NCBI GenBank assembly: GCA_947311115.1
Contig: CAMZKE010000061.1
Coordinates: 1 to 46,596, forward strand
DNA length: 46,596 nucleotides
Source of the DNA: an uncultured Bacteroidales bacterium
Lineage (GTDB): Bacteria > Bacteroidota > Bacteroidia > Bacteroidales > JAFGXI01
Direction: 5' to 3'
Both the position numbers and the translations under genes were made by a program. This document shows, piece by piece, positions 1 to 46,596 of the stretch (its first letter is position 1; the number at the start of each line of letters is the position of its first letter). The notes beneath the pieces are model-generated. The model did not search any database. It was not told where the DNA came from and was given only the letters and a program-made list of their open reading frames with translations.

Positions 1-1
1 A

Positions 2-160
2 TGATTCATATAAAGGCAAAATTAATTCTGAGGTTTTTCCTACCCAGCCACTAACTGTTGATTTACTAACAATTAGGTCTTGACGTTTAAATATTTGAAG
101 TAATCTATAATTTGGTAAATGATCTATAAATTTTGATATTAATATAAATGCTAATAAACG
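2..160 (-). pseudogene. IS66-family transposase (TnpC) internal fragment
   Basis: Fifty-three open codons read leftwards off the window edge and look like the central part of an IS66 TnpC transposase: RLLAFILISKFIDHLPNYR, then QIFKRQ, then STVSGWVG and LPLYE. In full IS66 transposases this block (LLA-I-VSKY-DHLPLYRQ, later STL--W) lies just before the DDE catalytic core. Homology stops at about position 160, exactly where a perfect inverted repeat begins, so the N-terminal half is missing. The rest would lie left of the window, and I cannot tell whether it is intact there. The identification rests on motif memory, not on a search. Confidence 0.72.
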
Positions 161-204
161 GGTCACATTCATTTTGCTTAGTCCCCACAAAATGAATGTG
201 ACCC
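160..204. repeat. Perfect 17-bp inverted repeat, 11-nt loop
   Basis: The arms at 160-176 and 188-204 (GGGTCACATTCATTTTG and its complement) are perfect and separated by 11 nt. There is no T-run on either side, so it is not a typical terminator. It marks the break point of the IS66 fragment. The inner arm, read on the minus strand, still encodes V-T before RLLA, as IS66 proteins often have VTPRLLA. The outer arm may therefore be an inverted copy made during a rearrangement. Confidence 0.8.
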
Positions 205-412
205 AGAAAAAAGCATGAATAATTCCATCTAACTAAATTGGTAAAATTCTGAATATCAACAATATGGTGTTTATTAGAATTTAGTTAGCTATTTTTTGCT
301 ACTTTTTCTAAAGTCTTGTAATCCGGGTTAAACTAGAAAATTCGATTTAAAAGAAGAAAAGAATCGGAACAACAGAATACTAATATATTTGATGATTTAT
401 ATTTTAACAGAA
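205..412. other. Gene-free stretch
   Basis: No coding sequence or RNA gene was recognised here. It is AT-rich and has many stops in all frames. It separates the IS66 debris from the 3' end of the phosphatase gene on the minus strand. Confidence 0.6.
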
Positions 413-2668
413 CTATAATCTATACCCTAAAACTGTAATATCATCTACCTGAAAGAGTTTACCTTTCCATTGTTTTAGATCTTCATCTAAAGCTTTGCAT
501 TGCTCTTGCATAGGTTTATTAGAAATCTTCAACAATAATGTTTTAAAACGTTTATAATTATATTTTTTACCTTTGGCCCCACCAAACTGATCTGGGTAAC
601 CATCAGAAAATAAATAAACTGTATCACCTTTACTTAATGACAAATCAAACGAAGTAAAACTATGCATCTTAACAAAATGTGCTATCGGCATTTTATCAGG
701 CTTACACTCAAATAGTTTATTTTTGGAATTAACTTCATCTTTTGGATGAAACTCAATCAATTTAACACCTTTATTATCTGCCATAACATTTCTGTCAGAA
801 ACTATGTAAATAGAATTATTTGCACCGGAATACTGTAAAATATTTTTGTTTTTATGTATAACACAAACTGCAATATCCATACCATCTGCCTGGTCTCCTA
901 TATCACCTTTTTGTTTTAAAGCTTCAATAACATAATCTCGTAACTCATTTAATAAATGTGCTGAGGTAATTACTTCCGGTTTTTTAATTATTTCATTTAA
1001 AAACGCAATACCCAGCATACTCATAAAACCACCGGGTACTCCATGTCCGGTACAGTCGGCAACAAGCATAACTTTTAAATCGTTTACTTCTTTCACCCAA
1101 TAAAAATCGCCACTTACAACATCTTTTGGCTTGAATAATATGAAATAATCATTCAATATTCTACTTAATGTTTCATTTTTTGGTAATACGGCATTCTGTA
1201 TACGCTTGGCATACTCTATACTATCGGTTATTGCAAGTTTCTGATGAGTAATTAAATCTCGCTGTTCTGCGGCAATATCGCGTTGTGCTGTAATTTCATC
1301 TCGCTGAGCTTCAATTTCATCACGTTGAGTTTCTATTTCCTCTTTTTGCTGCATTATTTCGGCATTTTTAAGCATCAATAAATTATTAGCTTTTTTTCTA
1401 ATAATGTTTTGCCTAATAAATAATATTGCAACAATTATTACCAGCAAAATACCTATTACCAATGCCCAATTAAATATTTTTTGTTTCTTTATTTGTTCTT
1501 GGTTAAGTAAAATTTGCTGTTCTTTTTTTTCTGTTTCGTATTTTGTTTGTAATTCATCAAAAGCTTTTTTTCGCTCTAAACTAAAAATGGAATCGTTTAA
1601 CTGATTGTATTTAAGTATATTTAAAAAAGCCGATTTAAAATCACCTTGTGCTGAATCTAATGTTGCAATATGTGAATATAAATCTATTGTTTCTTTACTT
1701 TCTCCAATACTATCAGATAAACTCAATGCCTGTTTGTAATATTTGCCTGCATTTTTGTAATCAGCTCCCTCATAATAAACCTGCCCTATAAGTTTTTTTA
1801 TACTAACTACATTGTTGAAATCTTTTAAATTCTCATATAATTTTATTGATTCTTCTAAATAGTTAATTGCATTTTTATTTAAACCAACTTCTAAATAAAG
1901 CTCTCCTAAGTTTGATAAAACCATTGCGGCACGACGTTTATTACCTGCATTTTCATATATTTTAAGTGCTTTCTTAAAATACTCCATACACTTATCAATA
2001 TCATTTTTAAAATAATATATAATTGCAATATTATTATACAAAAGTGCGACCCCACCTTTATCATCTATTTCAATTTTAATTTCTAATGATTTTTCATAAT
2101 AAAATAATGCTCTATCATAATCGCCCAACTGATAATGCATTAACCCTACATTATTATATGCCGTAGATATTTCTTCTTTTTTATTTAGTTCTTCTGCTAA
2201 TTTCAGCGATTTTAAATGAAACCCCAAAGCTTTATTAAAATCAGATTTTGCATCGAACAGACTTCCTAAATTTATATATGTTGATAATAATGTGGATTTA
2301 TTACCTAACTTAATAGCTTTTTCTTTTATTTTATTTAAAACTACTTCTGCAGAATCGTACTTACCTAATTGTAAATAATTTAATCCTATACCGTTGTTTA
2401 AAACAAAATAAAAAGTATCTAAATCAGCCTTGTTAACATCTTTTAAATTATTATAAATTTGTTTAGCTTTATTTGTATAAAAAACTGCACTATCTATATT
2501 TACATTTCTATATATAGTACACATTTCTACGTATTTGTTAAACAATACTGTATCAGTAATTTCATTTACAATTATTTGTTTAATACTATCAATTTTATTT
2601 TGATAGCCTTGAGTAAATGCGTTTCCTACATAAATTAATAAAATAATTAAAATAAATAACTTTCTCAT
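413..2668 (-). CDS. TPR-containing PP2C/SpoIIE-type protein phosphatase
   Basis: A 751-residue sensor phosphatase. The N-terminus is a signal peptide or anchor (MRKLFILIILLIYVGNAFTQ). Tetratricopeptide repeats follow to about residue 370, a transmembrane helix near 395-418 (WALVIGILLVIIVAILFI), a coiled coil of repeated EI-TQRDEIEAQRDE units near 430-485, and a SpoIIE/PP2C domain from about 490 to the end. The metal-binding motifs are visible: VSGDFYW, ADCTGHGVPGGFMSM, and FSDGYPDQF, with DDITVLGYRL at the C-terminus. Family knowledge suggests serine/threonine dephosphorylation of a regulatory protein such as an anti-anti-sigma factor in response to a periplasmic TPR-sensed signal. No partner is adjacent, so the substrate is unknown. 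It is divergently transcribed from holB. Confidence 0.9.
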   Translation of the reverse strand: MRKLFILIILLIYVGNAFTQGYQNKIDSIKQIIVNEITDTVLFNKYVEMCTIYRNVNIDSAVFYTNKAKQIYNNLKDVNKADLDTFYFVLNNGIGLNYLQLGKYDSAEVVLNKIKEKAIKLGNKSTLLSTYINLGSLFDAKSDFNKALGFHLKSLKLAEELNKKEEISTAYNNVGLMHYQLGDYDRALFYYEKSLEIKIEIDDKGGVALLYNNIAIIYYFKNDIDKCMEYFKKALKIYENAGNKRRAAMVLSNLGELYLEVGLNKNAINYLEESIKLYENLKDFNNVVSIKKLIGQVYYEGADYKNAGKYYKQALSLSDSIGESKETIDLYSHIATLDSAQGDFKSAFLNILKYNQLNDSIFSLERKKAFDELQTKYETEKKEQQILLNQEQIKKQKIFNWALVIGILLVIIVAILFIRQNIIRKKANNLLMLKNAEIMQQKEEIETQRDEIEAQRDEITAQRDIAAEQRDLITHQKLAITDSIEYAKRIQNAVLPKNETLSRILNDYFILFKPKDVVSGDFYWVKEVNDLKVMLVADCTGHGVPGGFMSMLGIAFLNEIIKKPEVITSAHLLNELRDYVIEALKQKGDIGDQADGMDIAVCVIHKNKNILQYSGANNSIYIVSDRNVMADNKGVKLIEFHPKDEVNSKNKLFECKPDKMPIAHFVKMHSFTSFDLSLSKGDTVYLFSDGYPDQFGGAKGKKYNYKRFKTLLLKISNKPMQEQCKALDEDLKQWKGKLFQVDDITVLGYRL

Positions 2669-2704
2669 TTGTTATTAAAATTACGGAAATTTATCGTAAT
2701 AAAT

Positions 2705-2797
2705 TAGATACTTCGCTTTGCTCAGTATAACAGTATTGACGTTAACTTGCACCATAAAACTCTTGCATTTGTCATTTTGAACCTAGTGAAAAATCTA
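2705..2797. repeat. Imperfect inverted repeat (REP-like hairpin)
   Basis: Two 28-nt arms, 2705-2732 (begins TAGATACTTCGC) and 2770-2797 (ends GTGAAAAATCTA), are complementary at about 20 of 28 positions. From memory, the arms resemble a degenerate dispersed hairpin common in Bacteroidota intergenic DNA (TGTCATTTCGAAC...GAGAAATCT); this was not checked. A second small hairpin, AACCC-gtc-GGGTT, follows at 2818-2830. Confidence 0.5.
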
Positions 2798-2895
2798 AAA
2801 TAAATTATAACGGTATAAACCCGTCGGGTTAATAATTTTACTCAATAAAAGTAATAAATTTATCGGGTAATAGGTAATTTATTAATTAAAAAAAT

Positions 2896-2903
2896 TATTT
2901 TTG
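2896..2903 (+). promoter_or_regulatory. holB -7 box TATTTTTG, 4 nt before ATG
   Basis: TATTTTTG fits the Bacteroidota -7 consensus TAnnTTTG exactly. With the usual spacing to the transcription start, the mRNA would begin at or next to the A of the ATG at 2908, predicting a leaderless transcript. The same 4-nt spacing is seen at mutS2 and at the S4 gene. Confidence 0.55.
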
Positions 2904-2907
2904 TACT

Positions 2908-4038
2908 ATGCAGTTTAAAGATATAGTAGGACAACAAGAGATTAAAGACCGATTAATTAAATCGGTAATAAACAATAAAGTAAGCCACGCTCAACTTTTT
3001 TTTGGAGCGGAAGGCGTTGGAAAACTTGCTATTGCTATTGCTTATGCACAATATATAAATTGTACAAATAGAACAAAAACGGACTCGTGTGGTGAGTGTA
3101 GTTCGTGTAAAAAATATGCAAAACTTATACACCCTGACTTACATTTTGTTTTTCCTGTTGTAAAAATTGGTTCCAAAGAAGTTATATCTGACGACCATAT
3201 TAAAGAATGGAGAGAATTTGTAAACAAAAGCCCTTATTTTACTTATAACCAATGGATAGAACAATTAGAAAATGAAAATAAAAAAGGTGGCATATTTGTT
3301 CACGAAAGTAAAAGTATTTTAAAAAAAATAAGCCTAACAACCTATGAAAGTGAATATAAGGTAATGATTTTTTGGCTTGCTGAAAAAATGAACATCCAAA
3401 CAGCAAACAAACTACTTAAAATACTTGAAGAGCCACCTGAAAAAACACTTTTTATTCTTATTACCGAAAATACTGAAGCAATAATTACCACCATTAAATC
3501 AAGAACTCAACCTGTTAAAATTCCAAAGATTGATGACGACTCATTAAAAAATTATTTACAAAAACAGTCATCTATTACTGATGATAATGAAATAAATACA
3601 GCTGTAAAATTTTCTAATGGAAGTTTAACATCATTAAATAAATACATTAATGAATTAGAAGATAACAATGAACTTTTTGACTTTTTTGTAAGATTTATGC
3701 GTACTTGTTACAAATTTAGTATTGAAGAAATCAACACACTTACAACAGAATTTGTGAAATTAAAAAGAGAGAAACAAAAACGTTTTTTCAAACTATCTTT
3801 ACGTTTAATACGTGAAAATTTTATGCTTAACATAAATAACAATAATTTATCGGTGCTTACAGTACAAGAACAAAATTTCTCAAATAAATTTAGCAATTTT
3901 ATTCACCAAGGTATTATTGAAGATTTGTATAACGAACTAGATAAAGCTCATCATGATATTGATAGGAACGGTTCTGATAAAATTATTTTTTACGACACAG
4001 CTATCAAAATAAATAAGCTTCTAAGAAAGAAATTTTAA
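2908..4038 (+). CDS. holB: DNA polymerase III subunit delta' (clamp loader)
   Basis: A 376-residue AAA+ clamp-loader subunit of the chromosomal replicase. It starts with the family pattern MQFKDIVGQQEIKDRL. A Walker A-like loop GAEGVGKLA sits near residue 33, a zinc-binding cysteine group (C-x8-C-x2-C-x2-C, ending SCGECSSC) near 54-68, and the conserved NKLLKILEEPP segment near 165. The SRC sensor of clamp loaders is SRTQP here. Delta' normally does not hydrolyse ATP, so a relaxed Walker region is expected. It is followed by a flippase gene with its own promoter box, so the two are not necessarily an operon. Confidence 0.93.
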   Translation: MQFKDIVGQQEIKDRLIKSVINNKVSHAQLFFGAEGVGKLAIAIAYAQYINCTNRTKTDSCGECSSCKKYAKLIHPDLHFVFPVVKIGSKEVISDDHIKEWREFVNKSPYFTYNQWIEQLENENKKGGIFVHESKSILKKISLTTYESEYKVMIFWLAEKMNIQTANKLLKILEEPPEKTLFILITENTEAIITTIKSRTQPVKIPKIDDDSLKNYLQKQSSITDDNEINTAVKFSNGSLTSLNKYINELEDNNELFDFFVRFMRTCYKFSIEEINTLTTEFVKLKREKQKRFFKLSLRLIRENFMLNINNNNLSVLTVQEQNFSNKFSNFIHQGIIEDLYNELDKAHHDIDRNGSDKIIFYDTAIKINKLLRKKF

Positions 4039-4087
4039 CACATTATCAATAAACATTAAAAACTCAGAGTTAATGTATATTTTTTTA

Positions 4088-4095
4088 TACTTTTG
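4088..4095 (+). promoter_or_regulatory. Flippase -7 box TACTTTTG
   Basis: An exact TAnnTTTG match 23 nt before the TTG start of the flippase gene. No clear -33 TTTG is visible. Confidence 0.5.
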
Positions 4096-4118
4096 TTAGA
4101 CAATAAAGAGAATACAAT

Positions 4119-5594
4119 TTGAGAAAAAAATTTGTAACAAATTTAGCATTATTACTTGCTTTAAACCTCCTAATTAAGCCATTTTGGATTTTTGGAATTG
4201 ATCGTACAGTTCAAAACACAGTTGGAGCAGGCGAGTATGGATTGTATTTAGCACTTTTTAACTGGGCTTTAATTTTCAATATTATTTTAGATATCGGAAT
4301 CACAAATTATAATAATAAAAACATAGCTCAAAACCATCAATTAGTTAGTAAACATTTATCAAACATAGTTACTATTAAATTTATACTTGCAATAATATAT
4401 GCACTAATAGCTCTATCTACTGCACTTATTTGGGGTTGGCACGGAAAAAAAATATATCTTTTATCGTTTCTAATAACTAATCAATTTTTAAGCTCATTTA
4501 TTTTATACTTACGTAGTAATATTAGCGGTTTACACTTATTTAAAACTGATAGTCTTATATCGGTTTTAGACCGTTTATTAATGATAATTATTGTTGGATA
4601 CTTATTATTAAACCCATTTACTAAAGCAAATTTTAAAATAGAATGGTTTGTTTATTCACAAACAATAGCATACACAACTTCATTAATAATTACTTTTGTT
4701 GTTTTATTCAGAAAGCTCGATTTTTTTAAGCTTAGGTTTGATAGCAAATTCTTTATTGCTTTTTTTAAACAAAGTTATCCTTATGCACTATTAGTACTGT
4801 TAATGTCGGTATATAACAGAATAGAACCTATATTATTAGAACGTATTTTACCCGATGCAGGTTCAGGAATTGAAATAACTCATACCGGAGCTTACCAAGC
4901 AGGAATTTATGCTCAAGCATTTAGAATTTTAGATGCAGCATCGATGTTTGGATTATTATTTGCAGGGCTTTTACTACCAATGTTTGCCAAAATGATAAAA
5001 CAAAAAAATGAAATAGGACAATTACTTCAATTATCATTTTCACTTATAATTGTACCCGCAATAATTCTTGCAGGAGCATCTTTCTTTTATAGTAAAGAAA
5101 TTATGGATTTATTATACCCTGAACATACCGAAGCATCATCAACACTTCTTGGTTTACTTATGATTGGGTTTGTTTTTATATCAACAACATATATTTTCGG
5201 AACCCTTTTAACTGCAAATGGCAGTATGAAACAATTAAATATTATGGCATCAATTGGTATGTTAGCAAATATTGCTCTGAATTTATATTTAATACCTATT
5301 TTTATGTCTTTGGGCTCGGCATACGCTAGTTTATCAACTCAGTTACTCACTGCTGCGCTACAAGTAGTAATTGCACAACATATTTTTAAATTTAAAATAA
5401 ATTACAACTTCTTATTTAAGTTTATAGGTTTCATTGCAGGTGTTGTAATTCTGGGTTATGGATTTAAAACATATTCTACTAGTTGGATTTTTGGTATATC
5501 ATTATTTATTTTCAGCTCAACTTTATTTGCAGTTACAATACGTTTAATAAGCATTAAAGCACTAATTCAAATAATTAAAAATGATGAAGAATGA
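4119..5594 (+). CDS. Polysaccharide/oligosaccharide flippase (MOP superfamily)
   Basis: A 491-residue integral membrane protein with about 12-14 hydrophobic helices over its full length, of the MATE/Wzx-like polysaccharide transporter class. The N-terminal pattern NLLIKPFWIFGIDRTVQNTV, then GEYGLYLALFNW and DIGITNYNN, is characteristic of a Bacteroidota flippase family that moves lipid-linked glycans across the inner membrane. The start is a TTG at 4119. No upstream ATG in frame suits the family's usual M(R/K)KKF beginning, and the purine-rich AAAGAGAA precedes it. No glycosyltransferases are adjacent, so the substrate is unknown. A strong terminator follows at once. Confidence 0.85.
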   Translation: MRKKFVTNLALLLALNLLIKPFWIFGIDRTVQNTVGAGEYGLYLALFNWALIFNIILDIGITNYNNKNIAQNHQLVSKHLSNIVTIKFILAIIYALIALSTALIWGWHGKKIYLLSFLITNQFLSSFILYLRSNISGLHLFKTDSLISVLDRLLMIIIVGYLLLNPFTKANFKIEWFVYSQTIAYTTSLIITFVVLFRKLDFFKLRFDSKFFIAFFKQSYPYALLVLLMSVYNRIEPILLERILPDAGSGIEITHTGAYQAGIYAQAFRILDAASMFGLLFAGLLLPMFAKMIKQKNEIGQLLQLSFSLIIVPAIILAGASFFYSKEIMDLLYPEHTEASSTLLGLLMIGFVFISTTYIFGTLLTANGSMKQLNIMASIGMLANIALNLYLIPIFMSLGSAYASLSTQLLTAALQVVIAQHIFKFKINYNFLFKFIGFIAGVVILGYGFKTYSTSWIFGISLFIFSSTLFAVTIRLISIKALIQIIKNDEE

Positions 5595-5597
5595 ATT

Positions 5598-5630
5598 CAT
5601 TATTTAAAATTATTTTAAATAATGTTTTTT
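5598..5630 (+). terminator. AT-rich intrinsic terminator after flippase gene
   Basis: A perfect 12-bp stem CATTATTTAAAA / TTTTAAATAATG with a 3-nt loop, followed by six T. It lies 4 nt after the flippase stop codon. Confidence 0.85.
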
Positions 5631-5631
5631 A

Positions 5632-5639
5632 TATCTTTG
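5632..5639 (+). promoter_or_regulatory. -7 box TATCTTTG upstream of dispersed-element leader
   Basis: An exact TAnnTTTG match directly after the terminator. Transcription from here would give the outer-membrane protein gene a roughly 110-nt leader containing a whole copy of the dispersed element. Confidence 0.55.
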
Positions 5640-5656
5640 CACAAAATGAATATCTT

Positions 5657-5740
5657 CGTCGCAAGCTATCAGGGTATAATTACGGAAAGCAATATTTAAT
5701 ACGCCCAAGGGGGCGGAAAATTTAAACCAAACAGATTAAA
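5657..5740 (+). repeat. Dispersed ~85-bp intergenic element, copy 1
   Basis: It shares with four other intergenic copies the order (C)GYCGCAAGC - AATATTTAAT - hairpin - GAATTTAA-CC - AAACAGATTAAA. The hairpin here is CGCCC-AAGG-GGGCG (5702-5715). The element ends 12 nt before the ATG at 5753, inside the predicted 5' leader. Confidence 0.8.
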
Positions 5741-5752
5741 AAATACAAAAAT

Positions 5753-6415
5753 ATGAAAAGCATTATTATTATTCTCGCAACATTTAGTTTCCTATTTTCT
5801 TACTCACAAGTTGAAGAAAAGACTAGTAAAGAAGAGCAAAATCAAAAAATTATAGAGCAAAATCAAAAAATTATTGAACAAAACAACAAACTTCTTGAAC
5901 AAAGTAATTCAACTAATAGTACTAAAACACAACAAACAAATCAAGGAAAAAATACACAAAAAAGAGGAGGCTTTTTAGACAAAATATACACAGGAGGTAG
6001 TTTTGGTATGGCTATAAACTCAAATTACACAAGTTTAATTTTTGAACCATTAATTGGGTACAAAATTATGGATAAAATTTATGCAGGGGTTAAATTCTCA
6101 TATGTACACACCAGATACTATTCATTTAAAACTCAAAAATATAACGACTTTGGAGGTAGTATATATACTCAACTTTATCCAGTACCTTTTACTTTCTTTC
6201 ATTTTGAGCCTGCTTTTATGAATTACCAAATGAGAGCTGATAATTCTGAAAGAGAAGTAATTCCTTTTATATGGATTGGCGGAGGTTTTAGACGTACTGT
6301 AGCCGAGAATGCATGGGTAACTGCAAAATTTTTATTCGATGTATATAATCACCCTGACTCACCTTACAAAAAAGGGCGTCCAATTATTAGTGTTGGTGTA
6401 GGTTTTGGTTTATAA
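5753..6415 (+). CDS. Outer-membrane beta-barrel protein with Q/N-rich N-terminal coil
   Basis: A 220-residue exported protein. A signal peptide (MKSIIIILATFSFLFSYSQ) is followed by a hydrophilic Q/N/E segment with repeated NQKIIEQ units (about residues 25-70, probably a coiled coil). The rest alternates hydrophobic and aromatic residues as in a small beta-barrel (FGMAINSNYTSLIFEPLIGY near 83 and SVGVGFGL at the end, with a terminal hydrophobic-aromatic pattern but no final F). The protein family is not recognised. A periplasmic stalk plus outer-membrane barrel is the reading the sequence supports. The gene lies between dispersed-element copies 1 and 2 and probably shares a transcript with the SUI1 gene downstream. 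Confidence 0.75.
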   Translation: MKSIIIILATFSFLFSYSQVEEKTSKEEQNQKIIEQNQKIIEQNNKLLEQSNSTNSTKTQQTNQGKNTQKRGGFLDKIYTGGSFGMAINSNYTSLIFEPLIGYKIMDKIYAGVKFSYVHTRYYSFKTQKYNDFGGSIYTQLYPVPFTFFHFEPAFMNYQMRADNSEREVIPFIWIGGGFRRTVAENAWVTAKFLFDVYNHPDSPYKKGRPIISVGVGFGL

Positions 6416-6429
6416 AATGAATAAACCCA

Positions 6430-6506
6430 CGCCACAAGCGAACGGGTACCAAATAAGAATTTAATTTAATCGCCCAAAGGCAGAAATTTAACCTAAACAG
6501 ATTAAA
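6430..6506 (+). repeat. Dispersed ~85-bp intergenic element, copy 2
   Basis: The same order as copy 1 (CGCCACAAGCGAACGGG, then TTTAATTTAAT, hairpin, AAATTTAACC, AAACAGATTAAA). The hairpin is reduced to GCC-CAAA-GGC at 6472-6481. It ends 3 nt before the SUI1 start codon. Confidence 0.78.
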
Positions 6507-6509
6507 ATT

Positions 6510-6845
6510 ATGGGAAAGAAAAGAAAAGCAGATAATAACGGTATGGTTTATTCAACAAATTCTGATTATGAATTTGATTATAGTACCGAAGAAATTGAAA
6601 CTTTACCTAATAATCAGCAAAATTTAAGAGTATCTATTGACAAAAAAAATAGAAAGGGTAAAATGGTTACTCTTATTACAGGTTTTGTTGGTTCCGATGA
6701 CGATTTAAAAGCTTTGGGTAAATTAGTAAAAACCAAATGTGGGGTAGGTGGCTCAGTAAAAGATAACGAAATTATTATTCAAGGTAATTTTACCGAAAAA
6801 ATAAAAGATATTCTTACAAAAGAATCTTACAAAGTAAAAGGGTAA
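6510..6845 (+). CDS. SUI1/eIF1-like translation factor (YciH family)
   Basis: A 111-residue protein. After a charged, variable N-terminus (MGKKRKADNNGMVYSTNSD) it carries the SUI1 core from about residue 38: LRVSIDKKNRKGKMVTLITG, then KTKCGVGGSVKDNEIIIQG. This is the eIF1 beta-alpha fold with the basic GVGGSVK loop that contacts the ribosome. In bacteria this family (YciH) affects start-codon fidelity, but its exact role is not settled. The last residues KESYKVKG are encoded by one arm of a 27-bp palindrome shared with the convergent SPOR gene. Its stop codon lies inside the hairpin. Confidence 0.9.
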   Translation: MGKKRKADNNGMVYSTNSDYEFDYSTEEIETLPNNQQNLRVSIDKKNRKGKMVTLITGFVGSDDDLKALGKLVKTKCGVGGSVKDNEIIIQGNFTEKIKDILTKESYKVKG

Positions 6846-6878
6846 ATTCAATACCCTTTTACTTTGTAAGATTCTTTT
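6818..6878. terminator. Perfect 27-bp palindrome, bidirectional terminator overlapping both genes
   Basis: The arms 6818-6844 and 6852-6878 are perfectly complementary with a 7-nt loop. The arms begin AAAAGAATC and end TTCTTTT-like on the opposite side, so each strand has a T-rich exit. The SUI1 stop (6843-6845) and the SPOR stop (6848-6850) both fall in or beside the loop. Confidence 0.9.
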
Positions 6879-7570
6879 ATTGTTATTCGTTTTCCATTAT
6901 TATATGCAGTAACAAAAGCTCCTTTAATACCTATTTTTTTCATCACACTCAAAGCTTCGTTTACTGAAACATAATTCCCTATAAAAAATTTATAAAAATT
7001 ATCTTCCTCTAGTTTTTCAACTTTATAATTCCCTGTATTAACATGCAAATTATTTGTTGAAATATCATTAGCAAAAGCTCCTATTTGTATTTTATAGACA
7101 ATATTATTTTCTGATATTTCAGGAACAACCTGAGTAAGCATATCATTTTCAACAATATCTATTACAGAATAAAATTCATCTTCTTCAACTTTATTATTCT
7201 TCACATAAAAGAACTTTCTAAATATTTTTTCTTCTCCTTTGTACAATTTTGGTACAGTAATATTGTACGATAAATCTATTGTTTCGGCTTTTGGAGTTAA
7301 AATCCAAATAAACTTAGCTTTATTATTATCAAAAATAAAATTTGCACCTGATGAATTAACAGACTCTACAACAAAGCCTTCGGGTACTACAATTTCAAAT
7401 TTAGATGAGCCTGATATTTCGTTTTTGTTAATACATACAGTTACATTATATGTTTCACCTGCAAAAACATAAGATGGCGACTTAATACAATAACTTACGC
7501 TACTTATTGCAAAAGAATTTAGCGAAAGCATTACAAATAGAGTGAATAGATATTTTATATAGCGTTTCAT
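6848..7570 (-). CDS. Exported SPOR-domain protein
   Basis: A 240-residue protein with a signal peptide (MKRYIKYLFTLFVMLSLNSF). An Ig/cohesin-like beta domain covers about residues 28-140 (YVFAGETYNVTVCINK, then VPEGFVVESV), and a SPOR domain covers about 155-230: YKIQIGAFAND, then YKVEKLEEDNFYKFFIGNY, then IGIKGAFVTAYNNGKRITI. SPOR domains bind denuded peptidoglycan, placing the protein in the periplasm or cell wall. In SPOR proteins of this type the final segment is usually GKRI-LKEA. Here it is lengthened to KESYKVKGY, which is palindrome-derived. It is convergent with the SUI1 gene. Confidence 0.85.
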   Translation of the reverse strand: MKRYIKYLFTLFVMLSLNSFAISSVSYCIKSPSYVFAGETYNVTVCINKNEISGSSKFEIVVPEGFVVESVNSSGANFIFDNNKAKFIWILTPKAETIDLSYNITVPKLYKGEEKIFRKFFYVKNNKVEEDEFYSVIDIVENDMLTQVVPEISENNIVYKIQIGAFANDISTNNLHVNTGNYKVEKLEEDNFYKFFIGNYVSVNEALSVMKKIGIKGAFVTAYNNGKRITIKESYKVKGY

Positions 7571-7674
7571 AGTAACAATATTTAGTGAGTAAAAAAGTGT
7601 GTGTTATTGTTTTACGAAAACAAACTAAATATGTTACATTAAACAACTATTGATAAACAATTATTAGTTATTTA

Positions 7675-9897
7675 TCAAAAATGAAATTTAAATCCAATAT
7701 TAAAATCTCTACCTATATTATAATAACCTAACCCTTTAATTGTTGACAAATGGTCGTAATACATCTCATTAAAAATATTATTTATACCAAAAGTAATATC
7801 AAAATTATATTGACCCCAAAAATTAGAATAATACAATGCTAAATTAAACACATTATATTCAGGAGTATAAGATTCTGAAACAGCATAATTATTTTGAGCA
7901 AATGCAATTTCGTTACTAAATTTTAATTTTAATGATTTATAAAATTTTGCGGTAGGCATACTAAAAGTTAAATCTCCAATAATTTTATTTTGAGGAATAA
8001 AAGGTAAATTTTCGCCATTTTCTTTTTGCCCTACCAAGTATGAGTATCCTTCATTTAAAGATAGCCATTTTACCGGGCTATAATTAAATGATGTCTCTAA
8101 TCCGTAAATTACAGAATTATCTTGCGAATACTGATAAATATTCATTCCTGAAGATGTTGTATCTGTGGTTGGCATTAGATAAATATAATTGTTAATTACA
8201 TTATAAAATCCTGCTAAATTAAACGCAAATTTATTAAAATGAAAATGCGTACTCAAATCAATTTCATAATTACGTTGTGATTGTAAATTTATATTGCCTT
8301 TTTCGTACCTAGTACCATGTACACCATTTTGCGATAATTCGTTAATATTTGGACTACGAAAAGCCGAAGCAAAATTAGCTCGCAACAATACATTTTCGTT
8401 TAACTCATAAGTACTTCCCAACGAATAACTAAGGTTCTGATAATTGTTATTGATATTTGTTTCTAATGTATTTTCCACATCGGTAAACACATTTGGAATA
8501 TCAATATTTCTATAATTATACCTAACACCTATTTGCGAACTTAACTTTCCAAGTTTATATTGTAACAATCCAAAACCTGATAAATCGTATAAACTAAAAT
8601 TAGGTAAGACATGGTCGGGTGCATCACCATTAATATTATTTTGATTCATTCCTTGAAAAGCAAAAACAAAATCAATATTTTCATTTACGTTAAGCGTATT
8701 TTTTAATTCATATTGAATTGTTTGCAATTTCATATCAACAACTTTCAAAATAGGTTTTGAGTTATCAGTTAACAGCTTACGATTATTATTTTGGTAACTA
8801 ATATTTATTTCCGTTTTCAGTTTATTAAAAAATATTGTATTCGTACTTTGCAAAAAATCGTTTGTTAAATCTTGATACCAAACAGAATTTTTTCTTGAAT
8901 TTTCATCAATAATTTTAATAGCCGGAGGCACAGTTAAACCTAATTTCATTTTACTATGCTGATAATAAATTTTTGATATACTCTTGTTTGTATTAAACCC
9001 AATAAACGACTTTATACTATTTTGATTAAATCTTGAATTTACAACCACAGCTCCAGCCCCATCGGTATAATCTATATTACTAGACAAACCTGCTCTTACA
9101 CCAAATACAAACTTAGCTTTACTTGCTCTAACTCCAACATTAGAATTAACACCTTGTGTATTGGTATTGTATTTTGTTGAAAAATCGGCTTTAATAGTAT
9201 TATTTGGAGCAGGTTTTTCAGTTATCACATTTATTACTCCACCAATAGCGTCAGAACCATATAACAACGATGCAGGACCTTTAATAAACTCTATATGGTC
9301 AACACCATATTCATCAATCATAAAAGGATGGTTTTCGGAAAACTGAAAATTTTCCATTCTAGTTCCGTTTGTAAGCACCAAAATATTTGAAGTTGAAAGC
9401 CCTCTTATTACAGGAGTTGCTACGCCATTACCTTTACTTATTGCATCAATACCAGGCAATTTAGCCATATTTTTAATTAATGATATTTCTGATGCTTGTT
9501 GCAGAACCTTTGCATTAATTGTCTCTATTTTTATTGCATTCTCATGCTGAGATTTATAGCCTCCACCGGAGACAATAACTTCTTCAGTTTGCAACAGTGT
9601 TTGCTCTAAAGCAATATTTTTCTCGTATTCCGAATTATCGAAACTAACATCAATTATTATATTTTTATATCCTAAAAAAGAATACTGAATTTTAAATTTC
9701 CCTTTGGGAATGTTATTAATAATGTATTTTCCGTTTATATCTGAAACCGCACCTTTTTTTAAAGCCGGTATATATATTTCTACTCCAATAAGTGTTTCAT
9801 TTGTTTTTTTATCGGTTATTAAACCTTGCAAAGTTGACTGTGCATATAAGTTTACTCCAAATAAAAACACAAATAAAACATTAATAATGTTTTTCAT
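7675..9897 (-). CDS. TonB-dependent outer-membrane receptor
   Basis: A 740-residue receptor. A signal peptide (MKNIINVLFVFLFGVNLYAQ) is followed by a carboxypeptidase-regulatory-like beta domain (about 22-100, LQGLITDKKTNETLIGVEIY). A plug domain follows (about 120-230, with VIRGLSTSNILVLTNG, then FIKGPASLLYGSDAIGGVIN), then a 22-strand-type barrel ending in a C-terminal aromatic (GFKFHF). It lacks SusC length (about 1000 residues), so an ion, siderophore or cofactor substrate is more likely than glycan. A small His-rich exported protein is encoded just upstream, which in this phylum often accompanies metal-related receptors. The substrate is not determined. Confidence 0.93.
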   Translation of the reverse strand: MKNIINVLFVFLFGVNLYAQSTLQGLITDKKTNETLIGVEIYIPALKKGAVSDINGKYIINNIPKGKFKIQYSFLGYKNIIIDVSFDNSEYEKNIALEQTLLQTEEVIVSGGGYKSQHENAIKIETINAKVLQQASEISLIKNMAKLPGIDAISKGNGVATPVIRGLSTSNILVLTNGTRMENFQFSENHPFMIDEYGVDHIEFIKGPASLLYGSDAIGGVINVITEKPAPNNTIKADFSTKYNTNTQGVNSNVGVRASKAKFVFGVRAGLSSNIDYTDGAGAVVVNSRFNQNSIKSFIGFNTNKSISKIYYQHSKMKLGLTVPPAIKIIDENSRKNSVWYQDLTNDFLQSTNTIFFNKLKTEINISYQNNNRKLLTDNSKPILKVVDMKLQTIQYELKNTLNVNENIDFVFAFQGMNQNNINGDAPDHVLPNFSLYDLSGFGLLQYKLGKLSSQIGVRYNYRNIDIPNVFTDVENTLETNINNNYQNLSYSLGSTYELNENVLLRANFASAFRSPNINELSQNGVHGTRYEKGNINLQSQRNYEIDLSTHFHFNKFAFNLAGFYNVINNYIYLMPTTDTTSSGMNIYQYSQDNSVIYGLETSFNYSPVKWLSLNEGYSYLVGQKENGENLPFIPQNKIIGDLTFSMPTAKFYKSLKLKFSNEIAFAQNNYAVSESYTPEYNVFNLALYYSNFWGQYNFDITFGINNIFNEMYYDHLSTIKGLGYYNIGRDFNIGFKFHF

Positions 9898-9990
9898 TTG
9901 ATATTTATTTAATTAGTTAATTTTGAAAAATTTACATAAGCAATACCCTTAAATTTAAATATATAGGTATAAAACTTACAATAAAATAAT

Positions 9991-10064
9991 TTAATCTGTT
10001 TGGATTTAATTCCCTAGCCTTTAGAGATTATAAAAACTAAATATCTTGTTAGCTTACGGCGAGG
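9991..10064 (-). repeat. Dispersed ~85-bp intergenic element, copy 5 (minus strand)
   Basis: Read on the minus strand: CTCGCCGTAAGCTAACAAG, a diverged centre, GGGAATTAAATCC, then AAACAGATTAAA. Its 3' end points toward the TonB receptor start 94 nt away, as copies 1 and 2 point to their genes. It begins next to a 12-bp palindrome GAGGATATCCTC (10061-10072), 7 nt beyond the stop of the His-rich gene. Confidence 0.7.
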
Positions 10065-10078
10065 ATATCCTCAGAAAA

Positions 10079-10423
10079 CTAATTATTTGGAGGAGGGCGT
10101 AAAAAAAATACTATTAATTTTTTTGATAATAGAACACTTTTATAAAAAGTATTATTAATATCGATAACAGAAAGATTGTTTACTCCAATTAGAATACTAC
10201 TAACAAAAGTGTAGTTATTAACTACATTATTATTATATAAAAATGTTTTATGACCGTTATGTAAATGATTTTCATTTTTAGCATTACAGTGAAACGAATT
10301 ATTATGAGCATAAACTTCGTATAGTTCGTTTATTGTTGGAGTAAAAAACAACAAAATAAATGTTGCTGACACCAAAAATTTTGATATCTTTTTTATATTG
10401 TATTTTTTTATTATCTCAATCAT
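10079..10423 (-). CDS. Small His-rich exported or anchored protein with C-terminal PPP
   Basis: A 114-residue protein. It has one hydrophobic helix near residues 16-32 (FLVSATFILLFFTP), a His/Cys cluster near 40-58 (HNNSFHC, then ENHLHNGHK) suitable for metal binding, and a C-terminus ending FFLRPPPNN. Similar small proteins with a His/Cys cluster and a terminal Pro-Pro tract are often next to TonB receptors in Bacteroidota (compare the HYC_CC_PP family; membership not verified). It lies upstream of the TonB receptor on the same strand with a dispersed element between them. Role as a metal-binding accessory is inference. Confidence 0.65.
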   Translation of the reverse strand: MIEIIKKYNIKKISKFLVSATFILLFFTPTINELYEVYAHNNSFHCNAKNENHLHNGHKTFLYNNNVVNNYTFVSSILIGVNNLSVIDINNTFYKSVLLSKKLIVFFLRPPPNN

Positions 10424-10432
10424 TTAACATTG

Positions 10433-10440
10433 CAAATGTA
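10433..10440 (-). promoter_or_regulatory. -7 box TACATTTG for the His-rich gene
   Basis: On the minus strand, TACATTTG matches TAnnTTTG with 9 nt between the box and the ATG, implying a leader of only about 5 nt. Confidence 0.5.
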
Positions 10441-10594
10441 ATTATTTTAACTAATAATTAACCTAGATACATAATATAATTGTTTTAAACTATGTTAAAA
10501 TAAATCAACCAAATTTTCAAGTTTTTACATTAAATCAATCAACTAATTACCAAATCCTTAGACACTGTATTTTAATCTATATGAATGATGCAGG

Positions 10595-13048
10595 TTAATA
10601 ATCTAAAACAACAATAGTAATACCTGAGCCACCAAACTCTACGGCTTCATCTTTTGTTGATGCAACAATATCAATAGTATTTAAATAATTACGTAGTGCT
10701 GCACGTAAGGATCCCGTTCCTGTTCCGTGTAATATTTTCAACTCATTAAATCCAAACATTACAGCTTCATCAACAAATCTTATAGTTTTTTCAATTGCCT
10801 CATCAACACGATACCCACGAAGGTCGAGATACGGATTAAAATTTGCTCGTTTTTCAATAGTTAAGCTGGAAATATTGCTTTGTTTTTGCGAAGTTCTGTT
10901 TGTTTTTTTATACTCGTTATTACTAATTTTACTTATCTTTTTTAACGATACAGATGTTAGCATATTACCAAAAGCAACTATTGCATTTTTGTTATTTAAC
11001 TCAACAACCTCGCCGGTATTATCAGAATCTTTAAGTCTAACCTTATCACCAATTCTAATTTTTGAGTTATCAATTTTTACTTGTTCTTTCTTTTCGATAT
11101 AATTTTGCTCTATTCGTTCGCTAACAGCTTTTAATTTCTGCTCTAGTTTACCTTGTTTATCATTTTGAGCTAATACTTGCCTCTTTTGAGCTTCAAACTT
11201 TTTTCGAATTTGTTTTGTTTTCTCTTTATCTGCCTGAACAGCTTTTATTTCCTTAACAGTGCTTTCTATTGTTTTATTTGCCGATCTAATAATATTCTCG
11301 GCATCTTCTTTTGCTTTTTTTAAAATTTCAGTTTTTAGTTTTTTTATTTCAGCTAAATTCGTCTGATATTTCGATACAATTTCTTCAAGTTTTTTGTCAT
11401 TACGCTTTATTCTATTTCGTTTATCTTCCCAATATTTTTTATCACGTAAAACTTGACGTAAGTGTTTATCAAAATCTATATGTTCTTTTCCTGTTTTTTC
11501 TTCTGCATTTTTTAAAACAGTCTCCGATATTCCAATTTTGCGAGCTGTTTCAAATGCAAACGAACTTCCGGGTTTCCCAATATCTAAAATATATACAGGT
11601 TCAATTTTTGCAACATCAAAAAGCATTGCCGCATTTTCTACTCCATCAGCAGAAACAGCAAAATGCTTTAAATTTGTATAATGAGTCGTTATTATTCCTT
11701 TCGGATTTAATTTATTTAACTCATCAAGCATTGCCTCTGCTATTGCACCACCAAGCATTGGTTCTGTTCCTGTTCCAAATTCATCAATAAAAAATAAAGT
11801 TTTCTCATCTGCATTTTTCAAGAAATATTTCATATTAAATAAATGAGAGCTGTATGTACTCAAATCATTTTCAACAGATTGTTCATCTCCAATATCAATA
11901 AAAATATTATTAAACACGCCTATTTCTGTACTACCGCCAACAGGCACTAACATACCGCACTGAACCATATATTGTAATAATGCAACTGTTTTTAGGCTTA
12001 CCGATTTACCGCCTGCATTTGGACCTGAGATTAATATTATTCGTTGTTTATCGTTTATTTCAATATTTAATGGAACAATTTCTTTTCCTTCTGATTTAAG
12101 TTTTTGTGCCAAAATAGGATGCTTTGCTTTAAAAAGTCTTAACATTGGCTCTTTAACCAAACCTGGTTTAATACAATCATTATTTTTTGCAAACAATGCC
12201 TTTGCTCTAACAAAATCAATCTCGGCAAGAAAATAATAAGAGTTTATTAAGTCGTCTTTGTAAGGACGAATATCTTGTGTAAATTCTAATAGTATTTTGT
12301 ATATTTCTTTGCGTTCGTCATTTTCTAAATCAACAATATCGTTATTTAATGTAACAACTTCTTCGGGTTCTAAGTATGTTGTTTTTCCAGTAGCCGAAAC
12401 ATCGTGAACCATACCTTTTACTTTACGCTTATATGTGCTTTCTATAGGAATTGTAATTCTTCCGTTTACATATGTTGCTGATAAGTCGCTATCAATCCAC
12501 CCCTGTGCTTTAACTTTGGCAAGTACTGTATTTACAATTTTCGATATAGATGATTTTTTATAGTTTAAACTTCTGCGTATTTCTTGTAACTTTTCTGAAG
12601 CATTATCTTTTATTCGTCCATTACTTGTTATTATCCCATTAATTCTATCAAGCACATATTTATGTATGTTAACATTTTGTATTGTTTTTAATAAATAAGG
12701 AAACTCATCTTTATGATTGTTAAAAAACCTAAGAACATTCCTAACAGTATCTAAGGATTGTTTTAAATCAAACATTTCTTCTACACTTATATATGCACCG
12801 TCAACATCAGTTTTTTCTATAATTGAGCGCGAATCTATATAGTTATTTGTAGGAAAGTCTTCGTATTTAAAAAGTATATTTTTAAACTCATCAACCTTAT
12901 TTAATTCGGTTTTTATGTGTTTATAATTCGTACTAAATTTTATATTATCTATATTGCTTTCGCCTAATGAGCTTAAACATTTTGCACGTACAAGCTCTTT
13001 TACTTTATCGAATAATATTTTACTTTCTAAGTTATTGGGGTAAATCAT
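10595..13048 (-). CDS. mutS2: MutS2 ATPase/endonuclease with Smr domain
   Basis: An 817-residue protein of normal MutS2 length. The N-terminal core and clamp region precedes the ABC-type ATPase: Walker A GPNAGGKSVSLKT near residue 344, Walker B region FIDEFGTGTEP near 423, and THYTNLKHFA after it. A long charged coiled coil (about 520-650) leads to a KOW-like segment and a C-terminal Smr nuclease domain with LDLRGYRVDEA and LKILHGTGTGSLRAAL. MutS2 acts on branched DNA and, in some species, rescues collided ribosomes. It has its own promoter, with a -7 box 4 nt before the ATG. It is preceded by the terminator of the exbD operon. Confidence 0.96.
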   Translation of the reverse strand: MIYPNNLESKILFDKVKELVRAKCLSSLGESNIDNIKFSTNYKHIKTELNKVDEFKNILFKYEDFPTNNYIDSRSIIEKTDVDGAYISVEEMFDLKQSLDTVRNVLRFFNNHKDEFPYLLKTIQNVNIHKYVLDRINGIITSNGRIKDNASEKLQEIRRSLNYKKSSISKIVNTVLAKVKAQGWIDSDLSATYVNGRITIPIESTYKRKVKGMVHDVSATGKTTYLEPEEVVTLNNDIVDLENDERKEIYKILLEFTQDIRPYKDDLINSYYFLAEIDFVRAKALFAKNNDCIKPGLVKEPMLRLFKAKHPILAQKLKSEGKEIVPLNIEINDKQRIILISGPNAGGKSVSLKTVALLQYMVQCGMLVPVGGSTEIGVFNNIFIDIGDEQSVENDLSTYSSHLFNMKYFLKNADEKTLFFIDEFGTGTEPMLGGAIAEAMLDELNKLNPKGIITTHYTNLKHFAVSADGVENAAMLFDVAKIEPVYILDIGKPGSSFAFETARKIGISETVLKNAEEKTGKEHIDFDKHLRQVLRDKKYWEDKRNRIKRNDKKLEEIVSKYQTNLAEIKKLKTEILKKAKEDAENIIRSANKTIESTVKEIKAVQADKEKTKQIRKKFEAQKRQVLAQNDKQGKLEQKLKAVSERIEQNYIEKKEQVKIDNSKIRIGDKVRLKDSDNTGEVVELNNKNAIVAFGNMLTSVSLKKISKISNNEYKKTNRTSQKQSNISSLTIEKRANFNPYLDLRGYRVDEAIEKTIRFVDEAVMFGFNELKILHGTGTGSLRAALRNYLNTIDIVASTKDEAVEFGGSGITIVVLDY

Positions 13049-13052
13049 TGTG

Positions 13053-13060
13053 CAAAGATA
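13053..13060 (-). promoter_or_regulatory. mutS2 -7 box TATCTTTG, 4 nt before ATG
   Basis: On the minus strand, TATCTTTG is followed by CACA and the ATG (13046-13048). This predicts a leaderless mRNA. Confidence 0.6.
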
Positions 13061-13068
13061 TAAAAAAG

Positions 13069-13096
13069 AAAAGGCAGTTTATAAAAACTGCCTTTT
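13069..13096 (-). terminator. Intrinsic terminator of the exbB/exbD operon
   Basis: A perfect 12-bp stem AAAAGGCAGTTT / AAACTGCCTTTT with a 4-nt loop. On the minus strand it exits into TTTTCTTTTTT. It lies 22 nt past the ExbD stop and just upstream of the mutS2 promoter. Confidence 0.9.
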
Positions 13097-13118
13097 CAAT
13101 ATTTTAATTTAAATAAGC

Positions 13119-13592
13119 TTACAAATCTTCAACACGTTTACTTGTTGAATAATTTATTTTAAGAGCACTTGCTCTACGTAAAGCTTGTTTAATATCAGTA
13201 ACAATACCCATTTTTGTATCTTTATCTACTTTTAAAGAAGTAGTCATTTGAGGTCTATCGTTTTCTTTCATTGCCTCACGTTCGCTACTAATAAACTGCT
13301 GAATATCGTCAACAGAAGCAAACTGATCGTTTAACTGAATTTTAGGTTCAGTACCATACAGTTTTTGAAATGCTTTTGTTGGAGGTCCAACATTTATGTA
13401 GCTTACTAAAGATTTCTTCTCTAATTTTTTAATTTCAGTTGCCTGAGGTACAGTAATTTTAACCATCATTGTACTATCACGCATTGTAGTTGAAACCATA
13501 AAGAAGAATAAAAGCATAAATACAATATCTGGTAACGATGCTGTTGACATCTCCGGACTTGCCTTTCCTGATTTTTTTTGAAATTTACCCAT
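13119..13592 (-). CDS. exbD: ExbD/TolR-type biopolymer transport protein (second copy)
   Basis: A 157-residue inner-membrane protein. A short cytoplasmic start with MSTASLPDIVFMLLFFFMVS is the single helix (about residues 15-38) that carries the conserved Asp of ExbD/TolR proton channels. The periplasmic domain follows, with LKVDKDTKMGIVTDIKQALR. ExbD pairs with ExbB to use the proton gradient to drive TonB, and so the receptors of the outer membrane. It is last in a four-gene operon, 4 nt after the other ExbD. Paired exbD genes are usual in this phylum. Confidence 0.92.
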   Translation of the reverse strand: MGKFQKKSGKASPEMSTASLPDIVFMLLFFFMVSTTMRDSTMMVKITVPQATEIKKLEKKSLVSYINVGPPTKAFQKLYGTEPKIQLNDQFASVDDIQQFISSEREAMKENDRPQMTTSLKVDKDTKMGIVTDIKQALRRASALKINYSTSKRVEDL

Positions 13593-13596
13593 ATTA

Positions 13597-14181
13597 CTAT
13601 TCTCCTATATTTTTAGGTTCTGCCTCCGAAATTCTCATTGGATAAATTTTCCTAATAGCTTTCAGCTTATCCTTTTCATGAGCTTTTTCAAGCTGAGCAT
13701 AAGTTTTACTCCATTTACCCATTGCCAATTCATCACGTAATTCATTATAAGCTTTAGTTAACTCATTCTGAACTGTTATATACGTATCATACTTAGTACC
13801 TCTATCATTTTGTAATGATATTACTTGTTTTGAAACCATTTGATCTCCAAAAAATGGAATATCCTTAACTAATTTCTTCTCAGGTAAAGTTTCTAAGTTT
13901 GCTTTATTAGCAATAAACTCTTTAGCTTTGTCTTTAAGATTTTTAATATTAAGAATTTCATTTTCAACCAAAAGTTGATCATTTGAGTTAATAAGTACAA
14001 CAAAAACATTACGTTCTTTAATGTCAATATCATCTTGTTGGTCTTCAACTATAGGAGGTAATTTCCTCATAATACCGGAATCGATATTCATAGTTGTAGC
14101 TACTAAGAAAAATATAAGTAACATAAACGCTATGTCGGCCATAGAACCACCATTTATTTCGGGAGCTTCTCTTCTTGCCAT
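13597..14181 (-). CDS. exbD: ExbD/TolR-type biopolymer transport protein (first copy)
   Basis: A 194-residue ExbD family member. The membrane helix near residues 12-35 has the conserved Asp in GSMADIAFMLLIFFLVATT. The periplasmic part is longer than in the downstream copy, with an insertion of about 50 residues (near 110-160). It probably forms a mixed complex with the downstream ExbD and the ExbB-like protein. It is third in the operon, 44 nt after the four-helix membrane protein. Confidence 0.92.
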   Translation of the reverse strand: MARREAPEINGGSMADIAFMLLIFFLVATTMNIDSGIMRKLPPIVEDQQDDIDIKERNVFVVLINSNDQLLVENEILNIKNLKDKAKEFIANKANLETLPEKKLVKDIPFFGDQMVSKQVISLQNDRGTKYDTYITVQNELTKAYNELRDELAMGKWSKTYAQLEKAHEKDKLKAIRKIYPMRISEAEPKNIGE

Positions 14182-14225
14182 ATTAATTTATTTTATAATT
14201 AAAGGCAGCATAAGCCGCCTAATTT

Positions 14226-14642
14226 TTATTTAAACATTTTCGAAACCTCGGTATAAACAATACCAAGTGCAGCAACGAAACCTAATATATACATTGCATA
14301 TATAGACATTCCGATAATGTGAGAATATGAAAGTGAAACTTCATTCTTCTCTAAAATACTTGTAGCTACAGAACCATCTGACGAAAGCACATAAGCTAAA
14401 CCAAATATAACCGCTAAGCCAACTACTCCAAAAAGTGTAGTTTTCGCTTTACTTGGAAACATAATAAGACTAAACACTCCAAATAAAACTGTGGCTCCAC
14501 CTGCAATAGCAAACAACACGTACGACCAGCCTAAGAACATTCCTGCATCAATTGAATCTGTCCAGAATAGAACAAAGAAAATTACAGAAACTGCTAGCAA
14601 TAAGTATGATACTATTGATACAATTTTAGAAATATTATTCAT
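14226..14642 (-). CDS. Four-helix inner-membrane protein of the ExbB/ExbD operon
   Basis: A 138-residue protein with four hydrophobic helices (about 9-29, 35-57, 68-86 and 110-130) and no recognisable catalytic motif. A protein of this size and topology occurs between exbB and exbD in many Bacteroidota operons, so an accessory role in the proton-driven complex is likely. No function is established from the sequence. It starts 3 nt after the ExbB stop, implying translational coupling. Confidence 0.8.
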   Translation of the reverse strand: MNNISKIVSIVSYLLLAVSVIFFVLFWTDSIDAGMFLGWSYVLFAIAGGATVLFGVFSLIMFPSKAKTTLFGVVGLAVIFGLAYVLSSDGSVATSILEKNEVSLSYSHIIGMSIYAMYILGFVAALGIVYTEVSKMFK

Positions 14643-14645
14643 CTT

Positions 14646-15512
14646 TTATTTTTTACTAAATTTAGTTACTAAATCAATTAATGAGATAGAAGCATCTTCC
14701 ATATCGTTAACTAAACTATCAATTTTTGATACAATATAGTTGTAAAATACTTGAAGTATCATTGCAACAACAAGACCAGATACTGTTGTAATAAGGGCAA
14801 CTTTAATACCTCCGGCAACAAGCGATGGTTGAATATCGCCGGCAGCTTCAATAGCATCGAAAGCTCCAATCATACCAATTACTGTTCCCATAAATCCTAA
14901 CATAGGAGCAAGAGCAATAAATAAAGCAATCCAAGTTAAACCTTTTTCTAATTGCCCCATTTGAACACTTCCATAAGCAATAACTGATTTTTCTACAATC
15001 TCAATTGAGTTTGTATCGTTTTTATCAAAACGCTCTAAACCTTGGTAGAAAATACTTGCAACAGGACCTCTTGTGTTTCTACAAACTTCTTTTGCTGCAT
15101 CAATACCACCTGAGTTAAGTGCATCTTCAATACTTGTTAAAAGTTTTTCTGAATTTGTAGTAGCTAAATTAAGATAAATTATTCTCTCAATAGCTAATGC
15201 TAAACCTAAAATTAAGGTTAATAACACCATACTCATAAATCCAGGACCACCTTCTATAAATTTTTCTTTAATAGCTTGGTGAATAGGTTTATCAACAACC
15301 TCATCAGTAGTAACATCTTGCGATGCGTCGTCTTTTGCAGGTGTTTCTGCAAGCTCTGCAGGTGCTTCTTCTGTAGCCGCTGTTGTGTCTACATTTTCAA
15401 CTGCAGTTGAATCTCCGTTAGTTGCATCATCTTGAGCAACAGCATAATTAGATGCTCCAAAACTAAGCATCGCAAAAACAGCAATTAATGAAAATAGCTT
15501 TTTCATGATCAA
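14646..15512 (-). CDS. exbB: MotA/TolQ/ExbB proton channel family protein
   Basis: A 288-residue protein. A signal-like N-terminus (MKKLFSLIAVFAMLSFGAS) is followed by an acidic, Ala/Thr/Glu/Asp-rich periplasmic segment (about 28-80) typical of Bacteroidota ExbB. Three TolQ-type helices come next, with the family signature GLTWIALFIALAPMLGFMGT, then VIGMIGAFDAI and GGIKVALITTVSGLVVAM. It forms the pentameric proton channel around the ExbD dimers. A second ATG at 15506 (MKK) is an equally good start. It heads the operon exbB / 4-TM / exbD / exbD. Confidence 0.93.
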   Translation of the reverse strand: MIMKKLFSLIAVFAMLSFGASNYAVAQDDATNGDSTAVENVDTTAATEEAPAELAETPAKDDASQDVTTDEVVDKPIHQAIKEKFIEGGPGFMSMVLLTLILGLALAIERIIYLNLATTNSEKLLTSIEDALNSGGIDAAKEVCRNTRGPVASIFYQGLERFDKNDTNSIEIVEKSVIAYGSVQMGQLEKGLTWIALFIALAPMLGFMGTVIGMIGAFDAIEAAGDIQPSLVAGGIKVALITTVSGLVVAMILQVFYNYIVSKIDSLVNDMEDASISLIDLVTKFSKK

Positions 15513-15552
15513 TCTTTATTTATTTAAAAGTTAGTAATATTAATTTTATTTG

Positions 15553-15639
15553 CGGAAAATGAGGGATTCGAACCCACGTTACAGTTACCCGTAAACACGC
15601 TTTCCAAGCGTGCGCCTTAAGCCACTCGGCCAATTTTCC
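15553..15639 (-). tRNA. tRNA-Ser (anticodon GGA)
   Basis: An 87-nt class II tRNA on the minus strand. The acceptor stem is GGAAAAT / ATTTTCC with discriminator G. The anticodon stem CACGC / GCGTG encloses the loop TTGGAAA (anticodon GGA). A long variable arm and the T-loop GTTCGAATC are present. The CCA end is not encoded. Confidence 0.97.
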
Positions 15640-15779
15640 GTTATAGATTACTCTATATAATACTTTAAAAGAACCTTTCTAACAAACGCCTAAATTAAAA
15701 AAAAAAATCTCTTTTGTTATAAGTTTTTCTAATCTTTATTTACAAGTTACTAACATAAATTATCCATAAGCCCTCATTA

Positions 15780-16808
15780 TCACGACAATTCGCCTACAAT
15801 TGATGTTTGAAAAATTGCTTTAGTTTCAAAATTTTCTAATTTTTGCCCTAATAAAAACATTAATTTTGTTAACGCAGCTTCTGTTGTAATATCAGAACCA
15901 CTTATAACACCTGCATTTATTAAACCAACACTTGTTTGATATTTACCTTGTTTAACAGAACCTCCATTACATTGCGTCACATTAACAATAATCATTCCGT
16001 TTTTAACAGCATTTGCAATAATATTAATAAACCATTTTTTTGTTAAAGCATTTCCTGCACCAAAAGTTTCTAAAACTAAAGCTTTAACGCCAGATTTATT
16101 AACAACAGCATCAACAAGCTGTTCGCTTATACCCGGAAATAATTTTAATACTCCTACTCTACTATCAAGTTTTGTATTAATATTAAAAGCTTCTGTTGTA
16201 TTTGTTTTATAATGAATATATTTATAATTATATTTAATATCTATACCTACATTTGCTAGAGGAGGGTAATTATTAGATTTAAATGCATCGAAATATTCTG
16301 CATTATTTTTTCTTGCTCTGTTTCCTCTAAATAATTTATTTTCAAAATAAATACATACTTCAGGAACTATTGCCTGATTATTTTCAATTGCTGCTGCAAT
16401 TTCTAAAGCTGTAATTAAATTTTCTTTTCCATCAGTACGAAGCTGTCCTATAGGCAATTGTGAGCCGGTAAGAATAATAGGCTTATTTAAGTTTCCAAAC
16501 ATAAAACTTAACATAGAAGCTGTAAAAGCCATTGTATCGGTTCCATGAAGCACAACAAAACCAATATATTTATTGTAATTTTTATATATCAATTTGGCTA
16601 AATCTTCCCAAAAAACAATATCAATGTCAGATGAATCTATTGGGTTATCAACTTCAATTGCATCAATATGAAAATTAAATTTATTTATTTCGGGTATATC
16701 TTTAGATATTTCAGAAAAATTAACAGGAGATAATGCTCCTGTTTCAATATTTTCTTTCATCCCAATTGTACCTCCGGTATATATAATAAGTACTTTTGAA
16801 TTATTCAT
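15780..16808 (-). CDS. ansA: Type I (cytoplasmic) L-asparaginase
   Basis: A 342-residue asparaginase hydrolysing L-asparagine to aspartate and ammonia. The first catalytic Thr is in IIYTGGTIGM near residue 12. The second motif is VVLHGTDTMAFTASML near 83-98. The substrate-binding DSSDI segment near 57 and LVLETFGAGNAL near 250 are also present. No signal peptide is present, so it is the cytoplasmic form. Its ATG overlaps the TatD stop codon by one base (TAATG), indicating translational coupling in the operon S4 protein - TatD - asparaginase. Confidence 0.93.
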   Translation of the reverse strand: MNNSKVLIIYTGGTIGMKENIETGALSPVNFSEISKDIPEINKFNFHIDAIEVDNPIDSSDIDIVFWEDLAKLIYKNYNKYIGFVVLHGTDTMAFTASMLSFMFGNLNKPIILTGSQLPIGQLRTDGKENLITALEIAAAIENNQAIVPEVCIYFENKLFRGNRARKNNAEYFDAFKSNNYPPLANVGIDIKYNYKYIHYKTNTTEAFNINTKLDSRVGVLKLFPGISEQLVDAVVNKSGVKALVLETFGAGNALTKKWFINIIANAVKNGMIIVNVTQCNGGSVKQGKYQTSVGLINAGVISGSDITTEAALTKLMFLLGQKLENFETKAIFQTSIVGELS

Positions 16809-17584
16809 TAGCTTAATTCTATTTTAAATATTTCTGATGCGTTTTTTGTTGTTATTTTTGCGACTTCATTAATACTTGTATTTTTTAGTTCTGCTACTTT
16901 TTTTGCTATATAATATAAGTATGTACTTTCGTTACGTTTTCCGCGTTTTGGAACAGGGGCTAAATATGGCGAATCGGTTTCTAAAACCAAATGTTTTAAA
17001 TCAATTTGCTCTACCACTTTATCAATACCTGCATTTTTAAAAGTAACAATACCTCCAATACCAAGTTTTAAGCCTCTGTTTATTATATTATTTGCTTGTT
17101 CTAAGTTACCTGTAAAACAATGAAATATTCCTTTTAAATTATCATACTCTTGTTTATTTATTATTTCGAGAGCATCGTCAAAAGCATCTCTTACATGAAT
17201 AACAACAGGCAAATCAAACTCTAAAGCCAAATTTAATTGTGTTTCAAAAGCAATAATTTGCTCATCTTTAAAACTTGTGTCCCAATAATAATCGAGTCCT
17301 ATTTCACCTATAGCATAAAATTTTTGTTTATTAAGCCAATCTTTTACAATTTGTAATTCATTTTTATAATCATCTTCTGCTGATGTTGGATGTAAACCCA
17401 TCATTGGATAAATTCTACCAGGATATTTATTTGCCAACTCTAACATACCTTCAATTGATGAACTATCAATATTTGGCAAAAATATATGTTTTACATTTTG
17501 TTTATCTGCATTAAAAATAACATCTGCCCTATCTTTATCAAACTCGGGTAAATATATATGTGAATGTGTATCTACTAATATCAT
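16808..17584 (-). CDS. TatD family metal-dependent DNase
   Basis: A 258-residue TIM-barrel hydrolase. The metal-binding HxH is in VDTHSHIYLPEF near residue 7. Further ligands lie in GEIGLDYYWD (Glu near 94), VIHVRDAFDD (His near 131), GIFHCFTGN (His near 155) and LETDSPYLAPVPKRGKRNES (Asp near 205). TatD proteins are 3'-5' exonucleases acting on DNA and RNA in repair and turnover. It sits 24 nt after the S4 gene and overlaps the asparaginase start. Confidence 0.92.
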   Translation of the reverse strand: MILVDTHSHIYLPEFDKDRADVIFNADKQNVKHIFLPNIDSSSIEGMLELANKYPGRIYPMMGLHPTSAEDDYKNELQIVKDWLNKQKFYAIGEIGLDYYWDTSFKDEQIIAFETQLNLALEFDLPVVIHVRDAFDDALEIINKQEYDNLKGIFHCFTGNLEQANNIINRGLKLGIGGIVTFKNAGIDKVVEQIDLKHLVLETDSPYLAPVPKRGKRNESTYLYYIAKKVAELKNTSINEVAKITTKNASEIFKIELS

Positions 17585-17608
17585 TACTATAATTGAATTT
17601 ATATTTTT

Positions 17609-18004
17609 TTACCATGCATCATTAAAATCATCAATCTCTCTTCGTTCTTTTTTTGTAGGACGTCCCATTCCTCTCTCTCTATATGCGGTTACATTACCTG
17701 CTTTAATTAATTCTAATCTTTCAAGTTCTTCGGGTTTTGTAACATCTTTAACATAATCTACAACAATTTTTGCCGATTGCCTGTTACCCAATAAACCAAG
17801 TACTCGATACGAAAATGTTACCGGAGGTTTCACAATATCAATTACTTCTCCCTTTTTTATTATTCTAGAAGGTTTAAGTTTTACACCATTAATTAATACA
17901 CGCCCTTTCTTAATTGCTTCGGCGGCTTGCGACCTTGTTTTAAAAAGTCTTACTGCCCACAACCACTTATCAATACGTAAGTTTTCTACTTCTTTAAGTT
18001 GCAT
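17609..18004 (-). CDS. S4-domain RNA-binding protein (Hsp15 family)
   Basis: A 131-residue protein with an S4 domain at about residues 8-55 (LRIDKWLWAVRLFKTRSQA, then GRVLINGVKLKPSR) and the basic C-terminal GRPTKKERREIDDF tail of the Hsp15 group. In E. coli Hsp15 recycles 50S subunits carrying stalled nascent chains. The gene is first in its operon and has a -7 box exactly 4 nt before the ATG, predicting a leaderless mRNA. It is divergent from the thioredoxin-like gene. Confidence 0.9.
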   Translation of the reverse strand: MQLKEVENLRIDKWLWAVRLFKTRSQAAEAIKKGRVLINGVKLKPSRIIKKGEVIDIVKPPVTFSYRVLGLLGNRQSAKIVVDYVKDVTKPEELERLELIKAGNVTAYRERGMGRPTKKERREIDDFNDAW

Positions 18005-18008
18005 TTTG

Positions 18009-18016
18009 CAAATGTA
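18009..18016 (-). promoter_or_regulatory. S4-gene -7 box TACATTTG, 4 nt before ATG
   Basis: On the minus strand, TACATTTG then CAAA then ATG. This is the third case of the same leaderless spacing in the window. Confidence 0.6.
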
Positions 18017-18041
18017 TAATCTATAAATGATATTTTATATA

Positions 18042-18049
18042 TAAGTTTG
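18042..18049 (+). promoter_or_regulatory. -7 box TAAGTTTG for the thioredoxin-like gene
   Basis: An exact TAnnTTTG match 16 nt before the ATG at 18066. It is back to back with the S4-gene promoter in a 61-bp divergent region. Confidence 0.5.
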
Positions 18050-18065
18050 TAAAAAATAATTGAAT

Positions 18066-18566
18066 ATGAAATTATTAATTATTGCACTTTTTACCATATC
18101 ATTTAATTTATTTTCGCAAGAAATAAATAATAAAGTTTTTGATGAAAAATTTAACGACAGTTTACTTGTTGGCGAATGTAATATTAATGCTTTTAGAATT
18201 GCTCCTTACAATAACTGGTTTAATGATGAATATAATGATTACGAACCAAACGATAGCGTCATAAATTTATTAAAAACATCGGTTAAAAACGTAAATATTA
18301 CTATAATTTTAGGAGTTTGGTGTAGCGACTCCAGACGAGAATTTCCAAGATTTATTAAAATATTAGATTTGATAGGTTTTGATTATTCCAAACTAACAAT
18401 AATTGCTGTAAACACTAAAAAAGATGCTGTATTTAAAGATATTTCTAATTATAATATTGAATTAATACCAACATTAATTTTTTATGAAAAAGAAACTGAG
18501 TTAGGAAGAATTATAGAAACACCACAAAAAACACTAGAAAACGACTTATTAACTTTCATTAATTAG
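18066..18566 (+). CDS. Exported thioredoxin-fold protein with WCSDS active-site variant
   Basis: A 166-residue protein. The ATG at 18066 was chosen over the TTG at 18060 because it begins a clean signal peptide (MKLLIIALFTISFNLFSQ). A thioredoxin fold follows, with strand TIILGVWCSDSRREFPRF near residues 79-96 and the cis-proline segment NIELIPTLIFYEK near 133. The active site is WC-S-D-S: only the first cysteine of the CxxC is kept. This fits a monothiol or substrate-trapping role rather than a classical disulfide oxidoreductase. It likely acts in the periplasm. No partner is adjacent. Confidence 0.8.
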   Translation: MKLLIIALFTISFNLFSQEINNKVFDEKFNDSLLVGECNINAFRIAPYNNWFNDEYNDYEPNDSVINLLKTSVKNVNITIILGVWCSDSRREFPRFIKILDLIGFDYSKLTIIAVNTKKDAVFKDISNYNIELIPTLIFYEKETELGRIIETPQKTLENDLLTFIN

Positions 18567-18670
18567 TTAATTTAGTCACAATAATATATCATTTTATAAA
18601 ATAACAGATATTATTCTCCTAAATTATGTAAAATTTATAAATTTTTCAATTTTAACAAGCAACTAAATTA

Positions 18671-18678
18671 TATTTTTG
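18671..18678 (+). promoter_or_regulatory. -7 box TATTTTTG for the exported small protein / adhesin pair
   Basis: An exact TAnnTTTG match, about 48 nt before the ATG at 18727. It would serve the two-gene unit that follows. Confidence 0.5.
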
Positions 18679-18726
18679 TCGTCTAAAATACGTAAAATCA
18701 CTTATGTGAATTAAATTATTAATTTT

Positions 18727-19131
18727 ATGAGAAAAATATTTTTTATACTTATTGTTTTAGCCTCAACATACAGTTTTGCTCAAAATAATATTGACAGTAG
18801 ATTAACAGAGCTTTTTCCGTCTGAATATATTCAATCATTAAGTCAAGAACGAATAAACGTATTAGAATACGAGTTAGACCATTCATATATTATTCTTGAT
18901 AATTTTGAGAAAAATGAATCGTTACCTATTCTTTACAAAAGAAATATGCAGACAAAAGAAATAACTACAGAAACTGTTACAAATTTTGATATAAATACGT
19001 TTAATGTTCTTAATTATGCATACGAAAAAAAGTATGATAACAGAACATACTATAAACTTGGGAATACCGGAAAAACTATAGTCTTTTATTCAATAAAAGA
19101 ATTTACAAAAAACTATAATTTAACTAAATAG
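18727..19131 (+). CDS. Exported protein of unknown function upstream of the T9SS adhesin
   Basis: A 134-residue protein with a signal peptide (MRKIFFILIVLASTYSFAQ). The mature part is hydrophilic and Tyr/Asn-rich, with no motif I recognise. It lies 21 nt before the gene for the 1278-residue T9SS type B protein and after its own promoter box, so the two are probably co-transcribed. Small exported proteins of this kind often precede CHU_C-tailed proteins in Bacteroidota. Whether it acts as a chaperone or partner is not shown by the sequence. Confidence 0.7.
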   Translation: MRKIFFILIVLASTYSFAQNNIDSRLTELFPSEYIQSLSQERINVLEYELDHSYIILDNFEKNESLPILYKRNMQTKEITTETVTNFDINTFNVLNYAYEKKYDNRTYYKLGNTGKTIVFYSIKEFTKNYNLTK

Positions 19132-19152
19132 CCTACTTAAATACTACTTTTT

Positions 19153-22100
19153 ATGAGACTCTTAAATATAATAATAGCACTACTACTAACTAGTTTATTG
19201 TCTTTTGGGCAAACCTACGAAATGAATAATGTTTCAGGACAAACTATAAACACTTGCTCCGGAACTTTTTACGATTCAGGTGGAAGTGGCGGAGATTATA
19301 ATGATAACGAAACTTATTCTGTTACATTTTGTTCTGACCAAGCAGGTTCGCAAATAAGCCTTGATTTTACTCAATTTGATACAGAAAGCTGTTGCGACCA
19401 TATAGACATATACGATGGCACAGGCACTACCGGCACACAACTTGTTGCTAGTGCAGGAGGTTCTGCTCTTCTTGGACAAATAATAGAATCGCAAGGAAGT
19501 GGTTGTTTAACTATTGTTTTTGATTCTGACGGATCAATTACACATGCAGGTTGGGAAGCTGCTATTTCATGTACGTTTCCTTGTCAAGATTTTACGGCAG
19601 ACATTGTAAACACAAGCGAACCATATTACAACGGAGATACAATTCGTTTATGTCAGAATACGCCATTAACATTTACTGCCGCAGGAACTTATCCTAACAA
19701 CGGAACAAACTATACCCAAAGTGATGCAACAAGTACATTCCACTGGGATTTTGGCGATGGAACCGATACCTCAGGAGTAGGACTAACAACTGTATCGCAT
19801 AGTTTCCCTGAAGGAGGTTATTACGTAGTTTTAGATGTATACGATCAAAATAATTGTGATAATTCTAACTTAATAATGAATACTGTAATGGTTTCTACAA
19901 CACCTTTATTTACGGGTACAAATATTACAGACACAATATGCCCGGGAGAAACAGTTAATTTTACAGGACAAGCAAATACTCATTCATGGAGTCAACCTCT
20001 CCCTGCAATAATAGGAGATACAACCTTCCTTCCTGATGGAAATGGAGTATCGTACGAAACATCATTAACTTATAATATTTTCCAATCAGGAGCAACCTTA
20101 ACTGATATTACTGATTTAGAAAGTGTTTGTTTAAATATTGAACATTCGTATGCTGGCGACCTTGATATTACATTAATATGCCCAAACGGAAGTCAAGCAC
20201 ACTTAGTCGTATACAACTCCTCTAATAACTTAGGATGGGATCATGTTGGAGAGCCTATAGATGATTTTGATTCAGATAATGGTAGTTCTCCAGAAGGCCC
20301 AGGAACAGGATACGATTATTGTTGGACAACAATTCCTGTTGGTCAGACATGGGACGATGCTGCTGATGGCTCAAATACTTATAGTTATACTGATGTAAAT
20401 GGTGCTACATACACAGATATTAGTTATATTCCCGCAGGAAATTACGACCCAATGGGTAATGATTGGAACAATTTGCTAGGATGCCCTCTTAACGGAGATT
20501 GGTCAATACAAGTTACTGATAATTTAAACTCTGATGATGGCTACATCTTTGAATGGACAATTAATTGGGACACAAGTTTAACAACATCGTTATGGGTATT
20601 TGGAAATACTTATGATAACACACAATATACTTGGGCAGGACAAAATATCAATTCTCAAACTAACGGAATAGGTACAGCAGTTCCTACAACATCAGGCACT
20701 ACTGAGTTGTATACATTTACAGCTATCGATGATTTTGGCTGTGCTTACGATACAATACTACCTGTATATATATATCCTACAAATAGTCCGGGTTGTTGCG
20801 TAACACCAATACCTGAAGCAGGAAATAACGATAGTATTTGTGGCTTATCAATACAATTAAATGCAACTATGTTTGATAGTGGTAATTCAGGTTTATGGAC
20901 TGTTACAGGCCCAGGCAATGTTACTTTTGACAATGCAATGTCGCCTACAGCTACAGCAACTGCAAATACTTACGGCGAATACATATTTACGTGGACAGAA
21001 ATAAACCCTGCCGGTTGTCAGGCAAGTGATATGGTAAGCATTTGGTTCAATAAAAACCCATTGATTCAAATAACTGCACCAGCACTAAATTGCTTCGGCG
21101 ATGTTAGTGATATTACTGTAATTTTTGATGACACAACCGATGCGCCATTCACTTATTTATGGAATACAGGTGAAACAACTAATCCGATAATTAATAAATC
21201 GACAGGTAATTACACTGTTACTGTAACTAATATACATGGTTGCACCTCAACATTAAGTACAAGTTTACAAGAGCCTCCATTATTAGAAACTCAATTAACA
21301 AAAACAGATTTATTATGTAATGGCGATAATACAGGAAGTATACATTGCGAAATAACAGGAGGAACCCCTCAATACAATATACAATGGCTACCAAGTGGCT
21401 CGGGTACTGATTTAACAAATATTCCTGCCGGACAATATAATATTAAAGTAACCGATGCCAATGGATGTATAAAAAATGATAGTATTACGGTTAATGAACC
21501 AACACCTATGGTTTCTTCATATACAACTACATCATTAGGTTGTGCCGGTAGTAATAATGGCAACATTAATTTAACTGTATCAGGAGGAACTCCAAACTAT
21601 TCTTTTTTATGGAATAATGGAGCAACTACACAAAACTTGCAAGATATTGGCGGAGATGTATACTCTGTTACTATTACTGACATGAACCAATGTATTGTTA
21701 CTCATAATAATATTGAAATTACAGAGCCAGACCCTATAATTGCAAGTATAACTCCGGAAAGTACTATTTGTTTAACAAACTCTCAGGATTTAATGTGCTC
21801 TGCATTAGGTGGCACACCACCATATACCTATTTATGGAATACAGGAGAAAGTACATATAATATTACAGTAACACCAAACGATACAACTACATATAACGTA
21901 ATAGTTACAGATGCAAACGGATGCAACAGTCCTTTAACAGAAACAACAGTTAATGTTCGTCCTCCTATTTCGGCAACTGCTATTGGCGATAATATTGAAA
22001 TTTGTCCCGGAGACCCTTTAAATATTACAGTTACACCTCAAGGTGGTAATGGACACTATATTTATACTTTACAAGATGGACAAAATGTAACACAAGATTT

Positions 22101-22989
22101 TACAATATATCCTAGCGAAACAACTACATATATTATTACTGTTAGTGATGATTGCGGTTCGCCTACAGGTACAGCTCAGGTTGACGTAAGCGTTTTAGAT
22201 GCACCACCCTTGAGTTTTTCTGCTGATATAACACAAGGCTGTCAACCTTTAGTTGTTACTTTTACAGAACAATCTGACGATGAAGGACAAACTTACGAGT
22301 GGGATTTTGGGGACAATAGTCCTTCTAATATAGGCTCGGCAAAACAACCTATTCACATATATGAAAATAGCGGTTTATTTGATGTTTCGTTACAAGTTAC
22401 ATCTGTTGAAGGATGCAAAACAACACAACATATTTTTAACTTGATAGATGTTTATAAAAATCCGATAGCTAAATTTTATACTAACCATAGTGATGCTAGT
22501 GTAATTAAGCCGGAAATAATATTCAATAATAATTCTATTGATGGTTATAATTATTATTGGGATTTTGGTGATGGTAGTACATATATTGGAACGGAAACAA
22601 TACATACATATCCAAATATATCTAACAACTATACAGTTACATTAGTTGCCGAAAGTAACAAAGGTTGCAGAGATACAACACATTCTACAGTATATATTTA
22701 CGATGTTACAACTTTTTATGCACCAACAGCTTTCTCTCCTGATGGCGATGGAATAAATGATGTATGGAAAGTAGTTGGTTCAGGTATTGATATGGATAAT
22801 GTAACATTACGTGTTTACGACCGTTGGGGCGAAGTAATTTTTGAAAGTAACGATATTACTAGTGGCTGGGACGGAACCATTAAAAACAACAAGCCTGCTC
22901 CTGTCGGAATATACTACTGGGTTATTGTGTACAATGATTTACAGGGTATTCAATTTGAAAAAGCAGGCTCGATTAGTTTGATTAAGTAG
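19153..22989 (+). CDS. Large T9SS type B secreted protein: CUB, PKD, P domain, SprB repeats, CHU_C tail
   Basis: A 1278-residue cell-surface protein. In order it has a signal peptide (MRLLNIIIALLLTSLLSFGQ), a CUB-like domain about 35-143 (DHIDIYDGTGTTGTQL), and a PKD domain about 150-250 (FHWDFGDGTDTSG). A proprotein-convertase P-like beta domain covers about 290-480 (HSYAGDLDITLICPNGSQA). Several SprB-type repeats cover about 640-950, each with YLWNTGETT or YSFLWNNGATT plus a VTVT/VTITD-x-GC pattern. PKD-like domains follow near 1040-1190 (YEWDFGDNSP, YYWDFGDGSTY). A gliding-motility type C-terminal domain about 1190-1278 begins APTAFSPDGDGINDVWKV. The CHU_C tail marks it as T9SS type B cargo, anchored or released at the surface. 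The repeats suggest adhesion or gliding. The gene ends at a 27-bp hairpin terminator. Confidence 0.93.
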   Translation: MRLLNIIIALLLTSLLSFGQTYEMNNVSGQTINTCSGTFYDSGGSGGDYNDNETYSVTFCSDQAGSQISLDFTQFDTESCCDHIDIYDGTGTTGTQLVASAGGSALLGQIIESQGSGCLTIVFDSDGSITHAGWEAAISCTFPCQDFTADIVNTSEPYYNGDTIRLCQNTPLTFTAAGTYPNNGTNYTQSDATSTFHWDFGDGTDTSGVGLTTVSHSFPEGGYYVVLDVYDQNNCDNSNLIMNTVMVSTTPLFTGTNITDTICPGETVNFTGQANTHSWSQPLPAIIGDTTFLPDGNGVSYETSLTYNIFQSGATLTDITDLESVCLNIEHSYAGDLDITLICPNGSQAHLVVYNSSNNLGWDHVGEPIDDFDSDNGSSPEGPGTGYDYCWTTIPVGQTWDDAADGSNTYSYTDVNGATYTDISYIPAGNYDPMGNDWNNLLGCPLNGDWSIQVTDNLNSDDGYIFEWTINWDTSLTTSLWVFGNTYDNTQYTWAGQNINSQTNGIGTAVPTTSGTTELYTFTAIDDFGCAYDTILPVYIYPTNSPGCCVTPIPEAGNNDSICGLSIQLNATMFDSGNSGLWTVTGPGNVTFDNAMSPTATATANTYGEYIFTWTEINPAGCQASDMVSIWFNKNPLIQITAPALNCFGDVSDITVIFDDTTDAPFTYLWNTGETTNPIINKSTGNYTVTVTNIHGCTSTLSTSLQEPPLLETQLTKTDLLCNGDNTGSIHCEITGGTPQYNIQWLPSGSGTDLTNIPAGQYNIKVTDANGCIKNDSITVNEPTPMVSSYTTTSLGCAGSNNGNINLTVSGGTPNYSFLWNNGATTQNLQDIGGDVYSVTITDMNQCIVTHNNIEITEPDPIIASITPESTICLTNSQDLMCSALGGTPPYTYLWNTGESTYNITVTPNDTTTYNVIVTDANGCNSPLTETTVNVRPPISATAIGDNIEICPGDPLNITVTPQGGNGHYIYTLQDGQNVTQDFTIYPSETTTYIITVSDDCGSPTGTAQVDVSVLDAPPLSFSADITQGCQPLVVTFTEQSDDEGQTYEWDFGDNSPSNIGSAKQPIHIYENSGLFDVSLQVTSVEGCKTTQHIFNLIDVYKNPIAKFYTNHSDASVIKPEIIFNNNSIDGYNYYWDFGDGSTYIGTETIHTYPNISNNYTVTLVAESNKGCRDTTHSTVYIYDVTTFYAPTAFSPDGDGINDVWKVVGSGIDMDNVTLRVYDRWGEVIFESNDITSGWDGTIKNNKPAPVGIYYWVIVYNDLQGIQFEKAGSISLIK

Positions 22990-22995
22990 AGGGTT

Positions 22996-23055
22996 AGCTA
23001 ATCATAAAAAAGCACGATTTTATATTTGTAAAATCGTGCTTTTTTATGATTAGCT
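22996..23055. terminator. Perfect 27-bp hairpin terminator (bidirectional)
   Basis: The arms 22996-23022 and 23029-23055 are perfectly complementary, with a 6-nt loop TATTTG. A six-A run in the left arm and a T-run in the right arm sit around the GC-rich AGCACGATTTTA core. It begins 6 nt after the adhesin stop codon. Confidence 0.92.
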
Positions 23056-23060
23056 GGATT

Positions 23061-23207
23061 GTTCATGCTTTTTTCTTTTTCTGAGACGAGGCGACAAACC
23101 ATATAGCTGTATATGAATACTGCAAATGGTTTGCAACAAAGTATCGGGAAAAGAATTTTTACCTCAATAAAGAAAAATATATTCAAATTTACTTTAACGT
23201 ACTTTGA
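23061..23207 (+). pseudogene. Decayed coding fragment, copy A
   Basis: The reading frame encodes a segment with AVYEYCKWFATKYREKN, preceded by an in-frame TGA at 23082-23084 and ending at TGA 23205-23207. It is clearly related to the fragment at 29972-30085 (HIINAFSFSKEEAVNREAL, then YEYCKWFATNYKEKK), so both derive from one unidentified gene family. No start or promoter is visible. The family was not recognised. Confidence 0.6.
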
Positions 23208-23220
23208 TGCCAAGTTGGTA

Positions 23221-24528
23221 TTATTCAGCCAATAATATAATAGCTTTTTGGCTATAAAGACCTGCATTATCAACAATTTTCTTAAGAAGTATTTCGCCTT
23301 CACTCCTATTTATTTTTAATAGACATAATGCCTTATTCCATTCAGCTTCTTGGTCAAACACATTTATATTATCGTTTAGTACAATATCAAAATATTTAAT
23401 AGCATTTTTATATTTCTTTAATTTATAAAAGGACAAAGCTTTATAAAAAATTGCATTTATATCGTTGTTATATTGTTTTAAAATCACATCAAATATTCTA
23501 ATAGCTTCTACATATTTTTTATTTTTGAATCTAAACAAAGCTTTTTCTAAAAAGTCGTTATAATAATATTCACCTTCAAACCTATACTCGTTTTTTGTTT
23601 GCATTTCTGCTTCTGCAACTTTATTATTTGCATATCTTGTACCTGTACTTCTTGCATCTTCAAGTTCAAGTTCAACTTCATTCTTATATTCTCTCTTTCC
23701 ACTATAATTTGCAACTTTTATAGTATTATCGGCTAAAAATATTACAGGGAAATTATCTTCAAAAGTTTTCTTTTTTTGATTTACCTCCTCTGCATTAGGT
23801 ATGCCTGCAAGCATTGCTCCGGAATATTTATCTACTTTTTTTGCTTTTGAGATAGTTGCTAAATTTTCCTGTATGTTATTATCATTTTGTTTTATTTCTG
23901 TTGATGATTCTTCCTCTTCTATTTCATCTTGCACTAGTATCTCAATATTTTTGGGCTTTAAAGTGTTAGTAGGCTCTCGTTCTGTTTTTTTATTCATTTG
24001 CAATTTTGAATTATCAGCAATTAATTCTTTACCCTTTTCTTTAACAATTATTTCTTTATTAATAAGCTTATCATATTTTTCAATATTTTCGTCCTCAGGC
24101 AGTTCTTTTACGGCAGTTATAGTCTCATCATTATTTTCAAAAGTTTTTGTTTTAACAAGTTTTTGTTTTAACACTTCCTCTTTAACAGAAGAGTTTACTG
24201 TAGGTATTTCAGCTAATTTATCATTTTTCTTATTAAAAGGAATAAAAAACAAAATTGTAACAAGTGTAAACATAGCAGCTATTGCGACTAAATAATTAAC
24301 ATTATTATTCTTAAATATTTTTTTTGATGTTCTGTTTTTAAATTTACTAATATCAAATTCATTATTTTTAGTATAACCATCTATTGCATCAGCAAAAAGT
24401 TTATTCTGTAACGATTTTGCCTCAATATCGTGCTGCTCCTTGTAGTTGGCATTTCCTGAAATATATTTTTCAATATCTTGCTGACTTAATTTACCTTTAT
24501 TACCAAATATTTTATTGTACAATTTCAT
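23221..24528 (-). CDS. Putative anti-sigma factor with TPR C-terminus
   Basis: A 435-residue protein encoded directly after an ECF sigma gene and overlapping it by 17 nt. The first ~75 residues form a cytoplasmic domain (QDIEKYISGNANYKEQHDIE) of the size of a zinc-less anti-sigma domain. A single membrane helix is near 80-98 (YLVAIAAMFTLVTILFFIPF). A long charged linker follows, then TPR-like repeats from about 330 (FLEKALFRFKNKKYVEAIRI, then ALSFYKLKKYKNAIKYF). Position, topology and coupling support a membrane-bound anti-sigma factor sensing a periplasmic partner, possibly the vWA protein upstream. The anti-sigma function itself is inferred. Confidence 0.75.
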   Translation of the reverse strand: MKLYNKIFGNKGKLSQQDIEKYISGNANYKEQHDIEAKSLQNKLFADAIDGYTKNNEFDISKFKNRTSKKIFKNNNVNYLVAIAAMFTLVTILFFIPFNKKNDKLAEIPTVNSSVKEEVLKQKLVKTKTFENNDETITAVKELPEDENIEKYDKLINKEIIVKEKGKELIADNSKLQMNKKTEREPTNTLKPKNIEILVQDEIEEEESSTEIKQNDNNIQENLATISKAKKVDKYSGAMLAGIPNAEEVNQKKKTFEDNFPVIFLADNTIKVANYSGKREYKNEVELELEDARSTGTRYANNKVAEAEMQTKNEYRFEGEYYYNDFLEKALFRFKNKKYVEAIRIFDVILKQYNNDINAIFYKALSFYKLKKYKNAIKYFDIVLNDNINVFDQEAEWNKALCLLKINRSEGEILLKKIVDNAGLYSQKAIILLAE

Positions 24529-25075
24529 CTCTTTCTTTTTTAAGAATTATAGACAAATTCCTTTTTCCGTTCTGTATATTACTTTTTACTTTTTTAACAT
24601 CATGTCCAATTTTTTCAGCTATTTGGCTATATGATAATTCATCAAAATAAAAAAGCTCAATACATTTTTTCTGTTCAGTCTTTAACTGATTTATAGCATC
24701 TTTAAGTTTTTTATCAGATATTGTTTCTTCTTTCTCATCATCAACAACATCTTCATTTATTTGGTCGTTATATTCTAGTTTTTCAAATAATTTATTTTGC
24801 TTAAAACATTCGTTTCGAGTAACTGTATATAACCACGATTTTAAAAATTTTATTTCTGATTTTTTAGCATATTCCATTACTGTTTCAAAAATTTGAATAA
24901 CAACATCTTCACAAATATTATTTTTGTTACTGTACTTTAAACAAACTCCAAAAATTAAATGAGCATAACGATTGAACAACTCGGCAATTATTTTTTGTTT
25001 GCCGGTTTTTCGATATATCTGCAATAACTCGTTATCGCTTAATTCTGTATATTTTTGTTTGTTAAATAAAAACAA
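24512..25075 (-). CDS. ECF-type RNA polymerase sigma-70 factor
   Basis: A 187-residue sigma factor. Region 2 lies near residues 25-95 (ELFNRYAHLIFGVCLKYS, later SWLYTVTRNECFKQN). Region 4 lies near 125-175 with the helix-turn-helix CIELFYFDELSYSQIAEKIG and HDVKKVKSNIQNGKRNL. No ATG fits in frame; the TTG at 25073-25075 is the likely start, giving the usual MFLF-x-KQKY-ELSDNELL beginning. It overlaps the following gene by 17 nt, so the sigma factor and its putative anti-sigma are translationally coupled. Target promoters are not evident in the window. Confidence 0.92.
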   Translation of the reverse strand: MFLFNKQKYTELSDNELLQIYRKTGKQKIIAELFNRYAHLIFGVCLKYSNKNNICEDVVIQIFETVMEYAKKSEIKFLKSWLYTVTRNECFKQNKLFEKLEYNDQINEDVVDDEKEETISDKKLKDAINQLKTEQKKCIELFYFDELSYSQIAEKIGHDVKKVKSNIQNGKRNLSIILKKERDEIVQ

Positions 25076-25127
25076 TTTACATTTCAGTTTGTTTATTTTA
25101 TAAAAGTAATCATTTTAAATTAAAGTA

Positions 25128-25213
25128 CTCGCCGCAAGCGAAAGAGGTATCATTATGGAAAACAATATTTAATACAACTCAAGTAGCGGGGAATTTAACC
25201 CAAACAGATTAAA
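25128..25213 (+). repeat. Dispersed ~85-bp intergenic element, copy 3
   Basis: CTCGCCGCAAGCGAAAGAGG, then CAATATTTAATAC, a decayed hairpin region, GGGGAATTTAACCC and AAACAGATTAAA. It lies between the sigma gene and the vWA gene, oriented opposite to both, and abuts the vWA terminator. Confidence 0.8.
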
Positions 25214-25238
25214 AAAAGTCCTCTCCTAAAGAGAGGAC
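25211..25238 (-). terminator. Intrinsic terminator of the vWA gene
   Basis: The stem GTCCTCTC / GAGAGGAC (8 bp, 5-nt loop) runs on the minus strand into seven T (25217-25211), 15 nt past the vWA stop. It therefore separates the vWA gene from the sigma/anti-sigma pair. The T-run overlaps the end of dispersed-element copy 3. Confidence 0.85.
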
Positions 25239-25252
25239 AAGAAAGAAATATA

Positions 25253-27145
25253 TTACTTATCAGAAAACTGTCGATTATCAATATTTTCGGCAAGTTTTAC
25301 AAGTTTAATAAACTCGCTACGGTAACCCTCTTCATCAACACCTTTTGCATCATAAGCAATCCTAGAAATATTTTTATATGATGATAGACCTTTATATTTA
25401 GAATTTCTTAAAAGCATTCCAAATTCAGCAACCGATGTAGCAAAACGAAAATTTTCTGAAGCATTATCAAAACTATTAAACTTATTACTTACAACTTTCG
25501 AAATAAGTTTACTTACACTTCCTTTTGGTGTTTTATATCTAATTTTTACTGTAAATAGCTCATTACTATTCACTGTCTTCTTTTTTGTTTTCTGATATTT
25601 TAATTCATCAACATTTGCTACACTAAACTCCGATTTTACTCCTACCGGAATAATTTCATAAAGAGCTGTAACGGTCTTTCCTGCACCTAACTCTCCAGCA
25701 TCTTTTGTGTCATCATTAAAATCTTCATTGTTTAGCAAACGATTTTCGTAACCAATTAATCTATACGACTGCACAAATTCAGGATTAAACTCAACTTGTA
25801 GTTTTACATCTTTTGCTATTGTTAACAAAGTGCTACCAATTTCATTTACCAATACCTTCTGAGCTTCTAATAAATTATCGATATAAGCATAGTTCCCATT
25901 ACCATTATCAGCAATTTTTTCCATTTTAGAATCTTTATAATTTCCCATTCCAAAGCCAAGAACTGTAATAAAAATGCCTGATTTTCTTTGTTTTTCAATT
26001 AATCGTTGCATTTCTCCATCACTTGAAGCACCAATATTAAAATCGCCATCTGTAGCAAGAATTATTCTGTTATTTCCAGCAGTAATAAAATTTTCTTTTG
26101 CAATTTTATAAGCTAATTTTATACCTGCACCACCTGCTGTTGAACCGCCTGCCTGTAAATTTTCTAAAGCATTAAATATTTTTTCTTTATTATTGCAAGA
26201 AGTTGCATTTAAAACCAAACCTGCCGAGCCTGCATAAACTACAATAGATATTTTATCTTTTTCAGATAATTGATTTACTAAAAGTTTCAATGATTTTTTA
26301 AGCAATGGCAGCTTATTTGGTGAAAACATAGAACCTGAAACATCTAATAAAAACACTAAATTACTAGGCTTAGCATCTTTCATATCAATAATTTTACCCT
26401 GAATACCAATCATTGCAAGTTTATGTTTTGTATTCCAATCACATTGGGCAACTTCTGTAAATATTGAAAATGGTTTATCTATTGGAGCTTTATAATTATA
26501 AGTAAAATAATTAATCATTTCCTCAACTCTAACAGCATCAACCGGAGGTAAATTCCCTTGATTCAAATTACGACGAACATTAGAATACGAAGCAACATCA
26601 ACATCAATTGAAAATGTAGAAAGAGGTGCATTTAAAGGAGATTTAAAGCCATTTTCGTTAATATAATCGTACGACTCTGTGTTATAATTACTGTTTTGAA
26701 CATAGCCCATTGAGGCACATCTAATATTTCTCTTTAACTTTGTATTGGACAATGTTCTAACTTCAGATTTTGAAAGCAAAGGAGCTTCATATAAAGCAAT
26801 CTCATCTACTATTTCTGCTTGGGCACTTAACGATATATTTAACACTTTAATTTTATTTGCTATAATTCTTACATTTTTAATAACTTCTGAGTTATATCCA
26901 ATATAATCTGCTTTTACTATATATTTACCCATAGGCAAGCCCTTTATTGTATATTTACCATCAATATTTGTACTTGCTCCACTCACAACATTTCCGTTTT
27001 GCACGGCATATACATTTACGTATGGAATAGGCGAGCCGTTGCTGTTGTCGGTTACTACTCCTTTTAATATTCCTGTTTGAGACATTAGCAAATAAGGAAC
27101 CAACAATAAAATTGTTAAAACTGTAATTCTTCTTTTTGTTTTCAT
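25253..27145 (-). CDS. vWA domain protein with carboxypeptidase-regulatory-like N-domain (YfbK type)
   Basis: A 630-residue exported protein. After a signal peptide (KRRITVLTILLLVPYLLMSQ) there is a carboxypeptidase-regulatory-like beta domain about 25-110 (GVVTDNSNGSPIPYVNVYA). A YfbK N-domain covers about 170-250 (FSIDVDVASYSNVRRNLNQG, then VDAVRVEEMINYF). A von Willebrand A domain covers about 265-450 with an intact MIDAS (FLLDVSGSMFS, the Thr in GGSTAGGAGI, and LATDGDFNIG). A C-terminal beta domain follows. Proteins of this type accompany an ECF sigma factor and a membrane anti-sigma-like protein in Bacteroidota. Binding of a protein ligand through the MIDAS metal is expected, but the ligand is unknown. 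Confidence 0.9.
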   Translation of the reverse strand: MKTKRRITVLTILLLVPYLLMSQTGILKGVVTDNSNGSPIPYVNVYAVQNGNVVSGASTNIDGKYTIKGLPMGKYIVKADYIGYNSEVIKNVRIIANKIKVLNISLSAQAEIVDEIALYEAPLLSKSEVRTLSNTKLKRNIRCASMGYVQNSNYNTESYDYINENGFKSPLNAPLSTFSIDVDVASYSNVRRNLNQGNLPPVDAVRVEEMINYFTYNYKAPIDKPFSIFTEVAQCDWNTKHKLAMIGIQGKIIDMKDAKPSNLVFLLDVSGSMFSPNKLPLLKKSLKLLVNQLSEKDKISIVVYAGSAGLVLNATSCNNKEKIFNALENLQAGGSTAGGAGIKLAYKIAKENFITAGNNRIILATDGDFNIGASSDGEMQRLIEKQRKSGIFITVLGFGMGNYKDSKMEKIADNGNGNYAYIDNLLEAQKVLVNEIGSTLLTIAKDVKLQVEFNPEFVQSYRLIGYENRLLNNEDFNDDTKDAGELGAGKTVTALYEIIPVGVKSEFSVANVDELKYQKTKKKTVNSNELFTVKIRYKTPKGSVSKLISKVVSNKFNSFDNASENFRFATSVAEFGMLLRNSKYKGLSSYKNISRIAYDAKGVDEEGYRSEFIKLVKLAENIDNRQFSDK

Positions 27146-27242
27146 TTTATAAATCTTTTAAGTTAATATTATATTATTAAAATCGATTTATTATTGAGAG
27201 TAGAGTTTTATATAGATTCCATAAATTGACTAACTTTTTTGC

Positions 27243-27278
27243 AAAAAAAATCCCGAGTTAAAATTTAACTCGGGATTT
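27243..27278 (-). terminator. Intrinsic terminator of gcvT
   Basis: The arms AAATCCCGAGTTAAA and TTTAACTCGGGATTT (27248-27262 and 27264-27278) form the stem. On the minus strand the exit is a run of eight T. It begins 23 nt after the gcvT stop codon. Confidence 0.9.
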
Positions 27279-27300
27279 ATAATAATTATTAAACTTAAAT

Positions 27301-28407
27301 TTAGTCTTTGTAAATAGGAAGTTTTACAAGTTTTGCTTTAAGTTGTTTATTTCTAACTTTAATATATATTTCGGTTCCAAATTTCCAATAATTTTGATTA
27401 GTAATATATGCCATTCCAATACCTTTTTTCATCATAGGAGACATTGTACCGGAAGTAACTTGGCCAATTACTTCGCCTTCGGCATTAACCACTTCGTAAT
27501 GATGACGAGGAATACCACGGTCAATCATTTCAAAACCTTTTAAACGTCGAGATGGTTTTTCTTCTTTTTGTTTTTCAAAACGAGCTCTATCAATAAAATC
27601 GTTTCCATCAACAAATTTGGTTATCCAACCTAAACCTGCCTCAATAGTTGATGTTGTATCATCAAGGTCGTTTCCGTATAAACAAAAGCCTTTTTCTAAA
27701 CGTAATGTATCGCGAGCAGCTAAACCAATTGGTTCAATACCAAACTCCTCACCAGCTTCAAAAACTGCTTTCCAAAGTTTATCAGCATCTTCGTTTGCAA
27801 CATAAATTTCGCATCCTCCCGAGCCGGTATAGCCTGTAGTTGAAAAAATTGCATCTTTAATGCCTGCTATATCAAGTTTCTTAAAAGTGTAATATTCCAT
27901 ATCTTCGATAGGAGTATCAACTAATTTTTGCATAGCTTTTAATGCTAACGGTCCTTGAACAGCAAGCTGTGCAATTTCGTCTGATGCATTATATAAATCT
28001 TTTCCAACTGCTAATCCCATTTCCTCTGCAATAGCAGAACAATGAGTCCAATCTTTATCAATATTTGCTGCGTTTACAACTAGCAAATAAGTTTCTGCAT
28101 CAATACGATAAACTAATAAATCGTCAACCAAACCACCTTTCCCGTTAGGAAATGCAGAATATTGAACTTTACCATCAGTTAATGCAGCAACATCGTTAGT
28201 TGTAACTTTTTGCACAAACTCAAATGCCTTTGGGCCTTTTACCCAAAATTCGCCCATATGCGATACATCGAAAACACCAACAGCTTCACGTACTTTTATG
28301 TGTTCCTCGTTTATTCCTGTATATTGAATTGGCATATTGTAGCCTGCAAATTCAGCCATTTTTGCTCCTAATTCAATATGATACTTAGTAAATGCCGTAC
28401 TTTTCAT
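27301..28407 (-). CDS. gcvT: Glycine cleavage system aminomethyltransferase (T protein)
   Basis: A 368-residue T protein that transfers the methylene group of aminomethyl-H protein to tetrahydrofolate and releases ammonia. Family motifs are clear: [20 protein letters not shown] near residues 16-36, [16 protein letters not shown] near 45, [16 protein letters not shown] near 190, and the conserved [19 protein letters not shown] near 232. The C-terminal barrel ends [20 protein letters not shown]. The length is normal. It is a single-gene unit with its own promoter and terminator; gcvH and gcvP are not nearby. Confidence 0.97.
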
Positions 28408-28424
28408 TATATATTATTTTTTAA

Positions 28425-28432
28425 CAAATGTA
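28425..28432 (-). promoter_or_regulatory. gcvT -7 box TACATTTG
   Basis: An exact TAnnTTTG match on the minus strand, 17 nt before the ATG. No glycine riboswitch-like structure is present in the short leader. Confidence 0.5.
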
Positions 28433-28473
28433 TTTATTTTTATTGTTATTTATTATGTTTTATAATAGATATT

Positions 28474-28616
28474 TTGTGAGATGTTAGACTTGAGACATTA
28501 GAGCCGAGATGTGAGACTTGAGACTTGAGACTTGAGATGTGAGGCTTTAGATGTGAGAGTTTAATAAATTCCTCACACATCTTATATCTTTTTATCTCAC
28601 ATTCTAGTCTCACGCC
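28474..28616. repeat. GAGACTT minisatellite facing a complementary pyrimidine tract
   Basis: The segment 28474-28559 is built of degenerate 7-bp units, with three exact GAGACTT at 28513-28533 and variants such as GAGATGT. The segment 28571-28616 is rich in the complementary CTCACA/TCTCAC words. The two halves can fold into a long imperfect hairpin between gcvT and ychF. Confidence 0.75.
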
Positions 28617-28643
28617 TTATGTATTACAGTATATTAATCTTTA

Positions 28644-29744
28644 TTAAACATTAAATCTAAAGTGCATTATATCGCCATCTTGCACTATATATTCTTTACC
28701 TTCTACTGCCATTTTACCTGCTTCTTTAACTGCAGCTTCTGAACCAAGCTCAACATAATCTTTATATTTTATTACTTCAGCACGAATAAAACCTTTTTCA
28801 AAATCGGTATGAATAATACCTGCTGCTTGTGGAGCTTTTGTTCCTTTTTTGTATGTCCAAGCACGTACTTCAACTTTACCTGCGGTAAAATAAGTTTCTA
28901 AGTTTAGTAACGAGTAGGTTTTCTGAATTAAAACTGTTACTCCGCTTTGCTTTAAACCTAAATCTTCTAAAAACATTTCACGCTCTTGGGCATCATCAAG
29001 TTCGGCTATTTCCGATTCGGCTTTCGCCGATATTATTAAAATTTCTGATTCTTCATCTTTTGTAGCCTCTTTTACAGCATCAACGTATGCATTACCAGAT
29101 ATTACTGACGCCTCATCAACATTACAAGCATAAAGCACTGGTTTCATTGTAAGCAACTGAAATAAACGAACCACTTCCATTTCCTCTTTTGAAAACTCTA
29201 AACTTCTTGCCGACTTGCCTTGCTCAATATGCTCTTTTAACTTAACAAGAACATTATATTCACGAATAGCATCTTTATCTTTATTAGATTTTGCTTTTTT
29301 CTCAACTTTTGAAATACGAGATTCAATACCCTCTAAATCTTTTAATTGCAATTCGTAATCTATAATTTCTTTATCCCTAACAGGGTCAATTGTTGTATCT
29401 ACATGAGTTATATTATCGTCATCGAAACATCGTAAAACATGAATAATTGCATCTGTTTCTCTAATATTTCCTAAGAATTTATTACCTAAGCCTTCGCCTT
29501 TGCTTGCACCTTTTACAAGCCCTGCAATGTCAACAATATCAATAGTAGTTGGCTGAATTTTATTAGGTTCAACTATTTCAGCTAATTTATTTATACGCTC
29601 ATCGGGTACAGTTATTACACCTACATTTGGTTCTATTGTACAAAATGGGAAGTTTGCCGATTGTGCTTTGGCATTCGATAAACAATTAAATAATGTAGAT
29701 TTCCCCACGTTAGGTAATCCAACAATTCCTGCTTTTAAACTCAT
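28644..29744 (-). CDS. ychF: YchF/OLA1-type P-loop ATPase
   Basis: A 366-residue Obg-related translational ATPase that binds ribosomes. The P-loop is GLPNVGKSTLFNCL near residue 8. The G3 region DIVDIAGLVKGASKGEGLGN is near 68, with the glycine-rich insertion typical of YchF. The NKxD motif is replaced by NVDE (YACNVDEASV near 210), which gives this family ATP rather than GTP specificity. The C-terminal TGS domain ends GDIMHFRFNV. The length and all motifs are normal. Confidence 0.97.
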   Translation of the reverse strand: MSLKAGIVGLPNVGKSTLFNCLSNAKAQSANFPFCTIEPNVGVITVPDERINKLAEIVEPNKIQPTTIDIVDIAGLVKGASKGEGLGNKFLGNIRETDAIIHVLRCFDDDNITHVDTTIDPVRDKEIIDYELQLKDLEGIESRISKVEKKAKSNKDKDAIREYNVLVKLKEHIEQGKSARSLEFSKEEMEVVRLFQLLTMKPVLYACNVDEASVISGNAYVDAVKEATKDEESEILIISAKAESEIAELDDAQEREMFLEDLGLKQSGVTVLIQKTYSLLNLETYFTAGKVEVRAWTYKKGTKAPQAAGIIHTDFEKGFIRAEVIKYKDYVELGSEAAVKEAGKMAVEGKEYIVQDGDIMHFRFNV

Positions 29745-29762
29745 CTATTTTATTTTAGCTTG

Positions 29763-29770
29763 CAAAAGTA
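29763..29770 (-). promoter_or_regulatory. ychF -7 box TACTTTTG
   Basis: An exact TAnnTTTG match on the minus strand, 18 nt before the ychF ATG. Confidence 0.5.
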
Positions 29771-29971
29771 ATATTAAGTTTTTAAAGTGGAAAGTTAAAT
29801 TGGAAAATTAGAGTTGTAGTTACTACCTAAATTGAGCGATTGGATATAAAATAGCAATAAAAGTCTTATTCAAGTAATTAATCCCGAATTATTCATAGAG
29901 GCTAATAATACAGCATTTAAAACTATAACAAGTAACCTAAGACACAAACTCCCCAATTTGGTTAATTTATT
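29771..29971. other. Gene-free stretch between ychF and the decayed fragment
   Basis: AT-rich, with no open frame of note, no RNA gene and no clear repeat recognised. Together with the fragment that follows, it forms the 348-bp gap between ychF and the TPR-HTH regulator gene. Confidence 0.5.
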
Positions 29972-30085
29972 TTATGAGTTTTTCTTTTCCTTATAGTTTG
30001 TTGCAAACCACTTACAATATTCATATAAAGCTTCTCGATTTACCGCCTCTTCTTTGGAAAAGGAAAATGCATTAATAATGTGAAT
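29972..30085 (-). pseudogene. Decayed coding fragment, copy B
   Basis: A minus-strand frame ends in TAA at 29972-29974 and encodes LIHIINAFSFSKEEAVN, then YEYCKWFATNYKEKKNS. It matches copy A (23061-23207) in order and in most residues, and about three quarters of the bases agree over the core. No start codon or promoter suits it. The family was not recognised. Confidence 0.6.
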
Positions 30086-30092
30086 CAAACAC

Positions 30093-31847
30093 CTATATTT
30101 CAATCATAAATTTAATTAAATCAGTATCTTGAGCAAGGTTTGTTTTTTTTCTCAAACGGTTTCTTCGTTTATTTACAGCAACACTAGTTATATTTAATAT
30201 TCTTGATATTTCTTTTGAATTAAGATTTATTCTCAAATATGCACATAATTTTAATTCTTCTGTTGTTAAATCAGGATATTTATCTAACAAATTTCTGAAA
30301 AAATCTTGATGTACAGATTCAAAATGAAGTTTAAAAGTTTCCCAATCATCTTCAGTGTTAAACGAGCTTAATATTTCTCTGTTTATTTGTGCTATTATTG
30401 GCACAGCCTCACGACCTCTTTTAACTTTAAGATCATCTAGAGAATTTTTAACCTTTGTTAGTATATCATTTTTATTAATGGCGTGCATTGCTGCAAGAGA
30501 TAACTCACGCTTTTTATGTTCTAATTTTTCTTCTAGGTTCTTTTGATTAAGCTTATCAATTTCTTGTTTTGCTTCCAGTTGTTTTTTTTCTAACAATAAT
30601 TTATTGTTAATATTTTCTTTATTTTCTAGCTCTAATCTTTGTAATTCATTTTCTTGATTATATAAAATAGTTTTTTGTTTTATTGACCTTCGTTGCAAAA
30701 AGACAGTATAGAACAATAGTAATATTAAGCCTAAGAATATGAATAAAATGACTCTATTTCTTAATTTTTTACCTTCTTCAGATTTTATTTTCTCGTTTAA
30801 TAATTCAATTTCATTCTCTTTGAGTTTTATTCTATTCTGAAATTGGATTTCATATATACGTTGTTGTTTAGATTTTTCATAAATAAGATTATTTAATTCA
30901 TTAAAATTTTCGTAATGATTTAATGCTTCTTTAAATAACTGCAATTTTGAGTATGCTTTGTATAAACCTTTTTCGGCATCACGTTTTATTATATACTCTT
31001 GTTCTTTCCCCTTTAAATTACCTTTTAGTGTTTTGTTGTAAAATTCTATTGCTTTATTATAATTAGCTTTCTTTAAAAAATAGTATGCATAACCATTATT
31101 TATAGATATAATTTTTTCTTCATCATCAATTTTATAAAGCAGGTTATTAGATTTTTCTAAATTTTTAAAAGCTAAATCATATTTTCCGGTTTCAATATAT
31201 ACAAATGCAAGGTTATTATAACTAATTGCTAATAATAATGAATCAGAATATTTTTTTGAGATACTTACAGATTTTGTATAGAATTCTATTGCTTTATTAT
31301 ATTCTTTGTTAAAGCGTTTAATTTCTCCAAGATTTATATATGAGATTGCAAGTTTTCGTTCATTTTTTAATGATTTGTATTTTTCTTTAGATTTATTATA
31401 ATAAATATCAGCTTGTTTATAATCTTCATAATCATAATAAATATTACCTATCTGATTATAGGTTCTTGCCATTAACTCAACATTATTGCTTGCCTTTGCC
31501 ACATCTACAGCTTTAAAACAAATTTCAAGAGCAATATCAAAAAATAATTTTCTTTTAAAAATTTTAGCTGTTTTTAAATATTCGAGTATCTTAAATTCGC
31601 TGTCATTACTTTTATCGATAATAGAAATATATTTATAATAGTATTCCTGAGCTTTATTATAATCATCAACTTTTAAATAATACGAAGCTAAATCTAATAA
31701 ATCGCCTGATAATGCTTTTATTTGTGTTTCTGATAACTCGTTATTCATATAATATGATGTATCAGCTAATACCTGTTCGTTAGAGTTAGCATTAATTACG
31801 AAAACACTTGAAAAGAAAATATAAGTTATAAAAAGAATATTTTTCAT
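30093..31847 (-). CDS. Membrane-spanning TPR sensor with C-terminal HTH (regulator 1)
   Basis: A protein of 584 residues if it starts at the ATG at 31847, which gives a clean signal peptide (MKNILFITYIFFSSVFVINA). The upstream ATG at 31874 adds nine residues. TPRs fill about residues 45-320 (KAQEYYYKYI, then YNQIGNIYYDYEDYKQADIY, then SYNNLAFVYIETGKYDLAF). A membrane helix follows near 365-385 (VILFIFLGLILLLFYTVFL), then a coiled coil to about 455, and a LuxR-like HTH at the C-terminus (LTTEELKLCAYLRINLNSKE, then ISRILNITSVAVNKRRNRLR). The topology is periplasmic TPR sensor, cytoplasmic DNA binder. It probably controls nearby T9SS cargo genes; this is inferred from position and shared promoter motifs. 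Confidence 0.85.
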   Translation of the reverse strand: MKNILFITYIFFSSVFVINANSNEQVLADTSYYMNNELSETQIKALSGDLLDLASYYLKVDDYNKAQEYYYKYISIIDKSNDSEFKILEYLKTAKIFKRKLFFDIALEICFKAVDVAKASNNVELMARTYNQIGNIYYDYEDYKQADIYYNKSKEKYKSLKNERKLAISYINLGEIKRFNKEYNKAIEFYTKSVSISKKYSDSLLLAISYNNLAFVYIETGKYDLAFKNLEKSNNLLYKIDDEEKIISINNGYAYYFLKKANYNKAIEFYNKTLKGNLKGKEQEYIIKRDAEKGLYKAYSKLQLFKEALNHYENFNELNNLIYEKSKQQRIYEIQFQNRIKLKENEIELLNEKIKSEEGKKLRNRVILFIFLGLILLLFYTVFLQRRSIKQKTILYNQENELQRLELENKENINNKLLLEKKQLEAKQEIDKLNQKNLEEKLEHKKRELSLAAMHAINKNDILTKVKNSLDDLKVKRGREAVPIIAQINREILSSFNTEDDWETFKLHFESVHQDFFRNLLDKYPDLTTEELKLCAYLRINLNSKEISRILNITSVAVNKRRNRLRKKTNLAQDTDLIKFMIEI

Positions 31848-31928
31848 ATTTGAATAAGTTAATTTGGTAAGCATTATTTTAGCTTATTTTTCTATAAAAT
31901 TACAAAAAAATTATACAATACAATAGGA

Positions 31929-31966
31929 TGTCATTACAAAATCACATTTAGTCCACATTTGTCATA
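31929..31966 (+). promoter_or_regulatory. GTC-type motif cluster upstream of regulator 1
   Basis: GTCATT at 31930, AGTCCAC at 31950 and TTGTCATAC at 31959 have GTC cores 21 and 10 bp apart. Related words in similar phase occur upstream of three other genes of this cluster (33080-33108, 36812-36840, 39063-39090). This is a candidate operator, not proven. Confidence 0.4.
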
Positions 31967-32026
31967 CTATCTTAGTTGTCTTATGAAACTTATCAATATA
32001 GTTGTGCATTCAAATGTAAAACAAAA

Positions 32027-32170
32027 CTAATCTTGCTCTCGAATATGTACTTTTAAATCAGGGATCAAAGAAGGTGATACACTTAATTCATCAATGCCAA
32101 TCTTAGTAAAGGTATCAGTTAATGATTTATTTGCAGCTAATTCACCACAAATATTTATTAGAATCTCATC
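32027..32170 (-). pseudogene. ptsI: 3' remnant of a PTS enzyme I (ptsI) gene
   Basis: Forty-seven codons ending in TAG encode INICGELAANKSLTDTF, then KIGIDELSVSPSLIPDLK. This is the C-terminal PEP-utilising segment of enzyme I, including the active-site Cys in CGELA and the LG-DE-S-S motif. The remaining ~500 codons are absent. The coding match stops at about 32168, where dispersed-element copy 4 begins, so the gene was cut by a deletion or rearrangement at the element. Confidence 0.75.
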
Positions 32171-32254
32171 GCCGCAAGCGAACGAGCTGTCGTTTTGGAA
32201 TACTATTCTTTTATACGTCCCAAAGGACGAGGAATTAAACCCAAACAGATTAAA
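32167..32254 (+). repeat. Dispersed ~85-bp intergenic element, copy 4
   Basis: CATCGCCGCAAGCGAACGAG, a diverged centre, the hairpin CGTCC-CAAA-GGACG (32216-32229), GAGGAATTAAACCC and AAACAGATTAAA. Compared with copy 1 (CGCCC/GGGCG) the stem has changed on both sides, which preserves pairing. Confidence 0.8.
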
Positions 32255-32287
32255 TAAATAGATTTATCTAAAAAATACTATAATAGT

Positions 32288-33022
32288 CTAGTGTCTAACA
32301 ATAATTTTTCTTAATATAGGTGATTGTTCTCCTATATTAAAAGAAATTAGGTACATGCCATTTGGTAAATCTTCTGTACAAATTACTGAATTATTATTAA
32401 TTTCTTTATATGATTTTACCATATTTCCCATTGTATCGTATATATCTAGTTTATATTTTTCGAGTTCAGCAGAAGTATATATCTTTATATAATTACTAAC
32501 AGGATTAGGTCCTATATTAAATGTTAATGAAGGTAATTTACCATCAATAGAAGTTGTAAAATCAACAATCAATTCCACATAACCCAAAAAATTCTGACCA
32601 TCAAGTGAATAATAATACCTGTAAGTCCCCAACCCAGTTGAAGGTGCAACTACATATGTTGCTACACTTATATATTCCCCTCCCGGTATGGTAGTTATAG
32701 AACTATTCTGATATTGATTTTCAGAAGTTACCATACATAAACCTGCATCGCCATTTTTACCAAAACAAAATCTGTTTGACCAATCAGTTGGTTGCTGAAT
32801 AATTTCCCTAGTAATAATCCAAGATTGGTTAGTATCAGTAATATTCTTAAATTCAAAATCGATTATATGATCATTTATAAACATAGAGTTTGGCTCATCT
32901 AGGTTAACTGTGTATGATTGGTTTGTAACAATTACTAAACCGCCATCTAAATAAATCTCTACAGATTGTGAAAACAATAATTGAGACAAAAAGAATGTGA
33001 AAAATATTGAAAAAATTTTCAT
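32288..33022 (-). CDS. Small T9SS type A secreted protein
   Basis: A 244-residue exported protein. A signal peptide (MKIFSIFFTFFLSQLLFSQ) is followed by a beta-rich domain of unknown family (about 22-160, with ITREIIQQPTDWSNRFCFGK and IPGGEYISVATYV). The C-terminal T9SS sorting domain begins near 170 (FNIGPNPVSNYIKIY, then DLPNGMYLISFNIG). The middle resembles an Ig-like or BACON-like fold, but this is a guess. It lies between the two TPR-HTH regulators on the same strand, with a GTC-type motif pair in its promoter region, so one of the regulators probably controls it. Confidence 0.82.
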   Translation of the reverse strand: MKIFSIFFTFFLSQLLFSQSVEIYLDGGLVIVTNQSYTVNLDEPNSMFINDHIIDFEFKNITDTNQSWIITREIIQQPTDWSNRFCFGKNGDAGLCMVTSENQYQNSSITTIPGGEYISVATYVVAPSTGLGTYRYYYSLDGQNFLGYVELIVDFTTSIDGKLPSLTFNIGPNPVSNYIKIYTSAELEKYKLDIYDTMGNMVKSYKEINNNSVICTEDLPNGMYLISFNIGEQSPILRKIIVRH

Positions 33023-33079
33023 AGTTATAATTTTTGTTTAAAAATACACATAAATTATACAACAAGCATAAAATATTAT

Positions 33080-33108
33080 GTGGACAGAATTGATTATTTA
33101 AGTAGACA
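33080..33108 (-). promoter_or_regulatory. GTC-type motif pair upstream of the small T9SS cargo gene
   Basis: On the minus strand, TTGTCTAC and CTGTCCAC have GTC cores exactly 22 bp apart, the same spacing as at 36812-36840. They lie about 60-85 bp upstream of the ATG at 33022, before a TTGTATAAT element also seen upstream of regulator 1 and the 639-residue cargo gene. Confidence 0.45.
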
Positions 33109-33140
33109 ACCACATAGATATAACACGTATTTACTAGCTA

Positions 33141-34808
33141 TTAAGTATTTTTGGTTTTATTTGTTAAAGATTTCACAAATGATGCCACATCCATCTGATC
33201 AAGGTAGTCTTTATGAATATTATTTATGTAAGTTTGAAGCTTTTTATTGCCAATATCTTTTATCTTTAATTTGAGTCTGTATCTAGACTTCCTTACTGTT
33301 GCCATTGAAACGCCAAGCATATTAGCCTGATCAACAGTTTGTATGGATAATACGATAAGAAGTATCATTATACGATCGTTTTCAGTAAGTTTAGGTATTT
33401 TATTATTAATAAATTCTAAGAATCCTGGGTACATTGCCTCAAACAAATTAAAAAAGTGCTTTAAATCTTTTTTTGTTAAGATTAATGATTTTTTTAGAGA
33501 TTCAAGTTTTTGCTGTAACTTATTATTAATATATGATTTAGGAAGTTCTTTTTCAAACTGACGGAGTAACTGATTTTTTTCAATAAGCTGTTGTTTAAAC
33601 TCATATAATTCTAAATGGCTTTTTTCTAATTGTAATTTTGATTTTTCAAATTCTAGTTTTTGTTTTTTTATTTGCTCTTCTTGTTTCGATTTTTTTAATT
33701 TTATTTTCCAATATTTCAATATCAAAAATAATATTATGAATAGAGATACACTTAAAGTTATAAAAATATATTTAATAAAGTTTTGTTCAACAATTTCTTT
33801 TTGAGCTTCGGAAATTACCACCCTTTGTTTTTCTTCTCTTAGTCTGTTATTAACTTCAATTTGTTCAAGAGAATTTATATATTGGTTGTTACTATAAATT
33901 CTATTTAGTGAATCAGCATCTTTTAAATATTTATATGCTAAATCAATTTTATTCAAATCCTCATATAGACTGGAAACTTGTAATGATGTTGTCATTATTA
34001 AATACAAATCGCCAGATTGTTTTGCAAGATTATAGTACTCTTCAATATCTTTAAGCAATGTAGTTTTATTTCCGTAAAGAATATCTAATTCTATTTTCAT
34101 TTCTGCTGCCATTACTATAGAAAGCTTATTATTAGACTTATCACAAATAGCACGGGCAATATTAATATCATTTGCAGCTTCTTTTAATTTACCCAATTTC
34201 ATATAGCAATCGGCTCTATATAATCGTACAATCACTTCATTGTCGCTAAAATTATTTAATTCATAATAATGTAAAGCAGAATCTAATAATTGTTTTGATT
34301 TTGGATATTTTTTTTGATAATTGTAAATAACGGCTAACTCAACATTACCTCTTTGCACTTTACTATTATTCTTAACTTTTTTGGCATGGAGTATTGATTT
34401 GTTAATATGCTCAATGGCTAAAATCATTTGTTCGTGTAACTGAAGTACTTTCGCATAGTACATATGGGCATCAGAATAAACTTCAGAATATTCTATATTA
34501 AACTCGCTTTCAAGACATTTATTAAAATAAGAAAAGGACTTTTCAAAATCGTAAACTTTACTATACAAAATCCCATAATATAATGATGAGCGTATTTTTT
34601 GCTTATTTGTTGTAGAGTTTTGCTCAAACCTTTTAATAAGTACTAATTTTACTTCATATTTAGATGTATCTGCGTCTAAAAAATTAACTATCTCTTGATG
34701 ATATTGCTCTTTAACTAATTCTGAATCTGATAAAGCGCTGATAGTTACCTGTCCTTCAGATTGAAAAGTATAAAAAAGGAATAATATAATTATTTTAGTT
34801 CGAAACAT
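33141..34808 (-). CDS. Membrane-spanning TPR sensor with C-terminal HTH (regulator 2)
   Basis: A 555-residue protein with the same layout as regulator 1. It has a signal peptide (MFRTKIIILFLFYTFQSEGQ), TPRs about 60-320 (GILYSKVYDFEKSFSYFNKC, then ADCYMKLGKLKEAANDINIA), and a membrane helix near 345-368 (YIFITLSVSLFIILFLIL). A coiled coil follows to about 420 (KKSKQEEQIKKQKLEFEKSK), then an HTH near 470-525 (KLTENDRIMILLIVLSIQTV, then ANMLGVSMATVRKSRYRLKL). The two regulators are not close copies, but they share fold order. It is encoded 91 nt after the redoxin-type T9SS cargo gene, with a terminator hairpin between them. Control of the flanking secreted proteins is inferred. Confidence 0.85.
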   Translation of the reverse strand: MFRTKIIILFLFYTFQSEGQVTISALSDSELVKEQYHQEIVNFLDADTSKYEVKLVLIKRFEQNSTTNKQKIRSSLYYGILYSKVYDFEKSFSYFNKCLESEFNIEYSEVYSDAHMYYAKVLQLHEQMILAIEHINKSILHAKKVKNNSKVQRGNVELAVIYNYQKKYPKSKQLLDSALHYYELNNFSDNEVIVRLYRADCYMKLGKLKEAANDINIARAICDKSNNKLSIVMAAEMKIELDILYGNKTTLLKDIEEYYNLAKQSGDLYLIMTTSLQVSSLYEDLNKIDLAYKYLKDADSLNRIYSNNQYINSLEQIEVNNRLREEKQRVVISEAQKEIVEQNFIKYIFITLSVSLFIILFLILKYWKIKLKKSKQEEQIKKQKLEFEKSKLQLEKSHLELYEFKQQLIEKNQLLRQFEKELPKSYINNKLQQKLESLKKSLILTKKDLKHFFNLFEAMYPGFLEFINNKIPKLTENDRIMILLIVLSIQTVDQANMLGVSMATVRKSRYRLKLKIKDIGNKKLQTYINNIHKDYLDQMDVASFVKSLTNKTKNT

Positions 34809-34834
34809 ATTCTCACAAAAATATAAATAACAAA

Positions 34835-34866
34835 GGGAAAGTGCACATTACTTTCCCCTTTTTTAT
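34835..34866. terminator. Hairpin terminator after the redoxin cargo gene
   Basis: The stem GGGAAAGT / ACTTTCCC (34835-34842 and 34850-34857) has a 7-nt loop. The + side exits into C then a long T-run, and the - side into TTTG-TTATTT. It separates the redoxin gene from regulator 2. Confidence 0.75.
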
Positions 34867-34899
34867 TTATTCAAATGTTTTAATTATTATAAGAAAAAA

Positions 34900-36738
34900 T
34901 TATAATTTTATTATAGGTCTGCCTATTCTTACCGAATTAATACCATTAATTACAAAGTAATAAACTCCTTCAGGTAAATTTGATAAATCAATTTTATATT
35001 TATTAGCATTAAGCTGTTTAAATGTAATATTTAAACGCCTACCTGTAATATCTACTGCATATAAAGTTTGATTTTTTATTTCAATAGAGTTTTCGAATTC
35101 CATAATTACATATTCTTTAGATGGATTTGGAAAAATTTTAACACTATTCGTAATATTTTCTTCATTGCCAATAGTTGTAATAACGCAAGCAGTAATAGTT
35201 GGATATGTAAAATATCCAGGATGACCTGCCGGTGTAGGCACATCATGTGAAATTCCGGAATTATCAACATACGATCCCATTTGTTCGGTTACAATATTAT
35301 CCTCATCATCAAGAAATTTAAAACCTGCATAATGTAAATCATCAACATAGCCAGGAATTACGAAACCAGGTTCAATATATTTAATGTTAATATCACTATT
35401 TTTGCAAAATTTTAGGTTATATGTCATTGCTTCTGCCCAGATACCTCCAACCGAATCTCGTACATTTGCATGTAAAGTATAAAATTCTGTTGTGTTTTCT
35501 GATTGAATGCGAACACGAACATCTTCCCATGGATTATTACCTTCAAGTGCAGCAGTATTAGCTTCTGATACGATATTGTGTAAAATTAGCTTATATTCAC
35601 ACGATTCGTTACAGGATGTTCCCACTGTAAAGTCGGTTTCGGCACCCACTACTATATCTGCAGTTTCGTATGCAACTACATTATTACATGAACAACGCAA
35701 CTGAAACCTATACAATCCTGAATATAAACCATGTACAGTAAAAGTATTATTTGTAGTTGTTAATTCTTGAGTTGTATGATATCCCCCTTTAATACCATAT
35801 TTAACAATAATTTCAGGACAATCAGTATCACTTGCCCAAGTTACTTCTACCTGATAAGTTGTATCGCTATCTGGTGCAACATCATACTTAATAATTGCAG
35901 GTTTTAATGTATCACAACCAGTTAAAGAATTTTCGCAAAACATTGTAAAAGGAGTTTCTCCTGGAGATGTTCCATTTAAAGGAACATAATAAAGAGGATT
36001 GTAATTATCGAGAAATTCACCAAGGTTTTCTTCAAGTACATAGTGAAAAGCATTAGGTATCTCATCTTGAAGCGTTTGTAATAGTGTATAACCGGGAAGT
36101 GTTCCTGTACCAACAGTTCCTCCTTCTGCAACCATCATTGAAAAGGCTTGAGTCCAAGCATCCTCATCTCCATTAGGATAATCTGCTGCTCCTAATATTG
36201 TTTTATTAAAAGGTTCAATAATAAATTCGTGAGTTACCCATTGAATTTCATAAAGTGTAAAAACAGCTTCAGAACCTCCATCTGTAGTAATATAATCGGC
36301 TTCAGGAAATACATAATCAATATCTGTTGAAGGCATATCTCCATTTTCACTTGCAAATCCTGCATTTATCCAAAACTGAGGTACAACATCGGCATCTGTA
36401 AATCCATTATCAAATTCAAGAAAAATAATATCTTTAGTATTACAACCGTAATTTCTATAAGCATTATTAAACGCAGGGCGAGCAGCTTCACAACTACCAC
36501 ATCCTACATGACCAAACTTTAAAACAACATATTTGCCATCGTTTAAATAATCATACAAATGATGTTGAACGCCATTCATATCTGTAACTGTAAAGTCGGG
36601 TGCAATATCGCCTTTATTAAGCCCCTGTGCATTACTCAAATTATATGAAAAAATGAGAGCTATAAATATAGGTAAAAAATAGTTTTTAATTTTCGAACTA
36701 AGTAATTTCTTAAATTCAAATTTGATAGGTAAAGTCAT
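34900..36738 (-). CDS. T9SS type A secreted protein with N-terminal redoxin domain
   Basis: A 612-residue protein. An extended n-region and signal peptide (hydrophobic YFLPIFIALIFSYNLSNAQ) lead into a TlpA/AhpC-like redoxin domain (about 38-210): KGDIAPDFTVTDMNGVQHH, then VVLKFGHVGCGSCEAARPAF with an intact CGSC active site. A fibronectin-like region follows (about 270-360, VEVTWASDTDCPEIIVKYG), then a Cys-rich beta region. The C-terminal type A sorting domain begins near 535 (VKIFPNPSKEYVIMEFEN, later LPEGVYYFVING). It would be exported by T9SS to the cell surface or medium as a thiol-active protein. A GTC motif pair and a TATATTTG box lie upstream. It is unusual for a redoxin to carry a T9SS tail, though not unknown. 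Confidence 0.87.
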   Translation of the reverse strand: MTLPIKFEFKKLLSSKIKNYFLPIFIALIFSYNLSNAQGLNKGDIAPDFTVTDMNGVQHHLYDYLNDGKYVVLKFGHVGCGSCEAARPAFNNAYRNYGCNTKDIIFLEFDNGFTDADVVPQFWINAGFASENGDMPSTDIDYVFPEADYITTDGGSEAVFTLYEIQWVTHEFIIEPFNKTILGAADYPNGDEDAWTQAFSMMVAEGGTVGTGTLPGYTLLQTLQDEIPNAFHYVLEENLGEFLDNYNPLYYVPLNGTSPGETPFTMFCENSLTGCDTLKPAIIKYDVAPDSDTTYQVEVTWASDTDCPEIIVKYGIKGGYHTTQELTTTNNTFTVHGLYSGLYRFQLRCSCNNVVAYETADIVVGAETDFTVGTSCNESCEYKLILHNIVSEANTAALEGNNPWEDVRVRIQSENTTEFYTLHANVRDSVGGIWAEAMTYNLKFCKNSDINIKYIEPGFVIPGYVDDLHYAGFKFLDDEDNIVTEQMGSYVDNSGISHDVPTPAGHPGYFTYPTITACVITTIGNEENITNSVKIFPNPSKEYVIMEFENSIEIKNQTLYAVDITGRRLNITFKQLNANKYKIDLSNLPEGVYYFVINGINSVRIGRPIIKL

Positions 36739-36772
36739 GATATTTTTTTTAGTGAAACAATAATTACTTCAA

Positions 36773-36780
36773 CAAATATA
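36773..36780 (-). promoter_or_regulatory. -7 box TATATTTG of the redoxin cargo gene
   Basis: An exact TAnnTTTG match on the minus strand, 34 nt before the ATG. No TTTG is found at -33, which fits activation by a factor bound upstream at 36812-36840. Confidence 0.5.
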
Positions 36781-36811
36781 ATTAAATACAACCTATTTAC
36801 CATTAAAATAC

Positions 36812-36840
36812 GTGGACAGATAAAGCATGCAATATGGACA
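36812..36840 (-). promoter_or_regulatory. GTC-type motif pair upstream of the redoxin cargo gene
   Basis: On the minus strand, TTGTCCAT and CTGTCCAC have GTC cores 22 bp apart. Spacing and order are identical to the pair at 33080-33108. The pair ends about 32 bp upstream of the -7 box. Confidence 0.45.
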
Positions 36841-37003
36841 AACAATACGTATTTTGCTATCAATAAGTGTATTACAATAAAAAATTACAAATAGAGTATA
36901 TTTTTCATCTCTATATAACAAAACAACTATTTACTTGATAGAAAATAATTAATAGTTCATATAAAATTACTATTTGATTAGTAATAATAAACAATTACAA
37001 ACT

Positions 37004-37040
37004 AAAAAAGCCTAATGTCAATAGACAATTAGGCTTTAAA
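37004..37040 (-). terminator. Intrinsic terminator of the Omp28-type cargo gene
   Basis: The stem AAAGCCTAAT / ATTAGGCTTT is extended by GTC/GAC with one bulged A. On the minus strand it exits into six T. It lies about 20 nt past the stop codon. Confidence 0.88.
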
Positions 37041-37057
37041 AAAAACTTTTGATAATA

Positions 37058-38977
37058 TTAAATTATCACAATTTTTTTGGTTATTGATTGATTATTATTA
37101 GAAATATTTATAAAATAGTTACCTTTAGTTAAATCTTTTGTTGAAATAGTCATATTTTTAACATTACCTTCAAGCTTTTCTTGTAAAACAACTTTACCGT
37201 TAATATCAATAATACTTACGGTATAGCCCTCTCCCTCCGTATTAAATTCAACATTTAGAATATCTGATGTAGGATTAGGATAAATATTAGTCTTAATAGT
37301 ATTAACACTTTTTATTCCTGTTTGTAATAGTGCAGTTTCAGCATTAACTATTTCACCATTAGTTTGGTCTATTAAAACAACTACTGCGTGCATATTAGCT
37401 ATATCACTAGTTGTTGGTACAGCGTAATTAAAAGTATATGTTACTTCTTGTCCATCAGCAATAGTAGTTGGAACAGAATTTAGTTGTCCGGAATATCCAC
37501 CAAGTAATGCACGTCCTACATGATTATATTCCATTTGATCAGCAGGAACAGGGTCAGGTAAATTTTCAAAGCCTCCCATAGGCCCATAAGTACCACCTGA
37601 GTAAACATTAGCTTGGTCGTATCCTGAACCGGTTCCGGTAACATGATTTTCTGTTATAATAACACCTAGTCTAAAATTTGCATTAGCAAAATTACTTCTA
37701 AAAATGGCCGAAGTTTCTATTGCTAAATTATTTCCTGTTCCTGATATTGTAGCACTAAGTTGTGCAGGAACATCTAAGCTTTTTTGTTGATTATATAAAG
37801 TCTCAGCATTTTCAACTTCTTCATCAAAAAATGTTCTATCGACATGTATTGATGGTGTTGAAAAATAATCAGAGTTTTCTTCATATTCTGTAACCACCAT
37901 TGGGTCGTAACTTACGTGAACAGCAACCCCAATAAAATCGTCAGGATGAGCTGCTGTCATATTATCCATCATAACTGTACCTCTAGGACATGTTTGACAC
38001 CAAGTACCTGTACCCTCTTCAACCAAAACTCTTTTTTGTGAAGCTTGGCTTATTATATTTATTAAAGCAGAAGCACTGTTTCCTGATGGTTCAGAATCGA
38101 TTACTCCATTTACTTCGGTAATAGTAACAGAAATATTTTTCTCTAGCACACTTGAGTAATTAACTAAAGTAGGATGAGGCACAAATACAGTAGAAAAAGG
38201 AGTAATATTCAGACCTGTAATTACTGATGAATGCGAAGTACCATCATTCCAATCTATTGTTAATGATGTTATATCATTAGCTCCATCATTAGTTACATTA
38301 ACACCTAAAGTATTATCAACATTTGCTAACGAGTACCTGTTTAAAGAAAGGCTCTCTATTGTAGCATTATTGTAAAAAACATGTTCAACAACAACATTAT
38401 CTATTAACAAATTGAATTGTCCGGTGCAATTATAATGACGAAATGTAACATAAACAGTCTGCCCCGAATATGTAGAAATATCAACAACATGAGAAAACAT
38501 TTGCTCGCCGCTTGGTAAGGTTTCTTCAAAAACAGGAGTTGCAGCTTCAATATCAGCAATGGTATTAGATGTAGTTACGTAAACTGCATAATGCTCGGCA
38601 TGTCCACCAGTTGCTTGACCACTTCCTGCATCAAACTTAAGCTTTAAATTACTAGAAGGGGAAGCACCTAAATCAATAGCTGTAGATATTAAAAAATTAT
38701 TAGGGTTTAAATCAACCCAATCAGAAGTAGTGTAGTTATAAGCTTTAGAGTGAGAAACTGCAGCAGCACTATCAGAGCCGGTAACAAAACCGGCATAGGT
38801 ATCTGCGGCATACCACAAATCGTAATCTATACCTGGCGACATTGTTGGGTCACTATCATTATCGATATTTGTCCAACCATCAATATTACCATCATTAAAA
38901 TTATCTGAAAAATAAACTTGTGATTGTGCAAAATATGCACTTAAAAGTATTGCTAAAATTATTATTTTTTTTACCAT
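37058..38977 (-). CDS. T9SS type A secreted protein: choice-of-anchor J plus Omp28 domain
   Basis: A 639-residue protein. A signal peptide (MVKKIIILAILLSAYFAQSQ) is followed by a cleaved-adhesin/choice-of-anchor J beta domain about 22-205 (YFSDNFNDGNIDGWTNIDND, then VTFRHYNCTGQFNLLIDNV). An Omp28-like thioredoxin-fold domain follows about 310-550, with VLVEEGTGTWCQTCPRGT; its CQTC is an intact CxxC. The type A sorting domain runs from about 565 (TNIYPNPTSDILNVEFN, then KDLTKGNYFINISN). Like the redoxin protein downstream, it is a T9SS cargo with a thiol active site. Upstream it has an exact TACTTTTG box and a GTC-type direct repeat. Confidence 0.9.
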   Translation of the reverse strand: MVKKIIILAILLSAYFAQSQVYFSDNFNDGNIDGWTNIDNDSDPTMSPGIDYDLWYAADTYAGFVTGSDSAAAVSHSKAYNYTTSDWVDLNPNNFLISTAIDLGASPSSNLKLKFDAGSGQATGGHAEHYAVYVTTSNTIADIEAATPVFEETLPSGEQMFSHVVDISTYSGQTVYVTFRHYNCTGQFNLLIDNVVVEHVFYNNATIESLSLNRYSLANVDNTLGVNVTNDGANDITSLTIDWNDGTSHSSVITGLNITPFSTVFVPHPTLVNYSSVLEKNISVTITEVNGVIDSEPSGNSASALINIISQASQKRVLVEEGTGTWCQTCPRGTVMMDNMTAAHPDDFIGVAVHVSYDPMVVTEYEENSDYFSTPSIHVDRTFFDEEVENAETLYNQQKSLDVPAQLSATISGTGNNLAIETSAIFRSNFANANFRLGVIITENHVTGTGSGYDQANVYSGGTYGPMGGFENLPDPVPADQMEYNHVGRALLGGYSGQLNSVPTTIADGQEVTYTFNYAVPTTSDIANMHAVVVLIDQTNGEIVNAETALLQTGIKSVNTIKTNIYPNPTSDILNVEFNTEGEGYTVSIIDINGKVVLQEKLEGNVKNMTISTKDLTKGNYFINISNNNQSITKKIVII

Positions 38978-39013
38978 AATTATATATTTAAATTACTCAA
39001 TTTATTTATTATA

Positions 39014-39021
39014 CAAAAGTA
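39014..39021 (-). promoter_or_regulatory. -7 box TACTTTTG of the Omp28-type cargo gene
   Basis: An exact TAnnTTTG match on the minus strand, 36 nt before the ATG. It overlaps the start of the TTGTATAAT word shared with two other promoters of the cluster. Confidence 0.5.
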
Positions 39022-39062
39022 CTCCGGTATTCATATAAGGTCAATAGTTTTTGTATTTAATA

Positions 39063-39090
39063 AGTACACTTGTCATAATTTGTCATAGCT
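39063..39090 (+). promoter_or_regulatory. GTC-type direct repeat upstream of the Omp28-type cargo gene
   Basis: AGTACAC is followed by two 10-bp units TGTCATAATT and TGTCATAGCT, with GTC cores 10 bp apart. It resembles AGTCCACATTTGTCAT upstream of regulator 1. Confidence 0.4.
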
Positions 39091-39344
39091 AAAACTATAG
39101 TATATACCAACATTTAAGATTAAGATGAACTTCACAGAATAAAAATAGTGGTAAATATAATTTTATAATGAGTATTAGATAGATAATGAGTCTATATATT
39201 GCCTCAAGTAGGCAAAGCTTATATTTTCTCCATTGATAAGAAAGTAAACAAAGAATCTAGCTTTCTTTATATTTAGACTTCAATAGTTACAAAAATTAAG
39301 TTCGGTTGGGTAATTTGTAGTTGTATTTTTTATACTTATACTCT

Positions 39345-39472
39345 CTCGCCGTACAGGCAACTCCATTTTGCCTTGATGCAAAATAGAGGAAAAAATCAAG
39401 ACCGAACGAAAGACCTTAGTCTCGGCGCGTCTTTAAGACACACTGAGACTTGTATAAAACCTGTTAGGTTTA
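39345..39472. ncRNA. Structured non-coding region with alternative hairpins (putative RNA or DNA element)
   Basis: Two mutually exclusive stems share bases: GGCAA/TTGCC (39356-39360 with 39368-39372) and ATTTTGC/GCAAAAT (39365-39371 with 39378-39384). The second extends by CTC/GAG around one mismatch. Its loop CTTGAT (39372-39377) is complementary to ATCAAG at 39395-39400, allowing a pseudoknot. A hairpin AGTCTC/GAGACT with an inner GTCTT/AAGAC stem (39418-39450) and AAACC/GGTTT (39457-39471) follow. No gene overlaps. It could be a small RNA, a mobile repeat, or both; the strand is undetermined. Confidence 0.4.
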
Positions 39473-39695
39473 TTTTATGCTTATCCCTTAGTTTCCCTTG
39501 ATTAGATAGAATAATTATTAGTTATAAGTTAATTTTTATATTTAATATTTGTGTTAATTTGTGAAATTTGTGGTTAATATATTAAAGACTTATCATAGCA
39601 TTAAATACGATGTATTAAATCACTAATATAAAGCACATTAACTATAAGTGTAGAATTCAGTGACTAATAAAACACTATAAAATATTTAGTGATAA
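39473..39695. other. Gene-free stretch
   Basis: AT-rich, with no open frame, RNA gene or clear repeat recognised, between the structured region and the receiver-domain gene. Confidence 0.5.
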
Positions 39696-40181
39696 CTATA
39701 AGAATTTTGTTATAGAGTAGCCTAAAAATAGCGACACTGCAAATATTGAAAAATATATGAGTAAATTTTTAAACAACTCATGTTTTTTTTGTTCAACATT
39801 ACGTTCAATACGTGCATAAGCCAATTGAACAGCTGTTTCTAAACGAGTAATTGCCATATGATTTTTGACTATATAATCTTTAACGCCTAAATTCATTAAA
39901 CTAACTGCAGTATCAATGCTTTGCTGACCCGACATTGCTATAATTTCAATATCATATTTAAATTCATTTACCTCTTCAACAACTTTACTGCCTACACCAT
40001 CTTCAAGCATATAGTCTAAAATAATAATACTTGGTTTACTGTCTATGTTTAACAAAAGCTCTTTTATACTAGAAAAGCATTTAATATTATTGAACCCCTG
40101 TTTCTCTAATTTGTTTTTTATTAGTTTTTTAAACATCTCGTCATCTTCTACAATGAAGACTAATACTTCCGATTTTTTCAT
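39696..40181 (-). CDS. Response-regulator receiver domain with C-terminal membrane anchor
   Basis: A 161-residue protein. The receiver fold covers about residues 6-125: acidic pair VEDDEMF near 11-13, phospho-acceptor Asp in IIILDYMLEDG near 56, Ser in IIAMSGQQS near 84, and Lys in VKDYIVKNH near 106. All five key positions are present. There is no DNA-binding or enzyme output domain. Instead a short linker (RIERNVEQKKHELFKN) leads to one hydrophobic helix at the very C-terminus (LLIYFSIFAVSLFLGYSI). A receiver tethered to the membrane by its C-terminus is uncommon. No kinase gene is adjacent. A phosphate sink or membrane-recruiting role is possible but only inferred. Confidence 0.85.
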   Translation of the reverse strand: MKKSEVLVFIVEDDEMFKKLIKNKLEKQGFNNIKCFSSIKELLLNIDSKPSIIILDYMLEDGVGSKVVEEVNEFKYDIEIIAMSGQQSIDTAVSLMNLGVKDYIVKNHMAITRLETAVQLAYARIERNVEQKKHELFKNLLIYFSIFAVSLFLGYSITKFL

Positions 40182-40286
40182 CTCAATAATTTAGTTGTTG
40201 TTTGGTTTTTATACTCAATTTCTAAATTATTGTTTCAATAAAAATGGAATCTATTTTTTATAAATTTAAAATAGTATTACGTTATT

Positions 40287-43268
40287 CTATTTTAGAGATA
40301 GATGCGAAGTTTCTTTGTTATTTACAGCTTGATACAATACTTCTTGTATTTTTGTTCTTGTACCTAATCGTATAAGTTTTTTATTACTCATATCAGGGTT
40401 TATTCTGTTTGAAAGAAATACAAACAACAAGCCATTATCAGGGTCAACCCAAACCATTGTGCCGGTAAAACCGGTATGTCCAAAAGAATTAGAAGAAACC
40501 AAATTACAAGTAGGACCTATTTTATGAAAATCCATTTCAGGTTTATCGAAACCTAAACCTCTTCTATTTTTTGGACAGAACTGACAATGTGTGAATTTTT
40601 TAATAGTTGTTTCTTTTATATATCGTTTACCTCCATACGCACCATAATTTAAAAACATTTGCATTATTTTGGCAAGATCGTTAGCGTTTGTAAAAATACC
40701 GGCATGCCCTGCAACTCCGCCAAGCATGGCAGAACCCATATCGTGAACATAACCTTGAATTAATTGATGTCTATATGTTTTATCATCTTCGGTAGGTACT
40801 ATTTCGTTTTTAGGAAATTTAGTTAGTGGATTAAAACCCGTTGTATATGCTCCTAATTTTGAATAAAATTCCTTTTCAACATATTTATCGAGTGTAGTAG
40901 CAGCTTCTATTTCAACAACATTTTGCAATAAATAATAGCCCAAATCGCTATACTTATAACCTGTTTTTTTTCGTAATTTGGAATCAACAATTCGCTTATA
41001 AATACTATCGCGATACGAATCTAAAATATACATATTATCTGCAACTATTGTATGCTTTCCTTTTTCAGGTTGCGTTGCATAATACATATTTCTAACACTA
41101 TCATTTTTTATTGTTTTTAAATAAAAAGGTATCCAAGCTTTTAGTTGTGCTTGATGTGTTAAAATATTCTTTATTACAATTGTATCTTTGTTAGTTCCTT
41201 TTACATAAGGCAAATAATCGCCAAGCGTCTTGTTTAAATCTAACTTGTGCTTATCATAAAGTTTCATTAACGATGCTGTTGAAGCAACAATTTTTGTTAT
41301 TGATGCAATATCGTAAATATCAGATTTTTTAACATCGTATTTTTTTGCGTAAGTATGAGTTCCGAATGCTTTGTTATAAAAAACTTTACCATCTTTTGCC
41401 GCAAGCACCTGACAACCCGGAAATGCTCCTTCTCTAATAGAATTTAACACTATACTATCAACCTTATAAAGCATAGTTCCATTAATTTCAGCATCAAAAG
41501 CTGTAGTATATTTTAATCTTATTGAGTTTGGTATTATTACTCCAACACCTGATTTATATTTTTTACTTACTGATACAGAAAGTTTTCCTTTTGCAGGGAT
41601 TCCGCCAAATATCAATTGTGCTGATAAATTTTGCGTTAATTTCCAATCGTTATACGATACTATAACAGATTTAAACACATCTAAATTATCAAACTTTGAA
41701 AGTATATAAGGATTTGCAAACACATCGATAACAACATTTTTGCTTTTAGCTAAATTACTTACTTGCTTAATGCTTGAAAGCGATATTCCGTAATTTTTCT
41801 TTGGAATACGGTTTGGCTTATTAAAACTCACAATTATTAAATTATAATCTTTCAGCTTCTTTTTAAGATTATCCCACACTTCTTGTTTTGCAAACTTATT
41901 AATTTGAAATGTTGTAACATTGGCATATAAACGCAGTGTTTTTTGAAATGTATTTTCTTTTCTTTCGCCAATTGATATTGAAGCAATTTTTAGGGTATCT
42001 AAGCCAATAAATGGAACAAACCCCTTTTCGTTTTTTACTAATGTGAGTGAGTTTTCTATTAGAGTTTGTTTTAATTGTTTTGCTTTTTCGTTATTTAAAT
42101 CGGAAATTAAATTCTTGGTTTCTACTTTTGTTTTTTTACTCAAGCCAGCCCAATATTTTACAGCTAATATTTTTCTTACTTTATGGTTTAAAACCTCTAT
42201 TGATAATGTTTTATTATTAATAGCTTCTTTAATTTTAGCTACACCTGTACCCACCGATTTTGGAAACAAAAGAATATCATTTCCTGCCATAAGAGCTTTT
42301 AAATCGACAACACCCGGCTCAAAAAAGCTACTTACTCCTTTCATATTTAAAGCATCGGTAAATGCAATACCTTTAAAGCCCATTTCTGTTTTTAACAAAT
42401 CGGTTGACACTTTACGTGATAAGGTAGTTGCTGTATTTGGTGTGCTGTCTAACGCAGGAATATGGATATGTGCAACCATTACCGCTCCTAAACCTGATTT
42501 AAACAGCCAACGAAAAGGATATAACTCTATACTATCTAATCTTGCTCGAGTATGGTTAATTATTGGAAGTGCTTTGTGCGAATCAGTATCGGTATCACCA
42601 TGCCCGGGAAAGTGTTTTCCTGTTGCTAATATTCCATTATCTTGCATTCCGTTTGCGTAATGTTCACCTTTAAGAGCTACATTATATTTATTCTCTCCAA
42701 ACGAACGACTTCCAATTACAGGATTTGCAGGATTATTATTTATATCGATAACCGGAGCAAAATTAACCTGAGCTCCCATTCGTTTTATTTGACGTGCAAG
42801 CTCTTCTCCCATTTGGTAAAGCAATTTATTATTTTGTATTGCTCCCAACATCATTTGTCGTGGATAACGCACTGTGCTATCTAACCTCATTGACAAGCCC
42901 CACTCCCAATCACCTGCAATTAGTAATGGTGTTTTTGTTATTGATTGATAGTAATTTGTAAGATTAGCTTGCCTTACCGGACCTCCCTGAAAAAAAATTA
43001 ATCCTCCAACATGATACTTTTCTATTGCGTATTTTATATTATTTATATGTTCTTGATTCTTATTTGAATATGCCGCAATCATAAATAGCTGACCTATTTT
43101 TTCATCAATTGTCATTGAGTTTAAAACCGAATCAACCCAAGCGTTGTGCATATATTTATAAAACGGAGGATTAGTTTTTAAAACAGAAGAATTATTATTT
43201 GCTTTAAACCCGCTAACTGCAACTATAATAACAATTAATAGTAGTATTTTTGAGATATTAAATTTCAT
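40287..43268 (-). CDS. GH3 glycosidase fused to a beta-lactamase-like serine hydrolase
   Basis: A 993-residue exported protein. The N-terminal hydrophobic segment (ISKILLLIVIIVAVSGF) precedes a GH3 NagZ-like barrel about 45-370, with the family signature GKHFPGHGDTDTDSH near 220 and the nucleophile segment GIAFTDALNMKGV near 300. A GH3 C-terminal alpha/beta domain covers about 400-575. A class C beta-lactamase/DD-peptidase-like domain runs about 600-985, with SxxK in DIASITKIVAST, a YSD motif in YKYSDLGYYLL and HTGFTGT near 930. The fusion is known in Bacteroidota and joins an N-acetyl-hexosaminidase-type module to a serine hydrolase, suggesting a cell-wall (muropeptide) function. Substrates are not proven. 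Confidence 0.92.
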   Translation of the reverse strand: MKFNISKILLLIVIIVAVSGFKANNNSSVLKTNPPFYKYMHNAWVDSVLNSMTIDEKIGQLFMIAAYSNKNQEHINNIKYAIEKYHVGGLIFFQGGPVRQANLTNYYQSITKTPLLIAGDWEWGLSMRLDSTVRYPRQMMLGAIQNNKLLYQMGEELARQIKRMGAQVNFAPVIDINNNPANPVIGSRSFGENKYNVALKGEHYANGMQDNGILATGKHFPGHGDTDTDSHKALPIINHTRARLDSIELYPFRWLFKSGLGAVMVAHIHIPALDSTPNTATTLSRKVSTDLLKTEMGFKGIAFTDALNMKGVSSFFEPGVVDLKALMAGNDILLFPKSVGTGVAKIKEAINNKTLSIEVLNHKVRKILAVKYWAGLSKKTKVETKNLISDLNNEKAKQLKQTLIENSLTLVKNEKGFVPFIGLDTLKIASISIGERKENTFQKTLRLYANVTTFQINKFAKQEVWDNLKKKLKDYNLIIVSFNKPNRIPKKNYGISLSSIKQVSNLAKSKNVVIDVFANPYILSKFDNLDVFKSVIVSYNDWKLTQNLSAQLIFGGIPAKGKLSVSVSKKYKSGVGVIIPNSIRLKYTTAFDAEINGTMLYKVDSIVLNSIREGAFPGCQVLAAKDGKVFYNKAFGTHTYAKKYDVKKSDIYDIASITKIVASTASLMKLYDKHKLDLNKTLGDYLPYVKGTNKDTIVIKNILTHQAQLKAWIPFYLKTIKNDSVRNMYYATQPEKGKHTIVADNMYILDSYRDSIYKRIVDSKLRKKTGYKYSDLGYYLLQNVVEIEAATTLDKYVEKEFYSKLGAYTTGFNPLTKFPKNEIVPTEDDKTYRHQLIQGYVHDMGSAMLGGVAGHAGIFTNANDLAKIMQMFLNYGAYGGKRYIKETTIKKFTHCQFCPKNRRGLGFDKPEMDFHKIGPTCNLVSSNSFGHTGFTGTMVWVDPDNGLLFVFLSNRINPDMSNKKLIRLGTRTKIQEVLYQAVNNKETSHLSLK

Positions 43269-43295
43269 TATTTTTAGCTGTATTTAATTATACTA

Positions 43296-43303
43296 CAAAG
43301 CTA
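43296..43303 (-). promoter_or_regulatory. -7 box TAGCTTTG of the GH3 fusion gene
   Basis: An exact TAnnTTTG match on the minus strand, 27 nt before the ATG. Confidence 0.5.
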
Positions 43304-43449
43304 TTTAATACATTGCATTGAATATTATAATAAGTAAAAAGTTGCTAACAGATTTATGTTAATTCAAACATTATTGAAAATATTTATTAATTTTAGGTGT
43401 TCTGCATAATATTTGATGTGCATATTGTTTTTTACTAAAATTTGTTATT

Positions 43450-44484
43450 ATGATTACTAAAAAAATATATTTTACAATAATTGTCTTTTTCATAACAATT
43501 ATAAGCTTATACTCACAAATATCAACAGTAAAAACAAGCGAATTTAATTATAAATACAAGTCTGAATTAAAGTTAATATTGAATAACAACTTTGGCAACA
43601 TAAATATATTAAGCAGTAATAATGATAGTATAAAAATTGAAACAAGAGTAAATGCAATTGCTAGTAATAAAAAAAAATCGAGCAAATCTTTAGCTAAGGT
43701 AAACATAAAAGAAGTAGTAGATAATAACTTTATTTCAATATCGACAATACTAAAAAACAAAAAAGAAAGTGATAATTTACATATTGATTATATTGTACAC
43801 CTACCTATAAATACAAATCTGTATATTGCAAACAAGCACGGAAATGTATACATAGGCGACCACCATGGAAAATTAAATATAAACATTAACTACGGTAAAT
43901 TTAAGGCAAAAAATCTTGTTTTTACGGAAAGCAAACCACTTTCTAAATTAAATTTTAAATACTGTGATGTTGATATAGAAAGCTGTAATTGGGCTGAAAT
44001 AAACACCTCGCATACAAATTTAAATATTTCTATAAGCAAAAATTTAATAATAAATTCTGATTATTCAATTGTAAAACTTGAACAAAACACAATTTTAAAG
44101 ATAAAATCAAATAACGACATTTACAAAATAAACAGCATTTCTAAAATTTCAGGAACAACTAAAAACACAAGCACATACGCTAAAAACATAACATCTTCTA
44201 TTAATATAGTTGGAGAAAATGCTTACTTTAAAACAGGTTATATTTCAAGCTATTTTGATGAAATAAATTTAAAATATTTGAACGGAGATGTTAGTTTACT
44301 AATTGACGAGAAAACATCGTTCAAAATAAATTGTACTGTTGAAAATGGAAAAATAGATATTGACAAGAAAACTAATATAATAAAAGGTAGTAATTTTGAA
44401 ACTATCGAAGGATATATTGGTGCAAATAAAGATTCCAATAAAATAGTAAATATAAAAATAGTAAACGGAAATCTTGAATTTTAA
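43450..44484 (+). CDS. Exported DUF4097-like beta-helix protein
   Basis: A 344-residue protein. A signal peptide (KIYFTIIVFFITIISLYSQ) is followed by a Lys/Asn/Ser/Ile-rich beta-repeat region in which short strands alternate with turns (NNNFGNINILSSNNDSIKIE, IANKHGNVYIGDHHGKLNIN, SLLIDEKTSFKINCTVENGK). The GNVYIGDHHG-type turns resemble DUF4097 putative adhesins, but it is not a clear member. There is no sorting domain or membrane anchor beyond the signal peptide, so a periplasmic or outer-membrane-associated place is likely. It is divergent from the GH3 fusion gene and is the last conventional gene before the CRISPR region. Confidence 0.7.
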   Translation: MITKKIYFTIIVFFITIISLYSQISTVKTSEFNYKYKSELKLILNNNFGNINILSSNNDSIKIETRVNAIASNKKKSSKSLAKVNIKEVVDNNFISISTILKNKKESDNLHIDYIVHLPINTNLYIANKHGNVYIGDHHGKLNININYGKFKAKNLVFTESKPLSKLNFKYCDVDIESCNWAEINTSHTNLNISISKNLIINSDYSIVKLEQNTILKIKSNNDIYKINSISKISGTTKNTSTYAKNITSSINIVGENAYFKTGYISSYFDEINLKYLNGDVSLLIDEKTSFKINCTVENGKIDIDKKTNIIKGSNFETIEGYIGANKDSNKIVNIKIVNGNLEF

Positions 44485-44600
44485 CAAATATTTTATACTG
44501 AGTATAATCCATATTAAACGATTAAAAAAAACTATTCATACAATTAATAATAAGCCTATTAGAGATGCAAAAAAACAAAAACTCATCTCACTAATTAAGT

Positions 44601-44609
44601 GAACACAGT
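44601..44609 (+). repeat. Truncated CRISPR repeat (3' end only)
   Basis: GAACACAGT, with one more matching base before it, equals the 3' end of the CRISPR repeat. It is followed by 29 nt, a normal spacer length, and then a full repeat at 44639. It is therefore probably a degenerate repeat of the original array. Confidence 0.55.
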
Positions 44610-44638
44610 TAACACTTCCTTTAATTTTTGCTCGGGTA

Positions 44639-44685
44639 GTTGTGAATTGCTTTCATTTTGTATCTTTTGACGTATTGAACACAGT
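44639..44685 (+). repeat. Isolated CRISPR repeat, 47-nt variant
   Basis: Identical to the 46-nt repeat of the main array except for one extra T in the TATCTTTTG segment. It is separated from the first regular repeat (45190) by 504 nt containing the antitoxin gene. Confidence 0.92.
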
Positions 44686-44715
44686 ACTGATTTATTACTA
44701 AATTAACTAACTTAG

Positions 44716-44733
44716 ATAGTGTTTTCGCACTAT
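44716..44733. repeat. Small hairpin beside the isolated repeat
   Basis: ATAGTG-TTTTCG-CACTAT, a perfect 6-bp stem with a 6-nt loop. There is no T-run directly after it. Its role is unknown. Confidence 0.5.
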
Positions 44734-44746
44734 TCAGGTACTAAAA

Positions 44747-44793
44747 TTAGTGCTTTTTTAGATATTTTTTAGTCGTTTTTTAGTGCTTTTTTA
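44747..44793 (+). repeat. Tandem 11-bp repeat, four units
   Basis: The units TTAGTGCTTTT, TTAGATATTTT, TTAGTCGTTTT and TTAGTGCTTTT begin at 44747, 44758, 44769 and 44780. The 11-bp phase places the TTAG words on one face of the helix. It lies between the isolated repeat and the antitoxin promoter. Confidence 0.85.
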
Positions 44794-44817
44794 CATAAAA
44801 TTACGAGTTATGTGTAT

Positions 44818-44865
44818 AACGTTTTGTCTAACGTTTTGATTTTTAATTTTGTATATTTATATTTG
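44818..44865 (+). promoter_or_regulatory. Antitoxin promoter with direct repeat over the -33 box
   Basis: TTTG (44835-44838) is 19 nt from TATATTTG (44858-44865), a full Bacteroidota promoter with transcription expected to start about 17 nt before the ATG at 44888. AACGTTTTG occurs twice (44818-44826 and 44830-44838), 12 bp apart, overlapping the -33 box. It is a plausible autoregulatory operator. Confidence 0.65.
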
Positions 44866-44887
44866 TGTAAATTTTAAATTATTTATT

Positions 44888-45181
44888 ATGAAAATTGCAA
44901 GTATAACAGATTTAATTCGCAATAGTAAAAAGGTTATTAATTGGGTTACGGATAATAATGAAACGGTTATAATTCATCGCCAAAGAGGTAATGATATTGT
45001 TATGATTAGTTTTGATGAGTGGAATAGATTAAATGAAAAAGATTATTTACACGGTTACGGAAATGAAACCGAATATCTTATAAGTTCAAAAGCTAATAAA
45101 AAGCATATAGACGAAAGTTTAAAACAATTAGAACGAGGAGAAACCTCTGTATTAAACCTTAATGATATATGCGAAGAATAG
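44888..45181 (+). CDS. Phd/YefM-type antitoxin, orphan
   Basis: A 97-residue protein. The ATG at 44888 was chosen over the GTG/ATG-like codon at 44849 because the family begins MK-x-(I/A)S-x-(T)-D-LR. The N-terminal DNA-binding domain reads MKIASITDLIRNSKKVINWV, then ETVIIHRQRGNDIVMISFDE, the typical Phd/YefM beta-hairpin. The C-terminal toxin-binding tail includes YLISSKANKKHIDESLKQLE. Such antitoxins neutralise RelE/YoeB or Doc toxins and repress their own operon. No toxin gene is present on either side: eight bases after the stop the CRISPR array begins. It may be a solitary antitoxin, or its partner was lost. Confidence 0.85.
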   Translation: MKIASITDLIRNSKKVINWVTDNNETVIIHRQRGNDIVMISFDEWNRLNEKDYLHGYGNETEYLISSKANKKHIDESLKQLERGETSVLNLNDICEE

Positions 45182-45189
45182 AATTTACA

Positions 45190-46596
45190 GTTGTGAATTG
45201 CTTTCATTTTGTATCTTTGACGTATTGAACACAGTGATACCGTAAAAGCAGTTAGAGTGCTGCCTGTTGTGAATTGCTTTCATTTTGTATCTTTGACGTA
45301 TTGAACACAGTAACCGAAGAAAAAACAAATGTAAAAGGAAAGTTGTGAATTGCTTTCATTTTGTATCTTTGACGTATTGAACACAGTTTAGTTGTTAATA
45401 CAAGTCAATTGTTTAATGTTGTGAATTGCTTTCATTTTGTATCTTTGACGTATTGAACACAGTAACTATAAAAGTTATATTTTTAGTGCTATGTTGTGAA
45501 TTGCTTTCATTTTGTATCTTTGACGTATTGAACACAGTAAAATTTTAAATAAAGTTTTAGACCCTTTGTTGTGAATTGCTTTCATTTTGTATCTTTGACG
45601 TATTGAACACAGTAAAATATTAAATAGCAATAGACAAAGTATGTTGTGAATTGCTTTCATTTTGTATCTTTGACGTATTGAACACAGTAGTATCAGGTTT
45701 AGCCTTTATTATTGAGTGTTGTGAATTGCTTTCATTTTGTATCTTTGACGTATTGAACACAGTTAAAATTTTAAATAAAGTTTTAGACCCCTTGTTGTGA
45801 ATTGCTTTCATTTTGTATCTTTGACGTATTGAACACAGTGGGTGTGCTTACCAATTAAAGCTCCATGCAGTTGTGAATTGCTTTCATTTTGTATCTTTGA
45901 CGTATTGAACACAGTATAATTATAGAAATTATAAATTATATAAAGTTGTGAATTGCTTTCATTTTGTATCTTTGACGTATTGAACACAGTTTAGTGAATT
46001 TTTTAATGTTAAGGGTTCTAGTTGTGAATTGCTTTCATTTTGTATCTTTGACGTATTGAACACAGTCAGCCCAAAAAATAGGATTACGCATATGAAGTTG
46101 TGAATTGCTTTCATTTTGTATCTTTGACGTATTGAACACAGTTGTAACAAGGCAAATATATTGGACAGCCCGGTTGTGAATTGCTTTCATTTTGTATCTT
46201 TGACGTATTGAACACAGTTAAATTCATTGATATTCAAATAAATAAGCAGTTGTGAATTGCTTTCATTTTGTATCTTTGACGTATTGAACACAGTTATGTT
46301 GTAATATTTCGTTAGTTAAATGTGGTTGTGAATTGCTTTCATTTTGTATCTTTGACGTATTGAACACAGTACAGCAGGTTGTTATAAGTGTAACATCTGG
46401 TTGTGAATTGCTTTCATTTTGTATCTTTGACGTATTGAACACAGTTGAACAAATTAAATTTAACAACGCATTTTAGTTGTGAATTGCTTTCATTTTGTAT
46501 CTTTGACGTATTGAACACAGTTGAACGGGTCTATTATTTCACTCATTTATTGTTGTGAATTGCTTTCATTTTGTATCTTTGACGTATTGAACACAG
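45190..46596 (+). CRISPR. CRISPR array, 19 repeats (last cut by window edge), probable type II-C
   Basis: Eighteen complete 46-nt repeats start at 45190, 45266, 45342, 45418, 45493, 45568, 45643, 45718, 45794, 45870, 45945, 46021, 46097, 46173, 46249, 46325, 46400 and 46476. A nineteenth (46552) runs to the window end. All are identical; each begins GTTGTGAATTGC and ends TTGAACACAGT. The 18 spacers are 29 or 30 nt. The repeat length and the GTTGTG...GCTTTCA...TATCTTTG...ACAG pattern match Bacteroidota type II-C (Cas9) arrays as I remember them. No cas gene or tracrRNA is in the window. Spacers 5 and 8 are nearly identical. Confidence 0.98.

Follow-up and report, generated by a model that had tools for sequence, protein, structure and literature searches.

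The two TPR-HTH proteins encoded in this stretch of DNA, TPR1 and TPR2, are probably one-component activators of a SusR-like kind that serve T9SS cargo genes specifically, and each has its own private, phased predicted operator. Between positions 30093 and 39090 of the window (the whole stretch analysed, 46,596 nucleotides), five genes are located at the positions given in the original prediction, all on the minus strand. Their description as two TPR-TM-HTH regulators among three T9SS type A cargo genes was borne out by position, by Pfam and by a structure model of TPR1:

30093 to 31874, minus strand: TPR1, a 593-aa regulator with recognition helix SVAVNKRRNRLRKK (Pfam, AlphaFold; topology read from sequence)
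32288 to 33022, minus strand: cargo 3, a 244-aa T9SS type A protein, its gene directly downstream of TPR2
33141 to 34808, minus strand: TPR2, a 555-aa TPR/TM/coiled-coil/HTH regulator with recognition helix MATVRKSRYRLK
34900 to 36738, minus strand: redoxin cargo, 612 aa, with an AhpC-TSA domain (CGSC) and a T9SS type A tail
37058 to 38977, minus strand: Omp28 cargo, 639 aa, cleaved-adhesin and Omp28 domain with CQTC, T9SS type A tail

Domains, regulator-cargo pairing, repeat phasing, helix-operator covariation and microprotein conservation were computed. N-terminal TPRs were found by Pfam in both TPR1 and TPR2, and each protein further has a single hydrophobic helix, a coiled coil and an HTH at the C-terminus. 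The layout of TPR1 is an N-terminal signal or anchor, a periplasmic TPR solenoid, a transmembrane helix, a cytoplasmic coiled coil and a C-terminal LuxR/GerE-type HTH. In its AlphaFold model (mean pLDDT 81), a TPR solenoid is followed by a single long helix and then by a helical domain at the C-terminus, and the C-terminal 170 residues were modelled at a mean pLDDT of 92.5. This C-terminus has the four-helix fold of LuxR-type DNA-binding domains (PF00196 class), and the HTH model matched DosR, a LuxR/NarL-type domain, with Z 8.7 and rmsd 2.1 over 63 residues. Since the GerE (PF00196) score of TPR1 is 18.0, below the Pfam cut-off of 23.5, its HTH is classed from the structure model and from related proteins; TPR2 also scores below this cut-off, and a related regulator, L222, scores 24.5. 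No histidine kinase or receiver domain was found in TPR1 or TPR2 by the Pfam scan, and neither has the make-up of a two-component protein. The three cargo proteins are predicted T9SS type A cargo from their Por_Secre_tail (PF18962) scores of 47.2, 44.1 and 61.5 bits (cut-off 27). The intact thiol sites that had been proposed, CGSC in the redoxin and CQTC in the Omp28 domain, are present, and both domains exceed their Pfam cut-offs (AhpC-TSA, 29.4 bits against 26; Omp28, PF11551, 53.9 bits against 34.9), while cargo 3 has no further recognised Pfam domain besides its tail.

The whole locus was not found conserved in the genus or family, and no plasmid origin was matched. Directly upstream of the cargo cluster, positions 39696 to 40181 encode a stand-alone receiver with a C-terminal hydrophobic helix and without an output domain. 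The intergenic region at about 32020 to 32260 contains what looks like the remaining C-terminal end of a PEP-utilising enzyme (ICGELAANKSLTDTFTKIGIDELSVSPSLIPDLK), and also part of a dispersed repeat (CGTCCGCTTGCGGCGAGG-like) which occurs upstream of other genes in the genome.

The original prediction placed one common GTC operator at four promoters. The spacings were exact: the words stand 22 bp apart within 33080-33109 and within 36812-36841, 10 bp apart within 39071-39086, and 21 and 10 bp apart within 31929-31966. Helically phased predicted operators upstream of -7 boxes were supported. A single shared operator was rejected, because two different words, TGTCCA and ATGACA, are present; we infer that TGTCCA is best assigned to TPR2 and ATGACA to TPR1. 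The predicted elements are:

33080 to 33109, minus strand: predicted operator A of TPR2 (TTGTCTA-N16-TGTCCAC), its half-sites spaced by 22 bp and located at -86 and -64 relative to cargo 3
36812 to 36841, minus strand: predicted operator B of TPR2 (TTGTCCA-N16-TGTCCAC), its half-sites spaced by 22 bp and located at -102 and -80 relative to the redoxin gene
36773 to 36780, minus strand: candidate -7 box for the redoxin gene (TATATTTG), 38 bp past the start of the proximal half-site
39071 to 39086, minus strand: predicted operator of TPR1 (ATGACAAATTATGACA), its half-sites spaced by 10 bp and located at -109 and -99 relative to the Omp28 gene
39014 to 39021, minus strand: candidate -7 box TACTTTTG of the Omp28 gene
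31929 to 31966, no strand assigned: predicted TPR1 autoregulatory operator, ATGACA at -91 and -60, TGGACT at -81, with 10 and 21 bp spacing

The genome-wide search, which the original prediction had named as a possible refutation, did not return a random frequency for either word: there are two exact sites of TTGTCYA-N16-TGTCCAC and three of ATGACA-N4-ATGACA. The former two, the only ones in the 3.5 Mb genome, lie upstream of cargo 3 and the redoxin gene; when two mismatches were allowed, the pattern was not enriched genome-wide (65 matches against 96 in the control). Near-matches at C43:328 and C101:9222 were rejected for lack of supporting gene context. When 105 upstream regions of this genome were compared for shared two-block words, the redoxin/cargo-3 pair ranked 10th of 10,873 pairwise comparisons, and the pairs above it were mostly dispersed repeats. 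The two promoters are 3.7 kb apart and have AATACGT in common, as would be expected if they were copies of a local duplication and uninformative about regulation. Such an origin is very improbable, because the regions align only in two blocks of 7-8 bp (compared in contiguous 32-bp windows, the pair ranked at about 2080 of 10,920) and, the T9SS tail aside, the two genes show no relationship.

The assignment of TGTCCA to TPR2 rests on a class of recognition helices ending in K[SA]RYR, picked after the data had been seen, in which the word occurs in 4 of 5 systems, compared with 4 of 57 others (p 6e-4). The best relative of TPR2 has about 31% identity and no close orthologue was found, so its operators cannot be footprinted. 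The words might be real and have another reader, as TPR2 offers no close orthologue for testing and a 22-bp spacing is generally compatible with either an AraC dimer or a -35/-10 pair; TTGTCYA-N16-TGTCCAC would then be the -35/-10 elements of an ECF sigma factor, or the site of an AraC-type or other regulator encoded elsewhere. This is improbable: the redoxin gene has a distinct TAnnTTTG -7 box 38 bp downstream of the proximal half-site, and cargo 3 has a weaker one 40 bp downstream, the words track the recognition helix of the neighbouring regulator across genomes, and the response regulator encoded next to the cluster (39696-40181) lacks a domain for binding DNA.

The ATGACA-N4-ATGACA pattern, with three sites in the genome and zero in the control, is located in all three cases about 88-109 bp upstream of Omp28-type T9SS cargo genes, one in the window and two on contig C97. 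The first C97 site is at -98/-88 of a 541-aa Omp28 T9SS gene, and the second is at -101/-91 of a gene in which TGA replaces the first cysteine (UPTC) and which resembles Omp28-related selenoproteins (54.3 bits, under the family cut-off of 200). Since the predicted TPR1 targets thus reach another contig, the window is not the self-contained system that had been proposed. The closest relative of TPR1, L097 (JADGDY010000265.1, Bacteroidales bacterium BB22), is 46% identical over the aligned C-terminal half and has a nearly identical recognition helix. It adjoins two divergent Omp28-type genes, and the intergenic region between them contains ATGACA-N4-ATGACA and a second, reversed pair. In G393, the Bacteroidales MAG which contains L097, only the L097 site of this pattern is at an Omp28 gene; two further sites, in C33 inside an ORF and in C3 near an unscanned ORF, were treated as chance.

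The gene order in the window recurs in part. Pairing of a regulator with T9SS cargo was found in other genomes, while the precise series TPR-HTH / redoxin / Omp28 was seen nowhere else. G393 has about 20 or more TPR-HTH regulators, most of them paired with T9SS cargo: the next same-strand gene is a T9SS gene for 15 of the 20 examined (binomial p ~1e-14, with 6.4% T9SS genes as an upper estimate), and at L212 three regulator-cargo pairs stand in tandem. In other genomes of the order, a T9SS gene directly follows in 18 of 36 cases, a rate that is inflated and not a census because these loci were selected with a model built mostly from G393. The pairing holds for 2 of 4 in the genome of the window, for 2 of 17 TPR1-type matches elsewhere (T9SS genes adjoining) and for 0 of 30 in a Flavobacteriia set (T9SS gene directly downstream). 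Omp28, redoxin or thioredoxin domains, some below cut-off, were detected in 9 of the 15 G393 cassette cargos scanned, a scan which omits L227, whose cargo is upstream; thiol motifs are present in many, though not all, cargo proteins of the cassette type.

Direct repeats between regulator and cargo follow a helical period. In the intergenic regions of G393 the pooled Z was 5.5 at lag 11, 2.8/3.2 at 21/22 and 5.8/3.0 at 32/33, and in 28 regions of other genomes, a set leaving out G348 (which resembles G393), it was 5.4, 3.7/3.8 and 4.7/6.7 at the same lags. The 11- and 22-bp peaks were missing in 45 control intergenic regions (-1.1 at lag 11, 2.3/-0.9 at 21/22 and 2.3/2.3 at 32/33). Lag peaks were not clear in the five pooled regions of the window's own genome (lag 22 only 2.1). 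The words themselves vary between cassettes and are common to cassettes with similar recognition helices in different genomes, for example TGTAGCAG in L225, L293 and L295, TTTGTATAGG in L214 and L286, and TGTACAGGT in L302 and L312. At a helix identity of at least 0.7, mean operator-word similarity was 9.17, against 7.22 for the permuted mean (permutation p ~0.0005) and 7.07 for control upstream regions. Since orthology contributes to this covariation, it supports, and does not prove, direct reading of the word by the helix.

These results bear on the simplest explanation, that T9SS genes are so common that two TPR-HTH genes fell among them and that the GTC words are due to chance. The genome does contain 128 T9SS tails, about one per 28 kb, and the loose 22-bp motif has no genome-wide excess. 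However, the pairing in G393 and elsewhere, the uniqueness of the exact motifs, the phasing with its clean control and the covariation of helix and operator have already largely refuted coincidence, which we regard as very unlikely.

Position relative to the promoter argues for activation. The proximal half-site lies 38-55 bp upstream of a TAnnTTTG-like -7 box in 6 of the 8 promoters examined, and is closer at TPR1 and at one L097 gene. The ATGACA array at TPR1, only 21-32 bp from that gene's own -7-like candidate promoter box, would suit proteins that repress their cargo genes or mainly regulate themselves. We consider this unlikely, though it deserves attention, because at the cargo genes the half-site is mostly at 38-55 bp, a typical activator position, and because SusR, the nearest analogue that has been studied, activates its targets (PMC3878776); the same position therefore suggests activation here, as for SusR.

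For TPR1 and TPR2 as activators, we infer DNA binding, activation rather than repression and the assignment of regulators to targets, and the proposed mechanism is as follows. The periplasmic TPR domain would receive a signal, and the cytoplasmic coiled coil and LuxR-type HTH would bind DNA. Each regulator would act on a private operator whose half-sites are direct repeats on one helix face (10-11, 21-22 or 32-33 bp) and which, in most cases, lies some 38-55 bp upstream of the -7 box of a T9SS cargo gene. TPR2 (helix KSRYR) would read TGTCCA/TGTCTA and drive the redoxin cargo and cargo 3, and TPR1 (helix NKRRNRLRKK) would read ATGACA and drive the Omp28 cargo of the window, the two Omp28 cargo genes on C97 and its own gene. 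What the signal might be is a guess that we hold as rather doubtful: the TPR domain may monitor its cognate cargo or the export of that cargo, with a microprotein feeding back on the cytoplasmic coiled coil.

PorX/PorY/SigP is a two-component/ECF system regulating the T9SS machinery in Bacteroidota; it resembles the present case in tying transcriptional control to T9SS, whereas TPR1 and TPR2 are one-component and cargo-specific. SusR (BT3705) and SusR2-4 of Bacteroides are membrane proteins with a periplasmic sensor and a cytoplasmic C-terminal DNA-binding domain, are encoded beside their targets, and have operators whose similarity follows that of the regulators (PMC3878776). TPR1 and TPR2 likewise have a periplasmic sensor, a TM helix and a cytoplasmic C-terminal HTH (Pfam and models, the topology being predicted), and share the neighbouring (here predicted) targets, the direct-repeat predicted operators and the tracking of regulator similarity by operator similarity. 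However, SusR controls glycan uptake operons, its HTH was reported to be unlike those of other known TFs, and the direct repeats in its predicted operators have a spacing of 67 or 77 bp (PMC3878776), whereas the repeats here are 10-11, 21-22 and 32-33 bp apart (lags up to 45 bp scanned), the neighbours in the window are T9SS cargo rather than susC/susD-type glycan uptake genes, the HTH is LuxR-like and many cassettes include a microprotein. TPR1 and TPR2 were not listed at E 0.001 for the SusR family (NCBIfam NF058541, cut-off 480 bits), and a G393 cassette regulator scored 20.1 bits. TPR1 and TPR2 thus relate to SusR in their architecture and in the style of their predicted operators, while the family score, the repeat spacing and the kind of target all speak against membership.

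Members of the BT3442 family (NCBIfam NF053779) are likewise TPR proteins, resemble the window regulators in their C-terminal region and have genes for secreted or surface proteins as neighbours, and BT_3442 neighbours MACPF and other putative lipoproteins (PMC2954219), but the window regulators score only 37.8 and 18.0 bits against a cut-off of 940 and are not members. Flavobacteriia propeller/Y_Y_Y membrane regulators with a GerE-like HTH (L105, L137) have the same C-terminal module of coiled coil and HTH and, as here, 11- and 32-bp phased direct repeats downstream; propeller and Y_Y_Y domains were found in L105. In contrast, the sensor domain is different in the members scanned, and the next gene usually encodes a protein of about 1,000 aa, of SusC-receptor size (by size alone), instead of T9SS cargo. 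Very regular 11-bp repeats (ACCTATACATTACCACAACA type) precede the ~1,000-aa gene at L105, L107 and comparable loci of Flavobacteriia, where the regulators are about 840-890 aa long.

TPR1 and TPR2 are members of a large family of cassettes that pair a regulator with cargo, and many of these cassettes also have a microprotein gene. In most G393 cassettes and in the C101 cassette of the present genome, the regulator-to-cargo gap contains a co-oriented ORF of 42-60 aa with a conserved LKK core. The ORF is absent from the window, where TPR1 and TPR2 pair with cargo without it. No Pfam or NCBIfam match was obtained at E 0.1 and PHROGs matches were at chance level only, so that the family lies outside the curated models of the two former databases. 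With dN/dS of about 0.24 and 0.20 in two orthologue pairs, the microprotein is, as judged from sequence, under purifying selection. A profile matched 32 of 393 genomes of the order and 27 of 206 genera, weak matches included; 24 of 31 matches at E 2e-4 or better are just downstream of a TPR-HTH gene, as are 12 of the 18 outside the profile-building set.

Tentatively, and at a little short of even confidence, we propose that Bacteroidota carry an expandable, undescribed class of insulated surface-display cassettes, each with a TPR membrane regulator, a coiled-coil microprotein as dedicated co-regulator or feedback element, T9SS cargo and a private phased operator set by the recognition helix, in up to about 20 copies per genome. 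A search of the available literature found no paper describing a TPR-HTH/T9SS regulator. If real, such cassettes would be for secretion what polysaccharide utilisation loci are for glycan uptake. If the reading of TPR1 and TPR2 as activators is right, a testable rule follows for the control of individual T9SS cargo genes: the neighbouring regulator would read a visible repeat, regulons would be predictable from recognition helices, and dozens of natural regulator-operator pairs would be available for reading the LuxR-type recognition code.

Two T9SS genes of this genome have an in-frame TGA at the redox cysteine, L325:6881-8800 (G000:C97, Omp28 UPTC) and L083:1992-2897 (G000:C128, redoxin UPTC), which suggests exported selenoproteins. 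No paper describing an Omp28 selenoprotein was found in the literature search. Relatives of the window redoxin in other genomes carry UGSC and UGTC (L041, L053).
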